A DNA stretch of 64,000 bases, taken from the NCBI RefSeq assembly GCF_947496985.1, contig NZ_CANMEZ010000004.1, positions 372,001 through 436,000 of the forward strand, written 5' to 3'. Source of the stretch: an uncultured Kordia sp. (lineage in GTDB: Bacteria > Bacteroidota > Bacteroidia > Flavobacteriales > Flavobacteriaceae). The notes under the pieces were generated by a model. The model searched no databases. It was given only the letters and a program-made list of their open reading frames with translations, and was not told the origin of the DNA. Position 1 is the first letter of the stretch, and each line of letters begins with the position of its first letter. Below are positions 1 to 64,000 of this stretch, piece by piece. The position numbers were made by a program, and so were the translations under genes.

Positions 1-1
1 T

Positions 2-262
2 TATCGAATAATACAAGAGTCTGTTCAAAATATTAACAAATACGCGAAAGCGAAAAACGTAATACTAGATTTCAAAAAGAACAATAATCATATAATTCTA
101 ACCATTAAAGATGATGGGATTGGTTTTAACCAAGAGAAAAGAAGCAGTGGTATTGGATTAAAAAATATGAAATCGAGAGTAACTTTACTACACGGGCAAT
201 TTACCATAAACTCGGTTCCAGGTAAAGGAACATCTATTAGTGTTGACGTTCCAATGACGTAG
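2..262 (+). CDS. Sensor histidine kinase, C-terminal fragment (5' partial)
   Basis: The window opens inside this gene; 86 codons and the stop are visible. They form the end of a HATPase_c domain: an N-box-like RIIQESVQNINKYAKA, a G1 box DDGIGF, and a G2 box GIGLKNM followed by GKGT. The short N box with K-Y-A is typical of the NarX/DesK (HisKA_3) class of kinases, which use a NarL-type partner. The gene ends 18 bases before a NarL-like response regulator on the same strand, so the two probably form an operon and a cognate pair. Sensor domain and signal lie outside the window and cannot be judged. Confidence 0.85.
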   Translation, partial: YRIIQESVQNINKYAKAKNVILDFKKNNNHIILTIKDDGIGFNQEKRSSGIGLKNMKSRVTLLHGQFTINSVPGKGTSISVDVPMT

Positions 263-280
263 CGAACTTAACCTATCCAT

Positions 281-955
281 ATGAATAACAAAGATATTAA
301 AGTACTTATTGTAGATGATCATCCAATGATTATTGAAGGCTATAAGAATGCCCTACTAGGAATTAATTCTGATGAAATGACCTTGCGAATAGACACATCC
401 GATAGTTGTGATGGTGCCTATGCGAAAATTAAAAATGCTTCTACAGGAACCGCATATGATGTTGTGTTTTTAGATATTAAATTGCCTCCTTCTGCAGATG
501 GAAAAATTATTTCAGGAGAAGATTTAGGTATTAAAGTGAAAGAATTATTACCAGATACTAAAGTCGTTATTTTGACGATGTTTAATAATAATTTTAGAAT
601 TCATAATATATTAAAGAATATAAATCCTGATGGTTTTTTAGTGAAAAGTGATGTTACTTCTGATGAATTGATGCGTGCTTTTCAAGTTGTATTGACTGAC
701 CCACCATACTACAGTCATACAGTAACAAAATTACTTCGAACTCGTATTATCAATGAAGTTGTGCTAGATGATATTGATAGAAATATACTTTTTCATCTCT
801 CAAAAGGAATTAAAACGAAAAACTTAACAGAATATATTCCATTATCACTTGCTGCAATTGAAAAACGTAAACGACACTTGAAAGAAGTTTTTGATGTTGA
901 AAAGAAAGGAGATGAATCTTTATTAGAACAAGCTAGAAATACAGGATTCTTATAA
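281..955 (+). CDS. NarL/LuxR-like response regulator
   Basis: The N-terminal two thirds is a receiver domain: acidic pair D12/D13, phospho-acceptor D65 in VVFLDIKLPP, switch threonine T99 in ILTM and conserved lysine K122 in FLVKSD. The C-terminal part (about 150-224) should be a DNA-binding helix-turn-helix; the order resembles LuxR-type domains (an ILFHLSKGIKTKNLTEYI stretch, then a basic SLAAIEKRKRHLKEVF recognition-like helix) but the usual T-x-x-E-x-E-V start is replaced by DDIDRNI, so this HTH is divergent. It is co-transcribed with the upstream kinase fragment and is followed by a strong terminator. The target genes cannot be deduced. Confidence 0.85.
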   Translation: MNNKDIKVLIVDDHPMIIEGYKNALLGINSDEMTLRIDTSDSCDGAYAKIKNASTGTAYDVVFLDIKLPPSADGKIISGEDLGIKVKELLPDTKVVILTMFNNNFRIHNILKNINPDGFLVKSDVTSDELMRAFQVVLTDPPYYSHTVTKLLRTRIINEVVLDDIDRNILFHLSKGIKTKNLTEYIPLSLAAIEKRKRHLKEVFDVEKKGDESLLEQARNTGFL

Positions 956-983
956 TAGAAAAATACCCAAAATTATATTATAT

Positions 984-1019
984 AAAAAAAAGCTGTTTGA
1001 GTAATTCAAACAGCTTTTT
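984..1019. terminator. Bidirectional intrinsic terminator
   Basis: A-rich arm, stem AAAGCTGTTTGA / TCAAACAGCTTT with a five-base loop, then a T-run; because both flanks are A- or T-rich it can act in both directions. It lies between the response regulator (rightward) and recQ (leftward), two convergent genes. Confidence 0.85.
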
Positions 1020-1039
1020 AGTTTTCTTGAATGTATATT

Positions 1040-3247
1040 TTAATTTGCTACATCACTTATAAATTTGATACGATACAAACGTAATTCTTCATCGTCATAA
1101 TCGCCATCAAATTCTTCCATAGCCTCAGAAATCTTATCATTTTCAGATTCTAAAAAATATTCATGAATCTCTTCTTGTTGATCTTCATCTAATACTTCGT
1201 CAATCCAATAATTAATGTTTAATTTTGTGCCACTATATACAATCTGTTCCATTTCTTTAATGAAATCAGTCATTGAAAGGCCTTTTGCAGCAGCAATATC
1301 ATCTAACGGAAGTTTTCTATCTACATTTTGAATGATATATAGTTTTAGAGCAGAATTAACTCCTGTACTTTTTACAACTAAATCATCTGGTCGAACGATA
1401 TCGTTTTCATCTACATATTTCTTTATGAATTCTATAAAGTCTTTTCCGTATTTTTTAGCTTTCCCGTCACCTACTCCATGAATATTTTTCATTTCTTCTA
1501 CAGAAATAGGGTATTTTAATGCCATATCTTCCAAAGATGGATCTTGAAAAACAACAAAAGGCGGAACTCCTAAACGTTTAGAAACTTTCTTTCGTAAATC
1601 TTTCAACATATTCATCAATTTCTGATCTGCAACAGCGCCACCACCTTTAGCAGCAGTAATAATACTATCATTACTTGCATCATCAAAACTATGATCCTCC
1701 GTCATCATAAATGATTTAGGGCTCTCCATAAATGCTAATCCAGCTTCTGTAAGTTTTATAACACCATAAGTTTCAATATCTTTACGAAGAAAGCCTGCAA
1801 CTAAAATTTGCCGAATTAACGCCATCCAATATTTATCATCATGCGATTTTCCTAAACCAAAAAACGGTTGTAAGTGTGTTTTATGTGACTTTATTAAAGC
1901 ATTTTCATGTCCAATCAATACATTTACCACATTACGTGATTTATATGTTTGCTTGGTATTCTGAATTGTTTTTAACAATTCAACAACTTGGTCTTGTGCT
2001 TCAACTTTCTTCTTAGGGTTACGAACATTGTCGTCCATATCAGCACCATCTCCATCATCTGGAAAGTCTTCACCAAAATAATGAAGTATAAATTTCCTTC
2101 TAGATATTGATGTTTCTGCATATCCAACGACTTCTTGTAACAATGCATGACCAATTTCTTGCTCTGCAACAGGTTTACCAGACATGAATTTTTCTAACTT
2201 TTCAATGTCTTTATATGCATAAAAAGCCAAACAATGTCCTTCTCCTCCATCTCTTCCTGCACGTCCAGTTTCTTGATAGTAACTTTCAATACTTTTTGGA
2301 ATATCATGATGAATTACAAAACGAACATCTGGTTTGTCAATTCCCATACCAAATGCAATGGTAGCCACTACTACATCACATTCTTCCATCAAAAACATGT
2401 CTTGATGTCGCGCACGTTTTTTAGGGTCTAAACCAGCGTGATATGGAACTGCGTTAATTCCATTCACCTGTAAAACTTGTGCCAATTCTTCAACACGTTT
2501 GCGACTTAAACAGTATACAATTCCACTTTTTCCTTGGTTTTGTTTGATAAATCGGGTGATATCCGCATCTACATTTTTTCCTTTTGGGCGTACTTCATAA
2601 TATAGATTGGGTCTATTAAATGAAGCTTTGAATGTTTTTGCATCTGTCATTCCTAAGTTTTTAAGAATATCTTCTTGTACCTTAGGAGTTGCTGTAGCTG
2701 TTAATCCAATGATAGGAATTTCTTCTCCTACATTTTCAATTTTTTTAATGATGTTTTTGAGATTTCTGTATTCAGGACGAAAATCATGTCCCCATTCAGA
2801 AATACAATGGGCTTCATCAACCGCCATAAACGAAATCTTTACAGTTCGTAAAAACTCTACATTTTCTTCTTTCGTTAATGACTCTGGCGCTACGTATAGT
2901 AATTTAGTAACACCATTAGTAATGTCTTCTTTAACTTGTTTTATCTCAGCTTTTGTAAGCGAAGAATTTAAAACATGGGCAATACCGTTCTCAGAGGAAA
3001 TTCCTCGTAACGCATCCACTTGGTTCTTCATTAAGGCAATTAGGGGAGAAACAACAATAGCAGTACCTTCTTTCATTAATGCGGGCAATTGGTAACATAA
3101 TGATTTACCACCACCTGTAGGCATTATAACAAAGGCATTCTCATTGTTGATAATGCTTTTAATAACTTCTTCCTGTAGTCCCTTGAATTGACCGAACCCG
3201 AAGTGCTTCTTTAGTTCCTTGTGTAAGTCAATTTCCAATAAACTCAT
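1040..3247 (-). CDS. recQ: ATP-dependent DNA helicase RecQ
   Basis: 3'-5' DNA helicase for recombination and fork repair. Walker A MPTGGGKS at 42-49, DEAH box at 144-147, the aromatic-rich loop SEWGHDFRPEY just after it, and motif VI ESYYQETGRAGRDG near 321-334. An HRDC domain follows at about 545-620. The protein is about 735 residues against about 610 in E. coli, with an acidic C-terminal extension. The RecQ zinc-binding segment (about 376-412) contains no cysteine: the usual four ligands are replaced by Ser, Asp, Gly and similar residues. The ATG start lies 86 bases from the divergent kdsD gene. The helicase call is sure; whether the zinc site is functionally replaced is unknown. Confidence 0.95.
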   Translation of the reverse strand: MSLLEIDLHKELKKHFGFGQFKGLQEEVIKSIINNENAFVIMPTGGGKSLCYQLPALMKEGTAIVVSPLIALMKNQVDALRGISSENGIAHVLNSSLTKAEIKQVKEDITNGVTKLLYVAPESLTKEENVEFLRTVKISFMAVDEAHCISEWGHDFRPEYRNLKNIIKKIENVGEEIPIIGLTATATPKVQEDILKNLGMTDAKTFKASFNRPNLYYEVRPKGKNVDADITRFIKQNQGKSGIVYCLSRKRVEELAQVLQVNGINAVPYHAGLDPKKRARHQDMFLMEECDVVVATIAFGMGIDKPDVRFVIHHDIPKSIESYYQETGRAGRDGGEGHCLAFYAYKDIEKLEKFMSGKPVAEQEIGHALLQEVVGYAETSISRRKFILHYFGEDFPDDGDGADMDDNVRNPKKKVEAQDQVVELLKTIQNTKQTYKSRNVVNVLIGHENALIKSHKTHLQPFFGLGKSHDDKYWMALIRQILVAGFLRKDIETYGVIKLTEAGLAFMESPKSFMMTEDHSFDDASNDSIITAAKGGGAVADQKLMNMLKDLRKKVSKRLGVPPFVVFQDPSLEDMALKYPISVEEMKNIHGVGDGKAKKYGKDFIEFIKKYVDENDIVRPDDLVVKSTGVNSALKLYIIQNVDRKLPLDDIAAAKGLSMTDFIKEMEQIVYSGTKLNINYWIDEVLDEDQQEEIHEYFLESENDKISEAMEEFDGDYDDEELRLYRIKFISDVAN

Positions 3248-3269
3248 TCTATCTTTTTACTATTTTACA

Positions 3270-3277
3270 TACATTTG
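3270..3277 (+). promoter_or_regulatory. Predicted -7 element for the kdsD operon
   Basis: TACATTTG, a full match to TAnnTTTG, 56 bases before the kdsD start. No clear TTG -33 element was found at the usual distance, so this is a partial promoter call. It faces the predicted recQ promoter a few bases away. Confidence 0.35.
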
Positions 3278-3285
3278 CAATACAC

Positions 3286-3315
3286 TAAAGATACTATTTT
3301 CTTTAGTAACAGCAA
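3286..3315 (-). promoter_or_regulatory. Predicted recQ promoter
   Basis: On the minus strand, TTG (3313-3315), 19 bases, then TATCTTTA (3286-3293), one mismatch from the Bacteroidota -7 element TAnnTTTG. The recQ ATG lies about 40 bases downstream. Motif match only. Confidence 0.35.
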
Positions 3316-3333
3316 TTTTTAAACTTATTCATT

Positions 3334-4302
3334 TTGAAATATAAAGATAGTATTATTAGTGTTGCCAAGCAAACCATTGAAACAGAATGTGATGCAATAA
3401 AAAAATTAATCTCTTTAATTGACGACGAGTTTGCGGAAGCTGTCTCATACATTTACAATTCTAACGGTAGAGTTGTTGTTACGGGTATTGGGAAAAGTGC
3501 AAATATTGCCACAAAAATAGTGGCGACGTTAAATTCCACAGGAACTCCTGCAATTTTCATGCATGCTGCAGATGCAATTCATGGCGATTTAGGTATTGTC
3601 CAAAAAGACGATACTGTTATATGTATTTCTAAAAGTGGAAATACGCCAGAAATTAAAGTATTGGTTCCGTTAATTAAGAATAGTGATAATAAATTAATTG
3701 CAATTACATCTAACAGAGAATCATTTTTAGGTTCGCAAGCAGATTTTGTGTTACATGCATATGCAGAAAAAGAAGCCTGTCCTAACGGTTTAGCTCCAAC
3801 TACAAGTACAACTGCTCAATTAGTACTTGGTGATGCATTAGCTGTATGTTTATTGGAATTACGTGGATTCTCAAGTAATGATTTTGCAAAGTATCATCCT
3901 GGAGGAGCTTTAGGAAAAAAGTTATACTTACGCGTAAATGATTTAGCATCTGTAAATCAAAAACCTCAAGTACATCCGGACAGTTCTGTAAAAGATGTTA
4001 TTGTAGAAATTTCTAAAGGAATGTTAGGGGCAACTGCCGTTGTTAATGATGTTGAAGAAATTATTGGTGTAATTACAGATGGAGATATCCGACGAATGCT
4101 GTCTAACAATGATTTTATCGGAAACTTAAAAGCAAGTGATATAATGTCGTCTAATCCAAAACAAATTTCAACTGATGCCATGGCTGTAGAAGCTTTAGAA
4201 GTCATGGAAGAAAATGGAATTTCACAATTAATGGTAGAAGAGCAAGGAAAATACGCAGGAATCGTACATTTGCATGATTTAGTTAAAGAAGGAATATTAT
4301 AA
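3334..4302 (+). CDS. kdsD: Arabinose-5-phosphate isomerase (KpsF/GutQ family)
   Basis: Converts D-ribulose 5-phosphate to D-arabinose 5-phosphate, the first step to Kdo for lipopolysaccharide. The SIS domain carries GIGKSANIATKI near 50, the catalytic-histidine segment AADAIHGDLG near 87-97 and ISKSGNTPEIK near 105; two CBS domains fill about 205-322. Length (322) is normal. The start is a TTG: translation from it gives the family's usual N terminus and no in-frame ATG precedes the SIS domain. The stop overlaps the tatC start by one base. The neighbours fit an envelope-biogenesis operon (TatC, LptB). Confidence 0.92.
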   Translation: MKYKDSIISVAKQTIETECDAIKKLISLIDDEFAEAVSYIYNSNGRVVVTGIGKSANIATKIVATLNSTGTPAIFMHAADAIHGDLGIVQKDDTVICISKSGNTPEIKVLVPLIKNSDNKLIAITSNRESFLGSQADFVLHAYAEKEACPNGLAPTTSTTAQLVLGDALAVCLLELRGFSSNDFAKYHPGGALGKKLYLRVNDLASVNQKPQVHPDSSVKDVIVEISKGMLGATAVVNDVEEIIGVITDGDIRRMLSNNDFIGNLKASDIMSSNPKQISTDAMAVEALEVMEENGISQLMVEEQGKYAGIVHLHDLVKEGIL

Positions 4303-5120
4303 TGGGGAAAAATAAAAATGAAATGTCATTCTTAGATCATTTAGAAGAACTAAGATGGCACCTTATCCGAAGTTTTACGGCTATTTTTATCATTGCATGC
4401 GTTGTATTTGTATACATTAAACCGATTTATGATCATTTATTAATTGTTCATTTAGATGGAAATTTTGTTACCTATCAATTTTTTTGCGAATCATTTCAGT
4501 TAATTGGTGTTGAAAGTGATTTTTGCTCATTAACATTTGACGATAAGTTAGTAAATATTGATGTTACAGGGCAATTTACAATGGCAATCTGGACAGCGCT
4601 AATTCTCGGGTTAATTTTTTCTTTTCCATATATTATATATGAATTATGGCGATTCATTGCACCAGGGTTGAGTCCTAAAGAACGAGGGAAATCAAGATGG
4701 TTTATTTTCTTAGCATCACTCCTATTTTTTATTGGATTATTGTTTAGTTATTATGTAATCATGCCAATGTCATCGTATTTTTTCTATAATTTTAAAATTA
4801 CAGATCAAATCAAAAACACCATTATAGCACAGTCACATATAAGTTTATTAACAAACACATTATTAGGAGTTTCTCTTGTGTTTGAATTACCGTTAGTGAT
4901 TTATTTCCTGTCAAAACTAGGGTTAATTACACCTGCGTTCTTACGTAAATATAGAAAACACGCATTAGTTGTCGTATTAATTCTAGCAGCAATTATAACG
5001 CCTCCAGATGTTGCAAGTCAGGTTGTAGTGGCAATTCCAATTATGATACTCTATCAAATAGGAATTGTAATATCAAAAAGAGTAGAAAAAAATTTAAAAA
5101 AGAAACTAAAAAATGGCTAA
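4302..5120 (+). CDS. tatC: Twin-arginine translocase subunit TatC
   Basis: Integral inner-membrane receptor subunit of the Tat system, which moves folded proteins across the membrane. It has the family start (FLDHLEELRWHLIRS), six predicted membrane helices, and the conserved central F-x-P-Y-x-x-Y-E-x-W-x-F-x-x-P-G-L segment ending in APGLSPKERG. The region after helix 1 is longer than in E. coli (272 residues against 258). ATG overlaps the kdsD stop; the stop overlaps the next gene by eight bases, so these genes are translationally coupled. TatA/TatB are not in the window. Confidence 0.95.
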   Translation: MGKNKNEMSFLDHLEELRWHLIRSFTAIFIIACVVFVYIKPIYDHLLIVHLDGNFVTYQFFCESFQLIGVESDFCSLTFDDKLVNIDVTGQFTMAIWTALILGLIFSFPYIIYELWRFIAPGLSPKERGKSRWFIFLASLLFFIGLLFSYYVIMPMSSYFFYNFKITDQIKNTIIAQSHISLLTNTLLGVSLVFELPLVIYFLSKLGLITPAFLRKYRKHALVVVLILAAIITPPDVASQVVVAIPIMILYQIGIVISKRVEKNLKKKLKNG

Positions 5121-5463
5121 TCAAGTAGAAGAATTTAATGCCTACAGAGCTAAAATGAATGATAAAATTTTAGCTGATAATAATAAAGTAATCAAACGAA
5201 TTTTCAATTTAGACACAAATGCTTTTAAAGAAGGTGCTTTAGATGTAAAAACTAAAGAGTTATTAGGTTTAGTTGCATCAACTGTTTTGCGTTGTGATGA
5301 TTGTGTAAAATATCATTTAGAATCTTGTCATAAAGAAGGTTTAAGCAAAGAGCAAGTTGTTGAAACCTTAAGTATTGCTACATTAATTGGCGGAACTATT
5401 GTTATTCCTCATTTACGTAGAGCTTATGAATATTGGGAAGCGCTAGAAGAACAAAGTGTTTAG
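5113..5463 (+). CDS. Carboxymuconolactone decarboxylase / AhpD-like protein
   Basis: A 116-residue protein of the CMD/AhpD family. It has the redox motif C-D-D-C within LRCDDCVKYHLESCHKEG (about 56-74), including the downstream His that in AhpD is part of the proton relay; this suggests a thiol-disulfide or peroxidase-linked role rather than ring decarboxylation. All-helical and without a signal peptide, so cytoplasmic. It sits between tatC (overlap of eight bases) and lptB. The substrate or redox partner cannot be told from the sequence. Confidence 0.85.
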   Translation: MANQVEEFNAYRAKMNDKILADNNKVIKRIFNLDTNAFKEGALDVKTKELLGLVASTVLRCDDCVKYHLESCHKEGLSKEQVVETLSIATLIGGTIVIPHLRRAYEYWEALEEQSV

Positions 5464-5551
5464 ACCACTTAGCTCAAAGTTAATTTCCTATTAAAAAGTA
5501 TCAGCGTTATCTCTAAATTAGTATTTTTACACTGTTTAATGACCAAAATAT

Positions 5552-6292
5552 ATGATTTTAAAAGCCGATAGTATCATGAAGTCCTATAAAGGACGAAAAG
5601 TAGTAAAAGGAATTTCCCTTGAAGTAAATCAGGGTGAAATTGTTGGTTTACTAGGTCCAAATGGAGCTGGAAAAACAACTTCTTTCTATATGATTGTAGG
5701 ATTGATAAAGCCTAATGGTGGAAAAATCTATTTGGACGATATGGAAATTACTAATTTTCCTATGTATAAACGTGCACAAAATGGTATTGGATATTTAGCC
5801 CAAGAAGCATCCGTGTTTCGTAAGTTAAGTATTGAAGAAAATATTTTGAGCGTATTACAATTAACCAAACTTTCTAAGAAAGAGCAAAACATGAAAATGG
5901 AGTCGCTTATTGAAGAATTTGGTTTAGGTCATATTCGTAAAAATCGTGGTGATTTATTATCTGGTGGAGAACGAAGACGTACTGAAATTGCGCGTGCTTT
6001 AGCGACAGATCCAAAATTTGTATTGTTAGATGAACCTTTTGCTGGTGTCGATCCGGTTGCAGTAGAAGACATTCAGCGAATCATTGCACATTTAAAAAAT
6101 AAAAACATTGGAATCTTAATTACAGATCACAATGTACAGGAAACACTAGCTATTACCGACAGAACGTATTTAATGTTTGAAGGAAATATTTTAAAAGCTG
6201 GAAAACCAAGAGAACTAGCAGAAGATGAAATGGTCCGAAAAGTATATTTAGGACAGAATTTTGAATTACGAGAAAAGAAATTAGATTTCTAA
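5552..6292 (+). CDS. lptB: LPS export ABC transporter ATP-binding protein LptB
   Basis: ATPase that powers extraction of lipopolysaccharide from the inner membrane by LptFG. Walker [12 protein letters not shown] near 34-44, Q-loop [18 protein letters not shown] near 84-101, signature [16 protein letters not shown] near 135-150, Walker [16 protein letters not shown] and switch HNVQE. The AGVDP variant and the [12 protein letters not shown] segment are characteristic of LptB. Length 246. An 88-base gap separates it from the preceding gene; a TATTTTTA at 5522-5529 could be a weak -7 element of its own. A terminator follows. Confidence 0.93.
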
Positions 6293-6328
6293 CTCAAATC
6301 GAAATTTAACTTATCAAAATAATATAAG

Positions 6329-6355
6329 AAAAGAGGCGAATATATCGCCTCTTTT
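6329..6355. terminator. Bidirectional intrinsic terminator
   Basis: Stem AAAAGAGGCGA / TCGCCTCTTTT around a TATA-like loop, followed by TGTGTTTTT. It lies between convergent lptB and the beta-helix gene. Confidence 0.85.
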
Positions 6356-6370
6356 GTGTTTTTATAAGCA

Positions 6371-8524
6371 TTATAAAGCTTCCCATCGTAAGCAAACAAC
6401 ATCTTTGTCATCTACAACATCTTCATTTTGAGCACCAATAGTTAAACTCGTTACAGTGTATGTTGCATTTTCAGGTAAAGCTGGAATAAACTGAATTTCT
6501 CCAATTTCAACTCCATTAGCACCAATTGCTGGAGATATATTCACGTTCATCACTTTTGCCCAATGAATATTATACTTGTCTGTCATGATACCAATAACAT
6601 CATCTGCCAATATTGTGGTAAAATCGTTATTTTCTATCAATTTATGTGCTTGACTATTTTGTGAATTTAATGTTTTAACTCTTATAGTATCTGATCCTGT
6701 GAAAGAGGTCGCTACGGATTTCATTCGAATATGATTCACTACTTGCCATTCGCTAATTGAAGCTGTGGAACTAACATTGAGATTATTACGCAACCTTGTT
6801 CCTAAAGGATAATCACCTTTTGTAGGAGTCGTAGCTCCTGTATACGTATTTAGCATTTGTGAGGCTTTCACATTGCTATAATCATTTCCCCAAAGCATTC
6901 CTGAAGTATGATTTGTTCCAACTTTTACATTGTGTGGTATGTCATTCCAAACATTTTTAACAATAACTCCATATCGTTGCGTTGGAGAACCAGTTTTATT
7001 ATAAAACGTTTCAGGTCCAACAGGTGCAGTAGCTAAACCATTTACAAAAGATCTTTTTACTCCAGAGTTTGCATAGTTATAATTTCCTTCAACCAAAATA
7101 CCAATACTGCTTTTTTCAACACGAATACCTCCATAAGGATTCCCTAAATAAGCACCATCTCTTGCTAATTCATTATCACTACATACATTTCCTGTAACAT
7201 TGATATGAGTAGATTCAAAAATTGAAATTCCACATGAATTATTTCTATCTGCCGTATTATTTGCTACAGATCCAAAATGACAGCGTTCTATGGCAAACCC
7301 TAAATCCCCTGAGTTTCTTGATGTATTTCCATAACATTTTAAACGTAAAATATCTTTTAAGCTAAATAAATCACCAGATCCTCCATCATAGAAACCACGA
7401 TCTGGTCCTATTGCAATGTTATCAGCAACAACTACATTTTGATGATGTACAGAGTCTTTAATAATATTTCCATTTGAATCTTCTTGTGGAGCACAAGTAA
7501 TATTTATAGCACTAATTCCGATAGGTTTCGGTACAAGATTTGTATATTCATTTGACCAGATGACTCTTCCATCAGCATATCTCTGAATATTTAATGCTGG
7601 ATTGTCTAGATAAGGTTCATCCGCACGTTGCACTCGTATATCATTTCCTTTTATCCATAAGCCATCTGTATATTGATCAGTTTCATTAACTCCTGAAATT
7701 CTAATTGGGTTATTTGTAAGAGATGGTTTAAATACGTTATTTTCTATATAAACATCGCTACTTAGGCCAGCCACTAAAATTCCTATTTCTCCATTAGAAA
7801 AAGTACATTTTTCTACTTTATATTGCGTAACGCCATTTGCACTTACTGAAGGAGCAGATATAGAGCTACTTGGCAAAACTATATCTTTGAAATCACAGTT
7901 AGTGATAGTAATACGTTCACTACTAAAAACAGCAATTCCTGCCTTTGTTTTATCATCTCCTTGAAAGCCAATGTTTTCTATATGAACATTTTCATCATTG
8001 GAAATTATCAAAATTGATGATGCAGGTTCTGTTTCTGAGAAATCTGCTTTTAAAGTACACTTTCCTCCAAAAGATTTTAAATTTACACCTGATGACATTG
8101 TTAATGCGTAATTTCTAACATTATCAGTTCCGTCTGAATTAAGATCAACATGGTTTTTTAATGAAATCACAGTATCTGAGGGTAACACAATTGTTCCTCC
8201 GTTTTCAGCTGCTACAGCTTCTATTAATCCTTGTAAATCTTGAGAATCATTTGTAACTCCATCAGCAACAAGTGTAAATGTTGTATAAATAGGTGTTGGA
8301 CCAAGGTTTACTGTCCCTGAAGATATAGCTGTGCATACAGCTGTAGAATCGACTGTACAATCATCACTGTTGTCACAATCAATAGTACTACTAATAGTGC
8401 AATCAACATTCGTAGTAATGTCACAATTATAGATATCATCATTAGTATATCCTGTGATAATTTTATATGCATATCCAGTAATATTTCCACCTGAATCATA
8501 CTGAACTTTGTATTCGTAAATCAT
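6371..8524 (-). CDS. Right-handed parallel beta-helix protein (pectate-lyase-3-like)
   Basis: Residues about 80-460 are a right-handed beta helix: the opening FTLVADGVTNDSQDLQGLIE is the usual start of Pectate_lyase_3/tailspike-like helices, followed by many N-rich rungs such as VHIENIGFQG and ITITNCDFKD. The N-terminal 60 residues hold a Cys/Asp-rich run with Cys about every eight residues. The last 150 residues form a separate, unrecognised beta-rich domain. No signal peptide and no type IX sorting domain are visible. I chose the ATG at 8524 (717 residues): the longer reading frame from 8641 adds a basic, unlikely N terminus, and a TAAATTTG promoter element lies inside that extension. An enzyme or a receptor-binding role are both possible. 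Confidence 0.75.
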   Translation of the reverse strand: MIYEYKVQYDSGGNITGYAYKIITGYTNDDIYNCDITTNVDCTISSTIDCDNSDDCTVDSTAVCTAISSGTVNLGPTPIYTTFTLVADGVTNDSQDLQGLIEAVAAENGGTIVLPSDTVISLKNHVDLNSDGTDNVRNYALTMSSGVNLKSFGGKCTLKADFSETEPASSILIISNDENVHIENIGFQGDDKTKAGIAVFSSERITITNCDFKDIVLPSSSISAPSVSANGVTQYKVEKCTFSNGEIGILVAGLSSDVYIENNVFKPSLTNNPIRISGVNETDQYTDGLWIKGNDIRVQRADEPYLDNPALNIQRYADGRVIWSNEYTNLVPKPIGISAINITCAPQEDSNGNIIKDSVHHQNVVVADNIAIGPDRGFYDGGSGDLFSLKDILRLKCYGNTSRNSGDLGFAIERCHFGSVANNTADRNNSCGISIFESTHINVTGNVCSDNELARDGAYLGNPYGGIRVEKSSIGILVEGNYNYANSGVKRSFVNGLATAPVGPETFYNKTGSPTQRYGVIVKNVWNDIPHNVKVGTNHTSGMLWGNDYSNVKASQMLNTYTGATTPTKGDYPLGTRLRNNLNVSSTASISEWQVVNHIRMKSVATSFTGSDTIRVKTLNSQNSQAHKLIENNDFTTILADDVIGIMTDKYNIHWAKVMNVNISPAIGANGVEIGEIQFIPALPENATYTVTSLTIGAQNEDVVDDKDVVCLRWEAL

Positions 8525-8622
8525 AATTAATTTTTTCTTGATTAATAATTTATTGAGTTGTGTAGTTTTTCTAGAATGAACTACACTTAAAATAGAATGG
8601 CCAAAGACTATTTTCATTACTA

Positions 8623-8630
8623 CAAATTTA
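8623..8630 (-). promoter_or_regulatory. Predicted -7 element of the beta-helix gene
   Basis: Minus-strand TAAATTTG matches TAnnTTTG. Transcription would start near 8616, about 90 bases before the chosen ATG at 8524 and downstream of the longer frame's first codon at 8641. No good -33 TTG was found. Confidence 0.35.
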
Positions 8631-8784
8631 CGAAACAACAAACCTAAATAACCTTGTTTTACAGTTAGTTAACTGCAACTACAGAACATAACAATATGTG
8701 AAATTATTCTTAGGGAGATAATAGATTTTAGGTATACAGTTTGAATCATATTAACCAACATTAAACCATTAAAACTGAATTATT

Positions 8785-9252
8785 ATGAAACTAAAAACTA
8801 TTTGTATTCTTTTGGTATTTTTTCTAAGTGTGGGATTAGGATATGCGCAAAAAGTAAAGATTAAAAAAGGAATTGTATATTTTGATGAAGTTGCTATTTT
8901 GAAATCTGATTCAAGAAAAGATACACATTCTTTTTATGACTTAAATGGAAATGAAATTATATTTTTACGGTTTTCTATTGATTCTCACTATTCTGATATA
9001 GTGTATTTTAACATTAAGTTCTTAAACCAAAAGATTACCATAGAATCTTCTGATTATGATTACTTAGCATTAAGCTATAAACAATCTATAGTTAATATTA
9101 TAAAGTGGTTTTTAAAAGAAAATGTGTTAACTACTTCTGGTAAAATCAATACAGAAAGATTAGCTGTTTTTCAATATAAATATCATGAAGATATTTCAAG
9201 TAAAACTGGAATTTATCAAAAAATAGATTGTGACTGCGATTGTAACAATTAA
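8785..9252 (+). CDS. Small exported protein of unknown function
   Basis: 155 residues. The first 21 are a clear signal peptide (positive MKLK, hydrophobic ILLVFFLSVGLG, cleavage after YAQ), so the product is exported. The mature part is basic and beta-strand-like and ends in a short Cys/Asp motif DCDCDCNN. I do not recognise a family. The ATG follows an A-rich leader typical of the phylum. It is convergent with pssA, whose stop lies nine bases away, and divergent from the beta-helix gene, so it is probably a single-gene unit. Confidence 0.75.
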   Translation: MKLKTICILLVFFLSVGLGYAQKVKIKKGIVYFDEVAILKSDSRKDTHSFYDLNGNEIIFLRFSIDSHYSDIVYFNIKFLNQKITIESSDYDYLALSYKQSIVNIIKWFLKENVLTTSGKINTERLAVFQYKYHEDISSKTGIYQKIDCDCDCNN

Positions 9253-9261
9253 GAATTAGTT

Positions 9262-10014
9262 TTACGATTCTTTCGTGAATAATGAAATCAAAACATATAA
9301 TAGAATAATTATAGGAACCGCTAAAAAGTGTAAAAAGATTAACAACAAAATACATGCGATTAAGAAGATGTATTTCGTCATGTTATTTTTAAAACTCCAA
9401 TCTTTAAACTTTAAAGCAAATAAAGGAATATTTGCATTTAACAAATAACTGCAAAGTACTGTAAATCCTATTAAAAACCATTTATTTAAAATGATTGCAT
9501 CAATTGTTTCACTTCCTTGGTACATTAAAATTAATGGCAAAGAAATGATTAATAATGTATTTGCAGGTGTTGGTAATCCTATAAAAGAAGAAGTTTGATT
9601 GTCATCAATATTAAATTTCGCTAAGCGGTACGCAGAAGCTAACGTAACTATCAAACCTACTAATGGCAACATATGCACTTCGTTCGTAAACCAATGAAGT
9701 GCATCAGACCATGAATGTCCATCATTTACTTTTTCATGAATATCCAATGATCTATTAAATAATTGATACATAAAAATCCCTGGTACAATACCGCTTGTTA
9801 CCATATCTGCTAAGGAATCTAGTTGCAAACCTAATTCGCTTTGCACTTTTAAAATTCTGGCTGCAAAGCCATCAAAGAAATCAAAAAATATTCCTAAAAA
9901 CACAAAAAATGCGGCAATTTCCAATTGGTTTTTCACAGCAAATATAACAGCTAAACAACCGCTAAATAGATTTAAAAGTGTGATAAAGTTTGGAATGTGT
10001 TTTTTGATATTCAT
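9262..10014 (-). CDS. pssA: CDP-diacylglycerol-serine O-phosphatidyltransferase
   Basis: Makes phosphatidylserine from CDP-diacylglycerol and serine, the step toward phosphatidylethanolamine. The CDP-alcohol phosphotransferase signature is present as FDGFAARILKVQSELG followed by LDSLADMV (about 46-72), giving the D-G-x2-A-R-x8-G-x3-D-x3-D pattern. About eight membrane helices and 250 residues agree with the Bacteroidota PssA. ATG start. The gene is alone on this strand between two rightward genes. The phosphatidylserine decarboxylase partner is not in the window. Confidence 0.9.
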   Translation of the reverse strand: MNIKKHIPNFITLLNLFSGCLAVIFAVKNQLEIAAFFVFLGIFFDFFDGFAARILKVQSELGLQLDSLADMVTSGIVPGIFMYQLFNRSLDIHEKVNDGHSWSDALHWFTNEVHMLPLVGLIVTLASAYRLAKFNIDDNQTSSFIGLPTPANTLLIISLPLILMYQGSETIDAIILNKWFLIGFTVLCSYLLNANIPLFALKFKDWSFKNNMTKYIFLIACILLLIFLHFLAVPIIILLYVLISLFTKES

Positions 10015-10108
10015 GTATGTGATTTTTTGTAAAAATAAATAAACTTTACAAACTCAATCAAAAAGATTGAAAAATGTTAAGGCGATAGTTACAATATCTA
10101 CGTTTTTT

Positions 10109-10141
10109 TTGAGTTTATTAGGTTAGAAAATCGCATATTTG
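10109..10141 (+). promoter_or_regulatory. Predicted promoter of the PorV-like gene
   Basis: TTG (10109-10111), 22 bases, then CATATTTG (10134-10141), one mismatch from TAnnTTTG. The TTG start codon at 10158 would leave a leader of only about ten bases. Confidence 0.4.
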
Positions 10142-10157
10142 TATAAAAATTATTCTC

Positions 10158-11216
10158 TTGAAAAAGTTATTACTCGGTCTCCTACTTATAAGTACTTATT
10201 TTGCTAACAGCCAAACTGTAGTGAAATACTCAAATGAATTCATGAATATTGGTGTTGATGCAGCTGCTTTTGGTATGGGAAACGCTGTTGTTGCCAACAT
10301 TGATAATGTAAATGCAGGATATTGGAATCCCGCAGGATTGGTTGAATTAGAAGATAAGCAACTTGCCTTAATGCACTCTAGTTATTTTGCAAATATTGCA
10401 TTATATGATTATGCTGCTTTTGCAATGCCTATTGACGAACAAAGTGCTTGGGGAATTTCTTTAATTCGATTTGGAGTTGATGATATCTTAAATACAACCC
10501 AATTAATAGACAGTCAAGGAAATATTGATTTTAATAGAATTAGCCTCTTCTCTACCGCAGATTACGGAATTACATTTTCATATGCGCGTAAGTTGCCTGT
10601 ACAAGGTTTTAATTACGGAATTAACGCAAAAGTGATTCGTAGAATTATTGGAGATTTTGCATCTTCTTGGGGATTTGGATTTGATGTTGGATTACAGTTT
10701 CAAAAGAATGATTGGAAATTTGGATTGATGGCGCGCGATATTACGACAACCTTCAATACATGGAGTATTGATGAAGATTTGTTTAATAATGTAAGTGATC
10801 AAATTCCAGAACAAGATTTACCAGAAACAACAGAAATTACAATTCCAAAACTACAATTAGGAGTTGCACGTTCTTTTCGATTTAATTATGACTATACCTT
10901 AACTGCCGAAGTTGATTTAAATATGCGTTTTACAGAAACAAATGATTTAATTTCTACATCGTTTGCAAGTATTACACCTGCTGTCGGTTTGCAATTTGCA
11001 TATACTGACTTAGTATTTTTAAGAGCTGGAGTTGGAAATTTTCAAAACGAAAATAATTTTGGTTCAGAATCATTGACATTTCAACCAAATTTAGGAATTG
11101 GATTTAAATACAAAGGAATTCAAGTTGATTATGCGTTGACGGATATTGGCGATCAAAGTGCCGCTGTATATTCTAACGTATTCTCTCTTAAAATTGATTG
11201 GAGTTTATTTAGATAG
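10158..11216 (+). CDS. PorV/PorQ-family outer-membrane protein
   Basis: 352 residues with a signal peptide (MKKLLLGLLLISTYFANS, cut before Q) and a FadL-like beta-barrel. The opening of the mature protein, with GVDAAAFGMGNA and then NAGYWNPAGLV, is the hallmark of the PorV/PorQ family of type IX secretion proteins; this member matches what is often called PorV2. The chain ends in SLKIDWSLFR, with a terminal aromatic pattern expected for BAM-inserted barrels. The start is TTG; the hydrophobic signal sequence requires it. The DUF4105 gene begins two bases after the stop, so the two are co-transcribed. Role in secretion is inferred from family only. Confidence 0.82.
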   Translation: MKKLLLGLLLISTYFANSQTVVKYSNEFMNIGVDAAAFGMGNAVVANIDNVNAGYWNPAGLVELEDKQLALMHSSYFANIALYDYAAFAMPIDEQSAWGISLIRFGVDDILNTTQLIDSQGNIDFNRISLFSTADYGITFSYARKLPVQGFNYGINAKVIRRIIGDFASSWGFGFDVGLQFQKNDWKFGLMARDITTTFNTWSIDEDLFNNVSDQIPEQDLPETTEITIPKLQLGVARSFRFNYDYTLTAEVDLNMRFTETNDLISTSFASITPAVGLQFAYTDLVFLRAGVGNFQNENNFGSESLTFQPNLGIGFKYKGIQVDYALTDIGDQSAAVYSNVFSLKIDWSLFR

Positions 11217-11218
11217 TA

Positions 11219-12391
11219 ATGAAAAAAGTTGTTCTACTTCTACTCTTTTTATACACTGGAATCCTTTTAGGACAGCAAATTAAGCTTTCACCTGAAGCCA
11301 AATTTTCTATAGTTACTTGTGGCGCCGGAGAAGAACTCTATTCTTCTTTTGGACATAGTGCATTTCGTTTAAAAGATCCTGTATATGGATATGATGTTGT
11401 GTACAATTATGGTGTGTTTGACTTTAATACACCAAACTTCTATGTCAAATTTGCACAAGGAAAACTTCCGTATCAATTAGGAAGAACTAGTTTTAAAAAC
11501 TTTGTACGAACGTACAAATATGAAAAACGCTGGGTGAAGGAACAGGTTTTAGACTTTACTCCTGAGCAGAATCGTACCTTATTAGACTATTTAGAAAATA
11601 ATTATAAAGAAGAAAATCGTTTTTATAAGTATGATTTCTTTTTTAATAATTGTGCAACAAAAAAGAGAGATATTATAGAAGAGAATCTTGGTGATGCAAT
11701 TATTTTTAACGAAGATCATCTTACAGAACAAAAAACATTTAGAGATTTAATTCACGATAATCTAAATTCAAATTCTTGGTCTAGCTTTGGAATTGATATT
11801 GCGCTAGGATCTGTCATTGATAAAGTTGCTTCACCTAAAGAATATCAGTTTTTACCTGAATATGTTTTTAAAGCCTTTGAAAATGCTACATTCAACGGGA
11901 AACCTGTTGTAAAAGAAACAAAAACTATTTTAGAGGAACCAAGAAGGAAAATGTCAGGTGGAAGTGAGCTATTTTCTCCGTATGTGATTTTTACGCTCAT
12001 CTTACTGGCTATACTAATCATTACGTTTTTAGATTATAAAAAGAATAAACGTACACGCTGGCTTGACGCTGTAATTATGCTTGCAACTGGACTTGCAGGA
12101 ATCATGATTACCTTACTTTGGTTTGCAACCGATCATACTGCAACAGCAATGAATTGGAATGTTTTATGGCTGTTACCAATTAATATTTTCTTTATATTAA
12201 AGTTCTTATCTGCTAAAAAAGAATGCAGAGAATTGTGGAGACATTCCACTTTTTTATTAGCTTTAATCGTTGTGATGCTTTTCTTATGGTTAATTAATTT
12301 TCAAATATTCGCTTTAAGCGCTATTCCTTTACTAATAGGATTAGCTGTTCGTTATGCATATTTGACGTATTATTTTAGACGGTTAAATTAA
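11219..12391 (+). CDS. DUF4105 (Lnb N-terminal-like) membrane protein
   Basis: 390 residues: signal peptide or anchor (1-19), a periplasmic domain to about 230, then four membrane helices (about 255-385). The periplasmic part has the conserved GHSAFRLKDP, YNYGVFDF and FFFNNCATK motifs of DUF4105, the domain also found in the lipoprotein N-acyl transferase Lnb, a papain-like fold with conserved His and Cys. This suggests lipoprotein N-acylation or a related acyl or peptide chemistry at the membrane, but the family has many paralogues of unknown role. The 3' end overlaps the convergent DUF6493 gene by nine bases. Confidence 0.8.
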   Translation: MKKVVLLLLFLYTGILLGQQIKLSPEAKFSIVTCGAGEELYSSFGHSAFRLKDPVYGYDVVYNYGVFDFNTPNFYVKFAQGKLPYQLGRTSFKNFVRTYKYEKRWVKEQVLDFTPEQNRTLLDYLENNYKEENRFYKYDFFFNNCATKKRDIIEENLGDAIIFNEDHLTEQKTFRDLIHDNLNSNSWSSFGIDIALGSVIDKVASPKEYQFLPEYVFKAFENATFNGKPVVKETKTILEEPRRKMSGGSELFSPYVIFTLILLAILIITFLDYKKNKRTRWLDAVIMLATGLAGIMITLLWFATDHTATAMNWNVLWLLPINIFFILKFLSAKKECRELWRHSTFLLALIVVMLFLWLINFQIFALSAIPLLIGLAVRYAYLTYYFRRLN

Positions 12392-15286
12392 CTTTTCAAT
12401 TACTTTCTCTAAAGTTTTAGATGTTTTCCAAATACGTAATTTTTGTGTTACTCCTACACTAATGTCAATATTCGGAAATTTTCGTTTGAGTTCTAAAAAG
12501 AGCTCTAATAGCTTTTTTAAACCACGCATTGGTGTATCATTCATTTCTTTGATGATAGCATCTGTCAATTCAAATAAATGTAGATTGTGTGTTTTAGAAA
12601 TATTAAACATATTTAATCCAAAAATATCTGTAAAGCGTTTCATTGGTGCGTATTCACCAAATTGTAACTTCCCAATGGCATACCCTAATAAAGTATGATT
12701 CATTGTATGTTCACTTGTAGTTTTTATCCAAATTTCAGCAGCAATTTCTCGGGCAACTTTATCACTACATAAAAAACCAGTAGCTAAAAATAAATAGGTT
12801 GTTTCGCTATAATCTTTACGATACCATATTTCATATAATCCTTTTAAAACATTAACCATGTTTTTTTTACTATTCTCATCATAGAATTTAGATTCTTTCA
12901 TATTATTATGAATGATTTGTGCTAAATATGGCCCTGGATTGTTAGGAGCTAAATACAAAAATTTAATATCATCATGTGCTAAAATGGTTGTTACATATTG
13001 TTCTCGTTTGAAGTAAATAAACTTATATATATTGTCATCATCAAAAGCTTTTTTATTTACTTTTTTATTGAAGAAGTTTTTAATTTTTTCAAGTGGAGAA
13101 CTATATGTGTGTGTTTTTCTAATAAAGTTATTAAACTTTAATTGTTTTTCAATAATAGTTTTTTTAACATCTTTTCTTGACTGATAATCATATACTTTAT
13201 ATGTGTTTTCTCTGGGTTTACAAGACCATTCATACATAGCAATTTGAAATTGTAAGTTAGTTGATGTGATTGTTTCAAAACGTGTAATATTTGCAGGATT
13301 TTTTCTTGTCAAAATACTTTGTAACCAAAATTTAGACTCAATAATTTTGCAATTATCAAAATCAATTCCTCCAAAGTGATAGCGTAATACTAAACGAATT
13401 TCTTTTTCATTAATTTGATCAATTTTTCTTGAAATTTCTGTAGTCATTTCTGTTAGCGGAATTCTTCCCAAACCAATTTGAAAATCATAAAGATTGAATT
13501 GCCCTCCTTGTTTTTGTATATCTAACATTCTATCCAAGAATACTTCAGGAGCTATCCAACAAGGCGCATGCGTCGGTGTTGATAATACTGGTATAGTTCT
13601 TTTATTTCTAATATTACCCAAGGAATACGCAAATAGAAAGCGATGTAGGTTATAAACATAATATGGTATTGAATGAGATTCAAACCGTCTTAAATATTCC
13701 TTTTTGCTACCATTTCGCCAAGTATCTTCTTTAAATTTTTTATCTCTATATTTCCAGAAATTACTCAATTCAGTTGGATATTTCTTGACAATTTCTTTTC
13801 CTAAATCATTAATATATAAAGCAGCCATAGACTCTATATAGCCTATTTGACTATTCCATTCATGCGAAAATGACAAATCAAAAGCACGTTTTAAAATTGG
13901 AGCCAATCTTGATGCATTGTCTTTAGTAATTAAAAGATTTAGTTTTGGTAAGTACATCAATAATAAGTCAATATGATACATTTCATTATTAGCTAATACT
14001 TGGCTTACAAAGAAAATTAAGTCATCAAACGTTTCATACACAGGTAACCTTGTATGTTCAGAAAGTACTTCCATTTCTACAGTTTCAGAAATATCGTCCT
14101 CTAATTCCGTAGGATCGGTATGAATATAATCGCTAATTATCTCTTTACTGGCATACAGCAAAGCATCTGTATACATTTCTATTTCAGCAGCTAATTCTTC
14201 ATTTGTTGCATCACCATATTTATTAATAATTTTAGCGGCACGTACTTGAATTTTCTCATCAGTATTTAGCAAAGCTTCCGTTGCTTTTTTACAAATATCA
14301 ATCTGAAGTGATTTATGTGTTTTTGCAATTTTATCTAAAATCATTAAGGTAGAGTTCACAACTGATTTTACTTCAGAACTCAATAATATAGAAGCATTTT
14401 CAATAAAAATTATATATTTAAACTCTTTAGCAATCGCGGCGATTTTAAAATATTTTAAAACCGTATTAACTACTTTTGAATGTGGAGAATTTAATGCTGA
14501 AAATAGTTCGTCTTGAAGCATTAACACTTCTTCTTTTGTTGGATTAAGTTTTAATAAAAGTTCAAAAAACCATCCGCTTAAGGTTTGATTAAACCCTTTA
14601 GTTGCTGTATAAATAGTAGCGATTAATACTTTTTTTCTGTTTAAATGTCCTTTGCTTGTAAAATCAACAATGGTTTTTATCCAAACATCTAAAAAATTAA
14701 TTCCAGAATCTTCTTCAAACAAATACCAAATATGTGTTTCTAAGGTTACTTCGTTTCTTAGTAAAACTTCTGGTTTATATGATACCTTATGCACACCATC
14801 TACCCAAGTACTATCCACAATAGCATTTGGTAATTTGGCGATTATAAGCTCCTTGGAAGGTTCTAAATATTCCTGTTCTTGTAAATAGATTAATAAATCA
14901 TAATCTAAATCCCAAGGATTTGCTTCATTAACCAAATCACTGTACCATTTTGGTGCAAACCAAGGAAGTATTTCATTAATAACTTTTTTGGATATAAGAA
15001 AGTTATTGTTTGAAAAAATTCTTCTGGCGTCTGTTTTATTATAAAGCAAAAAGCAAACTAAGTTCATTGTTTGCTGTTGTTGGTCGCTATGTGTTGGGTT
15101 TGAAGAATATTCTATTCCCCATTTTGTTTTCTTTGTAGAATCTTTTCGTTCAAAAACAATATTTCGTAATTCTTTAACCTCTTTAACAAATGCGGTTTTC
15201 TCTTTTCTATTAAGTGAAAGACTTTTTAAAAAAGAAACTACATCTTTTTCAATTTTGACTATTTCTTTGAGTTCGTTGATCAGCAT
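12383..15286 (-). CDS. DUF6493-family protein (paralogue 1)
   Basis: 967 residues, no signal peptide or membrane helix, Lys- and Ile-rich. I recognise it as DUF6493-like; no catalytic motif is visible. The middle (about 240-380) looks like helical repeats of the HEAT/ARM kind (KATEALLNTDEKIQVRAAKIINKYGD is one such pair of helices). The C-terminal 200 residues are the part most like its paralogue 16679-19492 (for example KRFTDI, DTPMRG and KKLLELFLELKRKFP). It follows the SWIM gene by one base, so it is the last gene of a three-gene unit. A scaffold or regulator role together with the SWIM protein is only an inference. Confidence 0.75.
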   Translation of the reverse strand: MLINELKEIVKIEKDVVSFLKSLSLNRKEKTAFVKEVKELRNIVFERKDSTKKTKWGIEYSSNPTHSDQQQQTMNLVCFLLYNKTDARRIFSNNNFLISKKVINEILPWFAPKWYSDLVNEANPWDLDYDLLIYLQEQEYLEPSKELIIAKLPNAIVDSTWVDGVHKVSYKPEVLLRNEVTLETHIWYLFEEDSGINFLDVWIKTIVDFTSKGHLNRKKVLIATIYTATKGFNQTLSGWFFELLLKLNPTKEEVLMLQDELFSALNSPHSKVVNTVLKYFKIAAIAKEFKYIIFIENASILLSSEVKSVVNSTLMILDKIAKTHKSLQIDICKKATEALLNTDEKIQVRAAKIINKYGDATNEELAAEIEMYTDALLYASKEIISDYIHTDPTELEDDISETVEMEVLSEHTRLPVYETFDDLIFFVSQVLANNEMYHIDLLLMYLPKLNLLITKDNASRLAPILKRAFDLSFSHEWNSQIGYIESMAALYINDLGKEIVKKYPTELSNFWKYRDKKFKEDTWRNGSKKEYLRRFESHSIPYYVYNLHRFLFAYSLGNIRNKRTIPVLSTPTHAPCWIAPEVFLDRMLDIQKQGGQFNLYDFQIGLGRIPLTEMTTEISRKIDQINEKEIRLVLRYHFGGIDFDNCKIIESKFWLQSILTRKNPANITRFETITSTNLQFQIAMYEWSCKPRENTYKVYDYQSRKDVKKTIIEKQLKFNNFIRKTHTYSSPLEKIKNFFNKKVNKKAFDDDNIYKFIYFKREQYVTTILAHDDIKFLYLAPNNPGPYLAQIIHNNMKESKFYDENSKKNMVNVLKGLYEIWYRKDYSETTYLFLATGFLCSDKVAREIAAEIWIKTTSEHTMNHTLLGYAIGKLQFGEYAPMKRFTDIFGLNMFNISKTHNLHLFELTDAIIKEMNDTPMRGLKKLLELFLELKRKFPNIDISVGVTQKLRIWKTSKTLEKVIEKLI

Positions 15287-15287
15287 A

Positions 15288-16634
15288 TTACAATGATTTT
15301 GCCATTTTTTTTACTGCTAAAATATGCTTGCAAACACCACGTTCTCCTTGATTTCTACTAAACCAAGTACAAGTGCATTTTTGTGTTTCTCCTTTTAAAA
15401 TTACATAATGCTGTACGCCACTACCTTCTACCCTTGCTTCTATTTCATTATCTTTTTTAGACGTAATATTTACTTTATTTTCTTCTAGAAGTTTTTCTGC
15501 GCCTTTCAGTCTTGGATTTAAGGAGAGTATTCGTTCTAATTTAAAAGGTAATCTTCGATAGAAGAAACCATTTTTGTCCAAATCATAGCCTAATAATCCC
15601 ATGGCAGATAGTTTAGTCGCAAGTTTATCTATTTTAGAAATGTCAATACCAGCTTCAAATGAAAGTAATGTTGGATTGAATTCTTGATTAGTAAATGAAT
15701 AGTTATCAAATGCTTTTACTAGCGAATCTGGCAAATCTTCTATTAATGCTTCTAAAGCTGCACCTTCTCCTGAAAATCCTCTCCAAAAATCTCTGGAAAC
15801 AGAAAACACAAGGTTTAGTTCATTAAAGCATAGGATAAATGTTACCGATTGCATGTCCTTTTGTGGATATATTTTTAATTCATTAATTAATGGAATAAGT
15901 GGTTGTACTAATTTTAATCGATGAATTCCACCAATACAAACTGCATTTTTTGCTTTTAGTGGACTAAACATATATTTGCTTCCTCTTTTGATAAGAAAAT
16001 AATCTGTTTTCACTTTTCCAGAAGGAATCGATTTAAAAAGTTGCAACGCTTGAATTCGACTCAATGTCAATGCATAATCTGATTCTGAAAAATAATGTTG
16101 AACCGTTGTCAATCCTTTAATCCATTTGGTTGGCAATGGTACTTTTCGTTCTATAAAACTTTCTCCTTCTTTATGAAACCCTACTTCTTTTTTCCCAACA
16201 GAAAGAATCAAATCATCATTCTTTTTAATTTTTCCTAATTCAGAAATTAAGGGTGTATTAAAATCTACGTTTGTCGTTCCGTTTTCTATAAATTCACCAT
16301 CCTGACCATTTTCTAACACATCTACCCTAGCATATACACCTGCGCAATGTGAAAATCCTTCAAATCGTATTTGATTATTTCCAGCGGTTACAATTGGATC
16401 TTTTAGTAATCCTAATTGAAATGGAGACAAATTGAAACTCGATTGTACAATGTTAGACAACGTAATTAAACATCGTGATAATTCATACGGATTGTTTAAT
16501 TTTCCCCAAAAGAAACATGGCGAATTTCCTTTGTGCACTTCATTAAATTTTGACAATAATAAGTTCTCTTGTCCATTTGTATTTTGTAAACTTGAAAGCG
16601 CGTTATATTGATAGTTAAGTGTATTTGTTGCCAT
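15288..16634 (-). CDS. SWIM zinc-finger protein
   Basis: 448 residues. Near the C terminus it has CTCTWFSRNQGERGVCKHIL (about 421-440), a C-x-C-x(n)-C-x-H SWIM zinc-binding motif, which in other proteins binds DNA or protein. The first 400 residues are not recognised; a hydrophilic N terminus contains GNSPCFFWGKL and no membrane segment. It lies between two DUF6493 paralogues, one base before the downstream one and 44 bases after the upstream one. SWIM proteins often accompany helical-repeat DUF genes together with MoxR ATPase and VWA genes, but neither of those is present here. Confidence 0.8.
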   Translation of the reverse strand: MATNTLNYQYNALSSLQNTNGQENLLLSKFNEVHKGNSPCFFWGKLNNPYELSRCLITLSNIVQSSFNLSPFQLGLLKDPIVTAGNNQIRFEGFSHCAGVYARVDVLENGQDGEFIENGTTNVDFNTPLISELGKIKKNDDLILSVGKKEVGFHKEGESFIERKVPLPTKWIKGLTTVQHYFSESDYALTLSRIQALQLFKSIPSGKVKTDYFLIKRGSKYMFSPLKAKNAVCIGGIHRLKLVQPLIPLINELKIYPQKDMQSVTFILCFNELNLVFSVSRDFWRGFSGEGAALEALIEDLPDSLVKAFDNYSFTNQEFNPTLLSFEAGIDISKIDKLATKLSAMGLLGYDLDKNGFFYRRLPFKLERILSLNPRLKGAEKLLEENKVNITSKKDNEIEARVEGSGVQHYVILKGETQKCTCTWFSRNQGERGVCKHILAVKKMAKSL

Positions 16635-16678
16635 ATTTTTATAATTACTTTAGTGTATCAAAAGATACTTATTTTGTT

Positions 16679-19492
16679 TTAATTTTTGAGAAGCTTATTA
16701 ATCACCGATTGTAAACTCTTTGTTTCTTTCCAAATCATTAATTTCTCTCTCATTCCTGTATCAATTGGAATTGTTGGAAAACTACGTTTGAGTTCTAAAA
16801 ACAATTCTAATAACTTTTTTCCTCCGCGTAAAGGCGTATCATGCATATCACGAATCATTATTGACAGTAACTTAAACAGTTGTACATCATGCTTTTTGGA
16901 TATATGTAATAGCTGCATTTCTATTATATCTGTAAAACGTTTCATAGGTGCATAGGTGTCATATTGTAGTTTCCCTAAATATGTTCCTACTAACGTGGTA
17001 TTCATTATATCATTAGAAACTCCTTTTATCCAAATTTCTGCAGCAATTTCCCTGGCCGTTTTATTACTACACAACATTCCAATTGATACAAATAGATAAG
17101 TAGTTTCTTTGTAATTATATCTATGCCATATTTCATGTAATAATTGTAATGAACTAACAATATACATATTGGTGCTTTCATTAGAAAAAGTAGATTCTTG
17201 TAATGATATTTCAATAGCATTGCTTAAAAACACAGTTGGATTATTTGGCATAACAGCTATCAATTCTGTATTTATATATGGAAAACCACCTTTTTCATAA
17301 AAATAATCTGAAAAATATAATTCATTATATATACATGGAATTCCAAGTGTATTATTTTTTAGGATTGAAATATCTGTGAATTTTGGCAACTTTTCAATTG
17401 TAAACATTGATTGTTTCAAGATCTTCGTTTCAAAGTAAATACTATCTTCTTTATTGTTTTTACTTATGACACTTTGTAGCCAAAATGCTGGCTTTGTAAT
17501 ATGACTGTTTTGAATCTTTTCTAAATCAAAATGATATTTGAATACTGCTTTTAGTTCTACATTTTGAATACGTTCTATTTCTTCCAAAATCCCTTTTGAA
17601 TTTTCCTGAATTGGTAATCTTCCAATGGCTATTTGAAAATCATATATATTAATTTCAATTTTTTGCTCATAATACAGCACAATTCTATCAATAAGTACTT
17701 GTGGAGTTATCCAAAATGGTAAATGTGTTGGTAATGACAATAGTGGTATAGTACAACCGCTTTGTATATACTCTTTAGACTTTTTTAATAATTCTAAATG
17801 TATCTTGCATACACTATGTGTAACTGATTGTTCTTCTAAATCTTTAAATAATCCTTTATAATCAGAGTAATAAACAAATTCATCATCAGAAGCTTTTCTT
17901 TTAAGAAGTTCTTTTATGCGCTGCTCTTTTTCTTTTATAGCATCTTGAAATGTTAATGGATATTTCTTTTCAAGAAATTTACCAAAATCATATAAATAAA
18001 ACAAAACTGCAAAATCTACAGAACCAATATCTGTTCCTCCTATGAAAATTACATTTTCAAGAAATCGCTTTACAATTGGCACAAATTTAATACTGTTTTC
18101 ATCGTTGATTAATATGGTTAATTTAGGAACAGCATGCATCACAAGGTCTACATAATGTATGTCATTGTTGTGAAATGCCTGTTGGACTAAAAAGATTAAA
18201 TCATCAACAGTTTCATAGACCGAAAGTTTATTATCTTCTGTAAAAAAGTCAATAACTTCTTTTGTACTTTCTTCCTTAATACAAATGGGTTTTGCTGTTG
18301 AATTATCTAGATATTCTTTTAATAATCCTTTTGACTCATTAAATAAGTTATTTGTATGACTTTGTACTATATATTGGAATTTTTTATCACTTACATCACC
18401 ATATTTACGAATAATTTTTGCAGCTTTGATTTGTACTTTTTCATCTGCATGCAACAAGGCTTCAGTAGCTTTTTCACATATAATTACATGAAATTTTGTT
18501 TCTATTTTGGCTATTCTTTCCAAAATGATTAAAGTATCACTAACCACCGTTTTTGTTTCTGAACTTAATAGTATAGATACATACTCTATAAAGTCTGAAC
18601 GATTAAATTTCGGTTCAGAAGCTATCAATTTTACATACCTTAAATTCGATTGTACTATTGTGGGATCTATTGAATTTAGACCAACAAATAATGCATCTTG
18701 CAATGTTAGAAGTTCTTCTTTTTCGGGTGCAATTTTTTTAAGCAAGTTAAGAAACCAATTACTCAATGCTTTCTCAAATTGTAACGATCCACTAAGAATG
18801 ATGGCTTCTATTAACTTTTTACGATCAATTCTGTTATCCTTTATAAGATTCAAAATTGTTTCTATCCATAAATCTTTTTTTTCTCCCTCGTATATTGAAG
18901 CCCAATAATGTTTATAATCATGAAGTAATGATTCTTCTTGAAAAAAGTACCAAAAGTGCGTATCTAAAGTAATTTTATGCTTCCATAGTATTTCGGGAGT
19001 ATATACAAGAACTTCTCTTTTATCATTAAAATCTATAATAACTCGCGCTAATTTATCTACAACTAATGATTTCGAAAGTGTTGTTATATATCCTTTGTGA
19101 TATATGTCTAACAATTCATCATACCGAAGTACCCAAGGAGTTTCTTCATTTATAAATGCATCATACCATTTGGGAACATACCAAGGCAATATCTCCTTAA
19201 TTACATACTGACTAACCATCATGTTGTGCCTAGAAAAAAGGCTTCGTGCATCGGTTTTATTGTAACAGATAAAACAAGCTGTTTCTACAATAAATAATTG
19301 AGCATCTGAATATAAAAGCTCGTAACCATATGGAACACCTAGAATTTTTTTTCTTACAAGTTTTCTACGATCCGAGAGTATTTGTTTTAAAAAAGGAACG
19401 AGTTCTCTTTTTTCTTTTGCTGTTAACTTTTTCAAAAAAGGAAGTACATCTTTCTTCTTCTTTACTATTGTCTTAAATTCATTTATCAACAT
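16679..19492 (-). CDS. DUF6493-family protein (paralogue 2)
   Basis: 937 residues, first gene of the DUF6493-SWIM-DUF6493 unit. It is a clear paralogue of 12383-15286: the N termini (MLINEFKTIVKKKKDVLPFL and MLINELKEIVKIEKDVVSFL), the mid helical repeats (CEKATEALLHADEKVQIKA) and the C-terminal block (PMKRFTDI, DTPLRG and KKLLELFLELKRSFP) all match. The region between about 560 and 760 is more divergent. Soluble, no known enzyme motif. Presumably arose by duplication of one gene around the SWIM gene. Function unknown. Confidence 0.75.
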   Translation of the reverse strand: MLINEFKTIVKKKKDVLPFLKKLTAKEKRELVPFLKQILSDRRKLVRKKILGVPYGYELLYSDAQLFIVETACFICYNKTDARSLFSRHNMMVSQYVIKEILPWYVPKWYDAFINEETPWVLRYDELLDIYHKGYITTLSKSLVVDKLARVIIDFNDKREVLVYTPEILWKHKITLDTHFWYFFQEESLLHDYKHYWASIYEGEKKDLWIETILNLIKDNRIDRKKLIEAIILSGSLQFEKALSNWFLNLLKKIAPEKEELLTLQDALFVGLNSIDPTIVQSNLRYVKLIASEPKFNRSDFIEYVSILLSSETKTVVSDTLIILERIAKIETKFHVIICEKATEALLHADEKVQIKAAKIIRKYGDVSDKKFQYIVQSHTNNLFNESKGLLKEYLDNSTAKPICIKEESTKEVIDFFTEDNKLSVYETVDDLIFLVQQAFHNNDIHYVDLVMHAVPKLTILINDENSIKFVPIVKRFLENVIFIGGTDIGSVDFAVLFYLYDFGKFLEKKYPLTFQDAIKEKEQRIKELLKRKASDDEFVYYSDYKGLFKDLEEQSVTHSVCKIHLELLKKSKEYIQSGCTIPLLSLPTHLPFWITPQVLIDRIVLYYEQKIEINIYDFQIAIGRLPIQENSKGILEEIERIQNVELKAVFKYHFDLEKIQNSHITKPAFWLQSVISKNNKEDSIYFETKILKQSMFTIEKLPKFTDISILKNNTLGIPCIYNELYFSDYFYEKGGFPYINTELIAVMPNNPTVFLSNAIEISLQESTFSNESTNMYIVSSLQLLHEIWHRYNYKETTYLFVSIGMLCSNKTAREIAAEIWIKGVSNDIMNTTLVGTYLGKLQYDTYAPMKRFTDIIEMQLLHISKKHDVQLFKLLSIMIRDMHDTPLRGGKKLLELFLELKRSFPTIPIDTGMREKLMIWKETKSLQSVINKLLKN

Positions 19493-19773
19493 ACGTAATA
19501 ATTGAATTTAGCTAGACAAAAACTGTCTTTTATATTTAAAAAATGAAGTGCTGGAAATTGTGAAGCGCTGAGTTTTCGTATTTTTATATTCATATAATGT
19601 ACACCTCTAAATAGAAATTTAGTGTTCTGTATTAAATTAAACTTATGTATTTGAGGGGTAATTTTGAAAAATACGCTTATTATTTTTCTTCTTGTAAGAT
19701 AAAAAAAATAGTAGAGATAATATGAATGAAATTATAAATCTACTGCAAAGACAGGAATATTAAATTTAAAAAA
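19493..19773. other. Intergenic region between DUF6493 unit and polysaccharide block
   Basis: 281 bases, AT-rich. It must hold the DUF6493 promoter and the end of the long polysaccharide transcript, but I see neither a convincing hairpin-plus-T-run terminator nor a full promoter; a minus-strand TAAGTTTA at 19638-19645 is the nearest -7-like match. A ten-base direct repeat with one difference (TGAAGTGCTG at 19544, TGAAGCGCTG at 19561) is present and may be chance. Confidence 0.4.
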
Positions 19774-21171
19774 TTACCGTCCACGATAAAACAATACTGT
19801 ACTCAGAGTTTTTACGATAATGTTTAAATCCAAAAAGAAACTACGATGTTTTATATAATACAAATCGTATTGGAGTTTACGCAAGCTGTCTTCCATAGAA
19901 GCTCCATAATCTGTTTTTACTTGTGCCCAACCTGTTACACCAGGTTTTACTATATGACGAATTTCGTAAAACGTAAGACTTTCTGATAATTGTTTTACAA
20001 AAGCAGGACGTTCAGGTCTTGGACCAATCATGCTCATTTCACCTTTTAAAACATTGATAAACTGAGGTACTTCATCCAAACGTGATTTACGTAAGAAGCT
20101 GCCAAACTTCGTAATTCGGTTATCATTTTTTGTCGCCCAAACAGCGCCGTTTTTTTCTGCATTCACCACCATGCTACGCAATTTGTATATCTTAAAAGGA
20201 ATACCGTTTTTCCCAACACGTTCTTGTGTATAGAATAATGGTCCTCTATTTCCAATTAAGTTTCCAATGAGCACTAATGGTAAAAACAACAAGCTTGCTG
20301 TTAATCCTAATATGGCAAATAGAATATCAAACAAACGATGAAAGAATAAATATAACTTGTTTTGATTGCTTCGACTAAACGGAAAGTATTTGTAAAAATC
20401 TTTTCCAACGTATTGAACCGGTACTCTAAATGTCAATTCTTCGTATACTTGAATGTATTCTTTTATAGGTAAGCCAGTTTCCAACAAAGAGATTAAACCT
20501 TCAAATAACGGCTTATTTAATTCTTCACGTTCATTACTTGCTATAATAACCTCTGAAACTGCTTTTTCTTTAGCAACCTTTGGTAAATCTAAGCTAGTAA
20601 TTTCTTCCAAATCACTTAAGTCAATATTATTGTCTGCAGTTGTCGAACTTGAGTTTATATAACCGACTACTTTCGCATACTTTGTATGATCTTTAATCGC
20701 AGTTGCTATAATAGACACTTCTTCTTTGTTTCCAATGATAAGAATGTTTTTATAGAATCTAGGTGATGAAATAAAGAATATATACGCACAACGCCAAATA
20801 TAGATTGCAACAGAAATTGCCAAAAAGAAATAAAGTATCTGTAAACGATTTTCAGGAAGTTCTGGTGTAAAGAACGGTGTTAATAAGTAGCATAATACAG
20901 TAATAGAAACTGTTAACACCAAACTCTGGAAAGTACTATCAAATCTACTACTTTTTCGTAAGTCATACATTTCTAGCACTGTAGAAAATAATAAGTAGTA
21001 CCCAATTAAAACTACAGACCAAAACCAACGTTCGTGTGTAATTTTAAAGTAATCGAAATCAAAAATACTTGACACTATATACAATCCAAACAACAAGGCT
21101 AAGACATCGAAAACCCTAAGTAAGAGCTTACGTTCCGAAATTTCGAAATGCATATTAGATTTTGAGGACAT
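19774..21171 (-). CDS. Undecaprenyl-phosphate sugar phosphotransferase (WcaJ-like)
   Basis: Transfers a sugar-1-phosphate, probably glucose or galactose, to undecaprenyl phosphate and so starts the repeat unit. About five membrane helices with a CoA-binding-like domain (KNILIIGNKEEVSIIATAI near 140-160), then the cytoplasmic catalytic domain: FKIYKLRSMVVNAE, KFGSFLRKSRLDEVPQFINV, GEMSMIGPRPERP and GVTGWAQV (about 328-425). Length 465 is standard. It is the last gene of the leftward polysaccharide block, seven bases after the CapK-like gene. The donor sugar cannot be told from the sequence. Confidence 0.92.
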   Translation of the reverse strand: MSSKSNMHFEISERKLLLRVFDVLALLFGLYIVSSIFDFDYFKITHERWFWSVVLIGYYLLFSTVLEMYDLRKSSRFDSTFQSLVLTVSITVLCYLLTPFFTPELPENRLQILYFFLAISVAIYIWRCAYIFFISSPRFYKNILIIGNKEEVSIIATAIKDHTKYAKVVGYINSSSTTADNNIDLSDLEEITSLDLPKVAKEKAVSEVIIASNEREELNKPLFEGLISLLETGLPIKEYIQVYEELTFRVPVQYVGKDFYKYFPFSRSNQNKLYLFFHRLFDILFAILGLTASLLFLPLVLIGNLIGNRGPLFYTQERVGKNGIPFKIYKLRSMVVNAEKNGAVWATKNDNRITKFGSFLRKSRLDEVPQFINVLKGEMSMIGPRPERPAFVKQLSESLTFYEIRHIVKPGVTGWAQVKTDYGASMEDSLRKLQYDLYYIKHRSFFLDLNIIVKTLSTVLFYRGR

Positions 21172-21178
21172 ACTATAA

Positions 21179-22456
21179 TTAAATATAAGAGATAAAACTT
21201 TTCGTTTTTCCTTTCACTTCCATCTTCTTCACGTTTTGATAAATGTTGTAGGTAATATCATCGTTGAAGTAGTTGTAAATCTCTTGTTTTAGTAATTGTT
21301 GTTGTTTATTGGTTATGTTTTCTTCGAGGTTAAATATAAGAATTCCTTTTTCTTTTTGGATAATTTGATACGTAAGTTTTAAGTTATGTTTTTCACCAAG
21401 GTTTTTAAAGATATAATAGAAATATAAACTAGGGTATATTTCTTGCTTTCCATATACGTTCTCTCCTATTCTTCCGGTAACTTCTTCTAATATATAATGT
21501 GCTTTTCCACAAGCGCACGCCTTATTTTTAGGTGCTAACTGAATATAATCACCTAATTGATACCGTATAATTGGGAAAGTTTTCATTTGTAGATTTGTCA
21601 CTACAATTTGATGATCAATTTCTTCTACAATTACACCTTCCATGTTTATATGCATGTATCCTTTTTCGCACTCAAAGGCAATAATACCAGTTTCTGCAGC
21701 ACCATATTCGCTAATAATAGGAACATTAAAGGCTTTTTTGATTTCTTCTTTGTAACTATCGTAAATTTTCTCCGAAGTTCCTTTCACCATTTTAATATGT
21801 ACTGGTTTAGGAAGATTTTTCTCGTTGATTAATTTTGCAGATTGATAAATCATAGATGAATATCCATGAATATACTTCGCTTTTTGTAACTTTTTCACAA
21901 ATTGATTAAAGGCTTCTTCTTTATAATCAAATACTCTGAAGCGATTTTGTAATGCATCTAAAACTTTAACTTTAAGACGCTTAAATGATGAAAAGTCGAA
22001 TCCCCAAAAATAACCATTTCGTTCCCATGGCTGTACATTATGCCACGAATATCCTCTAAATATAGAAGCTCTGTTAAACGAATCGGCTTCTTCTTCCCTT
22101 TTATATACTAACGGATCTCCCGATGAACCTGAAGTTGTTGCAGTAAATACTTTTTTGAAGGAATGCTTTGTATGAATTGCTTCATTATACTCAATTACAT
22201 CAGATTTAGACAATAATGGTAATTGTTTGATATCTTCTAGCGACGTAAATGATTTAACATCAATATCCTTAAATTGTTCTTTATAGTATCTTGAATTTGC
22301 TTTTGCGAAAGTGATTAGTTCCGTAAGTTGCTGTAATTGATAGTTTTCCAATTCTTGAATTGACCATTTTTCAGATGCTTTTAAAAAGGCAAACCACTTC
22401 CGAATGGAAGGATTACGTAAACGTTCGCCAAGTTTAAAAAGTAATTTATGAAGCAT
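21179..22456 (-). CDS. CapK-like / phenylacetate-CoA-ligase-family protein
   Basis: A member of the ANL adenylating superfamily as found in capsule clusters (CapK type). Core motifs are the P-loop TTSGSSGDPL (near 110), EYGAAETG (near 235) and RYQLGD (near 305); a Cys-x-Cys pair follows in KACACGKAHY. It lacks the C-terminal length of acyl-CoA synthetases (425 residues). In such clusters it is thought to activate an acid for attachment to the polysaccharide or lipid, but this is unproven. The ATG at 22456 is chosen; a TTG at 22468 would add four residues. It lies directly before the WcaJ-like gene. Confidence 0.8.
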   Translation of the reverse strand: MLHKLLFKLGERLRNPSIRKWFAFLKASEKWSIQELENYQLQQLTELITFAKANSRYYKEQFKDIDVKSFTSLEDIKQLPLLSKSDVIEYNEAIHTKHSFKKVFTATTSGSSGDPLVYKREEEADSFNRASIFRGYSWHNVQPWERNGYFWGFDFSSFKRLKVKVLDALQNRFRVFDYKEEAFNQFVKKLQKAKYIHGYSSMIYQSAKLINEKNLPKPVHIKMVKGTSEKIYDSYKEEIKKAFNVPIISEYGAAETGIIAFECEKGYMHINMEGVIVEEIDHQIVVTNLQMKTFPIIRYQLGDYIQLAPKNKACACGKAHYILEEVTGRIGENVYGKQEIYPSLYFYYIFKNLGEKHNLKLTYQIIQKEKGILIFNLEENITNKQQQLLKQEIYNYFNDDITYNIYQNVKKMEVKGKTKSFISYI

Positions 22457-22551
22457 ATTTTGAGTCAATAAAAAGTGAAAATAATTAAATTTTATGAGTT
22501 ATAAAGTACTTGTGACGATAGATTTATTTTTGATCTAATAAAATTATTTTT

Positions 22552-23559
22552 TTATGAATCTAACAATGTTTTCCATTGATTTTTGACAATTTCCCAATCA
22601 AACTGAGTTGCTTTTTGTTTGGCTTGTTTTGTCAGTTTTTGAACCAATTCTGGTGATTTGATAAGCTTTTCAATAGCTTTTACCATTTCATTTACATTGT
22701 TTGACTCAACCAATAAACCATCTTTTAAATTTTCAATTAGGAATGGAATTCCCCCAACATTTGTAGAAACTATAGGCATTCCAAGCGCCATAGCTTCTAT
22801 GAGACTTACAGGCATATTATCAAAATTAGTGGTATTGATAAAAATATCATATGCTTTAGCACGTGAAATCCAATCATGTTTAGATAACTTTCCCGTGAAA
22901 GTAACTTCTATATTCAACTCTTTCGCTACAGTTTTTGTTTTTGTGAAAGAATCATCTTTTTCTGGACCAACCATGCATAATTCTACTTCTAAACCTTTAT
23001 TTTTCAATACATTCACAACTTTTATTGCCATCGTTGGATTGTAAATTTCGGCAAACGAACGTACCCACAAAAGTCTAGCTTTTACTTGTTTTCGCTCTTT
23101 AAAAGGATAATCATTTAGTTCTATGTTATTTGGAATATGAACCAAGTTTGTATATCCATGTGCTTCAAATTTTGTTTTTAGAAAAAGTGATGGACATACG
23201 TTTATTTCCGAATTTTTAAAAATCGTTTCACTTTTGGAAACACTGTTTTTTAAACGTTCTTCTAAATTTCCACCATGTAATATTGGAATGTATTTTATTT
23301 TCAGTAAAATACACAACTTACTCACCAAATATGCATAGTAAAAGTTAGAGGTACTATATGTGTCAATCAGCACTTTAGAAGTTTTTTTGCGATGTTTAAA
23401 AACTGTCCAAAGCATATCAAACATGCGTAAGATTTTGTTTTGTTTGTTAGAAGTTACACGAATTTCAAAATCTTCATTTTGTAGCAACTTCCCCAATGTT
23501 TCAATCGTAGTTGCTGTTTTTCCATGACCTGAAACGATATTTCCAACATAAACAATCAT
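22552..23559 (-). CDS. Glycosyltransferase, GT4-like
   Basis: GT-B fold glycosyltransferase of 335 residues. The N terminus VYVGNIVSGHGKTATTIETLGKL is a typical acceptor-domain start. The C-terminal donor domain holds ARLLWVRSFAEIYNP and FTGKLSKHDWISRAKAYDIF, then the nucleotide-sugar motif DNMPVSLIEAMALGMPIV, where the first residue of the usual E-x7-E is Asp. Cytoplasmic. ATG start; the upstream gene (GINT1-like) ends directly before it. Donor and acceptor are unknown. Confidence 0.85.
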   Translation of the reverse strand: MIVYVGNIVSGHGKTATTIETLGKLLQNEDFEIRVTSNKQNKILRMFDMLWTVFKHRKKTSKVLIDTYSTSNFYYAYLVSKLCILLKIKYIPILHGGNLEERLKNSVSKSETIFKNSEINVCPSLFLKTKFEAHGYTNLVHIPNNIELNDYPFKERKQVKARLLWVRSFAEIYNPTMAIKVVNVLKNKGLEVELCMVGPEKDDSFTKTKTVAKELNIEVTFTGKLSKHDWISRAKAYDIFINTTNFDNMPVSLIEAMALGMPIVSTNVGGIPFLIENLKDGLLVESNNVNEMVKAIEKLIKSPELVQKLTKQAKQKATQFDWEIVKNQWKTLLDS

Positions 23560-24528
23560 CTAGAAATTATTTGAAAAACTAAAAGTTATTTTTTCTACTC
23601 CATAACCATATCCGTCATAAATAGCTTTGTATGTACCGTTAGGAAGTTTATGGATATCAATATGATGCATTCCATTTTTCGTCCAAGAATCGCCTTGATT
23701 TTTCAAAATTGGATTGTTTGGTAAAGATGATTCTTTATAATAGGTTTTAGATATAGAATCAATTGAAAAACCATATACAGCACGACCGTATCCTCCAAAA
23801 TGATCTTGTGCAAAACGAATTGTTTTTCCATCTTCTTGAAAAACACGCCCAGCCGAACGCGTATAGTTTTCTTTTCGTAAAGGAGAACTTGGATGTTCTT
23901 TCCAATCACCATATAAACTATCAGAATAATAAAGTTTTAACTCATCATTTTTGGTTGCAAACATATATGACACATTATTTTTTTCAAATAATGTTGCATC
24001 TACCAAACGTTCATTTTTAATCAGGATTTTATCTACTTTCCAGTCAAATGGAAAATTATCAGTTTTATACAAACGAACTTGTTCATGACGTTTTGTTTCT
24101 GGAATCATGTAGGAAATTCCATTTTTTTCAAACATAAATGGATAAGATAAATGAACAGATTCATCTAATGCAATTCCTAAGTATTTCCAGTTACCATTTT
24201 CTTCAATAGCTACACCAACATCTGCATGTTTTCCGTTCATAATTTCGAAAAAAGCATACCATTTTCCATTGTGATTATGCAAAAAAGGATCAGCCATTAA
24301 ACGATTTTTAGCAATATCATTCACTTCTCTATTAAATACTTCTGCTTCATTAACATTCCACTCAAGCGGATTTTTTGAAACACTCGTTCCTATTGAATAG
24401 TAAGCTCCTGTAATTTTTCGTCCAAAGAAAGGCACAGGTTTTTTCATAAAATAGCAATACCCAATATAACTCGAAAAGAGAAATCCGATAATGAATACAA
24501 ATACTATGGCTTTTTTTAGGATTTTCAT
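23560..24528 (-). CDS. GINT1-like (glucosamine inositolphosphorylceramide transferase-type) domain protein
   Basis: 322 residues. A single N-terminal membrane anchor (about 8-28, AIVFVFIIGFLFSSYIGYCY) precedes a five-bladed beta-propeller resembling GH43-type propellers: repeats such as MADPFLHNHNGKWYAFFE, SYPFMFEKNGISYMIPET, DATLFEKNNVSYMFATKN and GRVFQEDGKTIRFAQD. This pattern matches the N-terminal domain shared by plant GINT1 enzymes and bacterial sugar formyltransferase-like proteins. The role in polysaccharide synthesis is unknown; it may transfer or recognise a sugar. The stop abuts the next gene. Confidence 0.65.
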   Translation of the reverse strand: MKILKKAIVFVFIIGFLFSSYIGYCYFMKKPVPFFGRKITGAYYSIGTSVSKNPLEWNVNEAEVFNREVNDIAKNRLMADPFLHNHNGKWYAFFEIMNGKHADVGVAIEENGNWKYLGIALDESVHLSYPFMFEKNGISYMIPETKRHEQVRLYKTDNFPFDWKVDKILIKNERLVDATLFEKNNVSYMFATKNDELKLYYSDSLYGDWKEHPSSPLRKENYTRSAGRVFQEDGKTIRFAQDHFGGYGRAVYGFSIDSISKTYYKESSLPNNPILKNQGDSWTKNGMHHIDIHKLPNGTYKAIYDGYGYGVEKITFSFSNNF

Positions 24529-24537
24529 GTGTATTAA

Positions 24538-26142
24538 CTACTGTTTTATTCTTTCCTTTACTTTATACAATCGCCATTTCCCTTTTTGAATAATGAGCTC
24601 TAATTCGGGTAAATCTATGTAAATTAATACATAATCTACACCATAATTGCGTAAAAATTGATTTCCTTCTACTCTATCTAACGCTGTAAATTCCTTGTAG
24701 TCTTGATACCATTTTACAAATCGTTTTGGATTTCCTTCAATCAACATGTTAGCGCCTTTACTATCTAAATCAACCGAACGTCTTCCGCCTGATCGTCCAA
24801 TATCTGGGGCAAACAATAACACATCTTCAGGTGTCTTTTCTCTTATAAACGTCAATACTTCATGTAAATCTTCATCATCATTTCCGTTTGCAATGTTTCC
24901 GATTGATAATGAATTTGGCAATACACGTCGAACAATATCATTAGAAGCCATAGGAATAGCATCAAATGTTTGATGCTTAGAGATTACTAAAAGTAATAGA
25001 AAACCACCAAAGATGAATGGAAACAACTGTTGAAAGCGTTCATTTCGGTATAAAACATCTAATATAAATAGGATGGCAAAGAAAAATGCTACGATCAATA
25101 GTTTTTGAATTCGAACCAATTGGAATGACATTCGAATGTTTTTGTCAAATGTTTCATTTACAAATAATTCTAAAAATGTAAATATATTTGGCAATACAAA
25201 CAACACTACACTTAGTATTAATAAGTAGTTGCTACGTGTTTTATCTATTCGATTTCCTCTTGCATAAGCATAGATTGCAAATACTACTACAGGAATAAAA
25301 TACACTATATATTTTAATTGTAGCCATTGTTTCCAAAAAGTTGTCGGTTCGCGTAAAAATGAAGAAAATTTAAGTTCTATAGCTTCATGATATAATGATA
25401 AATCATAGTTTGCGTCTGTAGAAACGTTTCCAAAATAGGTTAGAAAAAAGGGCAACATTCCTAAAAATGCTAAGACGATGACTATTACATTACGTAAATT
25501 TAATAGTTTTAATAATTTCTTTTTTTCATAATAGTCATGTAAAAACACATAACTGAAAAATAATAAAACACCGCCTAAACCTGTGATTGGATGAAAGTTG
25601 AATAATAAACCTGCTAAAAAAGCAGCTATGTATAATTTTAGGTTGTTTTTAAAGTTGAATAGTAAAAATGGTAATGGCAATACCGCGTAATAGACAACGC
25701 GTGGTAACATAGACCATAAGTCTGAGATTCCCCAATACTCGTAACCTGGAATCCAAATAATTCCTCTCATAAAGATAGACACAAAAAGCGCTATCCAGAA
25801 GTTTTTGGTGATTCTGAATAATAAGAAATACCAAAGTAATCCAAAAAGAATGTGACAGATAAATGTAAGTATATTTAGTGCCTGCACATAGTTTCCGTCT
25901 GTGAATTTTGCTAAAAAGCGTAATGTTTCAATATAAAAAGGCGTATAATATTTTACATTATTGATATCATTACAAAATAGATCTTTCGCAAATAAAGTTG
26001 GATCATCTTTTTTGAGGCATACAGGTATAATGTTGTGTAAATCAGAGCTTAAATGTGTTTCGTTTGCTGACAGATTTCCTAGATAATATCCAAAAGCAAT
26101 ACAAACATTCAATAGTATGACAATGATGTGTTTGCGCTTCAT
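24538..26142 (-). CDS. Polytopic membrane protein, possible GT-C glycosyltransferase
   Basis: 534 residues with about eleven to twelve membrane helices. Helix 1 is followed by a large loop with NLSANETHLSSDLHNIIPV and DPTLFAKDLFCND; the asp-rich first loop is typical of GT-C enzymes that use a polyprenyl-phosphate sugar. The C-terminal soluble part (about 425-534) contains TFIREKTPEDVLLFAPD and YGVDYVLI, similar to the soluble tail of several lipid-linked sugar transferases. No family is recognised with confidence. It overlaps the GT2 gene upstream by four bases, which would make a polyprenyl-phosphate-sugar: a good pairing but unproven. Confidence 0.6.
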   Translation of the reverse strand: MKRKHIIVILLNVCIAFGYYLGNLSANETHLSSDLHNIIPVCLKKDDPTLFAKDLFCNDINNVKYYTPFYIETLRFLAKFTDGNYVQALNILTFICHILFGLLWYFLLFRITKNFWIALFVSIFMRGIIWIPGYEYWGISDLWSMLPRVVYYAVLPLPFLLFNFKNNLKLYIAAFLAGLLFNFHPITGLGGVLLFFSYVFLHDYYEKKKLLKLLNLRNVIVIVLAFLGMLPFFLTYFGNVSTDANYDLSLYHEAIELKFSSFLREPTTFWKQWLQLKYIVYFIPVVVFAIYAYARGNRIDKTRSNYLLILSVVLFVLPNIFTFLELFVNETFDKNIRMSFQLVRIQKLLIVAFFFAILFILDVLYRNERFQQLFPFIFGGFLLLLVISKHQTFDAIPMASNDIVRRVLPNSLSIGNIANGNDDEDLHEVLTFIREKTPEDVLLFAPDIGRSGGRRSVDLDSKGANMLIEGNPKRFVKWYQDYKEFTALDRVEGNQFLRNYGVDYVLIYIDLPELELIIQKGKWRLYKVKERIKQ

Positions 26143-27095
26143 CCTTCAGATTTTGGGGCTTTTAGAATATCGTATTGAATGGCTTGTAGTAACAACTGGA
26201 ACCCAAGAATTAGTGAAACTGTAATTAGCATAATGGTTCCTGTTGGCGTAAATTCACCTAAAGAAGCATAATAAACCCAATTATAAATTCCGTAAATCAC
26301 ACCAAATAGAAACATTGGAAAACCAAATAATAGATATATAGACGCTATGTTGAAATCGTAAATAAAATAACTTTTAAAGATGCGTTTTATGAACGTTTTT
26401 GTCAGTTTTGGAATAAATATGAATGGTATTTGCCAAACTTTCATGCTCGATTTTTCATCTCCGTAGTTTGCTGGCATTGGCACATCTTTGATTCGTGCAT
26501 CTTGAAAATACAATTCTGCAATTAATGAGGATTCAAAGAAATAATCTCGGTGAATATTTGTGAAATCGAGTTGCTTAAGTAATTCAACTTTTATCGCAAA
26601 GAAACCATTAGTAGGATCAAAATTATTCCAATATCCTGAAGCAACTTTGATTAAAAATGATAATCCTAAGTTTCCAACCTTTCGTACAAACGGCATTTGT
26701 CGCAAGGCTTTAAAATCTTTAAAACGATTTCCTTTTGCATAATCTGCTTTGTTTTCTATTAAGGGTTTCAACAAATCAGGTATATAACTACTATCCATTT
26801 GATCATCTGCATCAACTTTTATTGCATAGTCAAGTTCTAATTCAATTGCTTTTTGAAAACCGTGTTTAGTAGCACCACCAACACCTAAGTTTTTTTCATT
26901 CTTAACAATCACAATACGATCAGATGTTTTTGATTGTGCTACTAAACTTTCAGGAATTGGTTCTTTTCCACAATCATCTACAATGATTACTTTAGAAATG
27001 AACACAGGCAACTTATTCACTACATTTTCAATGTGTTTTGCAGCATTGTAATAGGGAATTATAACTCCAATTGTGTAGGTTTCAAAGTTGATCAT
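26139..27095 (-). CDS. Polyprenyl-phosphate glycosyltransferase, GT2
   Basis: 318 residues. GT-A domain with start TIGVIIPYYNAAKHIENV, nucleotide-binding VIIVDDCG, and a metal-binding DADDQM (about 115-120). Two C-terminal membrane helices (about 245-310) are those of dolichol-phosphate mannose synthase-like enzymes. It probably makes a polyprenyl-phosphate sugar used by the neighbouring polytopic protein. It overlaps both neighbours by four bases. The sugar is unknown. Confidence 0.87.
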   Translation of the reverse strand: MINFETYTIGVIIPYYNAAKHIENVVNKLPVFISKVIIVDDCGKEPIPESLVAQSKTSDRIVIVKNEKNLGVGGATKHGFQKAIELELDYAIKVDADDQMDSSYIPDLLKPLIENKADYAKGNRFKDFKALRQMPFVRKVGNLGLSFLIKVASGYWNNFDPTNGFFAIKVELLKQLDFTNIHRDYFFESSLIAELYFQDARIKDVPMPANYGDEKSSMKVWQIPFIFIPKLTKTFIKRIFKSYFIYDFNIASIYLLFGFPMFLFGVIYGIYNWVYYASLGEFTPTGTIMLITVSLILGFQLLLQAIQYDILKAPKSEG

Positions 27096-28408
27096 ACTTT
27101 TTTATAATATCTTGGTGTAATTAACACTGCTGTTGAAAATAAAAACAAGCCCAATATAGCAAAAACAGGTCGGTAAACGTATAAATGTTCACCAAATAAT
27201 AAGGTAACCATCATTGCTAATACCAATCCTTTCATAGCAATACCTAAGTTTTTAAATTGCTTATAATCTATCGTAAAATAGTTTAATAACCATCTAACAT
27301 AAAAATACAATCCTACCAAACCAACTTCGTTTATTAGTGTTAGATAAATATTATGTGCTGAGTTTCCAATGAGAATAAAGTTGTTAAAACCTGACCCAAA
27401 TGGCACAATATATAAATGTGTTAATAAATAATTTATGTATTTTACTGACAAGTTTTTACGTCCAGCACCTAAATCTTCATACAAACCATCTATATCTCCT
27501 TCTGCTATTAGTGAAGGGTCGGAAAGTTTATTGATAACACGCCCATTGAATACATCTGTTATGATGGAAAAAATTTCTGAATTATAGGCTGCAACAGCTA
27601 ATAATCCTGCTCCAACAAAGAAGGAGATATATAAAAATTTACCTGTAGATTTTACAAAGAAATATAACGCAAAGATTAATAATCCAACATAACTTGTTCG
27701 TGAACCACTTAATGATAGGGCAATAATTGCGAATAAGATACCTCCTAAAAGAAATAAGCGATTTATTTTTAGGTTTTTTTCCAAAAATAAACCAATGAAC
27801 GTAATTAATGAAGTCATCATAACCATTCCTAATACAATTTTATTAGGGCCTAAAATCCCAGAAAGGAATCCTCCATAAGATTTCCTATCTATATCACTCC
27901 ATAGATAGCCTATGACTCCAAAATGCTGTCCCAATACTACTAAAGTAGCTATGATTGCCATAATTATATATAAGTAAACAAATTGACGTAATATCTTGAC
28001 ATTTCGCATTAGAATAAGAAAAAACACGAACGAAAAGTAAAACGTAATGAAGTGATACATGAATAATACTGTACGTAAAATCCAAGTAAGTCGTCCATTT
28101 ATGTAACTAATCAAGAATGTAAATATCATCATAAACAACGACCATTTGATGAAAATCCACAAGTATTGTAAATATCTTTTACGATTGATAAACCAAAGGA
28201 GAGTATCTAGATTCTCTACAAATTTGTAGATCACTAACATTCCTAAAAAATCATATAATCGTAATTCGTTGCTTCCCGTGATACTGTATTTAAAAACTGC
28301 TACATTGTAGAAATAAGATATTAAAATACCAAATAGCAAAAGCTTGAGAAACATTGATTTTCCCATAGCTAATAATTCTCTTTCTATTCTTCCTACAGAC
28401 GTAGCCAT
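27092..28408 (-). CDS. O-antigen ligase / Wzy-like polymerase
   Basis: 438 residues, about eleven membrane helices, with one large periplasmic loop (about 285-345) that includes the Wzy/WaaL signature region: GRKNLSVKYINYLLTHLYIVPFG (quoted in part) and SAHNIYLTLINEVGLVG, with H in NSAHNIY. The wide N-terminal and C-terminal helices match Wzy_C. Such proteins either polymerise repeat units or ligate a chain to lipid A. Being in a cluster with both Wzc and Wzm/Wzt, either role is open. Overlaps its neighbours by 1-4 bases. Confidence 0.82.
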   Translation of the reverse strand: MATSVGRIERELLAMGKSMFLKLLLFGILISYFYNVAVFKYSITGSNELRLYDFLGMLVIYKFVENLDTLLWFINRKRYLQYLWIFIKWSLFMMIFTFLISYINGRLTWILRTVLFMYHFITFYFSFVFFLILMRNVKILRQFVYLYIIMAIIATLVVLGQHFGVIGYLWSDIDRKSYGGFLSGILGPNKIVLGMVMMTSLITFIGLFLEKNLKINRLFLLGGILFAIIALSLSGSRTSYVGLLIFALYFFVKSTGKFLYISFFVGAGLLAVAAYNSEIFSIITDVFNGRVINKLSDPSLIAEGDIDGLYEDLGAGRKNLSVKYINYLLTHLYIVPFGSGFNNFILIGNSAHNIYLTLINEVGLVGLYFYVRWLLNYFTIDYKQFKNLGIAMKGLVLAMMVTLLFGEHLYVYRPVFAILGLFLFSTAVLITPRYYKKV

Positions 28409-29481
28409 TATAATTCTTTATAAAAAGTTTTTAATTGTTGTATGATTGCTTCTTGTGCAAAATGCTGATTGATATGTTTCTGCAAATTTGCTGCTTTTTT
28501 TGTTCTATCTAATTGGTTTTCTATTAAAATATTTAGTTTTTCTGCAAACTTTGTAACTTGTTTACTTTTAACTAAATATCCTTTTGAATCATCAGCAATT
28601 ACACGATTACACTCACCAACATCTGTTGCTAAAACCGCTAAACCATGTAAACCGTATTCTAATAATGCTATTGGCAATCCTTCAGATTGTGAAGATAATA
28701 CTCCAATATCACATTGTGCCAGTATATGCGAAACATCTTCCTTACTTCCATATACAAATACATTTTTACTTAATCCGTGATCATGAATGTATAATTGTAC
28801 TTTTCGAGAGTAATCATCTTCAAAATCTTTTCCGACAATATGTAATGTCCAATCGTTATGTGTTTTTATAGTATTTTTAAAAGCTTCTAACAATAATAAA
28901 TGATCTTTTTGCGGGCGTAAATTTGCCAAACACACAATTCGTTTTCCTAGTGTTCCTTTTAAATTTGTTGTTTTTGCTACAGTTGTATTCTTTACAGGAA
29001 AATTTGATAAATAGGTAACTTTTGAAACCGCTAATTCTTCTTCTGCCCAATCTTTTAATTGTTGATTTACAGCAATAACCCCATTCATCCAATAAGAAGC
29101 AACTTTTAATACAAACGACTTACGTTCCTTTAAAAATTCACTATTTCCATAATGATCGTGCCAAACCATTTTAAATTTTGGATAGATCATTTTGGTTAAG
29201 AACACAATAAAAAAAGATGTAGCATGCGCATGAACTATTGTGATTTTGTGTTCTTTAATAAATGTTTTTAATCGTTTGATAGCTTTAAAATCAAATGTTT
29301 TTGCACGATTTAAGAATAAATATTCAACGTTATTTGAAAGCTGGTTTTTAAGAATTCCTTCTTTGCGTGTTGTACATAGATAAGAAATATCAACTTCAGT
29401 CGCTAATGCATTTGCGTAGGTTAATGCTAATTTCTCAGCACCACCAGCTTCTAATGTATCAATGACTTGTAGCGTTTTCAT
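28408..29481 (-). CDS. Glycosyltransferase, GT4
   Basis: 357 residues, GT-B fold. N-terminal TLEAGGAEKLALTYANAL with the GGAE typical of GT4; C-terminal KRIVCLANLRPQKDHLLLLEAF and SSQSEGLPIALLEYGLHG, containing E-x7-E. Soluble, peripheral to the inner membrane. ATG start; the stop overlaps the Wzy-like start by one base. Substrate unknown. Confidence 0.9.
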   Translation of the reverse strand: MKTLQVIDTLEAGGAEKLALTYANALATEVDISYLCTTRKEGILKNQLSNNVEYLFLNRAKTFDFKAIKRLKTFIKEHKITIVHAHATSFFIVFLTKMIYPKFKMVWHDHYGNSEFLKERKSFVLKVASYWMNGVIAVNQQLKDWAEEELAVSKVTYLSNFPVKNTTVAKTTNLKGTLGKRIVCLANLRPQKDHLLLLEAFKNTIKTHNDWTLHIVGKDFEDDYSRKVQLYIHDHGLSKNVFVYGSKEDVSHILAQCDIGVLSSQSEGLPIALLEYGLHGLAVLATDVGECNRVIADDSKGYLVKSKQVTKFAEKLNILIENQLDRTKKAANLQKHINQHFAQEAIIQQLKTFYKEL

Positions 29482-29559
29482 TTTATAAGTTTATGAATAA
29501 AATTAATTTAAATTTTGTCATTTTTTTGTTAGGGTAAAGTAGTCTCAGAGGCTCAAAGA

Positions 29560-30609
29560 CTATAGTTTACCTGCTTTCAATAAATCATGAATCCTTGCAA
29601 AAAAGCTAGTTAAGGTTAAATATTCTTCCCAAAGCTTACGATTTTCAATTTGAATTTCTTCAAATTTTTCTTGTGTTAGATTTTTATGAAATGTTAATAA
29701 TTGTTTTTCCATTTCATGTTCATTTCCTTGCAAAATTCGAATGCAATGTTTTGTCCAATCAATGATTCCTTCTAATGGCAATAAACAGTCTGTATCAATC
29801 AAAACCGGAATTCTTCCCATTGCTAATGTTTGATAAAACCGAACTGAAAAATTTCCTGCGCCTCTTAGGTTGAATATATAATCAGAGTCATTCATGTTTT
29901 CATAAAATTCATACGTTGTTTTGTCTGCAGAACGATTACTTTTTATACCAGCTCTATATCGTTCTCTATAAATAATATTCGTTTGAATATTATTGTTCTT
30001 TTCTAAACGCCTCAAATACTTATAACGCATGTAGGGTGCTGCAAACCATTGTTGTGGTTCTAATAAGGATCTTCCAAGATGAAATTTTAAATTTCGATAA
30101 ACAATAAATCCAATATCTTTTGCAGCTTTTAAAACGTTTGCTGTTGCTTGGCCTACAAAACCAATTACAGGTTTTTCACTTTTGACACGAACTTGATGAT
30201 TTTCTTTTTCTATATAATGAATTAATGGATCTTTGAAAAATGCAGGAAACGCAATCTGATTCGGTAATTTTTTGCTTTTATAACCACTTGTTCTAAATAC
30301 AAAAACATTTTTATTTGAAGGCATTACGCCTTGATCTCCAGAAACGTACGTCAATACTTTTAAATTATACCCATCGCAATCATTTATAAATTTTTCGGCT
30401 ACTTTTTCTAAGTTATTTTTCAAATAATAATTCCATGAACATGGTAATATTGCAACTTCTGCTTCTGCTATATTTTCAACTAATTGATAGAAATTCTTCA
30501 CTTCTGTAAATTCGTTTCGTTCATCAAATAGCAACGCATACACAAGTGGAAACTTTTCTCCTTTTGAATGTTTCTCTAAAAATTTTTGATCTGTGTAAAC
30601 GTTCAACAT
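29560..30609 (-). CDS. Exostosin-like glycosyltransferase (GT47-like)
   Basis: 349 residues, without a membrane anchor. It has the exostosin pattern: SRAEVAILPCSWNYYL-type N-terminal strand, then RSADKTTYEFYENMNDSDYIFNLRG near 227-250 (quoted in part) with the later GNFSVRFYQTLAMGRIPVLIDTDCLLP, in which the R-F/Y-x(2)-LA-x-GRIPV core is the GT47 nucleotide-sugar motif. In animals exostosins build heparan sulfate; bacterial ones occur in surface polysaccharide clusters and act on unknown sugars. Between two GT4 genes, start ATG one base after the upstream stop. Confidence 0.82.
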   Translation of the reverse strand: MLNVYTDQKFLEKHSKGEKFPLVYALLFDERNEFTEVKNFYQLVENIAEAEVAILPCSWNYYLKNNLEKVAEKFINDCDGYNLKVLTYVSGDQGVMPSNKNVFVFRTSGYKSKKLPNQIAFPAFFKDPLIHYIEKENHQVRVKSEKPVIGFVGQATANVLKAAKDIGFIVYRNLKFHLGRSLLEPQQWFAAPYMRYKYLRRLEKNNNIQTNIIYRERYRAGIKSNRSADKTTYEFYENMNDSDYIFNLRGAGNFSVRFYQTLAMGRIPVLIDTDCLLPLEGIIDWTKHCIRILQGNEHEMEKQLLTFHKNLTQEKFEEIQIENRKLWEEYLTLTSFFARIHDLLKAGKL

Positions 30610-31719
30610 TTATAGTAATGATTTTATTTCTTGTTCAAATTTATCCAGCGTGTATGTTCGACTCCATTCAATCGCTTTTTCAACAGCTATTTGATATTTT
30701 TCTTCAGATTGAAGCATTTTTTCAATTTCTTCAACTGCATTTTTTACATTCGGATCAATCAAAACACCTCTATTTCCTTCATCTAACATGTATGGAACGC
30801 ATGAAATTTTTGTTACAATTGGTAAACTACCCCAAAACATAGCTTCTGCAACTACTTTTGGCCAACCTTCCGATTTTGAAGGTAATAACATAAAATGTCT
30901 AGTTTTGTGCACTTCTTTGATGAGTTCACCTTGTACATTTCCATGTAATTGTATATACTCTTTTAGTTGTTTTTTTTGAATGTATTCTTGTAATTCTGAT
31001 CGCATTATACCATCTCCATATAAATCTAATCGTACATTATAACCTTTTTTAAATAGAGTTTCTACAATTTGAATTGCTACTAACGGACGTTTTCCAATAA
31101 CTAACGAACCAATAAAACTAAATTCTAATGTTTCTGTTAATTTTCTAGAAATAATAGGTTCTTTATCTGAATCTCTATAGGTTGCTGTAAAAAAAGATTT
31201 GATATTATTTGTTTGATTTTTCCAATCGCCATACACCAAAACGTTCATCTTTTTAGTTAGCGATGTATTGGACAATATTTTTCGCTGAATACGATAACTC
31301 AATGGTTGTGGGCTTTTTGGATCCCAATTCCCTGCGTATTTAGCAGTTTTAGTTTTCCATGGAAATAGAAGTTGCACAAAACAAGCAATCAAACCAACAT
31401 TTCCAGGACAACGCAAGTGAATATGGTCTGCCCATATAAATGCTTTTATCAATTGAAATATAATGACAGGAAATAATATTACTGTTTTTATCTTTTGTCC
31501 AAATGTATTTGAATAGAAAAACGGCAGCCAAAATCGCTTGATATCAGTACGTTTAAAGTTTTTTTCTAAAATAGCTTCTTTGTAGTAAAAAGGGGAAACA
31601 ATTCCAACATTTTCAGCATGTTTGAACCAAATATCCATCTCTTTTACATAAGGTGCATATGAAGAAAATTGATTTTCTCGTTTGATGGTTGGCGCATATG
31701 TAACAACTAAGAAATTCAT
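30610..31719 (-). CDS. Glycosyltransferase, GT4
   Basis: 369 residues, GT-B fold. The donor domain has TLEFSFIGSLVIGKRPLVAI, VRLDLYGDGIMRSEL and LPSKSEGWPKVVAEAMFWGS with E-x7-E. N-terminal domain is hydrophobic in places (about 78-110), suggesting close membrane contact. Start overlaps the acetyltransferase stop by one base. Substrate unknown. Confidence 0.88.
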   Translation of the reverse strand: MNFLVVTYAPTIKRENQFSSYAPYVKEMDIWFKHAENVGIVSPFYYKEAILEKNFKRTDIKRFWLPFFYSNTFGQKIKTVILFPVIIFQLIKAFIWADHIHLRCPGNVGLIACFVQLLFPWKTKTAKYAGNWDPKSPQPLSYRIQRKILSNTSLTKKMNVLVYGDWKNQTNNIKSFFTATYRDSDKEPIISRKLTETLEFSFIGSLVIGKRPLVAIQIVETLFKKGYNVRLDLYGDGIMRSELQEYIQKKQLKEYIQLHGNVQGELIKEVHKTRHFMLLPSKSEGWPKVVAEAMFWGSLPIVTKISCVPYMLDEGNRGVLIDPNVKNAVEEIEKMLQSEEKYQIAVEKAIEWSRTYTLDKFEQEIKSLL

Positions 31720-32270
31720 TAAATATAAGCAGATGAATCGTTATCATTAATTTTTACAGCGGGCACACCAAGTACCGTCGTGTTCGCTTCTACGTTTTTT
31801 ACAACCAACGAGTTTGCACCTAAAACACTGTTAGCTCCAATCGTGATTTTTCCAGCTACAGTTACGTTTGCTCCAACATAAATATTATCTTCTAATACAG
31901 GAACGCCTCTTTTTTCTCCTCTTCCACTAACACCAATGGTAACACCTTGTGAAATATTACAGTTATTTCCAATAACAGCATTAGCATTGATGATAATTTG
32001 TCCAAAATGACCTATGTAAAATGAATGCCCAATTTTTGCTGCGTATGGTAATTGAATTCCTGTGATAATTTCTATCCACTTTTGTGAAATAACTCCAAAA
32101 ACAAGTATGATATTTTTCAAGAATAAAGGCAATCTACTCTCATAAACACGATTCCAAAAACGATACGTAATAATTGCCCACAAACCTTGTTGTGTGAGGA
32201 TTAGAAGTAAGGCGTTTTTTCCGCTATACTTTTTATATTTGGCGATATCTGATCGTATTTTTTTAAACAT
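31719..32270 (-). CDS. Serine-acetyltransferase-like hexapeptide acyltransferase
   Basis: 183 residues. The C-terminal half is a left-handed beta helix of hexapeptide repeats (HFGQIIINANAVIGNNCNIS, GVTIG, DNIYVGANVTV, NSVLGANSLV), as in CysE. The N-terminal helical part (DIAKYKK, TQQGLWAIITYRFWNRVY) resembles the serine acetyltransferases placed in polysaccharide clusters, not housekeeping CysE. It most likely O-acetylates a sugar in this pathway using acetyl-CoA. I start at the ATG 32270; a GTG six bases earlier is possible. Confidence 0.85.
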   Translation of the reverse strand: MFKKIRSDIAKYKKYSGKNALLLILTQQGLWAIITYRFWNRVYESRLPLFLKNIILVFGVISQKWIEIITGIQLPYAAKIGHSFYIGHFGQIIINANAVIGNNCNISQGVTIGVSGRGEKRGVPVLEDNIYVGANVTVAGKITIGANSVLGANSLVVKNVEANTTVLGVPAVKINDNDSSAYI

Positions 32271-33273
32271 TATCACGATGTTTTTTAGGTTTTTTAAACC
32301 ATAGTATAAACCAAGAATGTATGCGACCTAAAGCTTCTGTAAACGCTTCTTTCTTCTTTGATTGTGTGACTACATTGGCAAATCTAAGGAATGTTAAAAA
32401 CAAAACAGTTGCATTCCATTTGAATCTTGCTTTCAATGTTGGATTTTCGTGTCGAATACGCCAAACATACCAACCATTTTTTACCACCATCCTACCGTAT
32501 TTGTATTGATTTGGTCTTCCAGAAGCATCATGATGATGTTCTAAACGAGCAGCCGTATTCACATATAATTGTCCTAATTTGGAAACACGCAATGTAAAAT
32601 CAGCATCTTCATACAAACCGTATCCTTCAAAATATGTAGAGAATTTTATTTGATCTAATATTTCTTTTTTGAACGATGAAACACCACCCATAAAGAGTTC
32701 TACTGGATATGTTTTACTTGTCGGAGGTAAGAAGCTTACCGATCTTCCGTGTGAAAATGTTGGTAAATAGCATGGTTTTGTATCATCTAGTAAGCCAAAT
32801 CTTTTTCGCAAACGGAAACGTAATGATTCTGTTCGAAACCAACCATCATATACAAATGACTTTGAATTAGGTTTCTGTGTAACTGAAACTTTCGTCCAAC
32901 TAACTTCATTTGTTATATATCCGCCAACACCAAGTGCTTTTGGATAGATTTTATATGTTCCTATTAAGTTCTCAAAGTAAGTTTCCTCTAAAATTGTATC
33001 ATCATCAAGAAAACAAACAATTTCGCTAGTTTCTACTACATTTCTAATCCCGAAATTACGCTGTTTTGTCAAACCTCTTTCAGAATCATCTACTTTGTAA
33101 TAGATTAAATTCTCAAATGAATTTTTAGATAACATTTCTTTCGTGTCATTATTTCGAGAACCATCTATAATTAAAATCTCATCGGGATACAAAATTTGCT
33201 TCTTTACCGATTGCAATAGTATTTGCAATGGTTTCGGGCGCATGTATGTACATATGATGAGTGTAAACTTCAT
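32263..33273 (-). CDS. Glycosyltransferase, GT2
   Basis: 336 residues. GT-A fold with FTLIICTYMRPKPLQILLQS at the start, DEILIIDGS, a metal site FLDDDTIL (about 91-98) and an acceptor-domain GYGLYEDADFTLRVS (about 220-234). Its C-terminal 70 residues are basic and helical. Overlaps the acetyltransferase start by eight bases. Donor and linkage unknown. Confidence 0.88.
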   Translation of the reverse strand: MKFTLIICTYMRPKPLQILLQSVKKQILYPDEILIIDGSRNNDTKEMLSKNSFENLIYYKVDDSERGLTKQRNFGIRNVVETSEIVCFLDDDTILEETYFENLIGTYKIYPKALGVGGYITNEVSWTKVSVTQKPNSKSFVYDGWFRTESLRFRLRKRFGLLDDTKPCYLPTFSHGRSVSFLPPTSKTYPVELFMGGVSSFKKEILDQIKFSTYFEGYGLYEDADFTLRVSKLGQLYVNTAARLEHHHDASGRPNQYKYGRMVVKNGWYVWRIRHENPTLKARFKWNATVLFLTFLRFANVVTQSKKKEAFTEALGRIHSWFILWFKKPKKHRDNV

Positions 33274-33354
33274 TCTTTTTATCCTAAAAGTGTATAATTT
33301 TTATAGTAACTAATTTAATGACTTCTTTTTGTTGTATTAGAATTTACAGACTAA

Positions 33355-34179
33355 TTAATATCCCATTTTTTGATGTATGTTATCTAAAGCTAATAACAAA
33401 CCTTTTCGTTGTAAAATTGGTAATTTTTTCCATCTGTTAAAAGGATCAAAATCTTTATTCTTTGCACTGTTTACTTCATTTTTGTTTTTTTCTTCATGTT
33501 TGTATGAAGAGTTTAAGATTTTAATTTTGCTCATTTTATCCTTTAGTTCATCAACGTCCATATTTTGATTAAAAAATTGAATCAATTTTGAAAGTTCTTT
33601 ATCTTCACCCGAAACTAACGATTCATAAGTAACCAAAATAAATTTTTTATTTTCTTTTGCCTTAAGCTTCTCTAATGCCGTTAAAAACATATCCAATTCA
33701 TTTTTAACTCTCTTAGCAAAATAATAATGATAATATCCAGAGTAATAGGCTATTTTCCTGATAAAGACTTTATGCGCTTTCCCTTTATTTAGTTTTACAC
33801 TTTTTATGAATGAAGTAACTGTGTTTCTTGGATCTCTGAATAAAATTAGATGATAATCATCTGGAAATGATTCATAGAAAGGAGTAAAATCGCGAACGTT
33901 TACATTTTTAATCATGATAAACTCTTGCGTTCCACGTTTTAAAATTTCTTTTCGAATTCCATCTCTACATACACTTTCTGTCCATTCTATTAATTGTGGG
34001 AACCTCGCAGATTGTTTGTGAATCGTTTTATGTATACTTCCCATAACATTAGAAATAGCGATCTCCGAAGTATCATATACAGGTGTATCTACAGGTAAAA
34101 ATATGCGAAGCACTTCAGACAAAAAATTATGTCCACAACGTTGCATATAAGATGTTTGAAAAATAATTTTTTTACTCAT
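33355..34179 (-). CDS. Sulfotransferase-family protein
   Basis: 274 residues. The 5'-phosphosulfate-binding loop is represented by FQTSYMQRCGHNFLSEVL near the N terminus and the 3'-phosphate-binding motif by LILFRDPRNTVTSFIKSV near 118-135, with the Arg and the later Ser positioned as in PAPS-dependent sulfotransferases. It probably sulfates the polysaccharide, which is common in marine bacteria. It is separated by 81 and 114 bases from its neighbours, a wider spacing than elsewhere in the block. The acceptor is unknown. Confidence 0.8.
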   Translation of the reverse strand: MSKKIIFQTSYMQRCGHNFLSEVLRIFLPVDTPVYDTSEIAISNVMGSIHKTIHKQSARFPQLIEWTESVCRDGIRKEILKRGTQEFIMIKNVNVRDFTPFYESFPDDYHLILFRDPRNTVTSFIKSVKLNKGKAHKVFIRKIAYYSGYYHYYFAKRVKNELDMFLTALEKLKAKENKKFILVTYESLVSGEDKELSKLIQFFNQNMDVDELKDKMSKIKILNSSYKHEEKNKNEVNSAKNKDFDPFNRWKKLPILQRKGLLLALDNIHQKMGY

Positions 34180-34293
34180 TCATTATTGTTTTGAGTTGTT
34201 TAACCAACTATAGAATTCTATCTTAGTTTTTCTTGTTGAATCAAACTGTTGGTAAATCTAATAAAAGTATAGCATATCTAAATTTCACTTACT

Positions 34294-35430
34294 TTACCGT
34301 ACTAGAGATTTGTATATTTTTATATTTTGTTGTGCAATTTTAGTAATATCGAACCGTTTGATTGCTTCTTTTCTAGCATTTTTAGCCATAGTAGAAGCCA
34401 ATTTTTCATCAGTTAATAATATATTAATCTTTTCTGCAAACGCTTTGTATGATTTCGGATTTTCTAAAAAACCTGTTTCACCATCTTCTACTATTTCATG
34501 TGCCCAAGGATAATTTGTGTTTACAAATGGTTTCTCTAAAGCCATTGCTTCAATTGTAACCATTCCAAACGATTCCGCTAATGAAGGAAATACACATACA
34601 TTTGCTTCATTGATCAATTTTTTCATTACATTATAGTTTACTTTTCCTTTGTAATCTACTTTTTGCAGCGCTTCCGTACTCAAATGTTCTTGCATGATTT
34701 CCCATGTAGAACGATTTTCTAAAGCATCAATCGCGTCATTTCCAACAATTACTAATATACAATCGTTATTTTTTTTAATTAATTCATTAAAAATATGTGC
34801 CAATTCTAAAATTCCTTTTTTACGAATTAAGGTGCCAAAATACAGAACTGCGCCATCTTTTCGTTTTGAAATATTTGGCTGAAAATCATCAATATAAATT
34901 CCGTTAGGAATTACATCCGCTTCTTTTTCAACATTAAACAACATTGTTGTCTTTTTAGCTACAAATTCACTTACAGCAATAATTTTATCCGCTTTTCGAA
35001 ATGCCTTTTTTTCACGATTGAAATTATGTTGCTTTTGTGGACGTTTTTCTAAATGACAGAAAAAAGTATCACTTCCGTGCAAACGCATCACATTTGGAAT
35101 TGAAAAGTTCATATTTGCCGAGATTCCTGTCCAATCAACCACTTCTATTACATCTATTTGATCTTTTTTAATGATTTTATTCACATATTTAGCAATGATT
35201 CCTTCGTTTAATCGCCATGTAAATACAGGATATTTTCGCAATTTTATTTTATGAACAATAATGCCTTCATCAATAAAAACTTCTTGTTTATCTTGAAAGT
35301 AGGTAAATACAGAAACTTTTACACCTTTGTCCACTAATGCTTTGAGCAAGTTTTTTGTACTTGTTCCTATTCCCGCGGCTTTCGGAAGTTTTTCGTGTGG
35401 ATATTCAGGAAGTAAGAAACCTACATGCAT
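34294..35430 (-). CDS. Glycosyltransferase, GT4
   Basis: 378 residues, GT-B fold. N-terminal PEYPHEKLPKAAGIGTSTKN and MRLHGSDTFFCHLEKRPQ, donor domain with GAVLYFGTLIRKKGILELAHIF and FPSLAESFGMVTIEAMALEKPFV, showing E-x7-E. Typical length. Start overlaps the upstream stop by one base (TAATG). Substrate unknown. Confidence 0.9.
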   Translation of the reverse strand: MHVGFLLPEYPHEKLPKAAGIGTSTKNLLKALVDKGVKVSVFTYFQDKQEVFIDEGIIVHKIKLRKYPVFTWRLNEGIIAKYVNKIIKKDQIDVIEVVDWTGISANMNFSIPNVMRLHGSDTFFCHLEKRPQKQHNFNREKKAFRKADKIIAVSEFVAKKTTMLFNVEKEADVIPNGIYIDDFQPNISKRKDGAVLYFGTLIRKKGILELAHIFNELIKKNNDCILVIVGNDAIDALENRSTWEIMQEHLSTEALQKVDYKGKVNYNVMKKLINEANVCVFPSLAESFGMVTIEAMALEKPFVNTNYPWAHEIVEDGETGFLENPKSYKAFAEKINILLTDEKLASTMAKNARKEAIKRFDITKIAQQNIKIYKSLVR

Positions 35431-36830
35431 TAGCTCAATAGTTTTTTAAATGCAGTATGCATACGCTGTTGCACTTTCTCTAACGGATGTGCTGCGACAC
35501 TTTCCGCCCAATTTTGACGTGCTTCCATGTTTTTCAATTTCAAGGTATCAAAATTATACAACATGTTTTTGATGTCTTCTGTTGAACGTAGTACATGCAC
35601 TGCTTTTGGATGCTTGTCAAAGGTTTTGAAATGTACAAATTGATACAAACGATCTATGTTAAAATCTTTATGTCCGTTTGGCTGATTGTAATGACAATAG
35701 AATGCTAATTTCTTTAGCAATATTGCGTCAAGCGCCATAGTAGAACCAATATTAAAAATAGCTTCGCTATAATATAAAGTGCTATATAGGACGCCCAAAT
35801 TAGAGTTTACATTGTACGATATAGGCAATGGATTTTCATCAGTATTCCATGTTGGAATCACTTCCGTAATTACATCCTTGTATTGTTTTAGTATTGGAAC
35901 AAACCCTTGATTGTAATCTGCAGGATTTGCACGTAATATTACATGATATTGATCTTTGTTTTTTTCATTGTATGCTTTTACCGATTCCGCTAAATCCTTT
36001 AAATATAAAGGGTCATCCATTCCTATAGAGGTGAAATTCCCTGAAAAACAGAGTAGTTTTTTATCTAACGGCAACTTATAGGTTTTGTAAAATAGTTCCT
36101 TTGGAATCAAATATTCAGATTTCGTATAAAAAGTAAACTGAGGCGTTCCAGTAACTGTAATATTATCATTTTTAACTTCGTCTGGATAATATTGCTGCAT
36201 TTCTTCCTTCATATATTCACTCCAAACATAGTAATGGTCAGCTTTCAACATTTTGTTTCCTTTCGGAAGATTGTCCCAAGAATGTATAAAACTCACAACT
36301 TTAATTCCTAAATCGCGTGCAGCAACGACTGGTGCTAACGATAAACTGGATACTTGATGCGAACAATAGATCAAGTCAGGATTTTCAGTTGTTAGGTATG
36401 CTAAACATTCCTTGTAATAACTAGATTCACGAGTATATTTAAAGAATGTATCTTCTAGTTTTTGAATTCCCTTTTTTGAAGCATAAAATATTGAAAGTAA
36501 GTTTATTACACTAAATTTCAATTTCTTTTTTAAATTGCTTTCTCCTGGCGCCACTCTGTATAATAGATGGTTTTTATTTGCTTGAACTTTATCATTATAA
36601 CGCAAAGTAGCTTTTGCTTTTAAATAGCGCAAAAAGTCTGTTTTGCCATTATAATCAAAGTTAGGAAGCTGGCTTGTTGTTATTGATTTTGGCAATTTTT
36701 CCAATGCAGAAGATTTCACCTTATGCCAAACATGCATGTCAAATTCTTCAGGAATATCGAAGAAATTGCTGGCATAATGATTCTCAAAACTTTGAAATCC
36801 AATAAATATGGAAATTATCTTTTTTCGCAT
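35430..36830 (-). CDS. GT-B-like glycosyltransferase, candidate sialyltransferase or glycerophosphotransferase-like
   Basis: 466 residues, soluble. The middle has PDLIYCSHQVSSLSLAPVVA and VVSFIHSWDNLPKGNKMLKA, with a TVTGTPQF segment and later IFNIGSTMALDAILLKK; this S-T-x-x-x-D-A pattern is seen in GT-B proteins such as CDP-glycerol glycerophosphotransferases and capsule-synthesis transferases. No sialyltransferase family signature is certain. It sits two genes downstream of neuA, so a CMP-sialic acid donor is a reasonable but untested idea. Overlaps the upstream gene by 16 bases. Confidence 0.55.
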   Translation of the reverse strand: MRKKIISIFIGFQSFENHYASNFFDIPEEFDMHVWHKVKSSALEKLPKSITTSQLPNFDYNGKTDFLRYLKAKATLRYNDKVQANKNHLLYRVAPGESNLKKKLKFSVINLLSIFYASKKGIQKLEDTFFKYTRESSYYKECLAYLTTENPDLIYCSHQVSSLSLAPVVAARDLGIKVVSFIHSWDNLPKGNKMLKADHYYVWSEYMKEEMQQYYPDEVKNDNITVTGTPQFTFYTKSEYLIPKELFYKTYKLPLDKKLLCFSGNFTSIGMDDPLYLKDLAESVKAYNEKNKDQYHVILRANPADYNQGFVPILKQYKDVITEVIPTWNTDENPLPISYNVNSNLGVLYSTLYYSEAIFNIGSTMALDAILLKKLAFYCHYNQPNGHKDFNIDRLYQFVHFKTFDKHPKAVHVLRSTEDIKNMLYNFDTLKLKNMEARQNWAESVAAHPLEKVQQRMHTAFKKLLS

Positions 36831-38386
36831 GGGGCAGCGTTATTGATATTGTCAACAAATATAGCCATTGATAAGACTCTGAAAAGAAAATACAGTCCTC
36901 TATTCGGACTTTTTTGTTGTTTTTTTGCTAGTTGTACTATTTTTTCCGTGTCAAAGACAGTTTTTAATGCAAGAATATGCTTTTCTAGAAGTTTGCATAA
37001 CTTTTCTCCTATTTCGCTTTGCATTCTGTGATTCCAGTCTTGCACGCTTATGTCTGATTGAATTGGTTTTTTGAAATATTGTAATAAGTCCTTATTTCCT
37101 TCATAAACAATTTGTTCATGAATTTGATCATTTCTATAATGCGTATACGATAAGTTATGCGTTGACTTTATGAAATCTTCATGCAAAAATGGTGTGATTT
37201 TATTTCTAAAAACAGACAGCAATTTGTGTCTATTTCCAAAATTACCAGGTAATCGCCCTTTTCTGTAAAAGTTGATTAACGTTTCAGCATTTGAGTTTCC
37301 TGCGTAATTTTCGGCTACAGCCAAAGCTATATTTTCAGGATAATCATTCATAAACAACTTATAATCAAAAACAAATGAGTCTAATAAAAATTCTTTTGGT
37401 GTTAAGTAGTTATGCATTGCTTTCGCCAAATTCGTGTCTTCTTGAAAAAACATGCGTACACATTCGCCCGCTTCTCCCATAACATAACTGTAATTTTCAG
37501 GAATGGTTTCATCTACAAATTTCAACATATCAACATAGGAAATTGTTGCTAAACCGCCTGAAATACTAGCAATTTGGTTTGCATAATGCTCAAACTCTAT
37601 TTCATTACACAATGTAATGTGACTGTATGAAATATTTAAATTAGTTGCTATTTCTTTTCCTTGCAATACATCTGCCGAATATACATTTCCAAAGTTCCCA
37701 GTTTTTAACTGCTTATTTCCTTTTTCTACCTGACTCAATAACGCCAAACTATCTTTTCCTGCCGTTGCTCCAAAAAATAAATTTTCAGAAGTATATATAC
37801 CATCTTTTAATGAAAATGTTTGTTCTTTATTTGAAAAATCTATTGCTAGTTTTGTTGTGTCGTATGTTAAATCTGAATTAAAAGTATATAGTTTTCCACC
37901 TTCAATTCGAGTTATATTTTTATACGGTAAAGGAAAAGGTGTGACTTGATATCCAAATGTAAAATGTGCTTGCACTCCAAGTTTATCAAATTCTAATGGA
38001 ACATGCAATTCGTTGAAATTCTGGAAATTTAAAAAGAATATCTGTCTATTTTTATTTATTAAACTAAAACTTCCACTAACACCATGTAAATCATTTAAAA
38101 TAAATAGATTAGTGCTTTTTTTATCAGATATAAACAGTTCAAAAACACCTCCTAAATGATTATAAACATTTACAAGAGCTTCTGTAGTATTGTGATGTAA
38201 TTCTTCTAAGAAATCAACAATTTTTTCTTCAGTATGATCAGATGAATACCATATAATTTCGTAGTTATCATCTTCTAACCAATACAATGTACTTCCTTGT
38301 TTTTCTTTTTTAAACAACTCAACCTGAAATTGCTCTTTGTCAAAAGATATATGAAAATTGGTTATGGTATGTTTTTCAAATTTCAC
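36815..38386 (-). CDS. Asparagine-synthase-like protein lacking the glutaminase cysteine
   Basis: 523 residues. The N-terminal 200 resemble the class II glutamine amidotransferase domain of AsnB (GGVFELFISD, FILNDLHGVSGSFSLI), but position 2 is Lys, not the catalytic Cys. A PP-loop-like ATP site follows, FGATAGKDSLALL (about 205-217), in place of the usual S-G-G-x-D-S. The C-terminal part is the asparagine-synthase synthetase fold with a Tyr/His-rich helical end. It probably activates a carboxylate of a sugar and joins it to ammonia or another amine. It overlaps neuA at the upstream side by four bases. Assignment is by fold, moderate. Confidence 0.65.
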   Translation of the reverse strand: MKFEKHTITNFHISFDKEQFQVELFKKEKQGSTLYWLEDDNYEIIWYSSDHTEEKIVDFLEELHHNTTEALVNVYNHLGGVFELFISDKKSTNLFILNDLHGVSGSFSLINKNRQIFFLNFQNFNELHVPLEFDKLGVQAHFTFGYQVTPFPLPYKNITRIEGGKLYTFNSDLTYDTTKLAIDFSNKEQTFSLKDGIYTSENLFFGATAGKDSLALLSQVEKGNKQLKTGNFGNVYSADVLQGKEIATNLNISYSHITLCNEIEFEHYANQIASISGGLATISYVDMLKFVDETIPENYSYVMGEAGECVRMFFQEDTNLAKAMHNYLTPKEFLLDSFVFDYKLFMNDYPENIALAVAENYAGNSNAETLINFYRKGRLPGNFGNRHKLLSVFRNKITPFLHEDFIKSTHNLSYTHYRNDQIHEQIVYEGNKDLLQYFKKPIQSDISVQDWNHRMQSEIGEKLCKLLEKHILALKTVFDTEKIVQLAKKQQKSPNRGLYFLFRVLSMAIFVDNINNAAPCEKR

Positions 38387-39081
38387 AGTGTTATTGTTTT
38401 AGCCAATTGTTCTGCCTTTAACCAATCGTTTTGAGTGTCGATGTTAACATAATACTTTTTATCTGAAACCACATATGACAATGAGTTTCCATATAACGAA
38501 TTTTCCTGTTGTATGATATTTGTTTTTGTGATGTAAATACTTCCATCTCTATGATATGCTTTTGGTAATTCTTGACGTCTAGGAATGATGTTCTTTTCTC
38601 CGGTTGCAATTTGCAAGACACCATTTTCATTCGCTTCAAACGTCCAGTGCGGATTGTATTCGTGCGGTACTTCTAAGACAGAAACTAACGAATCTGTTTG
38701 TTTTTCCTTGAAAGTCTCTAATGCTTTCTCTAAAAAACCTGTTGGCCTGAACGGACTTGTAGGTTGTAATAAGCATATAGCATCAAAGTGTTTTCCTTCT
38801 GTTTCGAAATATGAAATTACATGCTGAATTACGGGTAATGTTGGTGTTGCATCTTCCGCTAAGTGTTTTGGACGCACAAAAGGAACATTCGCACCAAGCG
38901 ACTTAGAAATTGCAATTATTTCTTCATCATCAGTTGTCACTACTACTTCATTGATGTACTTTGACTCCAACGCAGCGTCGATACTATATTGAATTAATGG
39001 CTTTCCATTGAGTAATTTTTTATTTTTCCCTGGAACACCTTTGCTTCCACCTCTTGCTGGTATGACTGCGAGAATATTCAT
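38383..39081 (-). CDS. neuA: Acylneuraminate cytidylyltransferase (CMP-sialic acid synthetase)
   Basis: Activates a nonulosonic acid with CTP to the CMP-sugar. 232 residues with the family start LAVIPARGGSKGVPGKNKK (CTP binding, about 4-22), PLIQYSIDAAL, VVTTDDEEI, and LQPTSPFRP near 101-111. The NeuB and NeuC genes lie directly upstream, giving the full path UDP-GlcNAc to CMP-sialic acid. Start ATG; its stop overlaps the next start by four bases. Whether the sugar is N-acetylneuraminic acid or a variant such as legionaminic acid is not decided by sequence. Confidence 0.9.
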   Translation of the reverse strand: MNILAVIPARGGSKGVPGKNKKLLNGKPLIQYSIDAALESKYINEVVVTTDDEEIIAISKSLGANVPFVRPKHLAEDATPTLPVIQHVISYFETEGKHFDAICLLQPTSPFRPTGFLEKALETFKEKQTDSLVSVLEVPHEYNPHWTFEANENGVLQIATGEKNIIPRRQELPKAYHRDGSIYITKTNIIQQENSLYGNSLSYVVSDKKYYVNIDTQNDWLKAEQLAKTITL

Positions 39082-39164
39082 ATAGTAATTTATTATTTTT
39101 TTAAGTAATGTGTAACCATTGGGAATTTAGAATTCCGCTAGTATTTTAAGACAAACTGTATTTA

Positions 39165-40322
39165 TTAGTACATAATTGTTTTATGTGAAATGAGTTTTGA
39201 TTGTGCTAATGCGTCTGCAATACGTTTTCCTGAGTTTCCATCTCCGTAAATATGTTCGGAAAGCATTCCTTTTCGCGCAATTCGTTCTTCAATTGCGGTT
39301 TTGATTAAATCTTTATCATACGCTACATCTAACACGTTTTTACCACGTTGACGGCGATTTTGACGTGTTCCAATGTTTACTGTTGGTACACCAATAAATG
39401 AACATTCACGAATTCCGACACTTGAGTTTCCTACTAAACAATCACAGTTTTTTAGTAAGTGCAAAAAGTCATTTGGCTCCATGTTTTTAAAGAAACGAAT
39501 GTTTTCAGGATTGAAATTTTCTCTGTAATACCGAATTCCGTTCGATGTTCCGTCCGAACCAGCGTCTACATTGGGCCAAAACCAAAATGTTGGTATATTT
39601 AACTCATGAACAGCTTTTAAGGTAGCTAATACATCTTCTCGTGCCGATTTATAACGATTTGTCTCAGGATGTTGCATTACAACTAAATATCCATTAGAAA
39701 GGTCTAAATCAGCTCCTACACCACCATATTTTTTTATTGGATCAACATCATGTGTGTTATTTTCTAATACTTGCTTTGCTATATCAATAGATGGACAACC
39801 TGTATTGATTACATAATCAGGGTCTTCACCTAGTTTAATAACTCTCTCTTTTGCATCTTCTGAAGCAACTAAATGTATGTCTGCAAGTTTTGTATTTGCA
39901 TGGCGTACTTTTTCATCAATGTTACCTGTTACTTCTCCACCTTGAATATGCACTAACGGAATGTTTTGATATGCCGCTGCAATACTTGTCGCGATGGTTT
40001 CAAAACGATCGGCAATTGTAATGACAGCATCAGGTTTTAGATTGTAAAATACATTTGAAAGTTCCATAACACCTAAACCTGTTGTTTTAGCCATTGCAGT
40101 TGGATTTTCACCTTCCAATACCATGAACACTTTTTCGTCAATCTTAAAACCATCTTTTTCTATGACATTTACCGCATTTCCATAACGTCCTAACAATGCA
40201 GAACCGGCAACTACTAATTGTAATTCAAGTTTTGGATGTTCTTGAATTGCTTTTAATGCTGTTTTGATTCTACTGTATGATGGTCGTGCTGTAACTACCG
40301 CACATATTTTTCGTTTGCTCAT
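39165..40322 (-). CDS. neuC: UDP-N-acetylglucosamine 2-epimerase (hydrolysing)
   Basis: Makes ManNAc from UDP-GlcNAc, first step to sialic acid. 385 residues, GT-B-like fold; start RKICAVVTARPSYSRIKTAL, ITIADRFETIATSIAAA near 99-115, HIQGGEVTGNIDEKVRHA near 124-141, VMQHPETNRYKS near 208-219 and NSSVGIRECSFIGVPTVNIG near 297-316. This order matches the hydrolysing NeuC/LegG type rather than the WecB type. Lies between neuB (141-base gap) and neuA (83-base gap). Confidence 0.9.
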   Translation of the reverse strand: MSKRKICAVVTARPSYSRIKTALKAIQEHPKLELQLVVAGSALLGRYGNAVNVIEKDGFKIDEKVFMVLEGENPTAMAKTTGLGVMELSNVFYNLKPDAVITIADRFETIATSIAAAYQNIPLVHIQGGEVTGNIDEKVRHANTKLADIHLVASEDAKERVIKLGEDPDYVINTGCPSIDIAKQVLENNTHDVDPIKKYGGVGADLDLSNGYLVVMQHPETNRYKSAREDVLATLKAVHELNIPTFWFWPNVDAGSDGTSNGIRYYRENFNPENIRFFKNMEPNDFLHLLKNCDCLVGNSSVGIRECSFIGVPTVNIGTRQNRRQRGKNVLDVAYDKDLIKTAIEERIARKGMLSEHIYGDGNSGKRIADALAQSKLISHKTIMY

Positions 40323-40463
40323 TTTTGTTTAATTCAATAATTGAAAAATTAAATGATGTAAAAGATTAAATTTTCAATTTTATAGTATTTCTCGATACAA
40401 AATTCTTCCAAAATTTCATTCGAAATCACATTTTTATTGATGTTCTATTTAAAACTTAACAAT

Positions 40464-41468
40464 TCACAATACATCTTCTTCATTCAAAAAATCCCATTGG
40501 TTCATGTCTTTTACAAGCTTTTTTCCTAAAACTTCTTGAAATTTAGATGCAAGTATTCCATAGTTTTTTGGCTTCTTTGCTTCTAAATCGTTGAATGTTA
40601 GCACATGCCCTTTTGGTAATTTTTTATTTATAGCTAATGATTTTTCAAAGATTTGTTTTAATTCTGAATATTGTGAGTTATCCATTTTATCAATTGGATG
40701 ATTTAAAGCTTCATCAATATTTCTAACCGCTTGGACTAGTTGTGTCGTTTCTGAAAATGTAAGCGATGATTTTGCATCAGGTCCAAACATTTCTTTATTA
40801 AATACGACATGAAATTCTAAGATTTCTGCACCAAGTGTTACTGCAGCAATTCCAGCTTCTATTCCCGAAGAATGATCTGAAAACCCTATTGAAACTTGAT
40901 ATTTATTTTTTAATTCTCGAATTACATTTAAACCAAATTGTTTTGGTGCTGTCGGATACGACGTTGTACATTGTAAGATAGAGAATTCACAGTTTTTTTC
41001 TTTAAGAAAAGCTACCGTAGCGTCCAATTCGGAAAACGAACTCATTCCGGAAGAGATAATAACTGGTTTTCCTGTGTTTGCAATTTTTTCTAATAATAGA
41101 AAGTTATTGACTTCCCCCGAACCTACTTTATAGTGTTTTACACCTACTTCTTCTAACAAATCTACAGCGGCATTACTGAATGGTGACGAAATGAAATCTA
41201 AACCAACTTCATCACAATGTGCTTTGATTTCTTTCCATTGCTCTAATGAAAACTCCATACGTTGCCAGTATTCATAGCGTGTTGCATCTTGCTTGGAGAA
41301 TTTTACTCTAAATGGTTCATGAATGCTACTTTCCGCCACAGCGATATGCGTTTGAAACTTGATAGCATCCGCACCTGTTTTTGCAACAGCATCAATGTAC
41401 GCATGCGCCATTCCGAGACTTCCGTCATGTGCCTGAGCTATTTCTGCTATGATGTAGGTTTTTTTCAT
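40464..41468 (-). CDS. neuB: N-acetylneuraminate synthase (NeuB family)
   Basis: Condenses phosphoenolpyruvate with ManNAc or a related amino sugar. 334 residues: TIM-barrel start YIIAEIAQAHDGSLGMA, KTGADAIKFQTH, DFISSPFSNAAVDLLEEVGV and PVIISSGMSSFSELDATV; CTTSYPTAPKQFG and the FSDHSSGIEAGIAAVTLGA segment supply the metal/PEP site; a C-terminal SAF (antifreeze-like) domain begins near 275 (KGHVLTFNDLEAKKP). ATG start. Transcribed just before neuC and neuA. Confidence 0.9.
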   Translation of the reverse strand: MKKTYIIAEIAQAHDGSLGMAHAYIDAVAKTGADAIKFQTHIAVAESSIHEPFRVKFSKQDATRYEYWQRMEFSLEQWKEIKAHCDEVGLDFISSPFSNAAVDLLEEVGVKHYKVGSGEVNNFLLLEKIANTGKPVIISSGMSSFSELDATVAFLKEKNCEFSILQCTTSYPTAPKQFGLNVIRELKNKYQVSIGFSDHSSGIEAGIAAVTLGAEILEFHVVFNKEMFGPDAKSSLTFSETTQLVQAVRNIDEALNHPIDKMDNSQYSELKQIFEKSLAINKKLPKGHVLTFNDLEAKKPKNYGILASKFQEVLGKKLVKDMNQWDFLNEEDVL

Positions 41469-41534
41469 TTTTTGATCTTGGGTAATTGTTTTTTTATATG
41501 TTGATTCGTTTATTTGTATTTAAATTCAACATTT

Positions 41535-42737
41535 TTAGATGCCTTCCAAAAACTCTTTCAACTTCTTTACTTGCTTATCTACTGTAAAATGATTTAAAAA
41601 CGTTTTTCGGGCATTGTCTGCTGTAAATATCCGCTTTTCCTTATTCTTATACAAATCTATTAATTGTGTTGTCATGTGTTGTAAATCGTTACTCAGAATA
41701 CAGTTTTTGTCGTGAGATAATTCTGGATAACAACTTGCTGCTGCTTTTGTACAAACTAACACTTGTGCATAATTGAAAACTAATGGAATGCGTGTTCGTG
41801 TTCCTGTATTGTATTCCCATGGAATGATGTGAATATCGTATGCTTTTAGCTCAGGTGCTAAGTTTTCTACAAATCCCATACATTTGATTTGTGAGTCTTC
41901 TAAACGTTTTTTTAATGTATCAGAAGCATATTTTAGACTTCCTATTACTTTGAGTTGTATGGTTGGAATTTCTTTTTTTAATTCTTCCCAACATACTTCT
42001 AAAAAACGCTCCAAACCAATACGATTTGCCGTCGTCCCCATACCACCTAAATGTACTATTGTAGGGACTTCTGAGTCATTTGACGTAATCTCAACTTCTT
42101 TATAGGTTAATGGAATGTATATAGCATTTGAATTTCCATATGCTTTTATTTCTTCCGTTTCTGTAAACGAAGCAGATACACAACCTTGTATGTTTTTTAC
42201 CAGGTCCAATTCTACTCGTTTCTTTTGTTTAAGGTGAAATTTTTGTAAGAATGAGAGTTTACTTTTTAGTTTTCGCAGTTTAAACTCCCAATCGTGATGT
42301 GCATAAATCACAGGAATTGAAAGGTTTGCGTATTGTGCTAAAATTGCTGTCCAACGCCATTCTGCCCAAACTAAATCTATATTATTTGTTGAAATATAAT
42401 TTTTCAACAGTTTTTCATTTACTGAATTTACAAAGAAGTATTCAAATTTTTCAGGTTGCGAAATTGCTGTTTTGATACGATTGAACATTCCTTTTGGATG
42501 AATTTGCGCTACTTGAAAGTAATTGATTTCATTATAAAATTCTTTTATTTCTTGAATATACTCTTGATTTACATCTGATGAAATTTCAGCAGTTTCACCA
42601 CCTTGAAAATCTACGAGTAACACATATACATTGTACCCCAATTTTGCAAGTAGTTCTAAATGACTAAAATATACAGAAGCGCCGCCATTAGCATTTGGAG
42701 AAATTTTAGTGTTATTTACTAGAAAAAGGATATTCAT
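41535..42737 (-). CDS. Glycosyltransferase, GT4-like
   Basis: 400 residues. N-terminal NILFLVNNTKISPNANGGAS, later HDWEFKLRKLK and PTIVHLGGMGTTANRIGLER, and a donor site IIPWEYNTGTRTRIPLVFNYA. The usual E-x7-E is not seen; NTGTRTRIPLVFNYAQ replaces it, as in some WcaI/GT4-like proteins. Overlaps its upstream neighbour by four bases. Substrate unknown. Confidence 0.78.
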   Translation of the reverse strand: MNILFLVNNTKISPNANGGASVYFSHLELLAKLGYNVYVLLVDFQGGETAEISSDVNQEYIQEIKEFYNEINYFQVAQIHPKGMFNRIKTAISQPEKFEYFFVNSVNEKLLKNYISTNNIDLVWAEWRWTAILAQYANLSIPVIYAHHDWEFKLRKLKSKLSFLQKFHLKQKKRVELDLVKNIQGCVSASFTETEEIKAYGNSNAIYIPLTYKEVEITSNDSEVPTIVHLGGMGTTANRIGLERFLEVCWEELKKEIPTIQLKVIGSLKYASDTLKKRLEDSQIKCMGFVENLAPELKAYDIHIIPWEYNTGTRTRIPLVFNYAQVLVCTKAAASCYPELSHDKNCILSNDLQHMTTQLIDLYKNKEKRIFTADNARKTFLNHFTVDKQVKKLKEFLEGI

Positions 42738-43879
42738 AATGTTTTTTCAATCGTTTTGTATGCTTCAAGTACTTTTTGTTGAATGTTTTGATAACTTAAA
42801 GACGAACGGTATTTTTTATTGATCTCGAATGCATTCGAAATTAAATCTTCATTGGTAAGGGCAACTTTTATAGTTTCCGTAATTTCTTGAATATTTTCAG
42901 CATTTTCAACTAATAATCCATTTTCTTGATGTGTCAGATATTCTTCTGAAACCTTTCCAGGATTCGTCTGAATCGGAAATGCTCCGTAAATCATTGCTTC
43001 TAGTAATGTGTTTGGTATTCCGTCCGTAACGTTTATTCCGATAGCTATTCTGGCTTGACCGAATTTCTGTAATAATGAATCATGCGATTCTTCAATTCCA
43101 CGTTTAGTGTAACTAATATTTAAATTATGCTCGGTTTGTAAACGTTCTATTTTAGCAATTACTTTTGGATGCGCTGCATACACATGAATTTGATAACTTT
43201 TAATCAATTCTAAGTTATTTTCTAATGCTTTTAAAGCATGTAATGCGCGTCCAGCCCAGTGATGATAACCTTTTACTAAAATTAGATTTCTATTTTGTAT
43301 GGGCTGAATAAATTCTTCTTTTACTATAAATCCGCCACCGCCAGGAAAACTTCCTAAAGATTCTCCTTTGAAACCATATTGTTTTGCTAAACCGATATCA
43401 CGAATGTTATCTGTAAACAGAAAATCGATTTGATTTAGTAATGTATCAATTCGTTTTTTATGAAATGATTCTTTATAAAAGTGATAGATTCCACTTCCCC
43501 AAGTAGAACAAGTCCAATTGAATTTGATCTTTTTTCTAACCGAAATTAATGGGTAACTTTCTGATTGTAACTCCATAGAATGCACAACATCTGGTTGAAT
43601 TTCTTCAATCAGTTCTTTTAATTTTTCAGAAGCAGTTACTTTTAAAAGTGGTTGTACTTTTTCATTTAGATTTGGAAAGTGTTTTTTAAGGAATGTTTCT
43701 CCTTTTATGGGTTTTATTTTGCGTTTGCTCCAGTTTGTTGTGTAATTTGTCCATTGCAAACCTTCATGAATTGGTCTGTCTAAACAATCGAATAGATAGA
43801 TTTCATGACCGGATTCTTTCAGTTGATTAATCCAACGTACCGCATGTATGTATTGCATGGCAACAAACAGAATTTTCAT
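42734..43879 (-). CDS. Glycosyltransferase, GT4
   Basis: 381 residues, GT-B. N-terminal KILFVAMQYIHAVRWINQLK; NWTCSTWGSGIYHFYK; donor domain with ILVKGYHHWAGRALHALKAL and VTDGIPNTLLEAMIYGAFPI, where Asp takes the first position of E-x7-E. Soluble. Overlaps the next gene by four bases. Substrate unknown. Confidence 0.85.
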   Translation of the reverse strand: MKILFVAMQYIHAVRWINQLKESGHEIYLFDCLDRPIHEGLQWTNYTTNWSKRKIKPIKGETFLKKHFPNLNEKVQPLLKVTASEKLKELIEEIQPDVVHSMELQSESYPLISVRKKIKFNWTCSTWGSGIYHFYKESFHKKRIDTLLNQIDFLFTDNIRDIGLAKQYGFKGESLGSFPGGGGFIVKEEFIQPIQNRNLILVKGYHHWAGRALHALKALENNLELIKSYQIHVYAAHPKVIAKIERLQTEHNLNISYTKRGIEESHDSLLQKFGQARIAIGINVTDGIPNTLLEAMIYGAFPIQTNPGKVSEEYLTHQENGLLVENAENIQEITETIKVALTNEDLISNAFEINKKYRSSLSYQNIQQKVLEAYKTIEKTL

Positions 43880-44908
43880 TTAGCTTTCTTGGATTAGTTC
43901 GTATGTTTTTAAGAAGTGATTCTTGATTTTTGAGGTAAATTTATGTACACCAATTCCTTTTATTGATTGTAGTTTGAATGTGATTAGTAATTGTAAAACC
44001 CACAAATAACGAAAATCTTTGTTAGAACATATTTCATGTACTTTTAACACATTGTATAGTTGCTTTTTTTCTTCGTTTAATTCAGCATGATTTGGAAAGA
44101 TATAGTTTTTCAGAAAGATGTATACAGATGATTTTACATATGCTTGCAATTCCTTTGTATCACTTCTATTATCTATATTTTTTAGTGTGATATTTATGAA
44201 TGGAATAAAGCTTTTTACAGCTTTTTTAATGAATTTGATGTCTTTGTATTTGGCATCGCCAGTTTCGTCAATTTTATAGAAACAATCTGTTTTTTGAATG
44301 CGTTTGACTTCAACATTATTTAATAATAATCGAATAGATAGATCGACATCTTGTAAGCGTTGTAATGATTCATCAAATCCGCCAATTGCGTTTAGCGCTT
44401 CTTTTTTCCATATAGGACAGGTAATTGCCCAAGGTAATTGATGCGCCAAAAACATTTTTAAATATATTGTAGAATCAAGTTTTCCTTTTGGGTCTTTGTT
44501 GATTTTATTTGATTGCTGTTCACGCGTAGGAAAACGTTCCATTGTAAAGATTACACCATCTTTTGTTGGATGTTTCTCTACAGCTTTCATTCTGTCTTTA
44601 AGACAATTTTCACCTAAAAAATCTTCAGAATCTAAGAAAATTACATATTCTGAGTTACTTTTCTCTATTCCATAATTACGACAAGCATTCGCGCCTTTCG
44701 GTTTGTCATCTGGACGTTTGCAATATTGAAAACGACTATCTTTCGTTATATATTCTTCTACAACTTGCTGTGTATTATCATTTGAATGATCATCCACCAC
44801 AATACATTCCCAATTCTCGTACGCTTGCTGCACAATAGAATTGAGCGTTTCCGTAATGAGATGCGCTCTGTTATACGTTGGAATTAGTATGGAGACTTGT
44901 TTTTCCAT
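43880..44908 (-). CDS. Glycosyltransferase, GT2
   Basis: 342 residues. GT-A start QVSILIPTYNRAHLITETLN, CIVVDDHSNDNT, metal site VIFLDSEDFLGE (about 90-101), acceptor helix QRLQDVDLSIRLL (about 184-196). C-terminal helical tail of about 110 residues. Stop is one base before the next GT. Substrate unknown. Confidence 0.9.
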   Translation of the reverse strand: MEKQVSILIPTYNRAHLITETLNSIVQQAYENWECIVVDDHSNDNTQQVVEEYITKDSRFQYCKRPDDKPKGANACRNYGIEKSNSEYVIFLDSEDFLGENCLKDRMKAVEKHPTKDGVIFTMERFPTREQQSNKINKDPKGKLDSTIYLKMFLAHQLPWAITCPIWKKEALNAIGGFDESLQRLQDVDLSIRLLLNNVEVKRIQKTDCFYKIDETGDAKYKDIKFIKKAVKSFIPFINITLKNIDNRSDTKELQAYVKSSVYIFLKNYIFPNHAELNEEKKQLYNVLKVHEICSNKDFRYLWVLQLLITFKLQSIKGIGVHKFTSKIKNHFLKTYELIQES

Positions 44909-45822
44909 TAATCAGTTGTAATGTAATGCCTTCCTTTTTGCTTGTTGATCGTTCTACTTTTTTGTATTTCAGGCAACAAGTTAGCTAATAGTTTTTGTTC
45001 TTTTTTATGATATGAATAGTCATTCAATTTTAAGCTTAACAATGATTTTTTACAATTTCTACTATATTTTTTTCTGAAATTTTGAACTTGTTTATTTACA
45101 TCTTTATTAATATCAGCTAGAAACGTTTTAATTTTTCGTTCTTCAAGTTGTAGCTTTTTCTGTTCATTTAATTTTAACGTATTCGTTCTGTATTCACGGT
45201 CGTGTGCTAAAAAAACAGTAGGAACAACACCTATTTTTAGTTCGTGATATTTTAAGCGTTGACAATAGTTATTGTCTTCTGCATAGTGAAAAAACAAAGG
45301 ATCGAATCCGCCAACAGTATCAATTGTTTCCTTTGAAATTAACCAACCGGCAGCATTAACAAAAGAAACTTCGTATATATTCTGTTGATAGTTTTGTTTT
45401 ATCGCATCAAATTGAAGTGTTTTGTTTTCACTGATGTATTTTGAGAAATTATAATCGAGTTTAGTCCAATCGCCATTTAAATGAATTGGGCTTAATATTC
45501 CATATTTTGCATCTTGTTGATGACATTCAATTAATTTTGAAATCGTGTTTGGTTGTAGGTATGCATCTTGATTTAAAAGAAAAAAATACTCTGCTCCTTT
45601 TGCTAATGCTTTGGCGATTCCAATATTGTTTGCAGCTCCAAAACCTTTGTTTTCGGAAGCTTCGATTAGTGTCACTTTTGGATAATTTTCTTTGATGAAT
45701 GTTACTGTATTGTCAGTAGAGTTGTTATCGACCACAATTACAGGAATATCTGCACAACTATCTAAACATTTAGATAACCATTTCATTCCATTATACGTTA
45801 CTATGATGATAGCGACATTCAT
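44908..45822 (-). CDS. Glycosyltransferase, GT2 (rhamnosyltransferase-like)
   Basis: 304 residues. Start VAIIIVTYNGMKWLSKCLDS, IVVDNNSTDNTV, LLNQDAYLQP (the N-Q-D form common in rhamnosyl-type GT2), and FFHYAEDNNYCQRLKYHEL. The C-terminal 70 residues are very basic (KKYSRNCKKSLLSLKLNDYS), likely membrane- or nucleic-acid-charged surface rather than catalytic. Overlaps the upstream GT2 stop by one base. Substrate unknown. Confidence 0.87.
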   Translation of the reverse strand: MNVAIIIVTYNGMKWLSKCLDSCADIPVIVVDNNSTDNTVTFIKENYPKVTLIEASENKGFGAANNIGIAKALAKGAEYFFLLNQDAYLQPNTISKLIECHQQDAKYGILSPIHLNGDWTKLDYNFSKYISENKTLQFDAIKQNYQQNIYEVSFVNAAGWLISKETIDTVGGFDPLFFHYAEDNNYCQRLKYHELKIGVVPTVFLAHDREYRTNTLKLNEQKKLQLEERKIKTFLADINKDVNKQVQNFRKKYSRNCKKSLLSLKLNDYSYHKKEQKLLANLLPEIQKSRTINKQKGRHYITTD

Positions 45823-45842
45823 ACGTGTTCGATTTTCAAAAA

Positions 45843-47327
45843 TTACTTGAAAAACTTGCGTTTAAGTGCTTTCAAGACTTTAAACGGTCTTTTATAATTA
45901 TATTTTATAAATCGCAAGCCCTTGTATACTTTGTATGAAGTTTTAAAATAAGTTGAGTTATTATACTTACTTACTTCTTCATACATCTTTTTGTAATGCA
46001 TCATTTTCATTTGCATTCCAACTATGTTATTTGCCTGATAAATGTTGTGTTGTCTGTATTCTAAGTTTGTATTTGCAGCCTTTTTAGCAGTCCAGCCTTT
46101 CGCTATGATACGTTTAAATAAGTTGTAATCTTCTGCTTTTTTCGATTCAATGTATCCGCCAACATCGTCAAACACAGAACGTCTGTACATAGACGAACCA
46201 TGAATACAGTTTCGTTTTTCTATTTGCGCAACTAATGCTTCTTTTGTATCAAATTCTGGAAAGTTGATTTGATAAAATGTATCTAAAATGATTGCGCCTT
46301 TCCATTCTTCGGTAAAGTTTTGATGCGTTAATTTTGCTCTTGAACCAAAGAATGCATAGTCTGTGTAGGCAATTGCCGCGTCTTTATTATGATCTAACAC
46401 ATTGCTACAATCTTCCACATAGTTACTGACCAAACGATTGTCTGCTCCTAAAAAGAAGACATATTCAGCCGTTGTGAGTTTGATGGCTTTATTGAAATGT
46501 GCTACAATTCCCATGTTTTTCTCATTTCTGTTGTATTTGATGAGATTAGGATATTTTTTCACATACCCTTCTGCAATTAATTGTGTATCATCATCTGAGT
46601 GATCGTCTGTAATAAGTATTTCATCTGGGACAATGGTTTGTTTTAATACAGATTCTATAGCTTCTATTAAAAAATCTCCATAGTTATAACTTGCTATGAT
46701 ACATGCTATTTTTTCTTTTCGAAGACTTGTTTCATTGACAACCGTAAGCCTGTTTAGCTTGTATACATCCGAATCATTCCCTTGATTACATGAAACTGCT
46801 CCTTTGAAGCGTTTTGCTGTTTCTTCTAGAACTACATCATTGAATTCTCCATGTGGATATGCAAACCAATTGAATCCGTTAAGATCAAGTGTTTTGATGT
46901 CTTCAGGAATTGATAATTCGTTTATAATTAATTCTCTGTCTGTAACTTCTTTTAAGTTTGGATGTGACTTTGTGTGCCATTGCAATCTTCCTCCGTTAGC
47001 AACTAATTCTTGCAATTCTTCTCTGCTTGTAAATGGTGCATTGGGTTCTACGTTATCAAATTCGTTGTCTTTGTCTAAATAGTCAGAAGTGATAAATAGT
47101 TCAAACGGATATCCAAACTGTTTCATGACGGGCATTGCATATTGCAACACGTTTTTATAAATTCCATCAAACGTGATTACTACATGTTTCGGATTGTTTA
47201 CATCATAATCCTCTAAGAATACCACTTCTTTTGAAGATAACTCTGCCATTTGCCTGTAAAAGTCATTTACAGTAACCCACCACATAGTTGGCGAGTCCAA
47301 ATATATTTTATGATACATTAAAATCAT
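45843..47327 (-). CDS. Polysaccharide deacetylase-like / GT2 fusion protein
   Basis: 494 residues. Residues 1-200 look like a NodB-type deacetylase: MILMYHKI at the start and the metal-site pair His118/His122 in WHTKSHPNL. However the catalytic TFDDG motif reads TFDG at 52-55 (ITFDGIYKNV), so the second, metal-binding Asp is replaced by Gly. Residues about 205-494 are a full GT-A glycosyltransferase: KIACIIASYNYGDFLIEAIE, DEILITDDHSDDDT, FLGADNRLV. ATG overlaps the methyltransferase stop by four bases. Probably a two-domain sugar enzyme with an inactive or altered deacetylase half. Confidence 0.82.
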   Translation of the reverse strand: MILMYHKIYLDSPTMWWVTVNDFYRQMAELSSKEVVFLEDYDVNNPKHVVITFDGIYKNVLQYAMPVMKQFGYPFELFITSDYLDKDNEFDNVEPNAPFTSREELQELVANGGRLQWHTKSHPNLKEVTDRELIINELSIPEDIKTLDLNGFNWFAYPHGEFNDVVLEETAKRFKGAVSCNQGNDSDVYKLNRLTVVNETSLRKEKIACIIASYNYGDFLIEAIESVLKQTIVPDEILITDDHSDDDTQLIAEGYVKKYPNLIKYNRNEKNMGIVAHFNKAIKLTTAEYVFFLGADNRLVSNYVEDCSNVLDHNKDAAIAYTDYAFFGSRAKLTHQNFTEEWKGAIILDTFYQINFPEFDTKEALVAQIEKRNCIHGSSMYRRSVFDDVGGYIESKKAEDYNLFKRIIAKGWTAKKAANTNLEYRQHNIYQANNIVGMQMKMMHYKKMYEEVSKYNNSTYFKTSYKVYKGLRFIKYNYKRPFKVLKALKRKFFK

Positions 47328-47851
47328 TTGTGGTAAATTTCAAGTTTATGATTGTAGGTTCTGTATTTGTAAAAGAGTTCTTTTACACGTAGGTATGGAA
47401 ATTGAGAATAATACCAATCGTCAATATGTACTGAAATCAAGATTCCATCCTCTTTTAAGATGTTGTCTATTAGTTGATAGATCAAGTTTGTAGATTTCCC
47501 AATGTATTGTTGGTATAATACGCCCGTAATGATAATAAGATCAAATTTTTCAGGTGCAATTTTGTCAATGTCAAAAATACTTCCTTCTAAAAATTTCAGT
47601 GTATCTGTTTCTTTTTGTTTTGCAAATTTTATTGCATTTGCAGAAATGTCCACACCATACACTTTATCACCTGGTAAATTTTGTGTAATGAATCCTTGCC
47701 CGCAACCAATATCGAGTACAGTTCCGTAATGTTTTAGTGGAATTTCACTTATTAGAATATCTTTTCGTTTGATGTCATCCGCACTATTTTCATAATCCCA
47801 AGGATCTTTTTGATCGTGCCAGCTATTAAGTTCTGAGTATTCTTGAATCAT
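47324..47851 (-). CDS. Class I SAM-dependent methyltransferase
   Basis: 175 residues. SAM-binding motif GTVLDIGCGQGFITQNL (near 39-55), acidic loop DKVYGVDISANAIKFAKQ, and LIIITGVLYQQYIG. Short but complete for a Methyltransf_11/25 fold. Lies between wzt and the deacetylase-GT2 gene, each overlapping by one to four bases, so a role in methylating the polysaccharide, perhaps at a chain end as in the O9/Raetz-type Wzt systems, is plausible. Confidence 0.82.
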   Translation of the reverse strand: MIQEYSELNSWHDQKDPWDYENSADDIKRKDILISEIPLKHYGTVLDIGCGQGFITQNLPGDKVYGVDISANAIKFAKQKETDTLKFLEGSIFDIDKIAPEKFDLIIITGVLYQQYIGKSTNLIYQLIDNILKEDGILISVHIDDWYYSQFPYLRVKELFYKYRTYNHKLEIYHK

Positions 47852-49116
47852 TATTTATTAGTGTGTTTCCATTTATGATCTACGATTATTGTTCCCCATT
47901 TAGAATCGACTAGTTTGCCATTTCCGAAATAGTCATTTTCTTCCACTTCAAACGTAAGTACTTTTTCCAGATAATCGGCAACTCCTGCTTTGTTTGCTAC
48001 AAATACGTTTAATAAGTACGAACCTTGAACTAAAGGTAAAGAATCTATTTTACATCTCACTTTTCCTGTGTTTTGGTCAATCGTAGCAATTTCTTTTTTC
48101 AGGTTTGATGATATGCTGATAATTTTTGTTTCATCCAATTTCCATATACTAATTCCAAATTCATCAATTTCAAAATTGGAATTATTTTTATAACTGAGTT
48201 CTACTTCAAACGGAGCACCTGTTTTTATTTCACTGGAAAGTATTACAGCATTTGTTATTCTGGCTTGACCGGAACCTAAACGTTCTGTACGTGTTGCAAT
48301 ATCCGTTTCCTTAATAACCGTATTCTTTTCAATGTATTTATTTATAGTACTTTCTACATCTCCTGCGTAGGAAACCATTCCGTCTTCTAACAAAATAGCT
48401 CTACTACATAACCGACGTATCGTCATCATATTATGACTCACAAACAAAACTGTTCTCCCATCTCCATGAGAGATGTCTTGCATTTTACCAATGGCTTTCT
48501 TTTGAAATTCAACATCTCCAACCGCTAACACTTCATCTACAATAAGGATCTCTGGTTCTAAATGGGCTGCTACAGCAAATGCCAAACGCACTTTCATTCC
48601 TGAAGAGTAACGCTTTACAGGTGTATTTATATATCGTTGAACACCTGCAAATTCTACAATTTCATCAAATTTTACTTTGATTTCAGCTTTAGTCATTCCT
48701 AAAATTGCACCGTTTAGATATATATTTTCTCTTCCTGTTAATTCTGGATGAAACCCAGTTCCTACTTCTAACAAAGAGGCAATTCGTCCTTTAGAACGAA
48801 TTACACCTTTTGTTGGTGTTGTTACTTTAGAAAGTAGCTTTAGCAAGGTTGATTTTCCTGCACCATTTCTTCCGATGACTCCTAATACTTCCCCTTTTTC
48901 AAGATCAAAAGATATGTCTTTTAACGCCCATACATAGTTGGAAGTCCCAATTTCAGTACGTGCATTTTTATCTCCTATTTTTTGATACGGATCTTCTTTT
49001 CCACGAATTTTATGCCACCAACGATTTAAATCATGTGTAATAGTTCCTGTACCAATAACTCCTAAACGATATTGTTTGGATAATTCTTCTACCTGTAATA
49101 TGATATCTTTTTCCAT
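47851..49116 (-). CDS. wzt: Polysaccharide ABC transporter ATP-binding protein Wzt
   Basis: 421 residues. ATPase domain with GVIGRNGAGKSTLLKLLSKV (Walker A, about 82-101), YLNGAILGM Q-loop region, YSSGMKVRLAFAVAAH (signature), and ILIVDEVLAVGDVEF (Walker B). A C-terminal domain of about 155 residues (266-421) follows, containing FEVELSYKNNSNFEIDEFG and KCKIDSLPL-like beta strands; this is the position of the Wzt cargo-recognition domain. Together with Wzm it exports a lipid-linked polysaccharide. Overlaps wzm by one base. Confidence 0.9.
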   Translation of the reverse strand: MEKDIILQVEELSKQYRLGVIGTGTITHDLNRWWHKIRGKEDPYQKIGDKNARTEIGTSNYVWALKDISFDLEKGEVLGVIGRNGAGKSTLLKLLSKVTTPTKGVIRSKGRIASLLEVGTGFHPELTGRENIYLNGAILGMTKAEIKVKFDEIVEFAGVQRYINTPVKRYSSGMKVRLAFAVAAHLEPEILIVDEVLAVGDVEFQKKAIGKMQDISHGDGRTVLFVSHNMMTIRRLCSRAILLEDGMVSYAGDVESTINKYIEKNTVIKETDIATRTERLGSGQARITNAVILSSEIKTGAPFEVELSYKNNSNFEIDEFGISIWKLDETKIISISSNLKKEIATIDQNTGKVRCKIDSLPLVQGSYLLNVFVANKAGVADYLEKVLTFEVEENDYFGNGKLVDSKWGTIIVDHKWKHTNK

Positions 49117-50006
49117 TATACCGTATCTATAAAATTACGTTCTGTTTTATTAAATATCACTAAACCTAGTAAAAAAACAATGAAAGCTACTACAAACATA
49201 ACTCCTATACTTATTAATGAAAAAATTGCCTGCCCATTATCTAAATAAGCTCCTGAAAAAACCATATACCTAAATGATTCTATTACATGTGCTAAAGGAT
49301 TGTAAGCAACCAACCATGAAACATAGGTTGGCAATTTATCTTCCACTATTGTTATTGGATACATCACTGCTGAGATATACATTAGTAATTGTATTCCAAA
49401 TTGAACTAAAAAGCTTAAATCACGATATTTTGTAACCATGGAAGAAATGATCATTCCTAAACCAAGTCCTAAAACTCCCATGATAATCACCACAATAGGT
49501 ATTAGCAATACATACCAAGATAAGGTTCCTGTTTCTCCATTTAAGGAAAAGTAAATGTAAAAAGCAATAAATATAAATGACTGTATTGCAAACTTTAGTA
49601 AGTTTGATATTGTAATGGACAGCGGCATAATAGCTCTAGGAAAATATACTTTTCCAAAGATATTCTCATTTTTTTTAAATGTATCAGAAGTCGCTTTTAA
49701 GCATTCTGCGAAGTAATTCCATATAGTAATTCCTGCTAAGTTAAAGAGAAAGGCATTTACTGTTCCAGTTTTTATATCTGCAATTCCATTGAACACTAAT
49801 GTGAAAATTACAGAGGTCATCAATGGCTGAATAAGATACCATAAAGGACCTAAAACTGTTTGTTTGTATAAAGTAACCACATCACGGCGTACAAAAAGCA
49901 AGAGTAAATCACGATAGCGCCAAATTTCTTTAAATTTAAAGTTAAAAAGGTTGCTTTTGGGTGATATCTCAAATAACCATGTATTGTTTTCTTGGGGTTT
50001 GTTCAC
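49116..50006 (-). CDS. wzm: Polysaccharide ABC transporter permease Wzm
   Basis: 296 residues of the ABC-2 (TagG/Wzm/KpsM) family with six membrane helices. Landmarks are the cytoplasmic start segment YRDLLLLFVRRDVVTLYKQT, VLGPLWYLIQPLM, ENIFGKVYFPRAIMPLS near 132-148 and MYPITIVEDKLPTYVSWLVA. The start codon is GTG. Directly followed by wzt. Together they form the inner-membrane exporter of the block. Confidence 0.9.
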   Translation of the reverse strand: MNKPQENNTWLFEISPKSNLFNFKFKEIWRYRDLLLLFVRRDVVTLYKQTVLGPLWYLIQPLMTSVIFTLVFNGIADIKTGTVNAFLFNLAGITIWNYFAECLKATSDTFKKNENIFGKVYFPRAIMPLSITISNLLKFAIQSFIFIAFYIYFSLNGETGTLSWYVLLIPIVVIIMGVLGLGLGMIISSMVTKYRDLSFLVQFGIQLLMYISAVMYPITIVEDKLPTYVSWLVAYNPLAHVIESFRYMVFSGAYLDNGQAIFSLISIGVMFVVAFIVFLLGLVIFNKTERNFIDTV

Positions 50007-50028
50007 GTTTATTGAGTATTTATTATGG

Positions 50029-50406
50029 TTACCAAATGTTTTCTAAATCTTTTTTTGAGTAGGTATGATTTCGTTCTACAAATGTAGTGTTAGAATCGTG
50101 TTTCAGTTTTAGATTGTTTTTTGAGAATATACGCGATAAGATTCCAAATGGCGTCAAAAAGATAAAAAACACAACTGATAAGATGATTTTTGTATTAATC
50201 CATCCTAAAACTAGTGCAATTTTTTCCCAAATCCAGACAACTAAACGTTCTAATGGAGGAATAAACGATGCTACACCAACTCCTAAAGCAATGTACCGTA
50301 CAGCATTGGCTGCATCTATTTTTACATAATGAAACTCTAGAATAGCTGAGATTATTAAAAATCCAGCCACGATTACTAATATAACTTTCGTATTACTTTC
50401 TTTCAT
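50029..50406 (-). CDS. SxtJ-like membrane protein
   Basis: 125 residues with three to four membrane helices (about 7-24, 35-52, 58-72 and 75-92). The chain matches the SxtJ family: helix pair with RYIALGVGVASFIPPLERLV, WEKIALVLGWINTKI and FIFLTPFGILSRIFSK. SxtJ and the DUF5989 protein regularly accompany NodU-type O-carbamoyltransferases; function unproven, possibly a membrane anchor or substrate channel for carbamoylation. The start lies one base after the DUF5989 stop. Confidence 0.8.
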   Translation of the reverse strand: MKESNTKVILVIVAGFLIISAILEFHYVKIDAANAVRYIALGVGVASFIPPLERLVVWIWEKIALVLGWINTKIILSVVFFIFLTPFGILSRIFSKNNLKLKHDSNTTFVERNHTYSKKDLENIW

Positions 50407-50407
50407 A

Positions 50408-50557
50408 CTAGAATAGTGTGTAAATGAATGGTGCTATTGCTGATCCTCCTCCTAAAACTAGGATAACTCCTAGCAATAGTAATACAATGATCATTGGCAA
50501 TAACCAGAATTTTTTTCGTTCTTTTAAGAAGTTAAATATATCTTTCAAGAATTCCAT
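50408..50557 (-). CDS. DUF5989 (SxtK-like) micro membrane protein
   Basis: A 49-residue protein. It starts MEFLKDIFNFLKERKKFWLL and continues with one membrane helix (PMIIVLLLLGVILVLGGGSA), ending in PFIYTLF. This is the pattern of DUF5989, a tiny protein conserved next to carbamoyltransferases. It lies seven bases after the SGNH gene stop and one base before the SxtJ-like start; the spacing shows it is real and translated with them. Confidence 0.8.
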   Translation of the reverse strand: MEFLKDIFNFLKERKKFWLLPMIIVLLLLGVILVLGGGSAIAPFIYTLF

Positions 50558-50564
50558 ATGATAG

Positions 50565-51704
50565 TTATTTTGTGTCTTTTATAAATTTAGCTAGTTCTTC
50601 TCCCATTTTTTTGTTTCCTGCCGGATTAAAATGACAATCATCATATAAATAGGTACTAGTTTTTGAAATGATAGAATCTGTTTTAAATACTGGAATGTTA
50701 AATTTTACACTTTCATTTACAGTAATCATATTGATACTATCTACTTTTTGCTGCAACTTTTCTGCATTGTAACGAATGCCTCCGCGAGACGTCATCCAAT
50801 GCCATTTTTTTAAGGCTTTTTCACTCGTATCCCAAGTCACTACTTGCGTCGCAAATATAAGCTTTATATCATTAGCTTGACATATACCTATAAGTGATTT
50901 TATTTTATTCACATAATTACCATAATCTACTGTAGGTAATTTATTTTCAATCAGTCTCGCTTGCGTTTTCGCTGCTTTTTTTGCATATTTTGATTGAATT
51001 CCAATGGTTTCTAAATTTTCATCTTCGCTTTTAAACGCATAAAATAAACGTCTTGGAATTTGAAATTCATACATAAATATACCCAACATTTTTCGGAAAC
51101 CAATTTCTTCTTTTTTCTGCTTTGTTATATTATATTTTAAGGGATTATCATCTAACATTAGCCTGGTAACATCATTAACTCCACAAAACACAATTACTTC
51201 ATCAGGTTGTAAATGCACAATTCTATGCACTAACATAGCTACATGATCTTGGATGTTATCACCAGATTTACCTGCATTGTATACTTTTACAATTTTATTT
51301 TGATAGTTTTCACGATTTAAATTTTCTTGCAAAACCTGCGTCCAAACATCTTTATCATCTACATATAGATTTTCTGTAGAACTTCCTCCTATTGCAAATA
51401 TTCTATATTCACTATTTGGTTTAGGCATTTTTAAATCTTCTCCACGAAAACCATAGTTATTAATCGTAAAGTCGGTAACTTCTTTATAGTTTTCAAATCC
51501 TAACAATCCATCTTCTGTAGAGAATTGCAGTTTCATATTTCGATCAAACTGCGATTCTATATACATGTTACCAATTGTTGGAAAAAACATATTTTTCTTA
51601 GCATTCTCATACGGATCTGACACTGGAAAAAACCACAACAAAGCTTCCACTAATACTAAAAGTACTAGTAAAACAATGAGATTATATTTTATCGTTTTCC
51701 ACAC
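50565..51704 (-). CDS. SGNH/GDSL-type hydrolase
   Basis: About 380 residues with an N-terminal membrane anchor (LIVLLVLLVLVEALLWFF). The soluble part is an SGNH hydrolase: block I FAIGGSSTENLYVDD (Ser in GGSST), block III with VFCGVNDVTRL (G-x-N-D) and block V YDDCHFNPAGNKKMG (D-x-x-H). It likely acts in the periplasm as an O-acyl or acetyl esterase or transferase on the polysaccharide. I start at the GTG 51704, six bases after the carbamoyltransferase stop; a TTG at 51737 would add eleven residues and overlap. Equivalent to SxtL in the related saxitoxin gene set. Confidence 0.8.
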   Translation of the reverse strand: MWKTIKYNLIVLLVLLVLVEALLWFFPVSDPYENAKKNMFFPTIGNMYIESQFDRNMKLQFSTEDGLLGFENYKEVTDFTINNYGFRGEDLKMPKPNSEYRIFAIGGSSTENLYVDDKDVWTQVLQENLNRENYQNKIVKVYNAGKSGDNIQDHVAMLVHRIVHLQPDEVIVFCGVNDVTRLMLDDNPLKYNITKQKKEEIGFRKMLGIFMYEFQIPRRLFYAFKSEDENLETIGIQSKYAKKAAKTQARLIENKLPTVDYGNYVNKIKSLIGICQANDIKLIFATQVVTWDTSEKALKKWHWMTSRGGIRYNAEKLQQKVDSINMITVNESVKFNIPVFKTDSIISKTSTYLYDDCHFNPAGNKKMGEELAKFIKDTK

Positions 51705-51709
51705 AATAA

Positions 51710-53569
51710 TTAGTCTAATAAAAATTCTTCTTTCCAATCATCAGGATCGTCCCAACTTTGCTGTTCTTCTTTTTTATATACGTAATTCCCAATAACTAAA
51801 TAGTCCATTTCTGTACGCATGAAACAACGATATGCATCATCTGGCGTACAAACTATTGGTTCGCCCCGAACATTAAAACTCGTGTTTACAACTACTCCAA
51901 CATTTGTGATTTTTTTGAACTCATTAATCAATTCCCAATATTCAGCATTGGTTTCTTTGTGAACTGTTTGAATTCTCCCAGAGAAATCAATATGTGTAAT
52001 TGCTGGTAATGATGAACGCTCTACATATAGTTTTTCACGAATTGGTAATTCATGATAATTTACAGGAACTTCATTTTTTATTTTTGAGTGAATTTTATGT
52101 ACCAACAACATATATGGCGAAATTCCTTTATAATCGAAAAATTCGTTTACATCTTCTGACAATACTGATGGCGCAAATGGTCTGAATGATTCTCTATATT
52201 TAATTTTTAGGTTTAGTTTTTTCTGCATTTCTGGATTTCGGGCATCTCCTAAAATACTTCTTCTCCCTAAAGCTCTTGGTCCAAATTCCATACGTCCTTG
52301 CATCCAACCTATTGCATTTCCTTCTGAAATATATTTTGCTACTTCTTTTGTTAATTCATTAAAATTAGAAAAATGCGTAGCTTTTGCATTGTATTTTCTA
52401 TTGATATTTTCAACATCTAAATCTGAGAATTCAGGACCTAAATACGAACCTTTCATGGCGTCATTTGAAACTATTTCTCGTTCTTGCTCGAAATATAGAT
52501 AATTTGCAGTTAATGCAGCTCCTAAAGCACCACCAGCATCTCCTGCTGCAGGTTGAATGAATATCTCTTTAAATATATTTTCGTTTTGGAGTTTTCCGTT
52601 TGCAACACAATTCAATGCAACTCCACCTGCCATACATAAATAGTCAGCTCCGGTAATTTCTTTAGCATGTTTCGCTAATTTGATAATAATTTCCTCTGTT
52701 ACTTCTTGTATTGCTAGGCCTAAATCAGAATGTTGTTGTTCAAATTCAGATTCAGACGTTCGTCTTGGAAAACCAAATAGCACTTCCCATTTATCATCAT
52801 ATACCATGCGCAAACCAACCGCATAGTTAAAGTATTTCTGATCTAACCAAATAGAACCATCTTCATTTATCTTGATTAGTTTGGTTTTAATGATTTCTTT
52901 AAATTTTTGCACACGTTCTGAATTCGGGTTTCCATATGGCGCTAACCCCATAAGCTTGTATTCTCCTGAATTCACTTTAAATCCTAAGAAATAAGTAAAT
53001 GCTGAATATAATAATCCGACTGAGTGCGGAAATTGCAATTCTTTCAACATTGTAATATTTTCTCCATCACCCAAACTAATAGAAGCTGTAGCCCATTCTC
53101 CTACTCCATCCAAAGTTAAAATTGCTGCTTTTTTATATGGAGAAGGATAAAAAGCACTTGCTGCGTGTGACAAGTGATGTTCTGGAAAAAGTAGTTTTAG
53201 TTTTTTCTTATCATATGAGTGAATTTCTTTTAACTCATCTTTAATTAGTTTCTTTAAAAACATTTTTTCCTTTAACCATACGGGAATTGCAGTAATGAAT
53301 GAAGCAACACCTTTTGGCGAAAAACCATAATAGGTTTCTAACAATCGCTCAAATTTCAATAATGGTTTGTCATAAAAAACAACCGCATCTAATTGATCTA
53401 TTGTTTTTCCAACGTGTTCTAAACAGTAACGTACTGCATTTGTTGGAAACGCAGGATCGTGTTTCTTACGTGTGAAACGTTCTTCTTGCGCAGCAGCCAT
53501 AATTTTCCCATCTTGAACAATTGCTGCGGCAGAGTCGTGGTAAAATGCGGATATTCCTAATATCGTCAT
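51710..53569 (-). CDS. O-carbamoyltransferase (NodU/CmcH family)
   Basis: 619 residues. Transfers a carbamoyl group from carbamoyl phosphate to a sugar hydroxyl by way of carbamoyl-AMP. N-terminal Kae1-like domain: GISAFYHDSAAAIVQDG, EERFTRKKHD, metal-binding HHLSHAASAFYPSPY near 112-126, LTLDGVGEWATAS near 133-145 and MAGGVALNCVANGK near 310. The C-terminal carbamoyltransferase domain has GPRALGRRSILGDARN near 430. The ATG at 53569 is chosen; the longer frame from 53599 lacks any conserved residues. It is followed by the SGNH, DUF5989 and SxtJ genes. Confidence 0.9.
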   Translation of the reverse strand: MTILGISAFYHDSAAAIVQDGKIMAAAQEERFTRKKHDPAFPTNAVRYCLEHVGKTIDQLDAVVFYDKPLLKFERLLETYYGFSPKGVASFITAIPVWLKEKMFLKKLIKDELKEIHSYDKKKLKLLFPEHHLSHAASAFYPSPYKKAAILTLDGVGEWATASISLGDGENITMLKELQFPHSVGLLYSAFTYFLGFKVNSGEYKLMGLAPYGNPNSERVQKFKEIIKTKLIKINEDGSIWLDQKYFNYAVGLRMVYDDKWEVLFGFPRRTSESEFEQQHSDLGLAIQEVTEEIIIKLAKHAKEITGADYLCMAGGVALNCVANGKLQNENIFKEIFIQPAAGDAGGALGAALTANYLYFEQEREIVSNDAMKGSYLGPEFSDLDVENINRKYNAKATHFSNFNELTKEVAKYISEGNAIGWMQGRMEFGPRALGRRSILGDARNPEMQKKLNLKIKYRESFRPFAPSVLSEDVNEFFDYKGISPYMLLVHKIHSKIKNEVPVNYHELPIREKLYVERSSLPAITHIDFSGRIQTVHKETNAEYWELINEFKKITNVGVVVNTSFNVRGEPIVCTPDDAYRCFMRTEMDYLVIGNYVYKKEEQQSWDDPDDWKEEFLLD

Positions 53570-53622
53570 AATCGCTTTATTCCGAAATGCATTACACATT
53601 CCTTAATTTGGGGTTGTCTAGT

Positions 53623-56076
53623 TTAACTTTTTTTGAACAGATTTTTCAATCTAGTCATAAATGACTTTCGTTCATCTTCATGATAACCATTTCCATAGTT
53701 TCCATAACCGTAGCCGTATCCATAACCATATCCGTAACTATATCCATATTTGGCTTTTTGACGGAAATCATTTAATACAAAGCTTATATTTGTTATTTCT
53801 TTTTTCTTGTACTTTTCATTAATGACATTCAGCATTGCCTTTTTAGTGTATTCTTGTCGAACCAAATACATTGTTGCATCTGCATATTTTATTAAATCTA
53901 CAGCATCAGAAACCAATCCTAAAGGTGGCGTATCCAAAATAACATAATCATAACTTTCATGAAGTTCTTCCATGAATTTATCCATTTGTGAACTGATTAA
54001 TAATTCTGAAGGATTTGGCGGAATTGGTCCAGAAGTAATTACATCTAAATTTTCATATCCTGTAGACTGCACAACTTCCTGTAATGTTTTTTGACCAATT
54101 AAGTAGTTTACGGCACCAAAATCGTTTGTAATTCCAAAATCATCAAATATCTTAGGTTTACGCAAATCCAGTCCAACTAAAACTGTCTTTTTTCCCATTA
54201 AGGAAAAAACAGAAGACACATTTATTGAGCAAAAGGTTTTTCCTTCTCCACTGACTGAAGAAGTTACCATAATTGTTTTTGTTTTATTTATATCTAAATC
54301 CTTATAGATATATTGTAGACTCGATCGAATTCCTCTAAAAGATTCCGCCACAGATGACTTAGGGCTATTAAATACAGCTAAATTATTAGCAACTTTACTT
54401 CTTCCTATAATTCCAAGAATTGGAATAGTTGAGTTAGATTTTAAATCGTCTGGAGTATGAATATTAGTATCAAGAATTGTTGTCAAAAAAACAAATAAAG
54501 CAGGAAGTAATAATGCTATAAAAAGTGCTATGGAGTAATTTTTTTGTGTATCAGGAGCTATTGCTGCTTGCCCAAGATCACGTGCTCTATCAATCACCTT
54601 AATATCAGAAACGTTAGATGCTTTAGCAATTCCAGCTTCATTCCGTTTTGTAAGCAACATTGTATATGAAGCCTGACTTATTTCATAACTACGTTGTATG
54701 TTGAATAATTCTTGTTCTTCAGCAGGTAATTTTCTAAATTCTGCTTGCGCTCTAGCTGTTCTAGATCTCACATCTTGCTGATTTAACTCAATAGATGTTT
54801 TTTCTGTAATAATACTTTCTAACAACACGTTTTTTGTTGCTTCTATAGATCGATCAATATCTTTTAAAAAAATTGGATTCTTGGTTGTTTTTGCTCGCTG
54901 TGCCCTTGTAACTGAAAGATTTACAATTTTAGTAACTCCTTGTATAATGTTTTGATTTGTAATACCTGATGAAGCTGGCGCTGGTAAATTTGAATAATCT
55001 TCTGCGTTAATTAAATAATTTTTTAAAAGTTCGCAGTATCGTAATTTTAAATTTAAGCCACTTATCTGATCATCATAACTACTTAACTTTGTAAATAAAG
55101 CATCTCCTTCTGCTGAAGGATTTAAAACCTGATTTCGTTGTTTAAACTCTCTAATTCTATCTTCTTCGGATTCTAATGAATCTTTTACACCCACCATCAT
55201 TTTATCAATAAAAGCAATCGTATTAACTGCAAATTGATTCTTTTGCTCTAACTGTTTTTCTCTTAAAACATCTGCAGTAGCATTTAAATAATCGGCTAAA
55301 ATTTCTCTATTCGGCCCAACAAGACTCAATACCAATAATGAAGCTCCTTTTGTTTTTAGAAAAACATTTATGTTTTTATACTTATTTACCTCAGATTTAA
55401 TTGAAGAAAAACGCAGATAGTAATCCTGTCCGGTATTCCACTTTATTTCTGGAATTTTTATTAACTTAAACTTTAAAAACGGTAGTAAAACTGTATCATT
55501 AATATTATACGACTCTTTAAACTCCTTAGATATAACTGATTCTCTAGAAATTTCATTTGCTGTATAATTAATTACATTAAATGTCGTTTTGTCTTCAAAA
55601 TCAAAAGAAAGTTCATATGAATTATCATCAATAAATTTTATTTTGATTATCTGATCAATCATTTGGTTATGAAGTTCATCTAATTCTACTCTAAATGGAG
55701 CTTTTTTATATATATCTTCATATCTATACTCGCCTTTTCGTAAGTAATGAATATATGACTGTAGTAAACTAACAATTTCTTCATTATGAGATCTAGATTC
55801 AAGAATAATTTTGATGGTTTCAATTTTATCGCTAGTTCCTCCCCAATTAAATACTAAACTAGTATTTGCAGAAAAGAAAGGGTTTTGCTCTTCTTTAATT
55901 GAAATTAAACTCTCAACATTATAAATTCGTTGTAATCTTTTATTGTAGAAATATGTAATCACAAAAGCAATTCCCATAGTAATTACGAAAAGATACCAAT
56001 AACTCAATGCTCGTAATGCAAATGCTTTTATATCAAAAGAATTTTGCGATACTGATTCTTCGAATTCCTCTTCCAT
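53623..56076 (-). CDS. wzc: Polysaccharide co-polymerase / tyrosine autokinase (Wzc)
   Basis: 817 residues. Two membrane helices (about 28-48 and 510-530) bracket a long Wzz/GNVR periplasmic domain with coiled coils; then a BY-kinase domain: Walker A SSVSGEGKTFCSIN, Walker A' TVLVGLDLRKPKIFD, Walker B YVILDTPPLGLVSD. The C terminus is a Tyr/Gly ladder (YGYSYGYGYGYGYG, then NYGNGYHEDE), the autophosphorylation tail. It controls chain length and export with Wza. Start ATG four bases before the wza stop codon's end. The tail is unusually regular. Confidence 0.93.
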   Translation of the reverse strand: MEEEFEESVSQNSFDIKAFALRALSYWYLFVITMGIAFVITYFYNKRLQRIYNVESLISIKEEQNPFFSANTSLVFNWGGTSDKIETIKIILESRSHNEEIVSLLQSYIHYLRKGEYRYEDIYKKAPFRVELDELHNQMIDQIIKIKFIDDNSYELSFDFEDKTTFNVINYTANEISRESVISKEFKESYNINDTVLLPFLKFKLIKIPEIKWNTGQDYYLRFSSIKSEVNKYKNINVFLKTKGASLLVLSLVGPNREILADYLNATADVLREKQLEQKNQFAVNTIAFIDKMMVGVKDSLESEEDRIREFKQRNQVLNPSAEGDALFTKLSSYDDQISGLNLKLRYCELLKNYLINAEDYSNLPAPASSGITNQNIIQGVTKIVNLSVTRAQRAKTTKNPIFLKDIDRSIEATKNVLLESIITEKTSIELNQQDVRSRTARAQAEFRKLPAEEQELFNIQRSYEISQASYTMLLTKRNEAGIAKASNVSDIKVIDRARDLGQAAIAPDTQKNYSIALFIALLLPALFVFLTTILDTNIHTPDDLKSNSTIPILGIIGRSKVANNLAVFNSPKSSVAESFRGIRSSLQYIYKDLDINKTKTIMVTSSVSGEGKTFCSINVSSVFSLMGKKTVLVGLDLRKPKIFDDFGITNDFGAVNYLIGQKTLQEVVQSTGYENLDVITSGPIPPNPSELLISSQMDKFMEELHESYDYVILDTPPLGLVSDAVDLIKYADATMYLVRQEYTKKAMLNVINEKYKKKEITNISFVLNDFRQKAKYGYSYGYGYGYGYGYGNYGNGYHEDERKSFMTRLKNLFKKS

Positions 56077-56080
56077 GTGG

Positions 56081-56881
56081 CTATAAATTTCTAGATAATA
56101 TTATAATACTTGTTACCAACGACAAAACGGTAACAACAGTAGTAATAGACTGCACTAATGTTGTTCCAGTTCCTAATGATTTCTGTTTTAATGGTTTTAC
56201 ATAAATCATATCATTAGGTTTTATGTAATAATAAGGAGAATTAAATGCCTCTGCACTCGTTAAATCTATATGGTGTATTTTTTGACCTTGCGGATACTGA
56301 CGTATCACCAATACATCTTTTCTATTTCCAAGAGTACTTATATCTCCTCCACTTGCTAAGGCTTCTATAATATTTACTCGATCTTGGTATAAAGTATAAA
56401 TTCCAGTACTTCCGACTTCACCAGTTACTGTAAATCTTAAACCAGCAAGTTTTATTACCACAAAAATATTTGCCTCTTCTGTAAAATACTCATCTAATAA
56501 CTTTTCACGGACTATCTTACTTATTTCATCCGTAGTATATCCTAAAACATTAAGCTCTCCAATAAGTGGGATTTTTATATTTCCATGCATATCAACAGTA
56601 AAACCATTGTAATACAATCCTTGTTCTGATTGTGCTGCATTTGCATTATCATTAGTACTAGGTTGAAACATTTCTGTTAATTTCGGATCTGAAGATTTGA
56701 TGTTTATCGATAATAAATCACCAATTTGAAGCTTATATGGTTTCTGGTTAACCTTAATACTTTGCTGTATGAGTTCCTTATCTTTTTCTTTATCACCAAA
56801 GTAAGTAAGTTCTTTGTTTGTTACACAAGAAGACAGGAAACATAATAAAAGTAGAATAGATATTGAGGCTTTCAATTTCAT
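56081..56881 (-). CDS. wza: Polysaccharide export lipoprotein Wza
   Basis: 266 residues, lipoprotein signal with lipobox FLSSC (Cys19). The Poly_export domain contains KPYKLQIGDLLSINIK and DMHGNIKIPLIGELNVLGYT, followed by a SLBB domain (LRFTVTGEVGSTGIYTLYQD, and SGGDISTLGNRKDVLVIRQ in part). The C-terminal hydrophobic helix LVQSITTVVTVLSLVTSIII resembles the amphipathic barrel helix. Shorter than E. coli Wza (379), as usual in Bacteroidota. First gene of the leftward block, with a promoter element 27 bases upstream. Confidence 0.93.
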   Translation of the reverse strand: MKLKASISILLLLCFLSSCVTNKELTYFGDKEKDKELIQQSIKVNQKPYKLQIGDLLSINIKSSDPKLTEMFQPSTNDNANAAQSEQGLYYNGFTVDMHGNIKIPLIGELNVLGYTTDEISKIVREKLLDEYFTEEANIFVVIKLAGLRFTVTGEVGSTGIYTLYQDRVNIIEALASGGDISTLGNRKDVLVIRQYPQGQKIHHIDLTSAEAFNSPYYYIKPNDMIYVKPLKQKSLGTGTTLVQSITTVVTVLSLVTSIIILSRNL

Positions 56882-56907
56882 TAAAAAAAATCTATTTGTT
56901 CAATTAG

Positions 56908-56915
56908 CAAATATA
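56908..56915 (-). promoter_or_regulatory. Predicted -7 element of the polysaccharide operon
   Basis: Minus-strand TATATTTG, a full match to TAnnTTTG, 27 bases before the wza ATG. No TTG lies 17-23 bases upstream, so the promoter could be weak or need an activator. It is the only good candidate in the 112-base gap for starting the 37-kb transcript. Confidence 0.4.
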
Positions 56916-56968
56916 ACTTTTACGCATTAATAATAAAATTCTATGCAAGATATATGATCTTTTTATTT

Positions 56969-56976
56969 TTAATTTG
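56969..56976 (+). promoter_or_regulatory. Possible -7 element of the ABC-F gene
   Basis: TTAATTTG, one mismatch from TAnnTTTG, 18 bases before the GTG start. The same octamer precedes the 59792 gene. Confidence 0.3.
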
Positions 56977-56993
56977 TAAAAAATATCAATAAA

Positions 56994-58856
56994 GTGAATT
57001 ATTTATCCGTTGAAAATATCTCTAAATCTTTTGGAGAACGTGTATTATTTGAAAATATATCTTTTGGAATCAACAAAGATCAAAAGGTAGCTTTCATTGC
57101 AAAGAATGGTACCGGAAAAACATCATTACTCAATATCATTACTGGCAGAGAAGAATCTGATAGCGGACAAATTATTTCGCGAAAAGGAATTCACATGGCA
57201 TTTCTTTCTCAAAATGAAAATTTAGATCCAAACCTTACAATAGAAGAAACCATTTTTGCTTCCGAAAATCCTATTTTGGATATTATTCATAATTATGAAA
57301 AAGCATTATTAAATCCTGATGATACAGAAGCGTATCAAAAAGCATTTGAAAAAATGGACGCACATAATGCTTGGGATTTTGAAACACAATACAAACAAAT
57401 TCTATTTAAGCTAAAGCTGGAAAATCTTTCTCAGAAAGTTAGCAACTTGTCTGGAGGACAGAAAAAAAGGTTGGGCTTAGCAACGGTTCTTATCAATAGA
57501 CCTGATTTATTAATTTTAGATGAGCCTACAAACCATCTAGATTTAGAGATGATTGAATGGTTAGAAGAATATTTCAAAAAAGAAAGTATAACGTTATTCA
57601 TGGTAACGCACGATCGCTACTTTTTAGAACGTGTATGTAATGAAATTGTAGAGCTTGAAAATGGTCAATTATACAATTATAAAGGAAGCTATTCTTATTA
57701 TTTAGATAAAAAAGAAGCACGTGTTCAATCTGAACAAGCTTCTGTAGAAAAAGCTAAAAACTTATACAAAAAAGAACTCGATTGGATGCGTCGTCAACCA
57801 AAAGCACGTACAACAAAATCGAAATCTAGAATTGATGATTTTTACGACATTAAAGAAAAAGCACACAAACGTCGTAACGAACATGAAGTGCAATTGGAAA
57901 TCAACATGGAACGTATGGGAAGTAAGATTCTTGAGTTGCATAATATTTCCAAATCATTCCAAGACAAAGTATTGTTAGATAAATTCGAATATGTATTCAA
58001 ACGCGGCGAGCGTATTGGAATTATTGGAAAAAACGGAACTGGGAAATCTACGTTTCTAAATATGATTACAGGAGCGTTAAAGCCTGACGCCGGAAAAGTA
58101 ATCGTAGGAGAAACTATTAAATTTGGATATTATACGCAAAGCGGAATCAACCCGAAAGAAGGTCAGAAAGTAATTGACATTATTAAAGAATATGGAGAAT
58201 ATATTCCGTTAAAGAAAGGTCGTTTAATTTCTGCTGCACAATTATTAGAACGCTTCTTATTCGACAGAAAGCGTCAGTATGATTTTGTAGAAAAACTCTC
58301 TGGAGGAGAATTGAAACGCTTATATTTATGTACAGTTTTGATTCAAAACCCTAACTTCTTGATTCTGGATGAACCTACAAACGATTTGGATATTGTTACA
58401 TTAAATGTATTAGAAAGTTTTCTACTCGATTTCCCTGGTTGTTTACTAGTTGTTTCACATGATAGATACTTTATGGATAAAATTGTTGATCACCTATTTA
58501 TCTTTAGAGGAAATGGCCTGATTGAAGATTTTCCTGGGAATTACACTGATTTTAGAGTATATGAAGATAGTATTGTTCCAGATACGAAGACTTCTATAGA
58601 GAAAAAAGAAAAAAAATCGTGGCGACAAGACGATAGCGAAAAACTAAGCTATAATGAGCAGAAAGAATACAAACGTTTAGAAAAAGACATTCAACGTTTA
58701 GAAGAAGAAAAAGATAAACTTGAACAATTGTTTGTTACTAGCGAATTATCACAAGACGAAATTCAAGAGAAATCATTAGAATTGCAGAAAATCATCAATG
58801 AATCTGAAGAAAAAACAGAGCGTTGGTTTGAATTGGCTTCCAAAATAGAAGAATAA
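56994..58856 (+). CDS. ABC-F family ATPase (Uup-like)
   Basis: 620 residues with two ATPase domains and no membrane segment, as in ribosome-acting ABC-F proteins. Domain 1: Walker A AKNGTGKTSLLN, signature LSGGQKKRLGLA, Walker B LLILDEPTNHLD. Domain 2: GKNGTGKSTFLN, LSGGELKRLYL, FLILDEPTNDLD. The linker contains the basic RRQPKARTTKSKSRIDDFYD typical of Uup, and the C terminus has a coiled coil (YKRLEKDIQRLEEEKDKLEQ). Start codon GTG. The next gene begins four bases after the stop. Likely a translation factor or DNA-linked Uup role; not a transporter. Confidence 0.9.
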   Translation: MNYLSVENISKSFGERVLFENISFGINKDQKVAFIAKNGTGKTSLLNIITGREESDSGQIISRKGIHMAFLSQNENLDPNLTIEETIFASENPILDIIHNYEKALLNPDDTEAYQKAFEKMDAHNAWDFETQYKQILFKLKLENLSQKVSNLSGGQKKRLGLATVLINRPDLLILDEPTNHLDLEMIEWLEEYFKKESITLFMVTHDRYFLERVCNEIVELENGQLYNYKGSYSYYLDKKEARVQSEQASVEKAKNLYKKELDWMRRQPKARTTKSKSRIDDFYDIKEKAHKRRNEHEVQLEINMERMGSKILELHNISKSFQDKVLLDKFEYVFKRGERIGIIGKNGTGKSTFLNMITGALKPDAGKVIVGETIKFGYYTQSGINPKEGQKVIDIIKEYGEYIPLKKGRLISAAQLLERFLFDRKRQYDFVEKLSGGELKRLYLCTVLIQNPNFLILDEPTNDLDIVTLNVLESFLLDFPGCLLVVSHDRYFMDKIVDHLFIFRGNGLIEDFPGNYTDFRVYEDSIVPDTKTSIEKKEKKSWRQDDSEKLSYNEQKEYKRLEKDIQRLEEEKDKLEQLFVTSELSQDEIQEKSLELQKIINESEEKTERWFELASKIEE

Positions 58857-58859
58857 ACT

Positions 58860-59624
58860 ATGTGGTATCAAATTCTTTCGTATTTTAAATTCTTAGCAAA
58901 ATCAACCAATGAGCACGGTGTACATTCTCCATTTGTGTATGATTTGGTGACAAAATGTTTTTACGATACAAAATCGAAGGAAATTTATAATACTATTGAT
59001 AGTTACCGGAAAGAGTTGCTTCAAAATGATAATACTATTGAAATTACAGATTTTGGAGCAGGAAGTAGAGTATTCTCATCCAATACAAGAAAAATCTCAG
59101 CAATAGCTAAAAATGCAGGAATTACACCAAAAAGAGCAAAACTATTAGCACGCTTAATTCCTTATTTAGATATAAAAAAATGCCTTGAATTAGGAACTTC
59201 TTTAGGAATTGCTACTATTGCTATGAAAGAAGCAACGACTATTGATACGCTTGAAGGCTGTCCTGAAACAGCAACTATCGCACAAAAACAACTTAAAAAA
59301 TACCAAGCAAAAAACATTAAGATTCATATTGATGAATTTCAAAAAACATTTCCAAAAATCGCAGACAAAACCTATGACTTAATCTACTTTGATGGAAATC
59401 ATCAAAAAGAAGCAACACTCTCCTACTTTAATCAATTACTAAACAACATACATAACGATTCGGTTTTTATATTTGATGATATTCATTGGAGTAAGGAAAT
59501 GATAGAAGCTTGGGAAAGTATTAAAAACCACTCAAAAGTTACCGTAACTATTGATACGTTTTTTTGGGGATTTGTTTTCTTTAGAAAAGAACAGGCAAAG
59601 GAACATTTTGTAATAAGACTGTAA
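58860..59624 (+). CDS. Class I SAM-dependent methyltransferase (O-methyltransferase-like)
   Basis: 254 residues. N-terminal helix pair (YFKFLAKSTNEHGVHSPFVY) then KCLELGTSLGIATIAM (SAM-binding, about 102-117), DTLEGCPETATIAQKQ, DLIYFDGNHQKEATLSYFNQ and FIFDDIHWSKEMIEAW. The YFDGNH and DDIHWS motifs are those of caffeoyl-CoA-type O-methyltransferases (Methyltransf_24). Four bases after the ABC-F stop, so co-transcribed. Substrate unknown. Confidence 0.82.
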   Translation: MWYQILSYFKFLAKSTNEHGVHSPFVYDLVTKCFYDTKSKEIYNTIDSYRKELLQNDNTIEITDFGAGSRVFSSNTRKISAIAKNAGITPKRAKLLARLIPYLDIKKCLELGTSLGIATIAMKEATTIDTLEGCPETATIAQKQLKKYQAKNIKIHIDEFQKTFPKIADKTYDLIYFDGNHQKEATLSYFNQLLNNIHNDSVFIFDDIHWSKEMIEAWESIKNHSKVTVTIDTFFWGFVFFRKEQAKEHFVIRL

Positions 59625-59755
59625 GTTGAACGCGCTAACACTTATTTCATTAATTTGCTAATACTACAAAGGACTCAGAAACCAAACTACCAACACCATA
59701 AAAGTAGAGTAACACTAAATATCAAACAAAAGAAGTAATTTAATGACAATTTTTG

Positions 59756-59763
59756 TTAATTTG
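59756..59763 (+). promoter_or_regulatory. Possible -7 element of the 59792 methyltransferase gene
   Basis: TTAATTTG, one mismatch from TAnnTTTG, 29 bases before the GTG start. Another copy at about 59654-59661 lies near the start of the same 167-base gap. Confidence 0.3.
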
Positions 59764-59791
59764 CATTTCTCCCAATTAAAAACCTAATAAA

Positions 59792-60604
59792 GTGAGCAAT
59801 ACACAATTAGAAAAAGTATTAGAAGTCAACAAAAGACAGAAAGAATTCTACAATACAAAAAAGAAGAATTTTGCGACTAAAATTTGGTCGTATATGCGAA
59901 ATAAATTGCTTTCTGATTTTAGAAAAGAATTAAAAATCAGTGAACAAGTTTATGACAGACATAAAGTTTGGTTAGGTGATTTATCAGATAAAAAAGTATT
60001 GGATTTAGGATGTTTTGCTGGAAATTACTTAAGTTTATATTTAGCTGAAAATGCTAAAAGCTACTTAGGAATTGACTTAAGTGATGAAGCAATTGCAAAA
60101 CTGAATGAACGCTTGAAAGATTTACCAAATGCAGAAGCAAAAGAAGTTGATTTTTTATCGCCTGATTTTAAAGAAAAAGACTTTGATATTATCTATGCTT
60201 ACGGGGTTTTACATCACTTTGAGAGTTTAGACATGTTATTTGATAAACTACAAGAAAAGTTAGCGCCAAACGGACAATTAATTTCATACGATCCGTTAAA
60301 AACTAGTTGGCCGTTAAAAGTAATTAGAGCAATATACAGACCTTTTCAGTCTGATGCTGATTGGGAATGGCCTTTTTCAAAGAAAACTGTTCAACGTTTT
60401 CACAAGGAATTCAATGTAATAGAGCGTCATGGAATCTTAGGTTCATCCAAATGGGCCTTCTTTCTAAACTTAATTCCAATTGGTTCAAAAAAGAAATTAA
60501 ATTATATTAAAAAATTGCATCAAAAAGATTGGGAGAAATCGCAAACTAATGAGCATCAATTATACACTTGCATGCATCTAACAATGCACATGCAGAAAAA
60601 ATAA
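59792..60604 (+). CDS. Class I SAM-dependent methyltransferase
   Basis: 270 residues. SAM-binding motif KVLDLGCFAGNYLSLYL (about 70-86), acidic YLGIDLSDEAIAKL, and YAYGVLHHFESLDMLFDKL, a Methyltransf_11/12 pattern. N-terminal 60 residues are helical and basic; the C-terminal 80 hold SWPLKVIRAIYRPFQSDADW. The start codon is GTG with a leader of about 20 bases. It is followed by two micro membrane protein genes. Target not deducible. Confidence 0.82.
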   Translation: MSNTQLEKVLEVNKRQKEFYNTKKKNFATKIWSYMRNKLLSDFRKELKISEQVYDRHKVWLGDLSDKKVLDLGCFAGNYLSLYLAENAKSYLGIDLSDEAIAKLNERLKDLPNAEAKEVDFLSPDFKEKDFDIIYAYGVLHHFESLDMLFDKLQEKLAPNGQLISYDPLKTSWPLKVIRAIYRPFQSDADWEWPFSKKTVQRFHKEFNVIERHGILGSSKWAFFLNLIPIGSKKKLNYIKKLHQKDWEKSQTNEHQLYTCMHLTMHMQKK

Positions 60605-60611
60605 ACATACT

Positions 60612-60761
60612 ATGTTACTTTGGGTTTTTATAATTGTAAGTATCGTGTTTCCTTTACTATTACTAAATAACAAAAGGAACAAGAATAAACTGTATAATCG
60701 TAAAGGAAGAAATTTCAGGGATAACTATTACGAAAAGAAAAAAGAAAAGGAGAATGATTAG
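60612..60761 (+). CDS. Micro membrane protein (49 residues)
   Basis: Hydrophobic N terminus (LLWVFIIVSIVFPLLLLNN, one membrane helix) and a long basic tail (KRNKNKLYNRKGRNFRDNYY). ATG seven bases after the methyltransferase stop; its last eight bases overlap the next small gene. No family recognised. Single-pass membrane proteins of this size are common in the phylum; the overlapped packing supports translation. Confidence 0.55.
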   Translation: MLLWVFIIVSIVFPLLLLNNKRNKNKLYNRKGRNFRDNYYEKKKEKEND

Positions 60762-60891
60762 TTTGAAGCTTCTTGTTGCACTTGTTATAGGTGGCATTTT
60801 TGTTTACATAAAAAACAAGAAAACTAAAAAGCGATTACAAAATCATTTTAAAGAAAAGCTAGAAAAGGAAAAAGATGAAAGTATACACTAA
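60754..60891 (+). CDS. Micro membrane protein (45 residues)
   Basis: One membrane helix (ISLKLLVALVIGGIFVYI) followed by a basic helical tail (KNKKTKKRLQNHFKEKLEKE). It starts within the end of the previous small gene and overlaps the cobalamin adenosyltransferase start by 17 bases. Both small genes share the pattern of short membrane anchor plus charged tail. Function unknown. Confidence 0.55.
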   Translation: MISLKLLVALVIGGIFVYIKNKKTKKRLQNHFKEKLEKEKDESIH

Positions 60892-61450
60892 AACTGGAGA
60901 TAAAGGAACTACTGCACTATTTGGTGGTACGCGTGTTCCCAAGCATCATATCCGAATTGATAGTTATGGTACAGTTGACGAATTGAATTCATACATTGGT
61001 CTTATAAGAGATCAAGAAATTAATCCGCATTATCAAAATGTATTAATGGATATTCAAGATTTGTTATTTACAGTTGGTGCCGTGTTGGCTACTGATCCTG
61101 AAAAGGCAACTTTAAAAAACGGGAAAGATCGTTTAAATATTCCAAAAATTTCTGAAGATAATATTACCGCCTTAGAACGTGAAATGGATACGATGGATGC
61201 TGCTTTGCCACCAATGACACACTTTGTATTACCTGGCGGACACCAAACGGTGTCATTCTGTCACATTGCCCGCTGCGTATGTCGTAGAGCAGAACGCTTA
61301 GCATCAGCGCTTTACGAATTAGAGCCTTTTGATGAAAATTCATTAAAGTACTTAAACCGACTTTCTGACTACCTTTTTGTGTTGGCACGAAAATTGTCCA
61401 ATGACTTACAAGCGAATGAAATAAAATGGATTCCTAAGAAGAATTCATAA
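60875..61450 (+). CDS. Cob(I)alamin adenosyltransferase (PduO-type)
   Basis: 191 residues. Adds the adenosyl group of ATP to cob(I)alamin. It has the PduO/ATR pattern KVYTKTGDKGTTALFGGTRV at the start (ATP binding), SYGTVDELNSYIGLIRD near 28-44, FVLPGGHQTVSFCHIARCVC near 108-127, RAERL, and KYLNRLSDYLFVLAR near 160-174. Helical trimeric enzyme, cytoplasmic. Supports the use of adenosylcobalamin-dependent enzymes, for instance methylmalonyl-CoA mutase, elsewhere in the genome. Confidence 0.92.
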   Translation: MKVYTKTGDKGTTALFGGTRVPKHHIRIDSYGTVDELNSYIGLIRDQEINPHYQNVLMDIQDLLFTVGAVLATDPEKATLKNGKDRLNIPKISEDNITALEREMDTMDAALPPMTHFVLPGGHQTVSFCHIARCVCRRAERLASALYELEPFDENSLKYLNRLSDYLFVLARKLSNDLQANEIKWIPKKNS

Positions 61451-61526
61451 CTATTTAATTTTTAAGGAAATAGATGTTCTTTAAAAAACGTTCTTAAAAA
61501 TAATGTGTAAATAATGATTTTTTTAC

Positions 61527-61556
61527 TTGACTTTCTCATTTAAAAATTTATTTTTG
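61527..61556 (+). promoter_or_regulatory. Predicted promoter of the DUF2795 gene
   Basis: TTG (61527-61529), 19 bases, TATTTTTG (61549-61556): a full match to the flavobacterial TTG-N17-23-TAnnTTTG pattern. The ATG is 23 bases downstream. The best promoter in the window. Confidence 0.6.
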
Positions 61557-61578
61557 CAAAAAAATAATATCTAAAAAT

Positions 61579-61800
61579 ATGTATTGGACATTAGAACTAG
61601 CATCTCATTTAAGTGATGCACCTTGGCCCGCTACAAAAGATGAGTTGATTGACTATGCAATTAGAACAGGAGCTCCTTTAGAGGTTGTGGAAAACCTACA
61701 ATCCATTGAAGACGAAGGTGATTCCTATGAATCTATCGAAGAAATTTGGCCAGATTATCCTACAGATGATGATTATCTCTGGAATGAAGATGAATATTAA
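61579..61800 (+). CDS. DUF2795-family small protein
   Basis: 73 residues, very acidic C terminus (SYESIEEIWPDYPTDDDYLW). The N-terminal LASHLSDAPWPATKDELIDY and IRTGAPLEVVENLQSIEDEG match DUF2795, a small helical domain of unknown role in many Bacteroidota. It has its own promoter and terminator, so it is a single-gene unit, probably abundant. No function can be assigned. Confidence 0.85.
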   Translation: MYWTLELASHLSDAPWPATKDELIDYAIRTGAPLEVVENLQSIEDEGDSYESIEEIWPDYPTDDDYLWNEDEY

Positions 61801-61816
61801 AACAAGTTAAACAAGG

Positions 61817-61845
61817 AAAAAGTCTCAATTTCGAGGCTTTTTTTT
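61817..61845 (+). terminator. Intrinsic terminator
   Basis: Stem AAAAAGTCTC / GAGGCTTTTT (one G-T wobble) then eight T residues, just after the DUF2795 gene and before secA. Confidence 0.8.
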
Positions 61846-61871
61846 GGTTTAATATAAAACCAAAATAAACC

Positions 61872-64000
61872 ATGAGTTTTTTAAATTCAATGTTGAAAAT
61901 TTTTGTTGGAGACAAATCCAAGAAAGATATAAAAGGCTTACAGCCTATCATAAATAAAATTAAGTCGCACGAACAACAACTATCTCAGTTGTCTATTGAC
62001 GAACTTAGAGCACGTACTATATACTTCAAATCGCAAATAGCAGAAGCATGTAAAGAAAATAATGCTCAAATAACTGCTTTAACAGAAGAAGCAGAATCAA
62101 GTTCAGATATTGAGCGTAAAGAAGATATTTATCAACAAATTGATAAACTTAGAGACGAAGAATACGAAATAACGGAAGGTGTATTACTAGAAATTTTACC
62201 AGAAGCATTTGCAGTGGTAAAAGAAACAGCAAAACGCTTTGCTCATAATAATGAACTTACCGTAAAAGCGACTCCATACGACAGAGAATTATCAGGAACA
62301 GTTGATTACATTACACTAGATGGTGATAATGCTATTTGGCAAAACTCTTGGGATGCAGCCGGAAAGCAAGTCACTTGGGATATGATTCACTATGACGTAC
62401 AGCTAATCGGTGGTATTACAATGCATCAAGGTAAAATTGCCGAAATGCAAACAGGAGAAGGAAAAACGTTGGTAGCAACGCTTCCTGTATATTTAAATGC
62501 TTTAACTGGCAAAGGTGTGCATTTAGTAACCGTGAATGATTACTTAGCAAAACGTGATAGCGCTTGGATGGCTCCAATTTTCCAATTCCATGGATTTACA
62601 ATTGATTGTATAGATTACCATCAACCAAACTCGGAAGCAAGAAGAAAGGCCTATGCTGCTGACATTACTTATGGTACAAATAATGAATTTGGTTTTGATT
62701 ACTTGCGTGATAACATGTCGCATTCACCTAATGATTTAGTACAACGTCCACACAACTATGCTATTGTAGATGAGGTCGATTCTGTACTGGTTGATGATGC
62801 GCGTACACCATTAATTATCTCTGGACCAATTCCACAAGGAGATTTACATGAATTCAATGATTTAAAACCTAAAGTAGCCGAATTAGTAAGAACGCAACGC
62901 CAATACTTAACAGGTGTTTTAGCTGAAGCTAAAAAACTGATTAAAGAAGGCGATACCAAAGAAGGTGGTGTTTTGTTATTAAGAGTTTACAGAGGTTTAC
63001 CAAAAAATAAAGCATTAATCAAGTTTTTAAGTGAAGAAGGTGTAAAACAATTACTCCAAAAAACAGAGAACTATTACATGCAAGACAACAATCGCGAAAT
63101 GCACAAAATTGATGCAGAATTACTATTCGTGATTGAAGAGAAAAATAATCAAATTGATTTAACAGACAAAGGAGTTGAATATTTATCTAGCGGAAGCAAT
63201 GACAAAGATTTCTTTGTTATGCCTGATATTGGAGGACAAATTGCCAAAATTGAAGCACAAGAATTAGAAAAAGACAAAGAAGTTGAACTAAAAGAAGAAT
63301 TATTTAGAGACTTTGGAATCAAGAGTGAGCGTATTCATACAATGAGTCAATTACTAAAAGCCTATACCCTATTTGAAAAGGATGTAGAATATGTAGTAAT
63401 GGATAACAAAGTAAAAATTGTTGATGAGCAAACTGGTCGTATTATGGATGGACGTCGATACTCTGACGGACTTCACCAAGCAATTGAAGCTAAAGAAAAT
63501 GTAAAAATTGAAGATGCTACGCAAACATTCGCAACAGTAACTTTACAAAACTACTTTAGAATGTACCGTAAACTGTCTGGAATGACAGGTACGGCGGTTA
63601 CGGAAGCTGGCGAATTATGGGAAATCTATAAACTTGACGTTGTAGAAATTCCAACAAACAGACCAATTGCTCGTAAAGACAAAGAAGATTTAATCTACAA
63701 AACAAAACGTGAAAAATATAATGCCATTATTGATGAGGTAACTGAATTGTCTAAACAAGGAAGACCTGTATTAATTGGTACTACTTCTGTAGAAATTTCG
63801 GAATTATTAGGAAGAATGCTTTCGATTCGAAAAATTCCACACAACGTATTAAATGCGAAATTACACCAACGAGAAGCTGATATTGTAGCCGAAGCTGGTA
63901 TTCCAGGACAAGTTACTATTGCAACAAACATGGCAGGTCGTGGAACGGATATTAAGTTAAGTGATGAAGTAAAAGCAGCTGGAGGATTGGCAATTGTAGG
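61872..64000 (+). CDS. secA: Preprotein translocase ATPase SecA (3' partial)
   Basis: 709 codons visible and the frame runs out of the window. Motor of Sec export. Walker A MQTGEGKT near 194-201, helicase-like [20 protein letters not shown], later [20 protein letters not shown] and [16 protein letters not shown], with GRGTDIKL near the edge. It carries two insertions against E. coli SecA, of about 40 residues near 60-110 and a long one after [11 protein letters not shown], as usual in Bacteroidota SecA (about 1,115 residues in total). The ATG at 61872 gives the normal start. Confidence 0.95.

What the first reader, a model, noticed from the sequence alone, without database searches (positions are those of the whole stretch)
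50029..53569. A saxitoxin-like sxtI/sxtL/sxtK/sxtJ gene set inside a polysaccharide cluster
Seen: in order of transcription, a NodU-type carbamoyltransferase, an SGNH hydrolase, a 49-residue DUF5989 protein and an SxtJ-like membrane protein, all within a few bases of each other. Known: cyanobacterial saxitoxin clusters hold the same four types of gene (sxtI carbamoyltransferase, sxtJ, sxtK, and the GDSL sxtL). Inference: this is an old, general O-carbamoylation module, here adding carbamoyl groups to an exported polysaccharide; the two tiny membrane proteins would bring the enzyme or its acceptor to the membrane, and the toxin pathway would have borrowed the module.
Basis: partly seen in the sequence, partly recalled or inferred. 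Interest (0 to 1): 0.72.

Follow-up and report, generated by a model that had tools for sequence, protein, structure and literature searches.

The report
Carbamoyl-transfer module with acyl-shuttle microprotein
A small gene set found across many bacterial phyla appears to carry carbamoyl groups from inside the cell to sugars outside it, using a 49-residue membrane protein whose tail ends in the same tyrosine motif that known cell-wall acylation systems use as an acyl carrier.

Summary
The core of the set is three genes, not four: a carbamoyltransferase subfamily (CarbT), DUF5989 and SxtJ. Of 296 genomes of the phylum, 104 have DUF5989 above cut-off and 103 of these have both partners (one SxtJ by pairwise match), often far apart. 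All 80 genomes kept from a wider scan have the three. A linked SGNH gene is common, not universal.

New here: every DUF5989 tail read ends PF[IV]YxxF exactly, predicted outside. The published acyl-shuttle motif of DltX and MBOAT tails is FXYXXF (PMC12148441, passages). Yet 57 of 102 triad genomes show no MBOAT. Module CarbTs nearly all fall in one clade with an unusually invariant acceptor pocket, as if serving one shared acceptor.

Proposal: CarbT, held by SxtJ, carbamoylates the DUF5989 tail tyrosine; an outside transferase, here perhaps the SGNH, moves it to the glycan. The linkage is strong; the tyrosine relay is inference and untested.

The parts
51710..53569 (-). CarbT: NodU/TobZ-type O-carbamoyltransferase of the module clade; iron ligands H131, H135, D154, D344 and catalytic base H11 kept
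   Evidence: Pfam PF02543/PF16861; aligned to GdmN and a NovN-type structure; residues mapped; trees
50565..51704 (-). SGNH protein with one N-terminal helix; Ser, Asn and His of the SGNH blocks present; proposed last transferase (alternatively an esterase)
   Evidence: PF00657/PF13472; A5 alignment; AlphaFold2 model pLDDT 82 with SGNH fold
50408..50557 (-). DUF5989 membrane microprotein, 49 aa, predicted N-in/C-out, ending PFIYTLF; proposed carbamoyl shuttle, Tyr46 the carrier residue
   Evidence: PF19451; alignment A2; C-terminus; charge
50029..50406 (-). SxtJ-like membrane protein, 125 aa: two short helices and a 45-residue helix; invariant Trp60 and near-invariant Pro86; proposed platform for CarbT
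   Evidence: PF19588 22.1 bits; 45% identity to an over-cut-off SxtJ; A3; AlphaFold2 pLDDT 90.8; fusion to CarbT in L190
49116..50006 (-). ABC-2 polysaccharide export permease (Wzm type)
   Evidence: PF01061
47851..49116 (-). export ATPase with Wzt_C domain
   Evidence: PF00005 and PF14524
53623..56076 (-). Wzc-type chain-length/tyrosine kinase
   Evidence: PF13614, PF13807; TIGR01007 over cut-off
56081..56881 (-). polysaccharide export protein
   Evidence: PF02563
38383..41468 (-). nonulosonic acid genes (PseF-like, NeuC-like, NeuB-like): the glycan probably contains a sialic-type sugar
   Evidence: NCBIfam: NeuC over cut-off, NeuB and PseF below their cut-offs

Best explanation
The genes encode a machine that O-carbamoylates an exported polysaccharide outside the cytoplasm by a tyrosine relay. 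CarbT makes carbamoyl-AMP from carbamoyl phosphate and ATP in the cytosol (known chemistry of the class). SxtJ holds CarbT at the membrane. CarbT's acceptor is not the sugar but the C-terminal tyrosine (Tyr46, PFIYxxF) of DUF5989, a DltX-like microprotein. The aryl carbamate formed is passed to the serine of an extracytoplasmic transferase (in this window perhaps the N-anchored SGNH) and from there to the glycan. CarbT plus SxtJ would thus do what an MBOAT does in the Dlt and Pat systems. Shown by sequence: gene identity, linkage, motif, the CarbT clade and its invariant pocket. Predicted: the outside position of the tail. Inferred: the carbamoyl-Tyr, how it crosses the membrane, and the SGNH as last step.
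For: Linkage: of 104 DUF5989 genomes over cut-off, 103 carry CarbT and 102 SxtJ by Pfam; G194 also has SxtJ (32% identical to the window's, E 2e-21, same place); the one miss, G047, is a contig-edge hit with a stop inside. In G179, G030, G112 and G231 all three share one contig, DUF5989 lying 0.23-2.5 Mb from the others. Wider scan: 73 of 80 loci have all three, on one strand in 73 of 73, median span 2.5 kb; of the other 7, one has SxtJ fused to CarbT and six have the missing genes elsewhere in the genome. Motif: 40 of 40 rows of A2 end PFIYxxF, 81 of 81 in the wider scan PF[IV]YxxF; control: 2 of 1067 other ORFs end F.Y..F, one an MBOAT by Pfam, the other 36% identical to it. 9 of 11 MBOATs in a 21-genome sample, the window genome's own included, end [FY]IYFQF. 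DltX motif FXYXXF and FLYFGF: PMC12148441, PMC11035591 (passages). Charge: mean 4.7 K/R before, 0.01 after the helix. CarbT clade: 45 of 45 rows plus 2 of 19 others in a 100/100 branch. Pocket conservation 0.90 against 0.69 overall, 6 of 629 circular shifts as high; other CarbTs 0.49 against 0.55. In 3 of 18 unlinked loci scanned DUF5989 sits directly upstream of carA-carB, the source of carbamoyl phosphate. DUF5989 beside MBOAT and SGNH genes in L170 and behind an SGNH in L069. Precedent: HypF carbamoylates the C-terminal Cys of HypE (PMC9633730, passage).
Against: No biochemistry. CarbT is taken to be cytosolic and the tyrosine is predicted outside; no path is shown, and the 125-residue SxtJ has no known fold relative. 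SGNH is linked in only 33 of 80 loci. The window SGNH keeps the block II Gly that PatB and OatA have replaced (PMC12148441), and its nearest folds are mostly esterases, so it could be a hydrolase. DUF5989 shows no profile similarity to DltX. A motif of four fixed residues can arise by convergence. One of the two patterns that gathered the 80 loci contains APFIY, which biases that set. Two CarbTs of DUF5989 loci lie outside the clade: a second CarbT in L163 and the only CarbT in L189 (whose genome has another CarbT beside SxtJ); two clade CarbTs (L110, L111) come from genomes without a DUF5989 hit.
Confidence: 0.5

Rival explanations
1. Direct cytosolic carbamoylation: CarbT carbamoylates the sugar or lipid-linked repeat directly; SxtJ and DUF5989 only tether or stabilise it; the SGNH trims carbamoyl or acetyl groups.
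For: Known relatives (TobZ, GdmN, NovN type) act directly on small acceptors (PMC9633730 passages). A CarbT-SxtJ fusion fits tethering. The SGNH has an esterase-like fold. PMC2679770 (passages) proposes SxtI with J and K for transfer and SxtL for removal.
Against: Tethering does not explain an invariant tail motif predicted to face away from the enzyme, nor an acceptor pocket invariant across different clusters.
Confidence: 0.3
2. DUF5989 is an acyl shuttle for MBOAT/SGNH acetylation that is merely coupled to CarbT; the tyrosine carries acetyl, not carbamoyl.
For: Tail like that of MBOATs; MBOAT beside DUF5989 in L170 and inside the module locus L031.
Against: 57 of 102 triad genomes have no MBOAT hit, and triad and MBOAT are not clearly associated (45 of 102 against 65 of 194, p 0.08; the tool scored at most 6 candidates a genome). 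The MBOATs seen beside it already carry their own tail motif.
Confidence: 0.12
3. DUF5989 and SxtJ form an export or channel subunit, and the tail motif is a docking or stability signal with no covalent role.
For: Both are short membrane proteins; the SxtJ model is helical without a known relative.
Against: The Tyr is at the same distance from the C-terminus as in the MBOAT tails of the same genomes, a motif whose Tyr carries the acyl group in PatA and DltX (PMC12148441, passages).
Confidence: 0.08

Closest known systems
Dlt D-alanylation system (DltA/C, DltB, DltX, DltD)
   Same: A membrane microprotein with an extracytoplasmic C-terminal F-x-Y-x-x-F (predicted here), an activating enzyme in the cytosol, and in this window an N-anchored SGNH-type partner
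   Different: Carbamoyl-AMP chemistry instead of a carrier-protein thioester; no MBOAT in the set; no detectable sequence kinship of DUF5989 to DltX
PatA/PatB and other MBOAT-SGNH pairs
   Same: C-terminal [FY]IYxxF with Tyr fourth from the end; SGNH partner; cell-envelope glycan
   Different: The motif is on a separate microprotein; CarbT+SxtJ would replace the MBOAT; the window SGNH keeps block II Gly
sxtI-sxtJ-sxtK-sxtL of saxitoxin clusters
   Same: Same four gene types in succession (PMC2679770, passages)
   Different: Small-molecule context there; no tyrosine-relay role for sxtK in the passages read; sequences not compared here
TobZ / GdmN / NovN class III carbamoyltransferases
   Same: Same two-domain enzyme with conserved iron ligands and base
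   Different: Acceptor pocket and an inserted stretch (about residues 90-102) are specific to and nearly invariant in the module clade
HypF / HypE
   Same: A carbamoyltransferase whose acceptor is the C-terminal residue of a partner protein (PMC9633730, passage)
   Different: Cysteine acceptor, different enzyme class

Membership tests
DltX / MBOAT acyl-shuttle tail (FXYXXF) | F-x-Y-x-x-F as the last six residues | tested here: met
   A2 40 of 40 rows; 81 of 81 F[IV]YxxF; 70 of 70 locus ORFs, many of them repeats of one gene
DltX / MBOAT acyl-shuttle tail (FXYXXF) | Single-pass protein with extracytoplasmic C-terminus | tested here: inconclusive
   Positive-inside charge bias predicts it; no experiment
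DltX / MBOAT acyl-shuttle tail (FXYXXF) | Partner MBOAT that loads the Tyr | tested here: not met
   No MBOAT hit in 57 of 102 triad genomes
DltX / MBOAT acyl-shuttle tail (FXYXXF) | Covalent acyl-Tyr intermediate | not testable with these tools
   Needs mass spectrometry
DltX (PF12459) | Match to the DltX profile | tested here: not met
   No in-frame match to DUF5989 at E<=1 in 21 genomes, 9 of which have DUF5989; one weak match (G013) overlaps it out of frame
Class III O-carbamoyltransferase | PF02543+PF16861 with iron ligands and base His | tested here: met
PatB/OatA-type SGNH O-acyltransferase | Block II Gly replaced by Ser or Asn | tested here: not met
   Window SGNH keeps Gly (GKSGDN); the TPR-bearing SGNHs of other loci read Ala there
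PatB/OatA/DltD-type SGNH O-acyltransferase | N-terminal membrane anchor with an outside SGNH domain | tested here: inconclusive
   N-terminal helix 2-24 in the model and in A5 rows; outside position inferred
PatB/OatA/DltD-type SGNH O-acyltransferase | Closest fold among known transferases | tested here: inconclusive
   Searches list mostly esterases, and CgnD tied in Z
SxtI/J/K/L set | Four gene types side by side | tested here: met
   Window; set defined from PMC2679770 passages; no sxt sequence compared
SxtJ (PF19588) | Score over curated cut-off 24.4 | tested here: not met
   22.1 bits; but 45% identical to a relative that passes, so kin of the family all the same

The most novel reading that the evidence does not exclude
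A third kind of transmembrane acyl relay, independent of MBOAT and AT3 proteins: a cytosolic carbamoyltransferase with a small membrane platform (SxtJ) loads carbamoyl onto the tail tyrosine of a shuttle microprotein (DUF5989), which delivers it to outside transferases. It is spread over at least 11 phyla, and the sxtK gene of published clusters would be such a shuttle.
Probability: 0.45. Interest if true: 0.88.

Novelty: new variant of a known kind. Interest (0 to 1): 0.72.

Why it matters
It gives two orphan families (DUF5989, SxtJ) a testable job, predicts that outside glycans in many bacteria are carbamoylated by a relay, and extends acyl-tyrosine shuttling beyond MBOAT and AT3 systems. 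It also offers a different reading of small genes that annotators have only named after the saxitoxin operon. One residue (Tyr46) decides it.

Tried and rejected
Rejected: 'four-gene module' as a fixed unit (SGNH not universal). Rejected: an MBOAT as partner everywhere. DltX homology by profile: none. Weak DUF5989 hits G273 and G140 and the weak SxtJ hit G265 were dropped from the 104/103/102 counts as below cut-off and alone; the Fisher test still includes them. My first iterated DUF5989 and SGNH profiles drifted onto long ORFs; I rebuilt both. The profile matches to the window's own genes are circular and are not used as evidence. A mixed CarbT+SxtJ alignment for folding the fusion (A6) misplaced every SxtJ row and was dropped. 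DUF5989-SxtJ or DUF5989-SGNH fusions: I noticed none but made no dedicated search. SxtJ fold search: nothing at E<=0.001. PDB profile searches with SxtJ and DUF5989: nothing convincing. PADLOC: no hits. PatB, DltD, AlgX and OatA are not among the rows shown for the SGNH model, which excludes nothing. Strict one-clade test of CarbTs: held together 8.97 lnL worse, p-AU 0.26, not rejected.

Literature: nine searches. DUF5989 is in 0 papers. One search found 17 papers with two of five terms, 15 listed; by title none joins these genes to an acyl shuttle, and I opened only those named in this report. The library holds open-licence PMC papers only. The 2023 paper on the DltX shuttle (Schultz, Snow, Walker) and the 2008 paper on the saxitoxin cluster (Kellmann) are recalled, not read; either might bear on novelty. 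Of all cited papers I saw passages only.
Full report
What is there. On the minus strand of the window, in order of transcription, lie CarbT (51710-53569), an SGNH protein (50565-51704), DUF5989 (50408-50557) and SxtJ (50029-50406), with gaps of 5, 7 and 1 bases. Pfam supports each, SxtJ narrowly (22.1 bits against a cut-off of 24.4); it is 45% identical to the SxtJ of G190 (E 1e-30), which passes. Around them are a Wzc-type kinase, an export protein, a Wzm/Wzt pair with a Wzt_C domain, glycosyltransferases and nonulosonic acid genes. The nearest named genomes are Kordia species (DUF5989 100% identical in K. jejudonensis).

Is the set real? I counted three families in the same 296 genomes of the phylum. 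DUF5989: 106 genomes at E<=0.001, 104 over cut-off. CarbT C-domain: 128. SxtJ: 103 at E<=0.01, 89 over cut-off. After dropping three weak, solitary hits (G273, G140, G265), 103 of the 104 DUF5989 genomes have CarbT and 102 have SxtJ by Pfam. One more, G194, has a SxtJ 32% identical to the window's in the same place. The remaining genome, G047, has only a contig-edge DUF5989 hit with a stop inside. Of 105 DUF5989 hits, 66 lie within 10 kb of both others, 4 within 10 kb of one, and 35 of neither. Those 35 include G047 and a second copy in G249. Most of the 35 are on other contigs, so their distance is unknown, but in G179, G030, G112 and G231 all three share a contig and DUF5989 is 0.23-2.5 Mb from the others. 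So the link is not just operon proximity. The p values (down to 1.7e-73) ignore kinship; by genus DUF5989 is in 71 of 140. Conversely 25 genomes have a CarbT but no DUF5989.

Other phyla. In 73 of 80 loci all three genes are present, on one strand in 73 of 73, median span 2.5 kb. Of the other 7, L190 has SxtJ fused to CarbT in the locus and six have the missing genes elsewhere in the genome: 80 of 80. Whether the CarbTs found elsewhere are of the module clade was not tested. The 69 of these loci that have a CarbT long enough for the tree divide into Bacteroidota 21, Pseudomonadota 18, Balneolota 9, Thermodesulfobacteriota 6, Nitrospirota 5, Sumerlaeota 2, Myxococcota 2, one each of Cyanobacteriota, Acidobacteriota, Rhodothermota and Elusimicrobiota, and 2 unnamed. 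Some of these genomes are also among the 296 (L141 and G282 share contig length and coordinates), so the sets are not independent, and the 80 are the best-scoring, not a random draw.

The SGNH. An N-anchored SGNH gene lies in 15 of 20 loci that I picked for linkage (L031-L050, one of which lacks CarbT), in 4 of 20 loci around mostly unlinked DUF5989 genes (L051-L070), and in 33 of 80 named loci. In 118 neighbours from part of the 47 named loci without it, plus two MBOAT-like ORFs, 4 match PF13472 (118 of 121 chosen neighbours were sent, loci after L189 not reached). It comes short (about 390 aa) or with TPR repeats (about 630-690 aa). It is a frequent partner, not a fixed member. A Nitrospirae genome (G302) repeats the window's order: CarbT, SGNH, DUF5989, SxtJ (L214).

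The key observation. DUF5989 is 49 residues: a basic, aromatic N-terminal part, one hydrophobic helix, and a tail. In a 40-row alignment the invariant positions are F10, R14, W18, L19, P21, L26, A42, P43, F44, I45, Y46 and F49. Every tail read ends there exactly: PFIYxxF in 70 of 70 locus ORFs of the phylum (many repeat one gene), PF[IV]YxxF in 81 of 81 of the wider set (one of its two search patterns contained APFIY). Charge (mean 4.7 K/R before the helix, 0.01 after) predicts the tail outside. As control, 2 of 1067 other non-overlapping ORFs in the same 80 loci end F.Y..F (2 of 14149 of all frames of 40 aa or more); one is an MBOAT by Pfam (L170), the other is 36% identical to it (L128). In a sample of 21 genomes, 9 of 11 MBOATs end [FY]IYFQF, the window genome's own in DFIYFQF.

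What that motif is known for. PMC12148441 (passages) reports that PatA acetylates the Tyr of its C-terminal FXYXXF motif and that PatB accepts acetyl from such a peptide; it describes DltX as a membrane microprotein whose Tyr in the same motif carries D-alanine from DltB to the Ser of DltD. PMC11035591 (passages) gives FLYFGF for DltX. The word carbamoyl does not occur in the first.

No MBOAT needed. Of 102 genomes with all three genes, 45 have an MBOAT hit and 57 have none; of 194 others 65 have one (p 0.08, where the tool scored at most 6 candidates a genome). So something else must load the tail. Cases that tie the two worlds: a DUF5989 directly behind an MBOAT and two SGNH genes in L170, a second DUF5989 in G249 directly behind an SGNH-TPR gene (L069), and an MBOAT ending FIYFQF inside the module locus L031.

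The carbamoyltransferase. In a tree of 126 CarbTs (short or truncated frames left out), one branch with SH-aLRT 100 and 105 rows holds 89 of 91 CarbTs from module loci, all 14 taken from genomes where DUF5989 is unlinked, and 2 of 19 from genomes without DUF5989 (19 of 25 such genomes sampled); the window genome's second CarbT falls outside. A careful tree of 64 rows (30 of 88 clustered-module rows drawn at random, four long-branch rows left out) gives the same branch: 45 of 45 module or unlinked rows plus 2 of 19 others, support 100/100. The exceptions are a second CarbT in L163, the CarbT beside DUF5989 in L189, and L110 and L111, which are in the clade without a DUF5989 hit. Iron ligands and base are kept in all clade rows (H11, H131, H135, D154, D344). 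Using the pocket elements of GdmN from PMC9633730 (residues 24-30, 85-98, 156-162, 186-203; the loop from the other monomer left out), pocket columns in 103 clade rows average 0.90 conserved against 0.69 overall, and 6 of 629 circular shifts do as well; with nine rows under 60% identity 0.91 against 0.68, 5 of 629. In 21 other CarbTs the pocket is less conserved than average, 0.49 against 0.55 (L110 and L111 left out of both groups). The clade thus keeps one acceptor site across phyla. The conserved thing its loci share is the DUF5989 tail. This is an argument, not proof; a common lipid or sugar acceptor would also fit.

SxtJ. Trp60 is invariant and Pro86 nearly so in 97 rows. AlphaFold2 gives helices 5-25, 30-46 and 50-94 (pLDDT 90.8), with no clear structural relative. 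In one Gammaproteobacterial MAG a 782-residue frame holds CarbT and SxtJ in one protein (L190; SxtJ 32.5 bits). If not an assembly error, this puts SxtJ's N-terminus on the CarbT side. Its topology beyond that is open.

More hints. In 3 of 18 unlinked DUF5989 loci scanned, carA follows directly (Pfam), with a carB-type gene in each by the tally (carB itself confirmed for L062). HypF passes carbamoyl to the C-terminal Cys of HypE (PMC9633730, passage), so a protein tail as acceptor has precedent. Aryl carbamates are known carbamoyl donors to serine esterases (general knowledge, recalled), so the proposed Tyr-to-Ser step is chemically ordinary.

Mechanism and its weak points. I propose CarbT + SxtJ load DUF5989 Tyr46, and an outside transferase, here perhaps the SGNH, delivers to the glycan. 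The weakest step is how a cytosolic enzyme meets a tail predicted outside; MBOATs solve this with a tunnel, SxtJ is small. The window SGNH lacks the block II change of PatB and OatA and folds like esterases, so it might remove rather than add; the TPR-bearing SGNHs of other loci read Ala at that place. CgnD, first by Z, is tied with esterases; it comes from a cluster that also has a carbamoyltransferase (PMC10070186, passages), which may be chance.

Relation to saxitoxin. PMC2679770 (passages) lists sxtI, J, K, L in succession and proposes transfer by I with J and K and removal by L; PMC2684587 (passages) finds relatives of all four in Oscillatoriales. PMC10157211 (passages) reports sxtJ, K and L-like genes together in a suomilide cluster. 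L150, an Oscillatoriales genome, has CarbT-SxtJ-DUF5989-SGNH near glycosyltransferase genes. That fits a borrowed module; I did not compare sxt sequences.

Verdict. Observation confirmed; interpretation partly right. The tight triad with a shuttle-type tail was not found described in the open papers searched. Linkage I hold near certain (0.95); the tyrosine relay at 0.5.

Noticed in passing
L190:7650-9995: A single 782-aa frame encodes CarbT fused to SxtJ in a Gammaproteobacterial MAG, followed by DUF5989; a true fusion or a MAG base error.
   Followed up: partly
L170:6525-10147: Two SGNH genes, an MBOAT ending FIYFDF and a DUF5989 side by side in a Nitrospirae MAG whose genome also has a CarbT-SGNH-DUF5989-SxtJ locus (L214).
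   Followed up: partly
L057, L062, L064: DUF5989 lies directly upstream of carA (carbamoyl phosphate synthetase) in genomes whose CarbT and SxtJ are elsewhere.
   Followed up: partly
L110, L111 (G211, G227): Two genomes have a module-clade CarbT but no DUF5989 or SxtJ found; possible losses or misses.
   Followed up: partly
L103, L104: CarbTs outside the module clade lie near ORFs of MBOAT size ending FIYFQF.
   Followed up: no
window 38383-41468: PseF-, NeuC- and NeuB-like genes point to a nonulosonic acid in the exported glycan.
   Followed up: partly
window 45843-47327: One protein joins a polysaccharide deacetylase domain to a family 2 glycosyltransferase.
   Followed up: no
L166, L169, L177, L179, L180, L196, L199, L204: Pelagibacteraceae genomes keep the compact SxtJ-DUF5989-CarbT triad, with no SGNH found by my profile in these loci.
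   Followed up: no
L202: A MAG titled Rickettsia typhi carries the triad with an SGNH; the label looks doubtful for an environmental bin.
   Followed up: no
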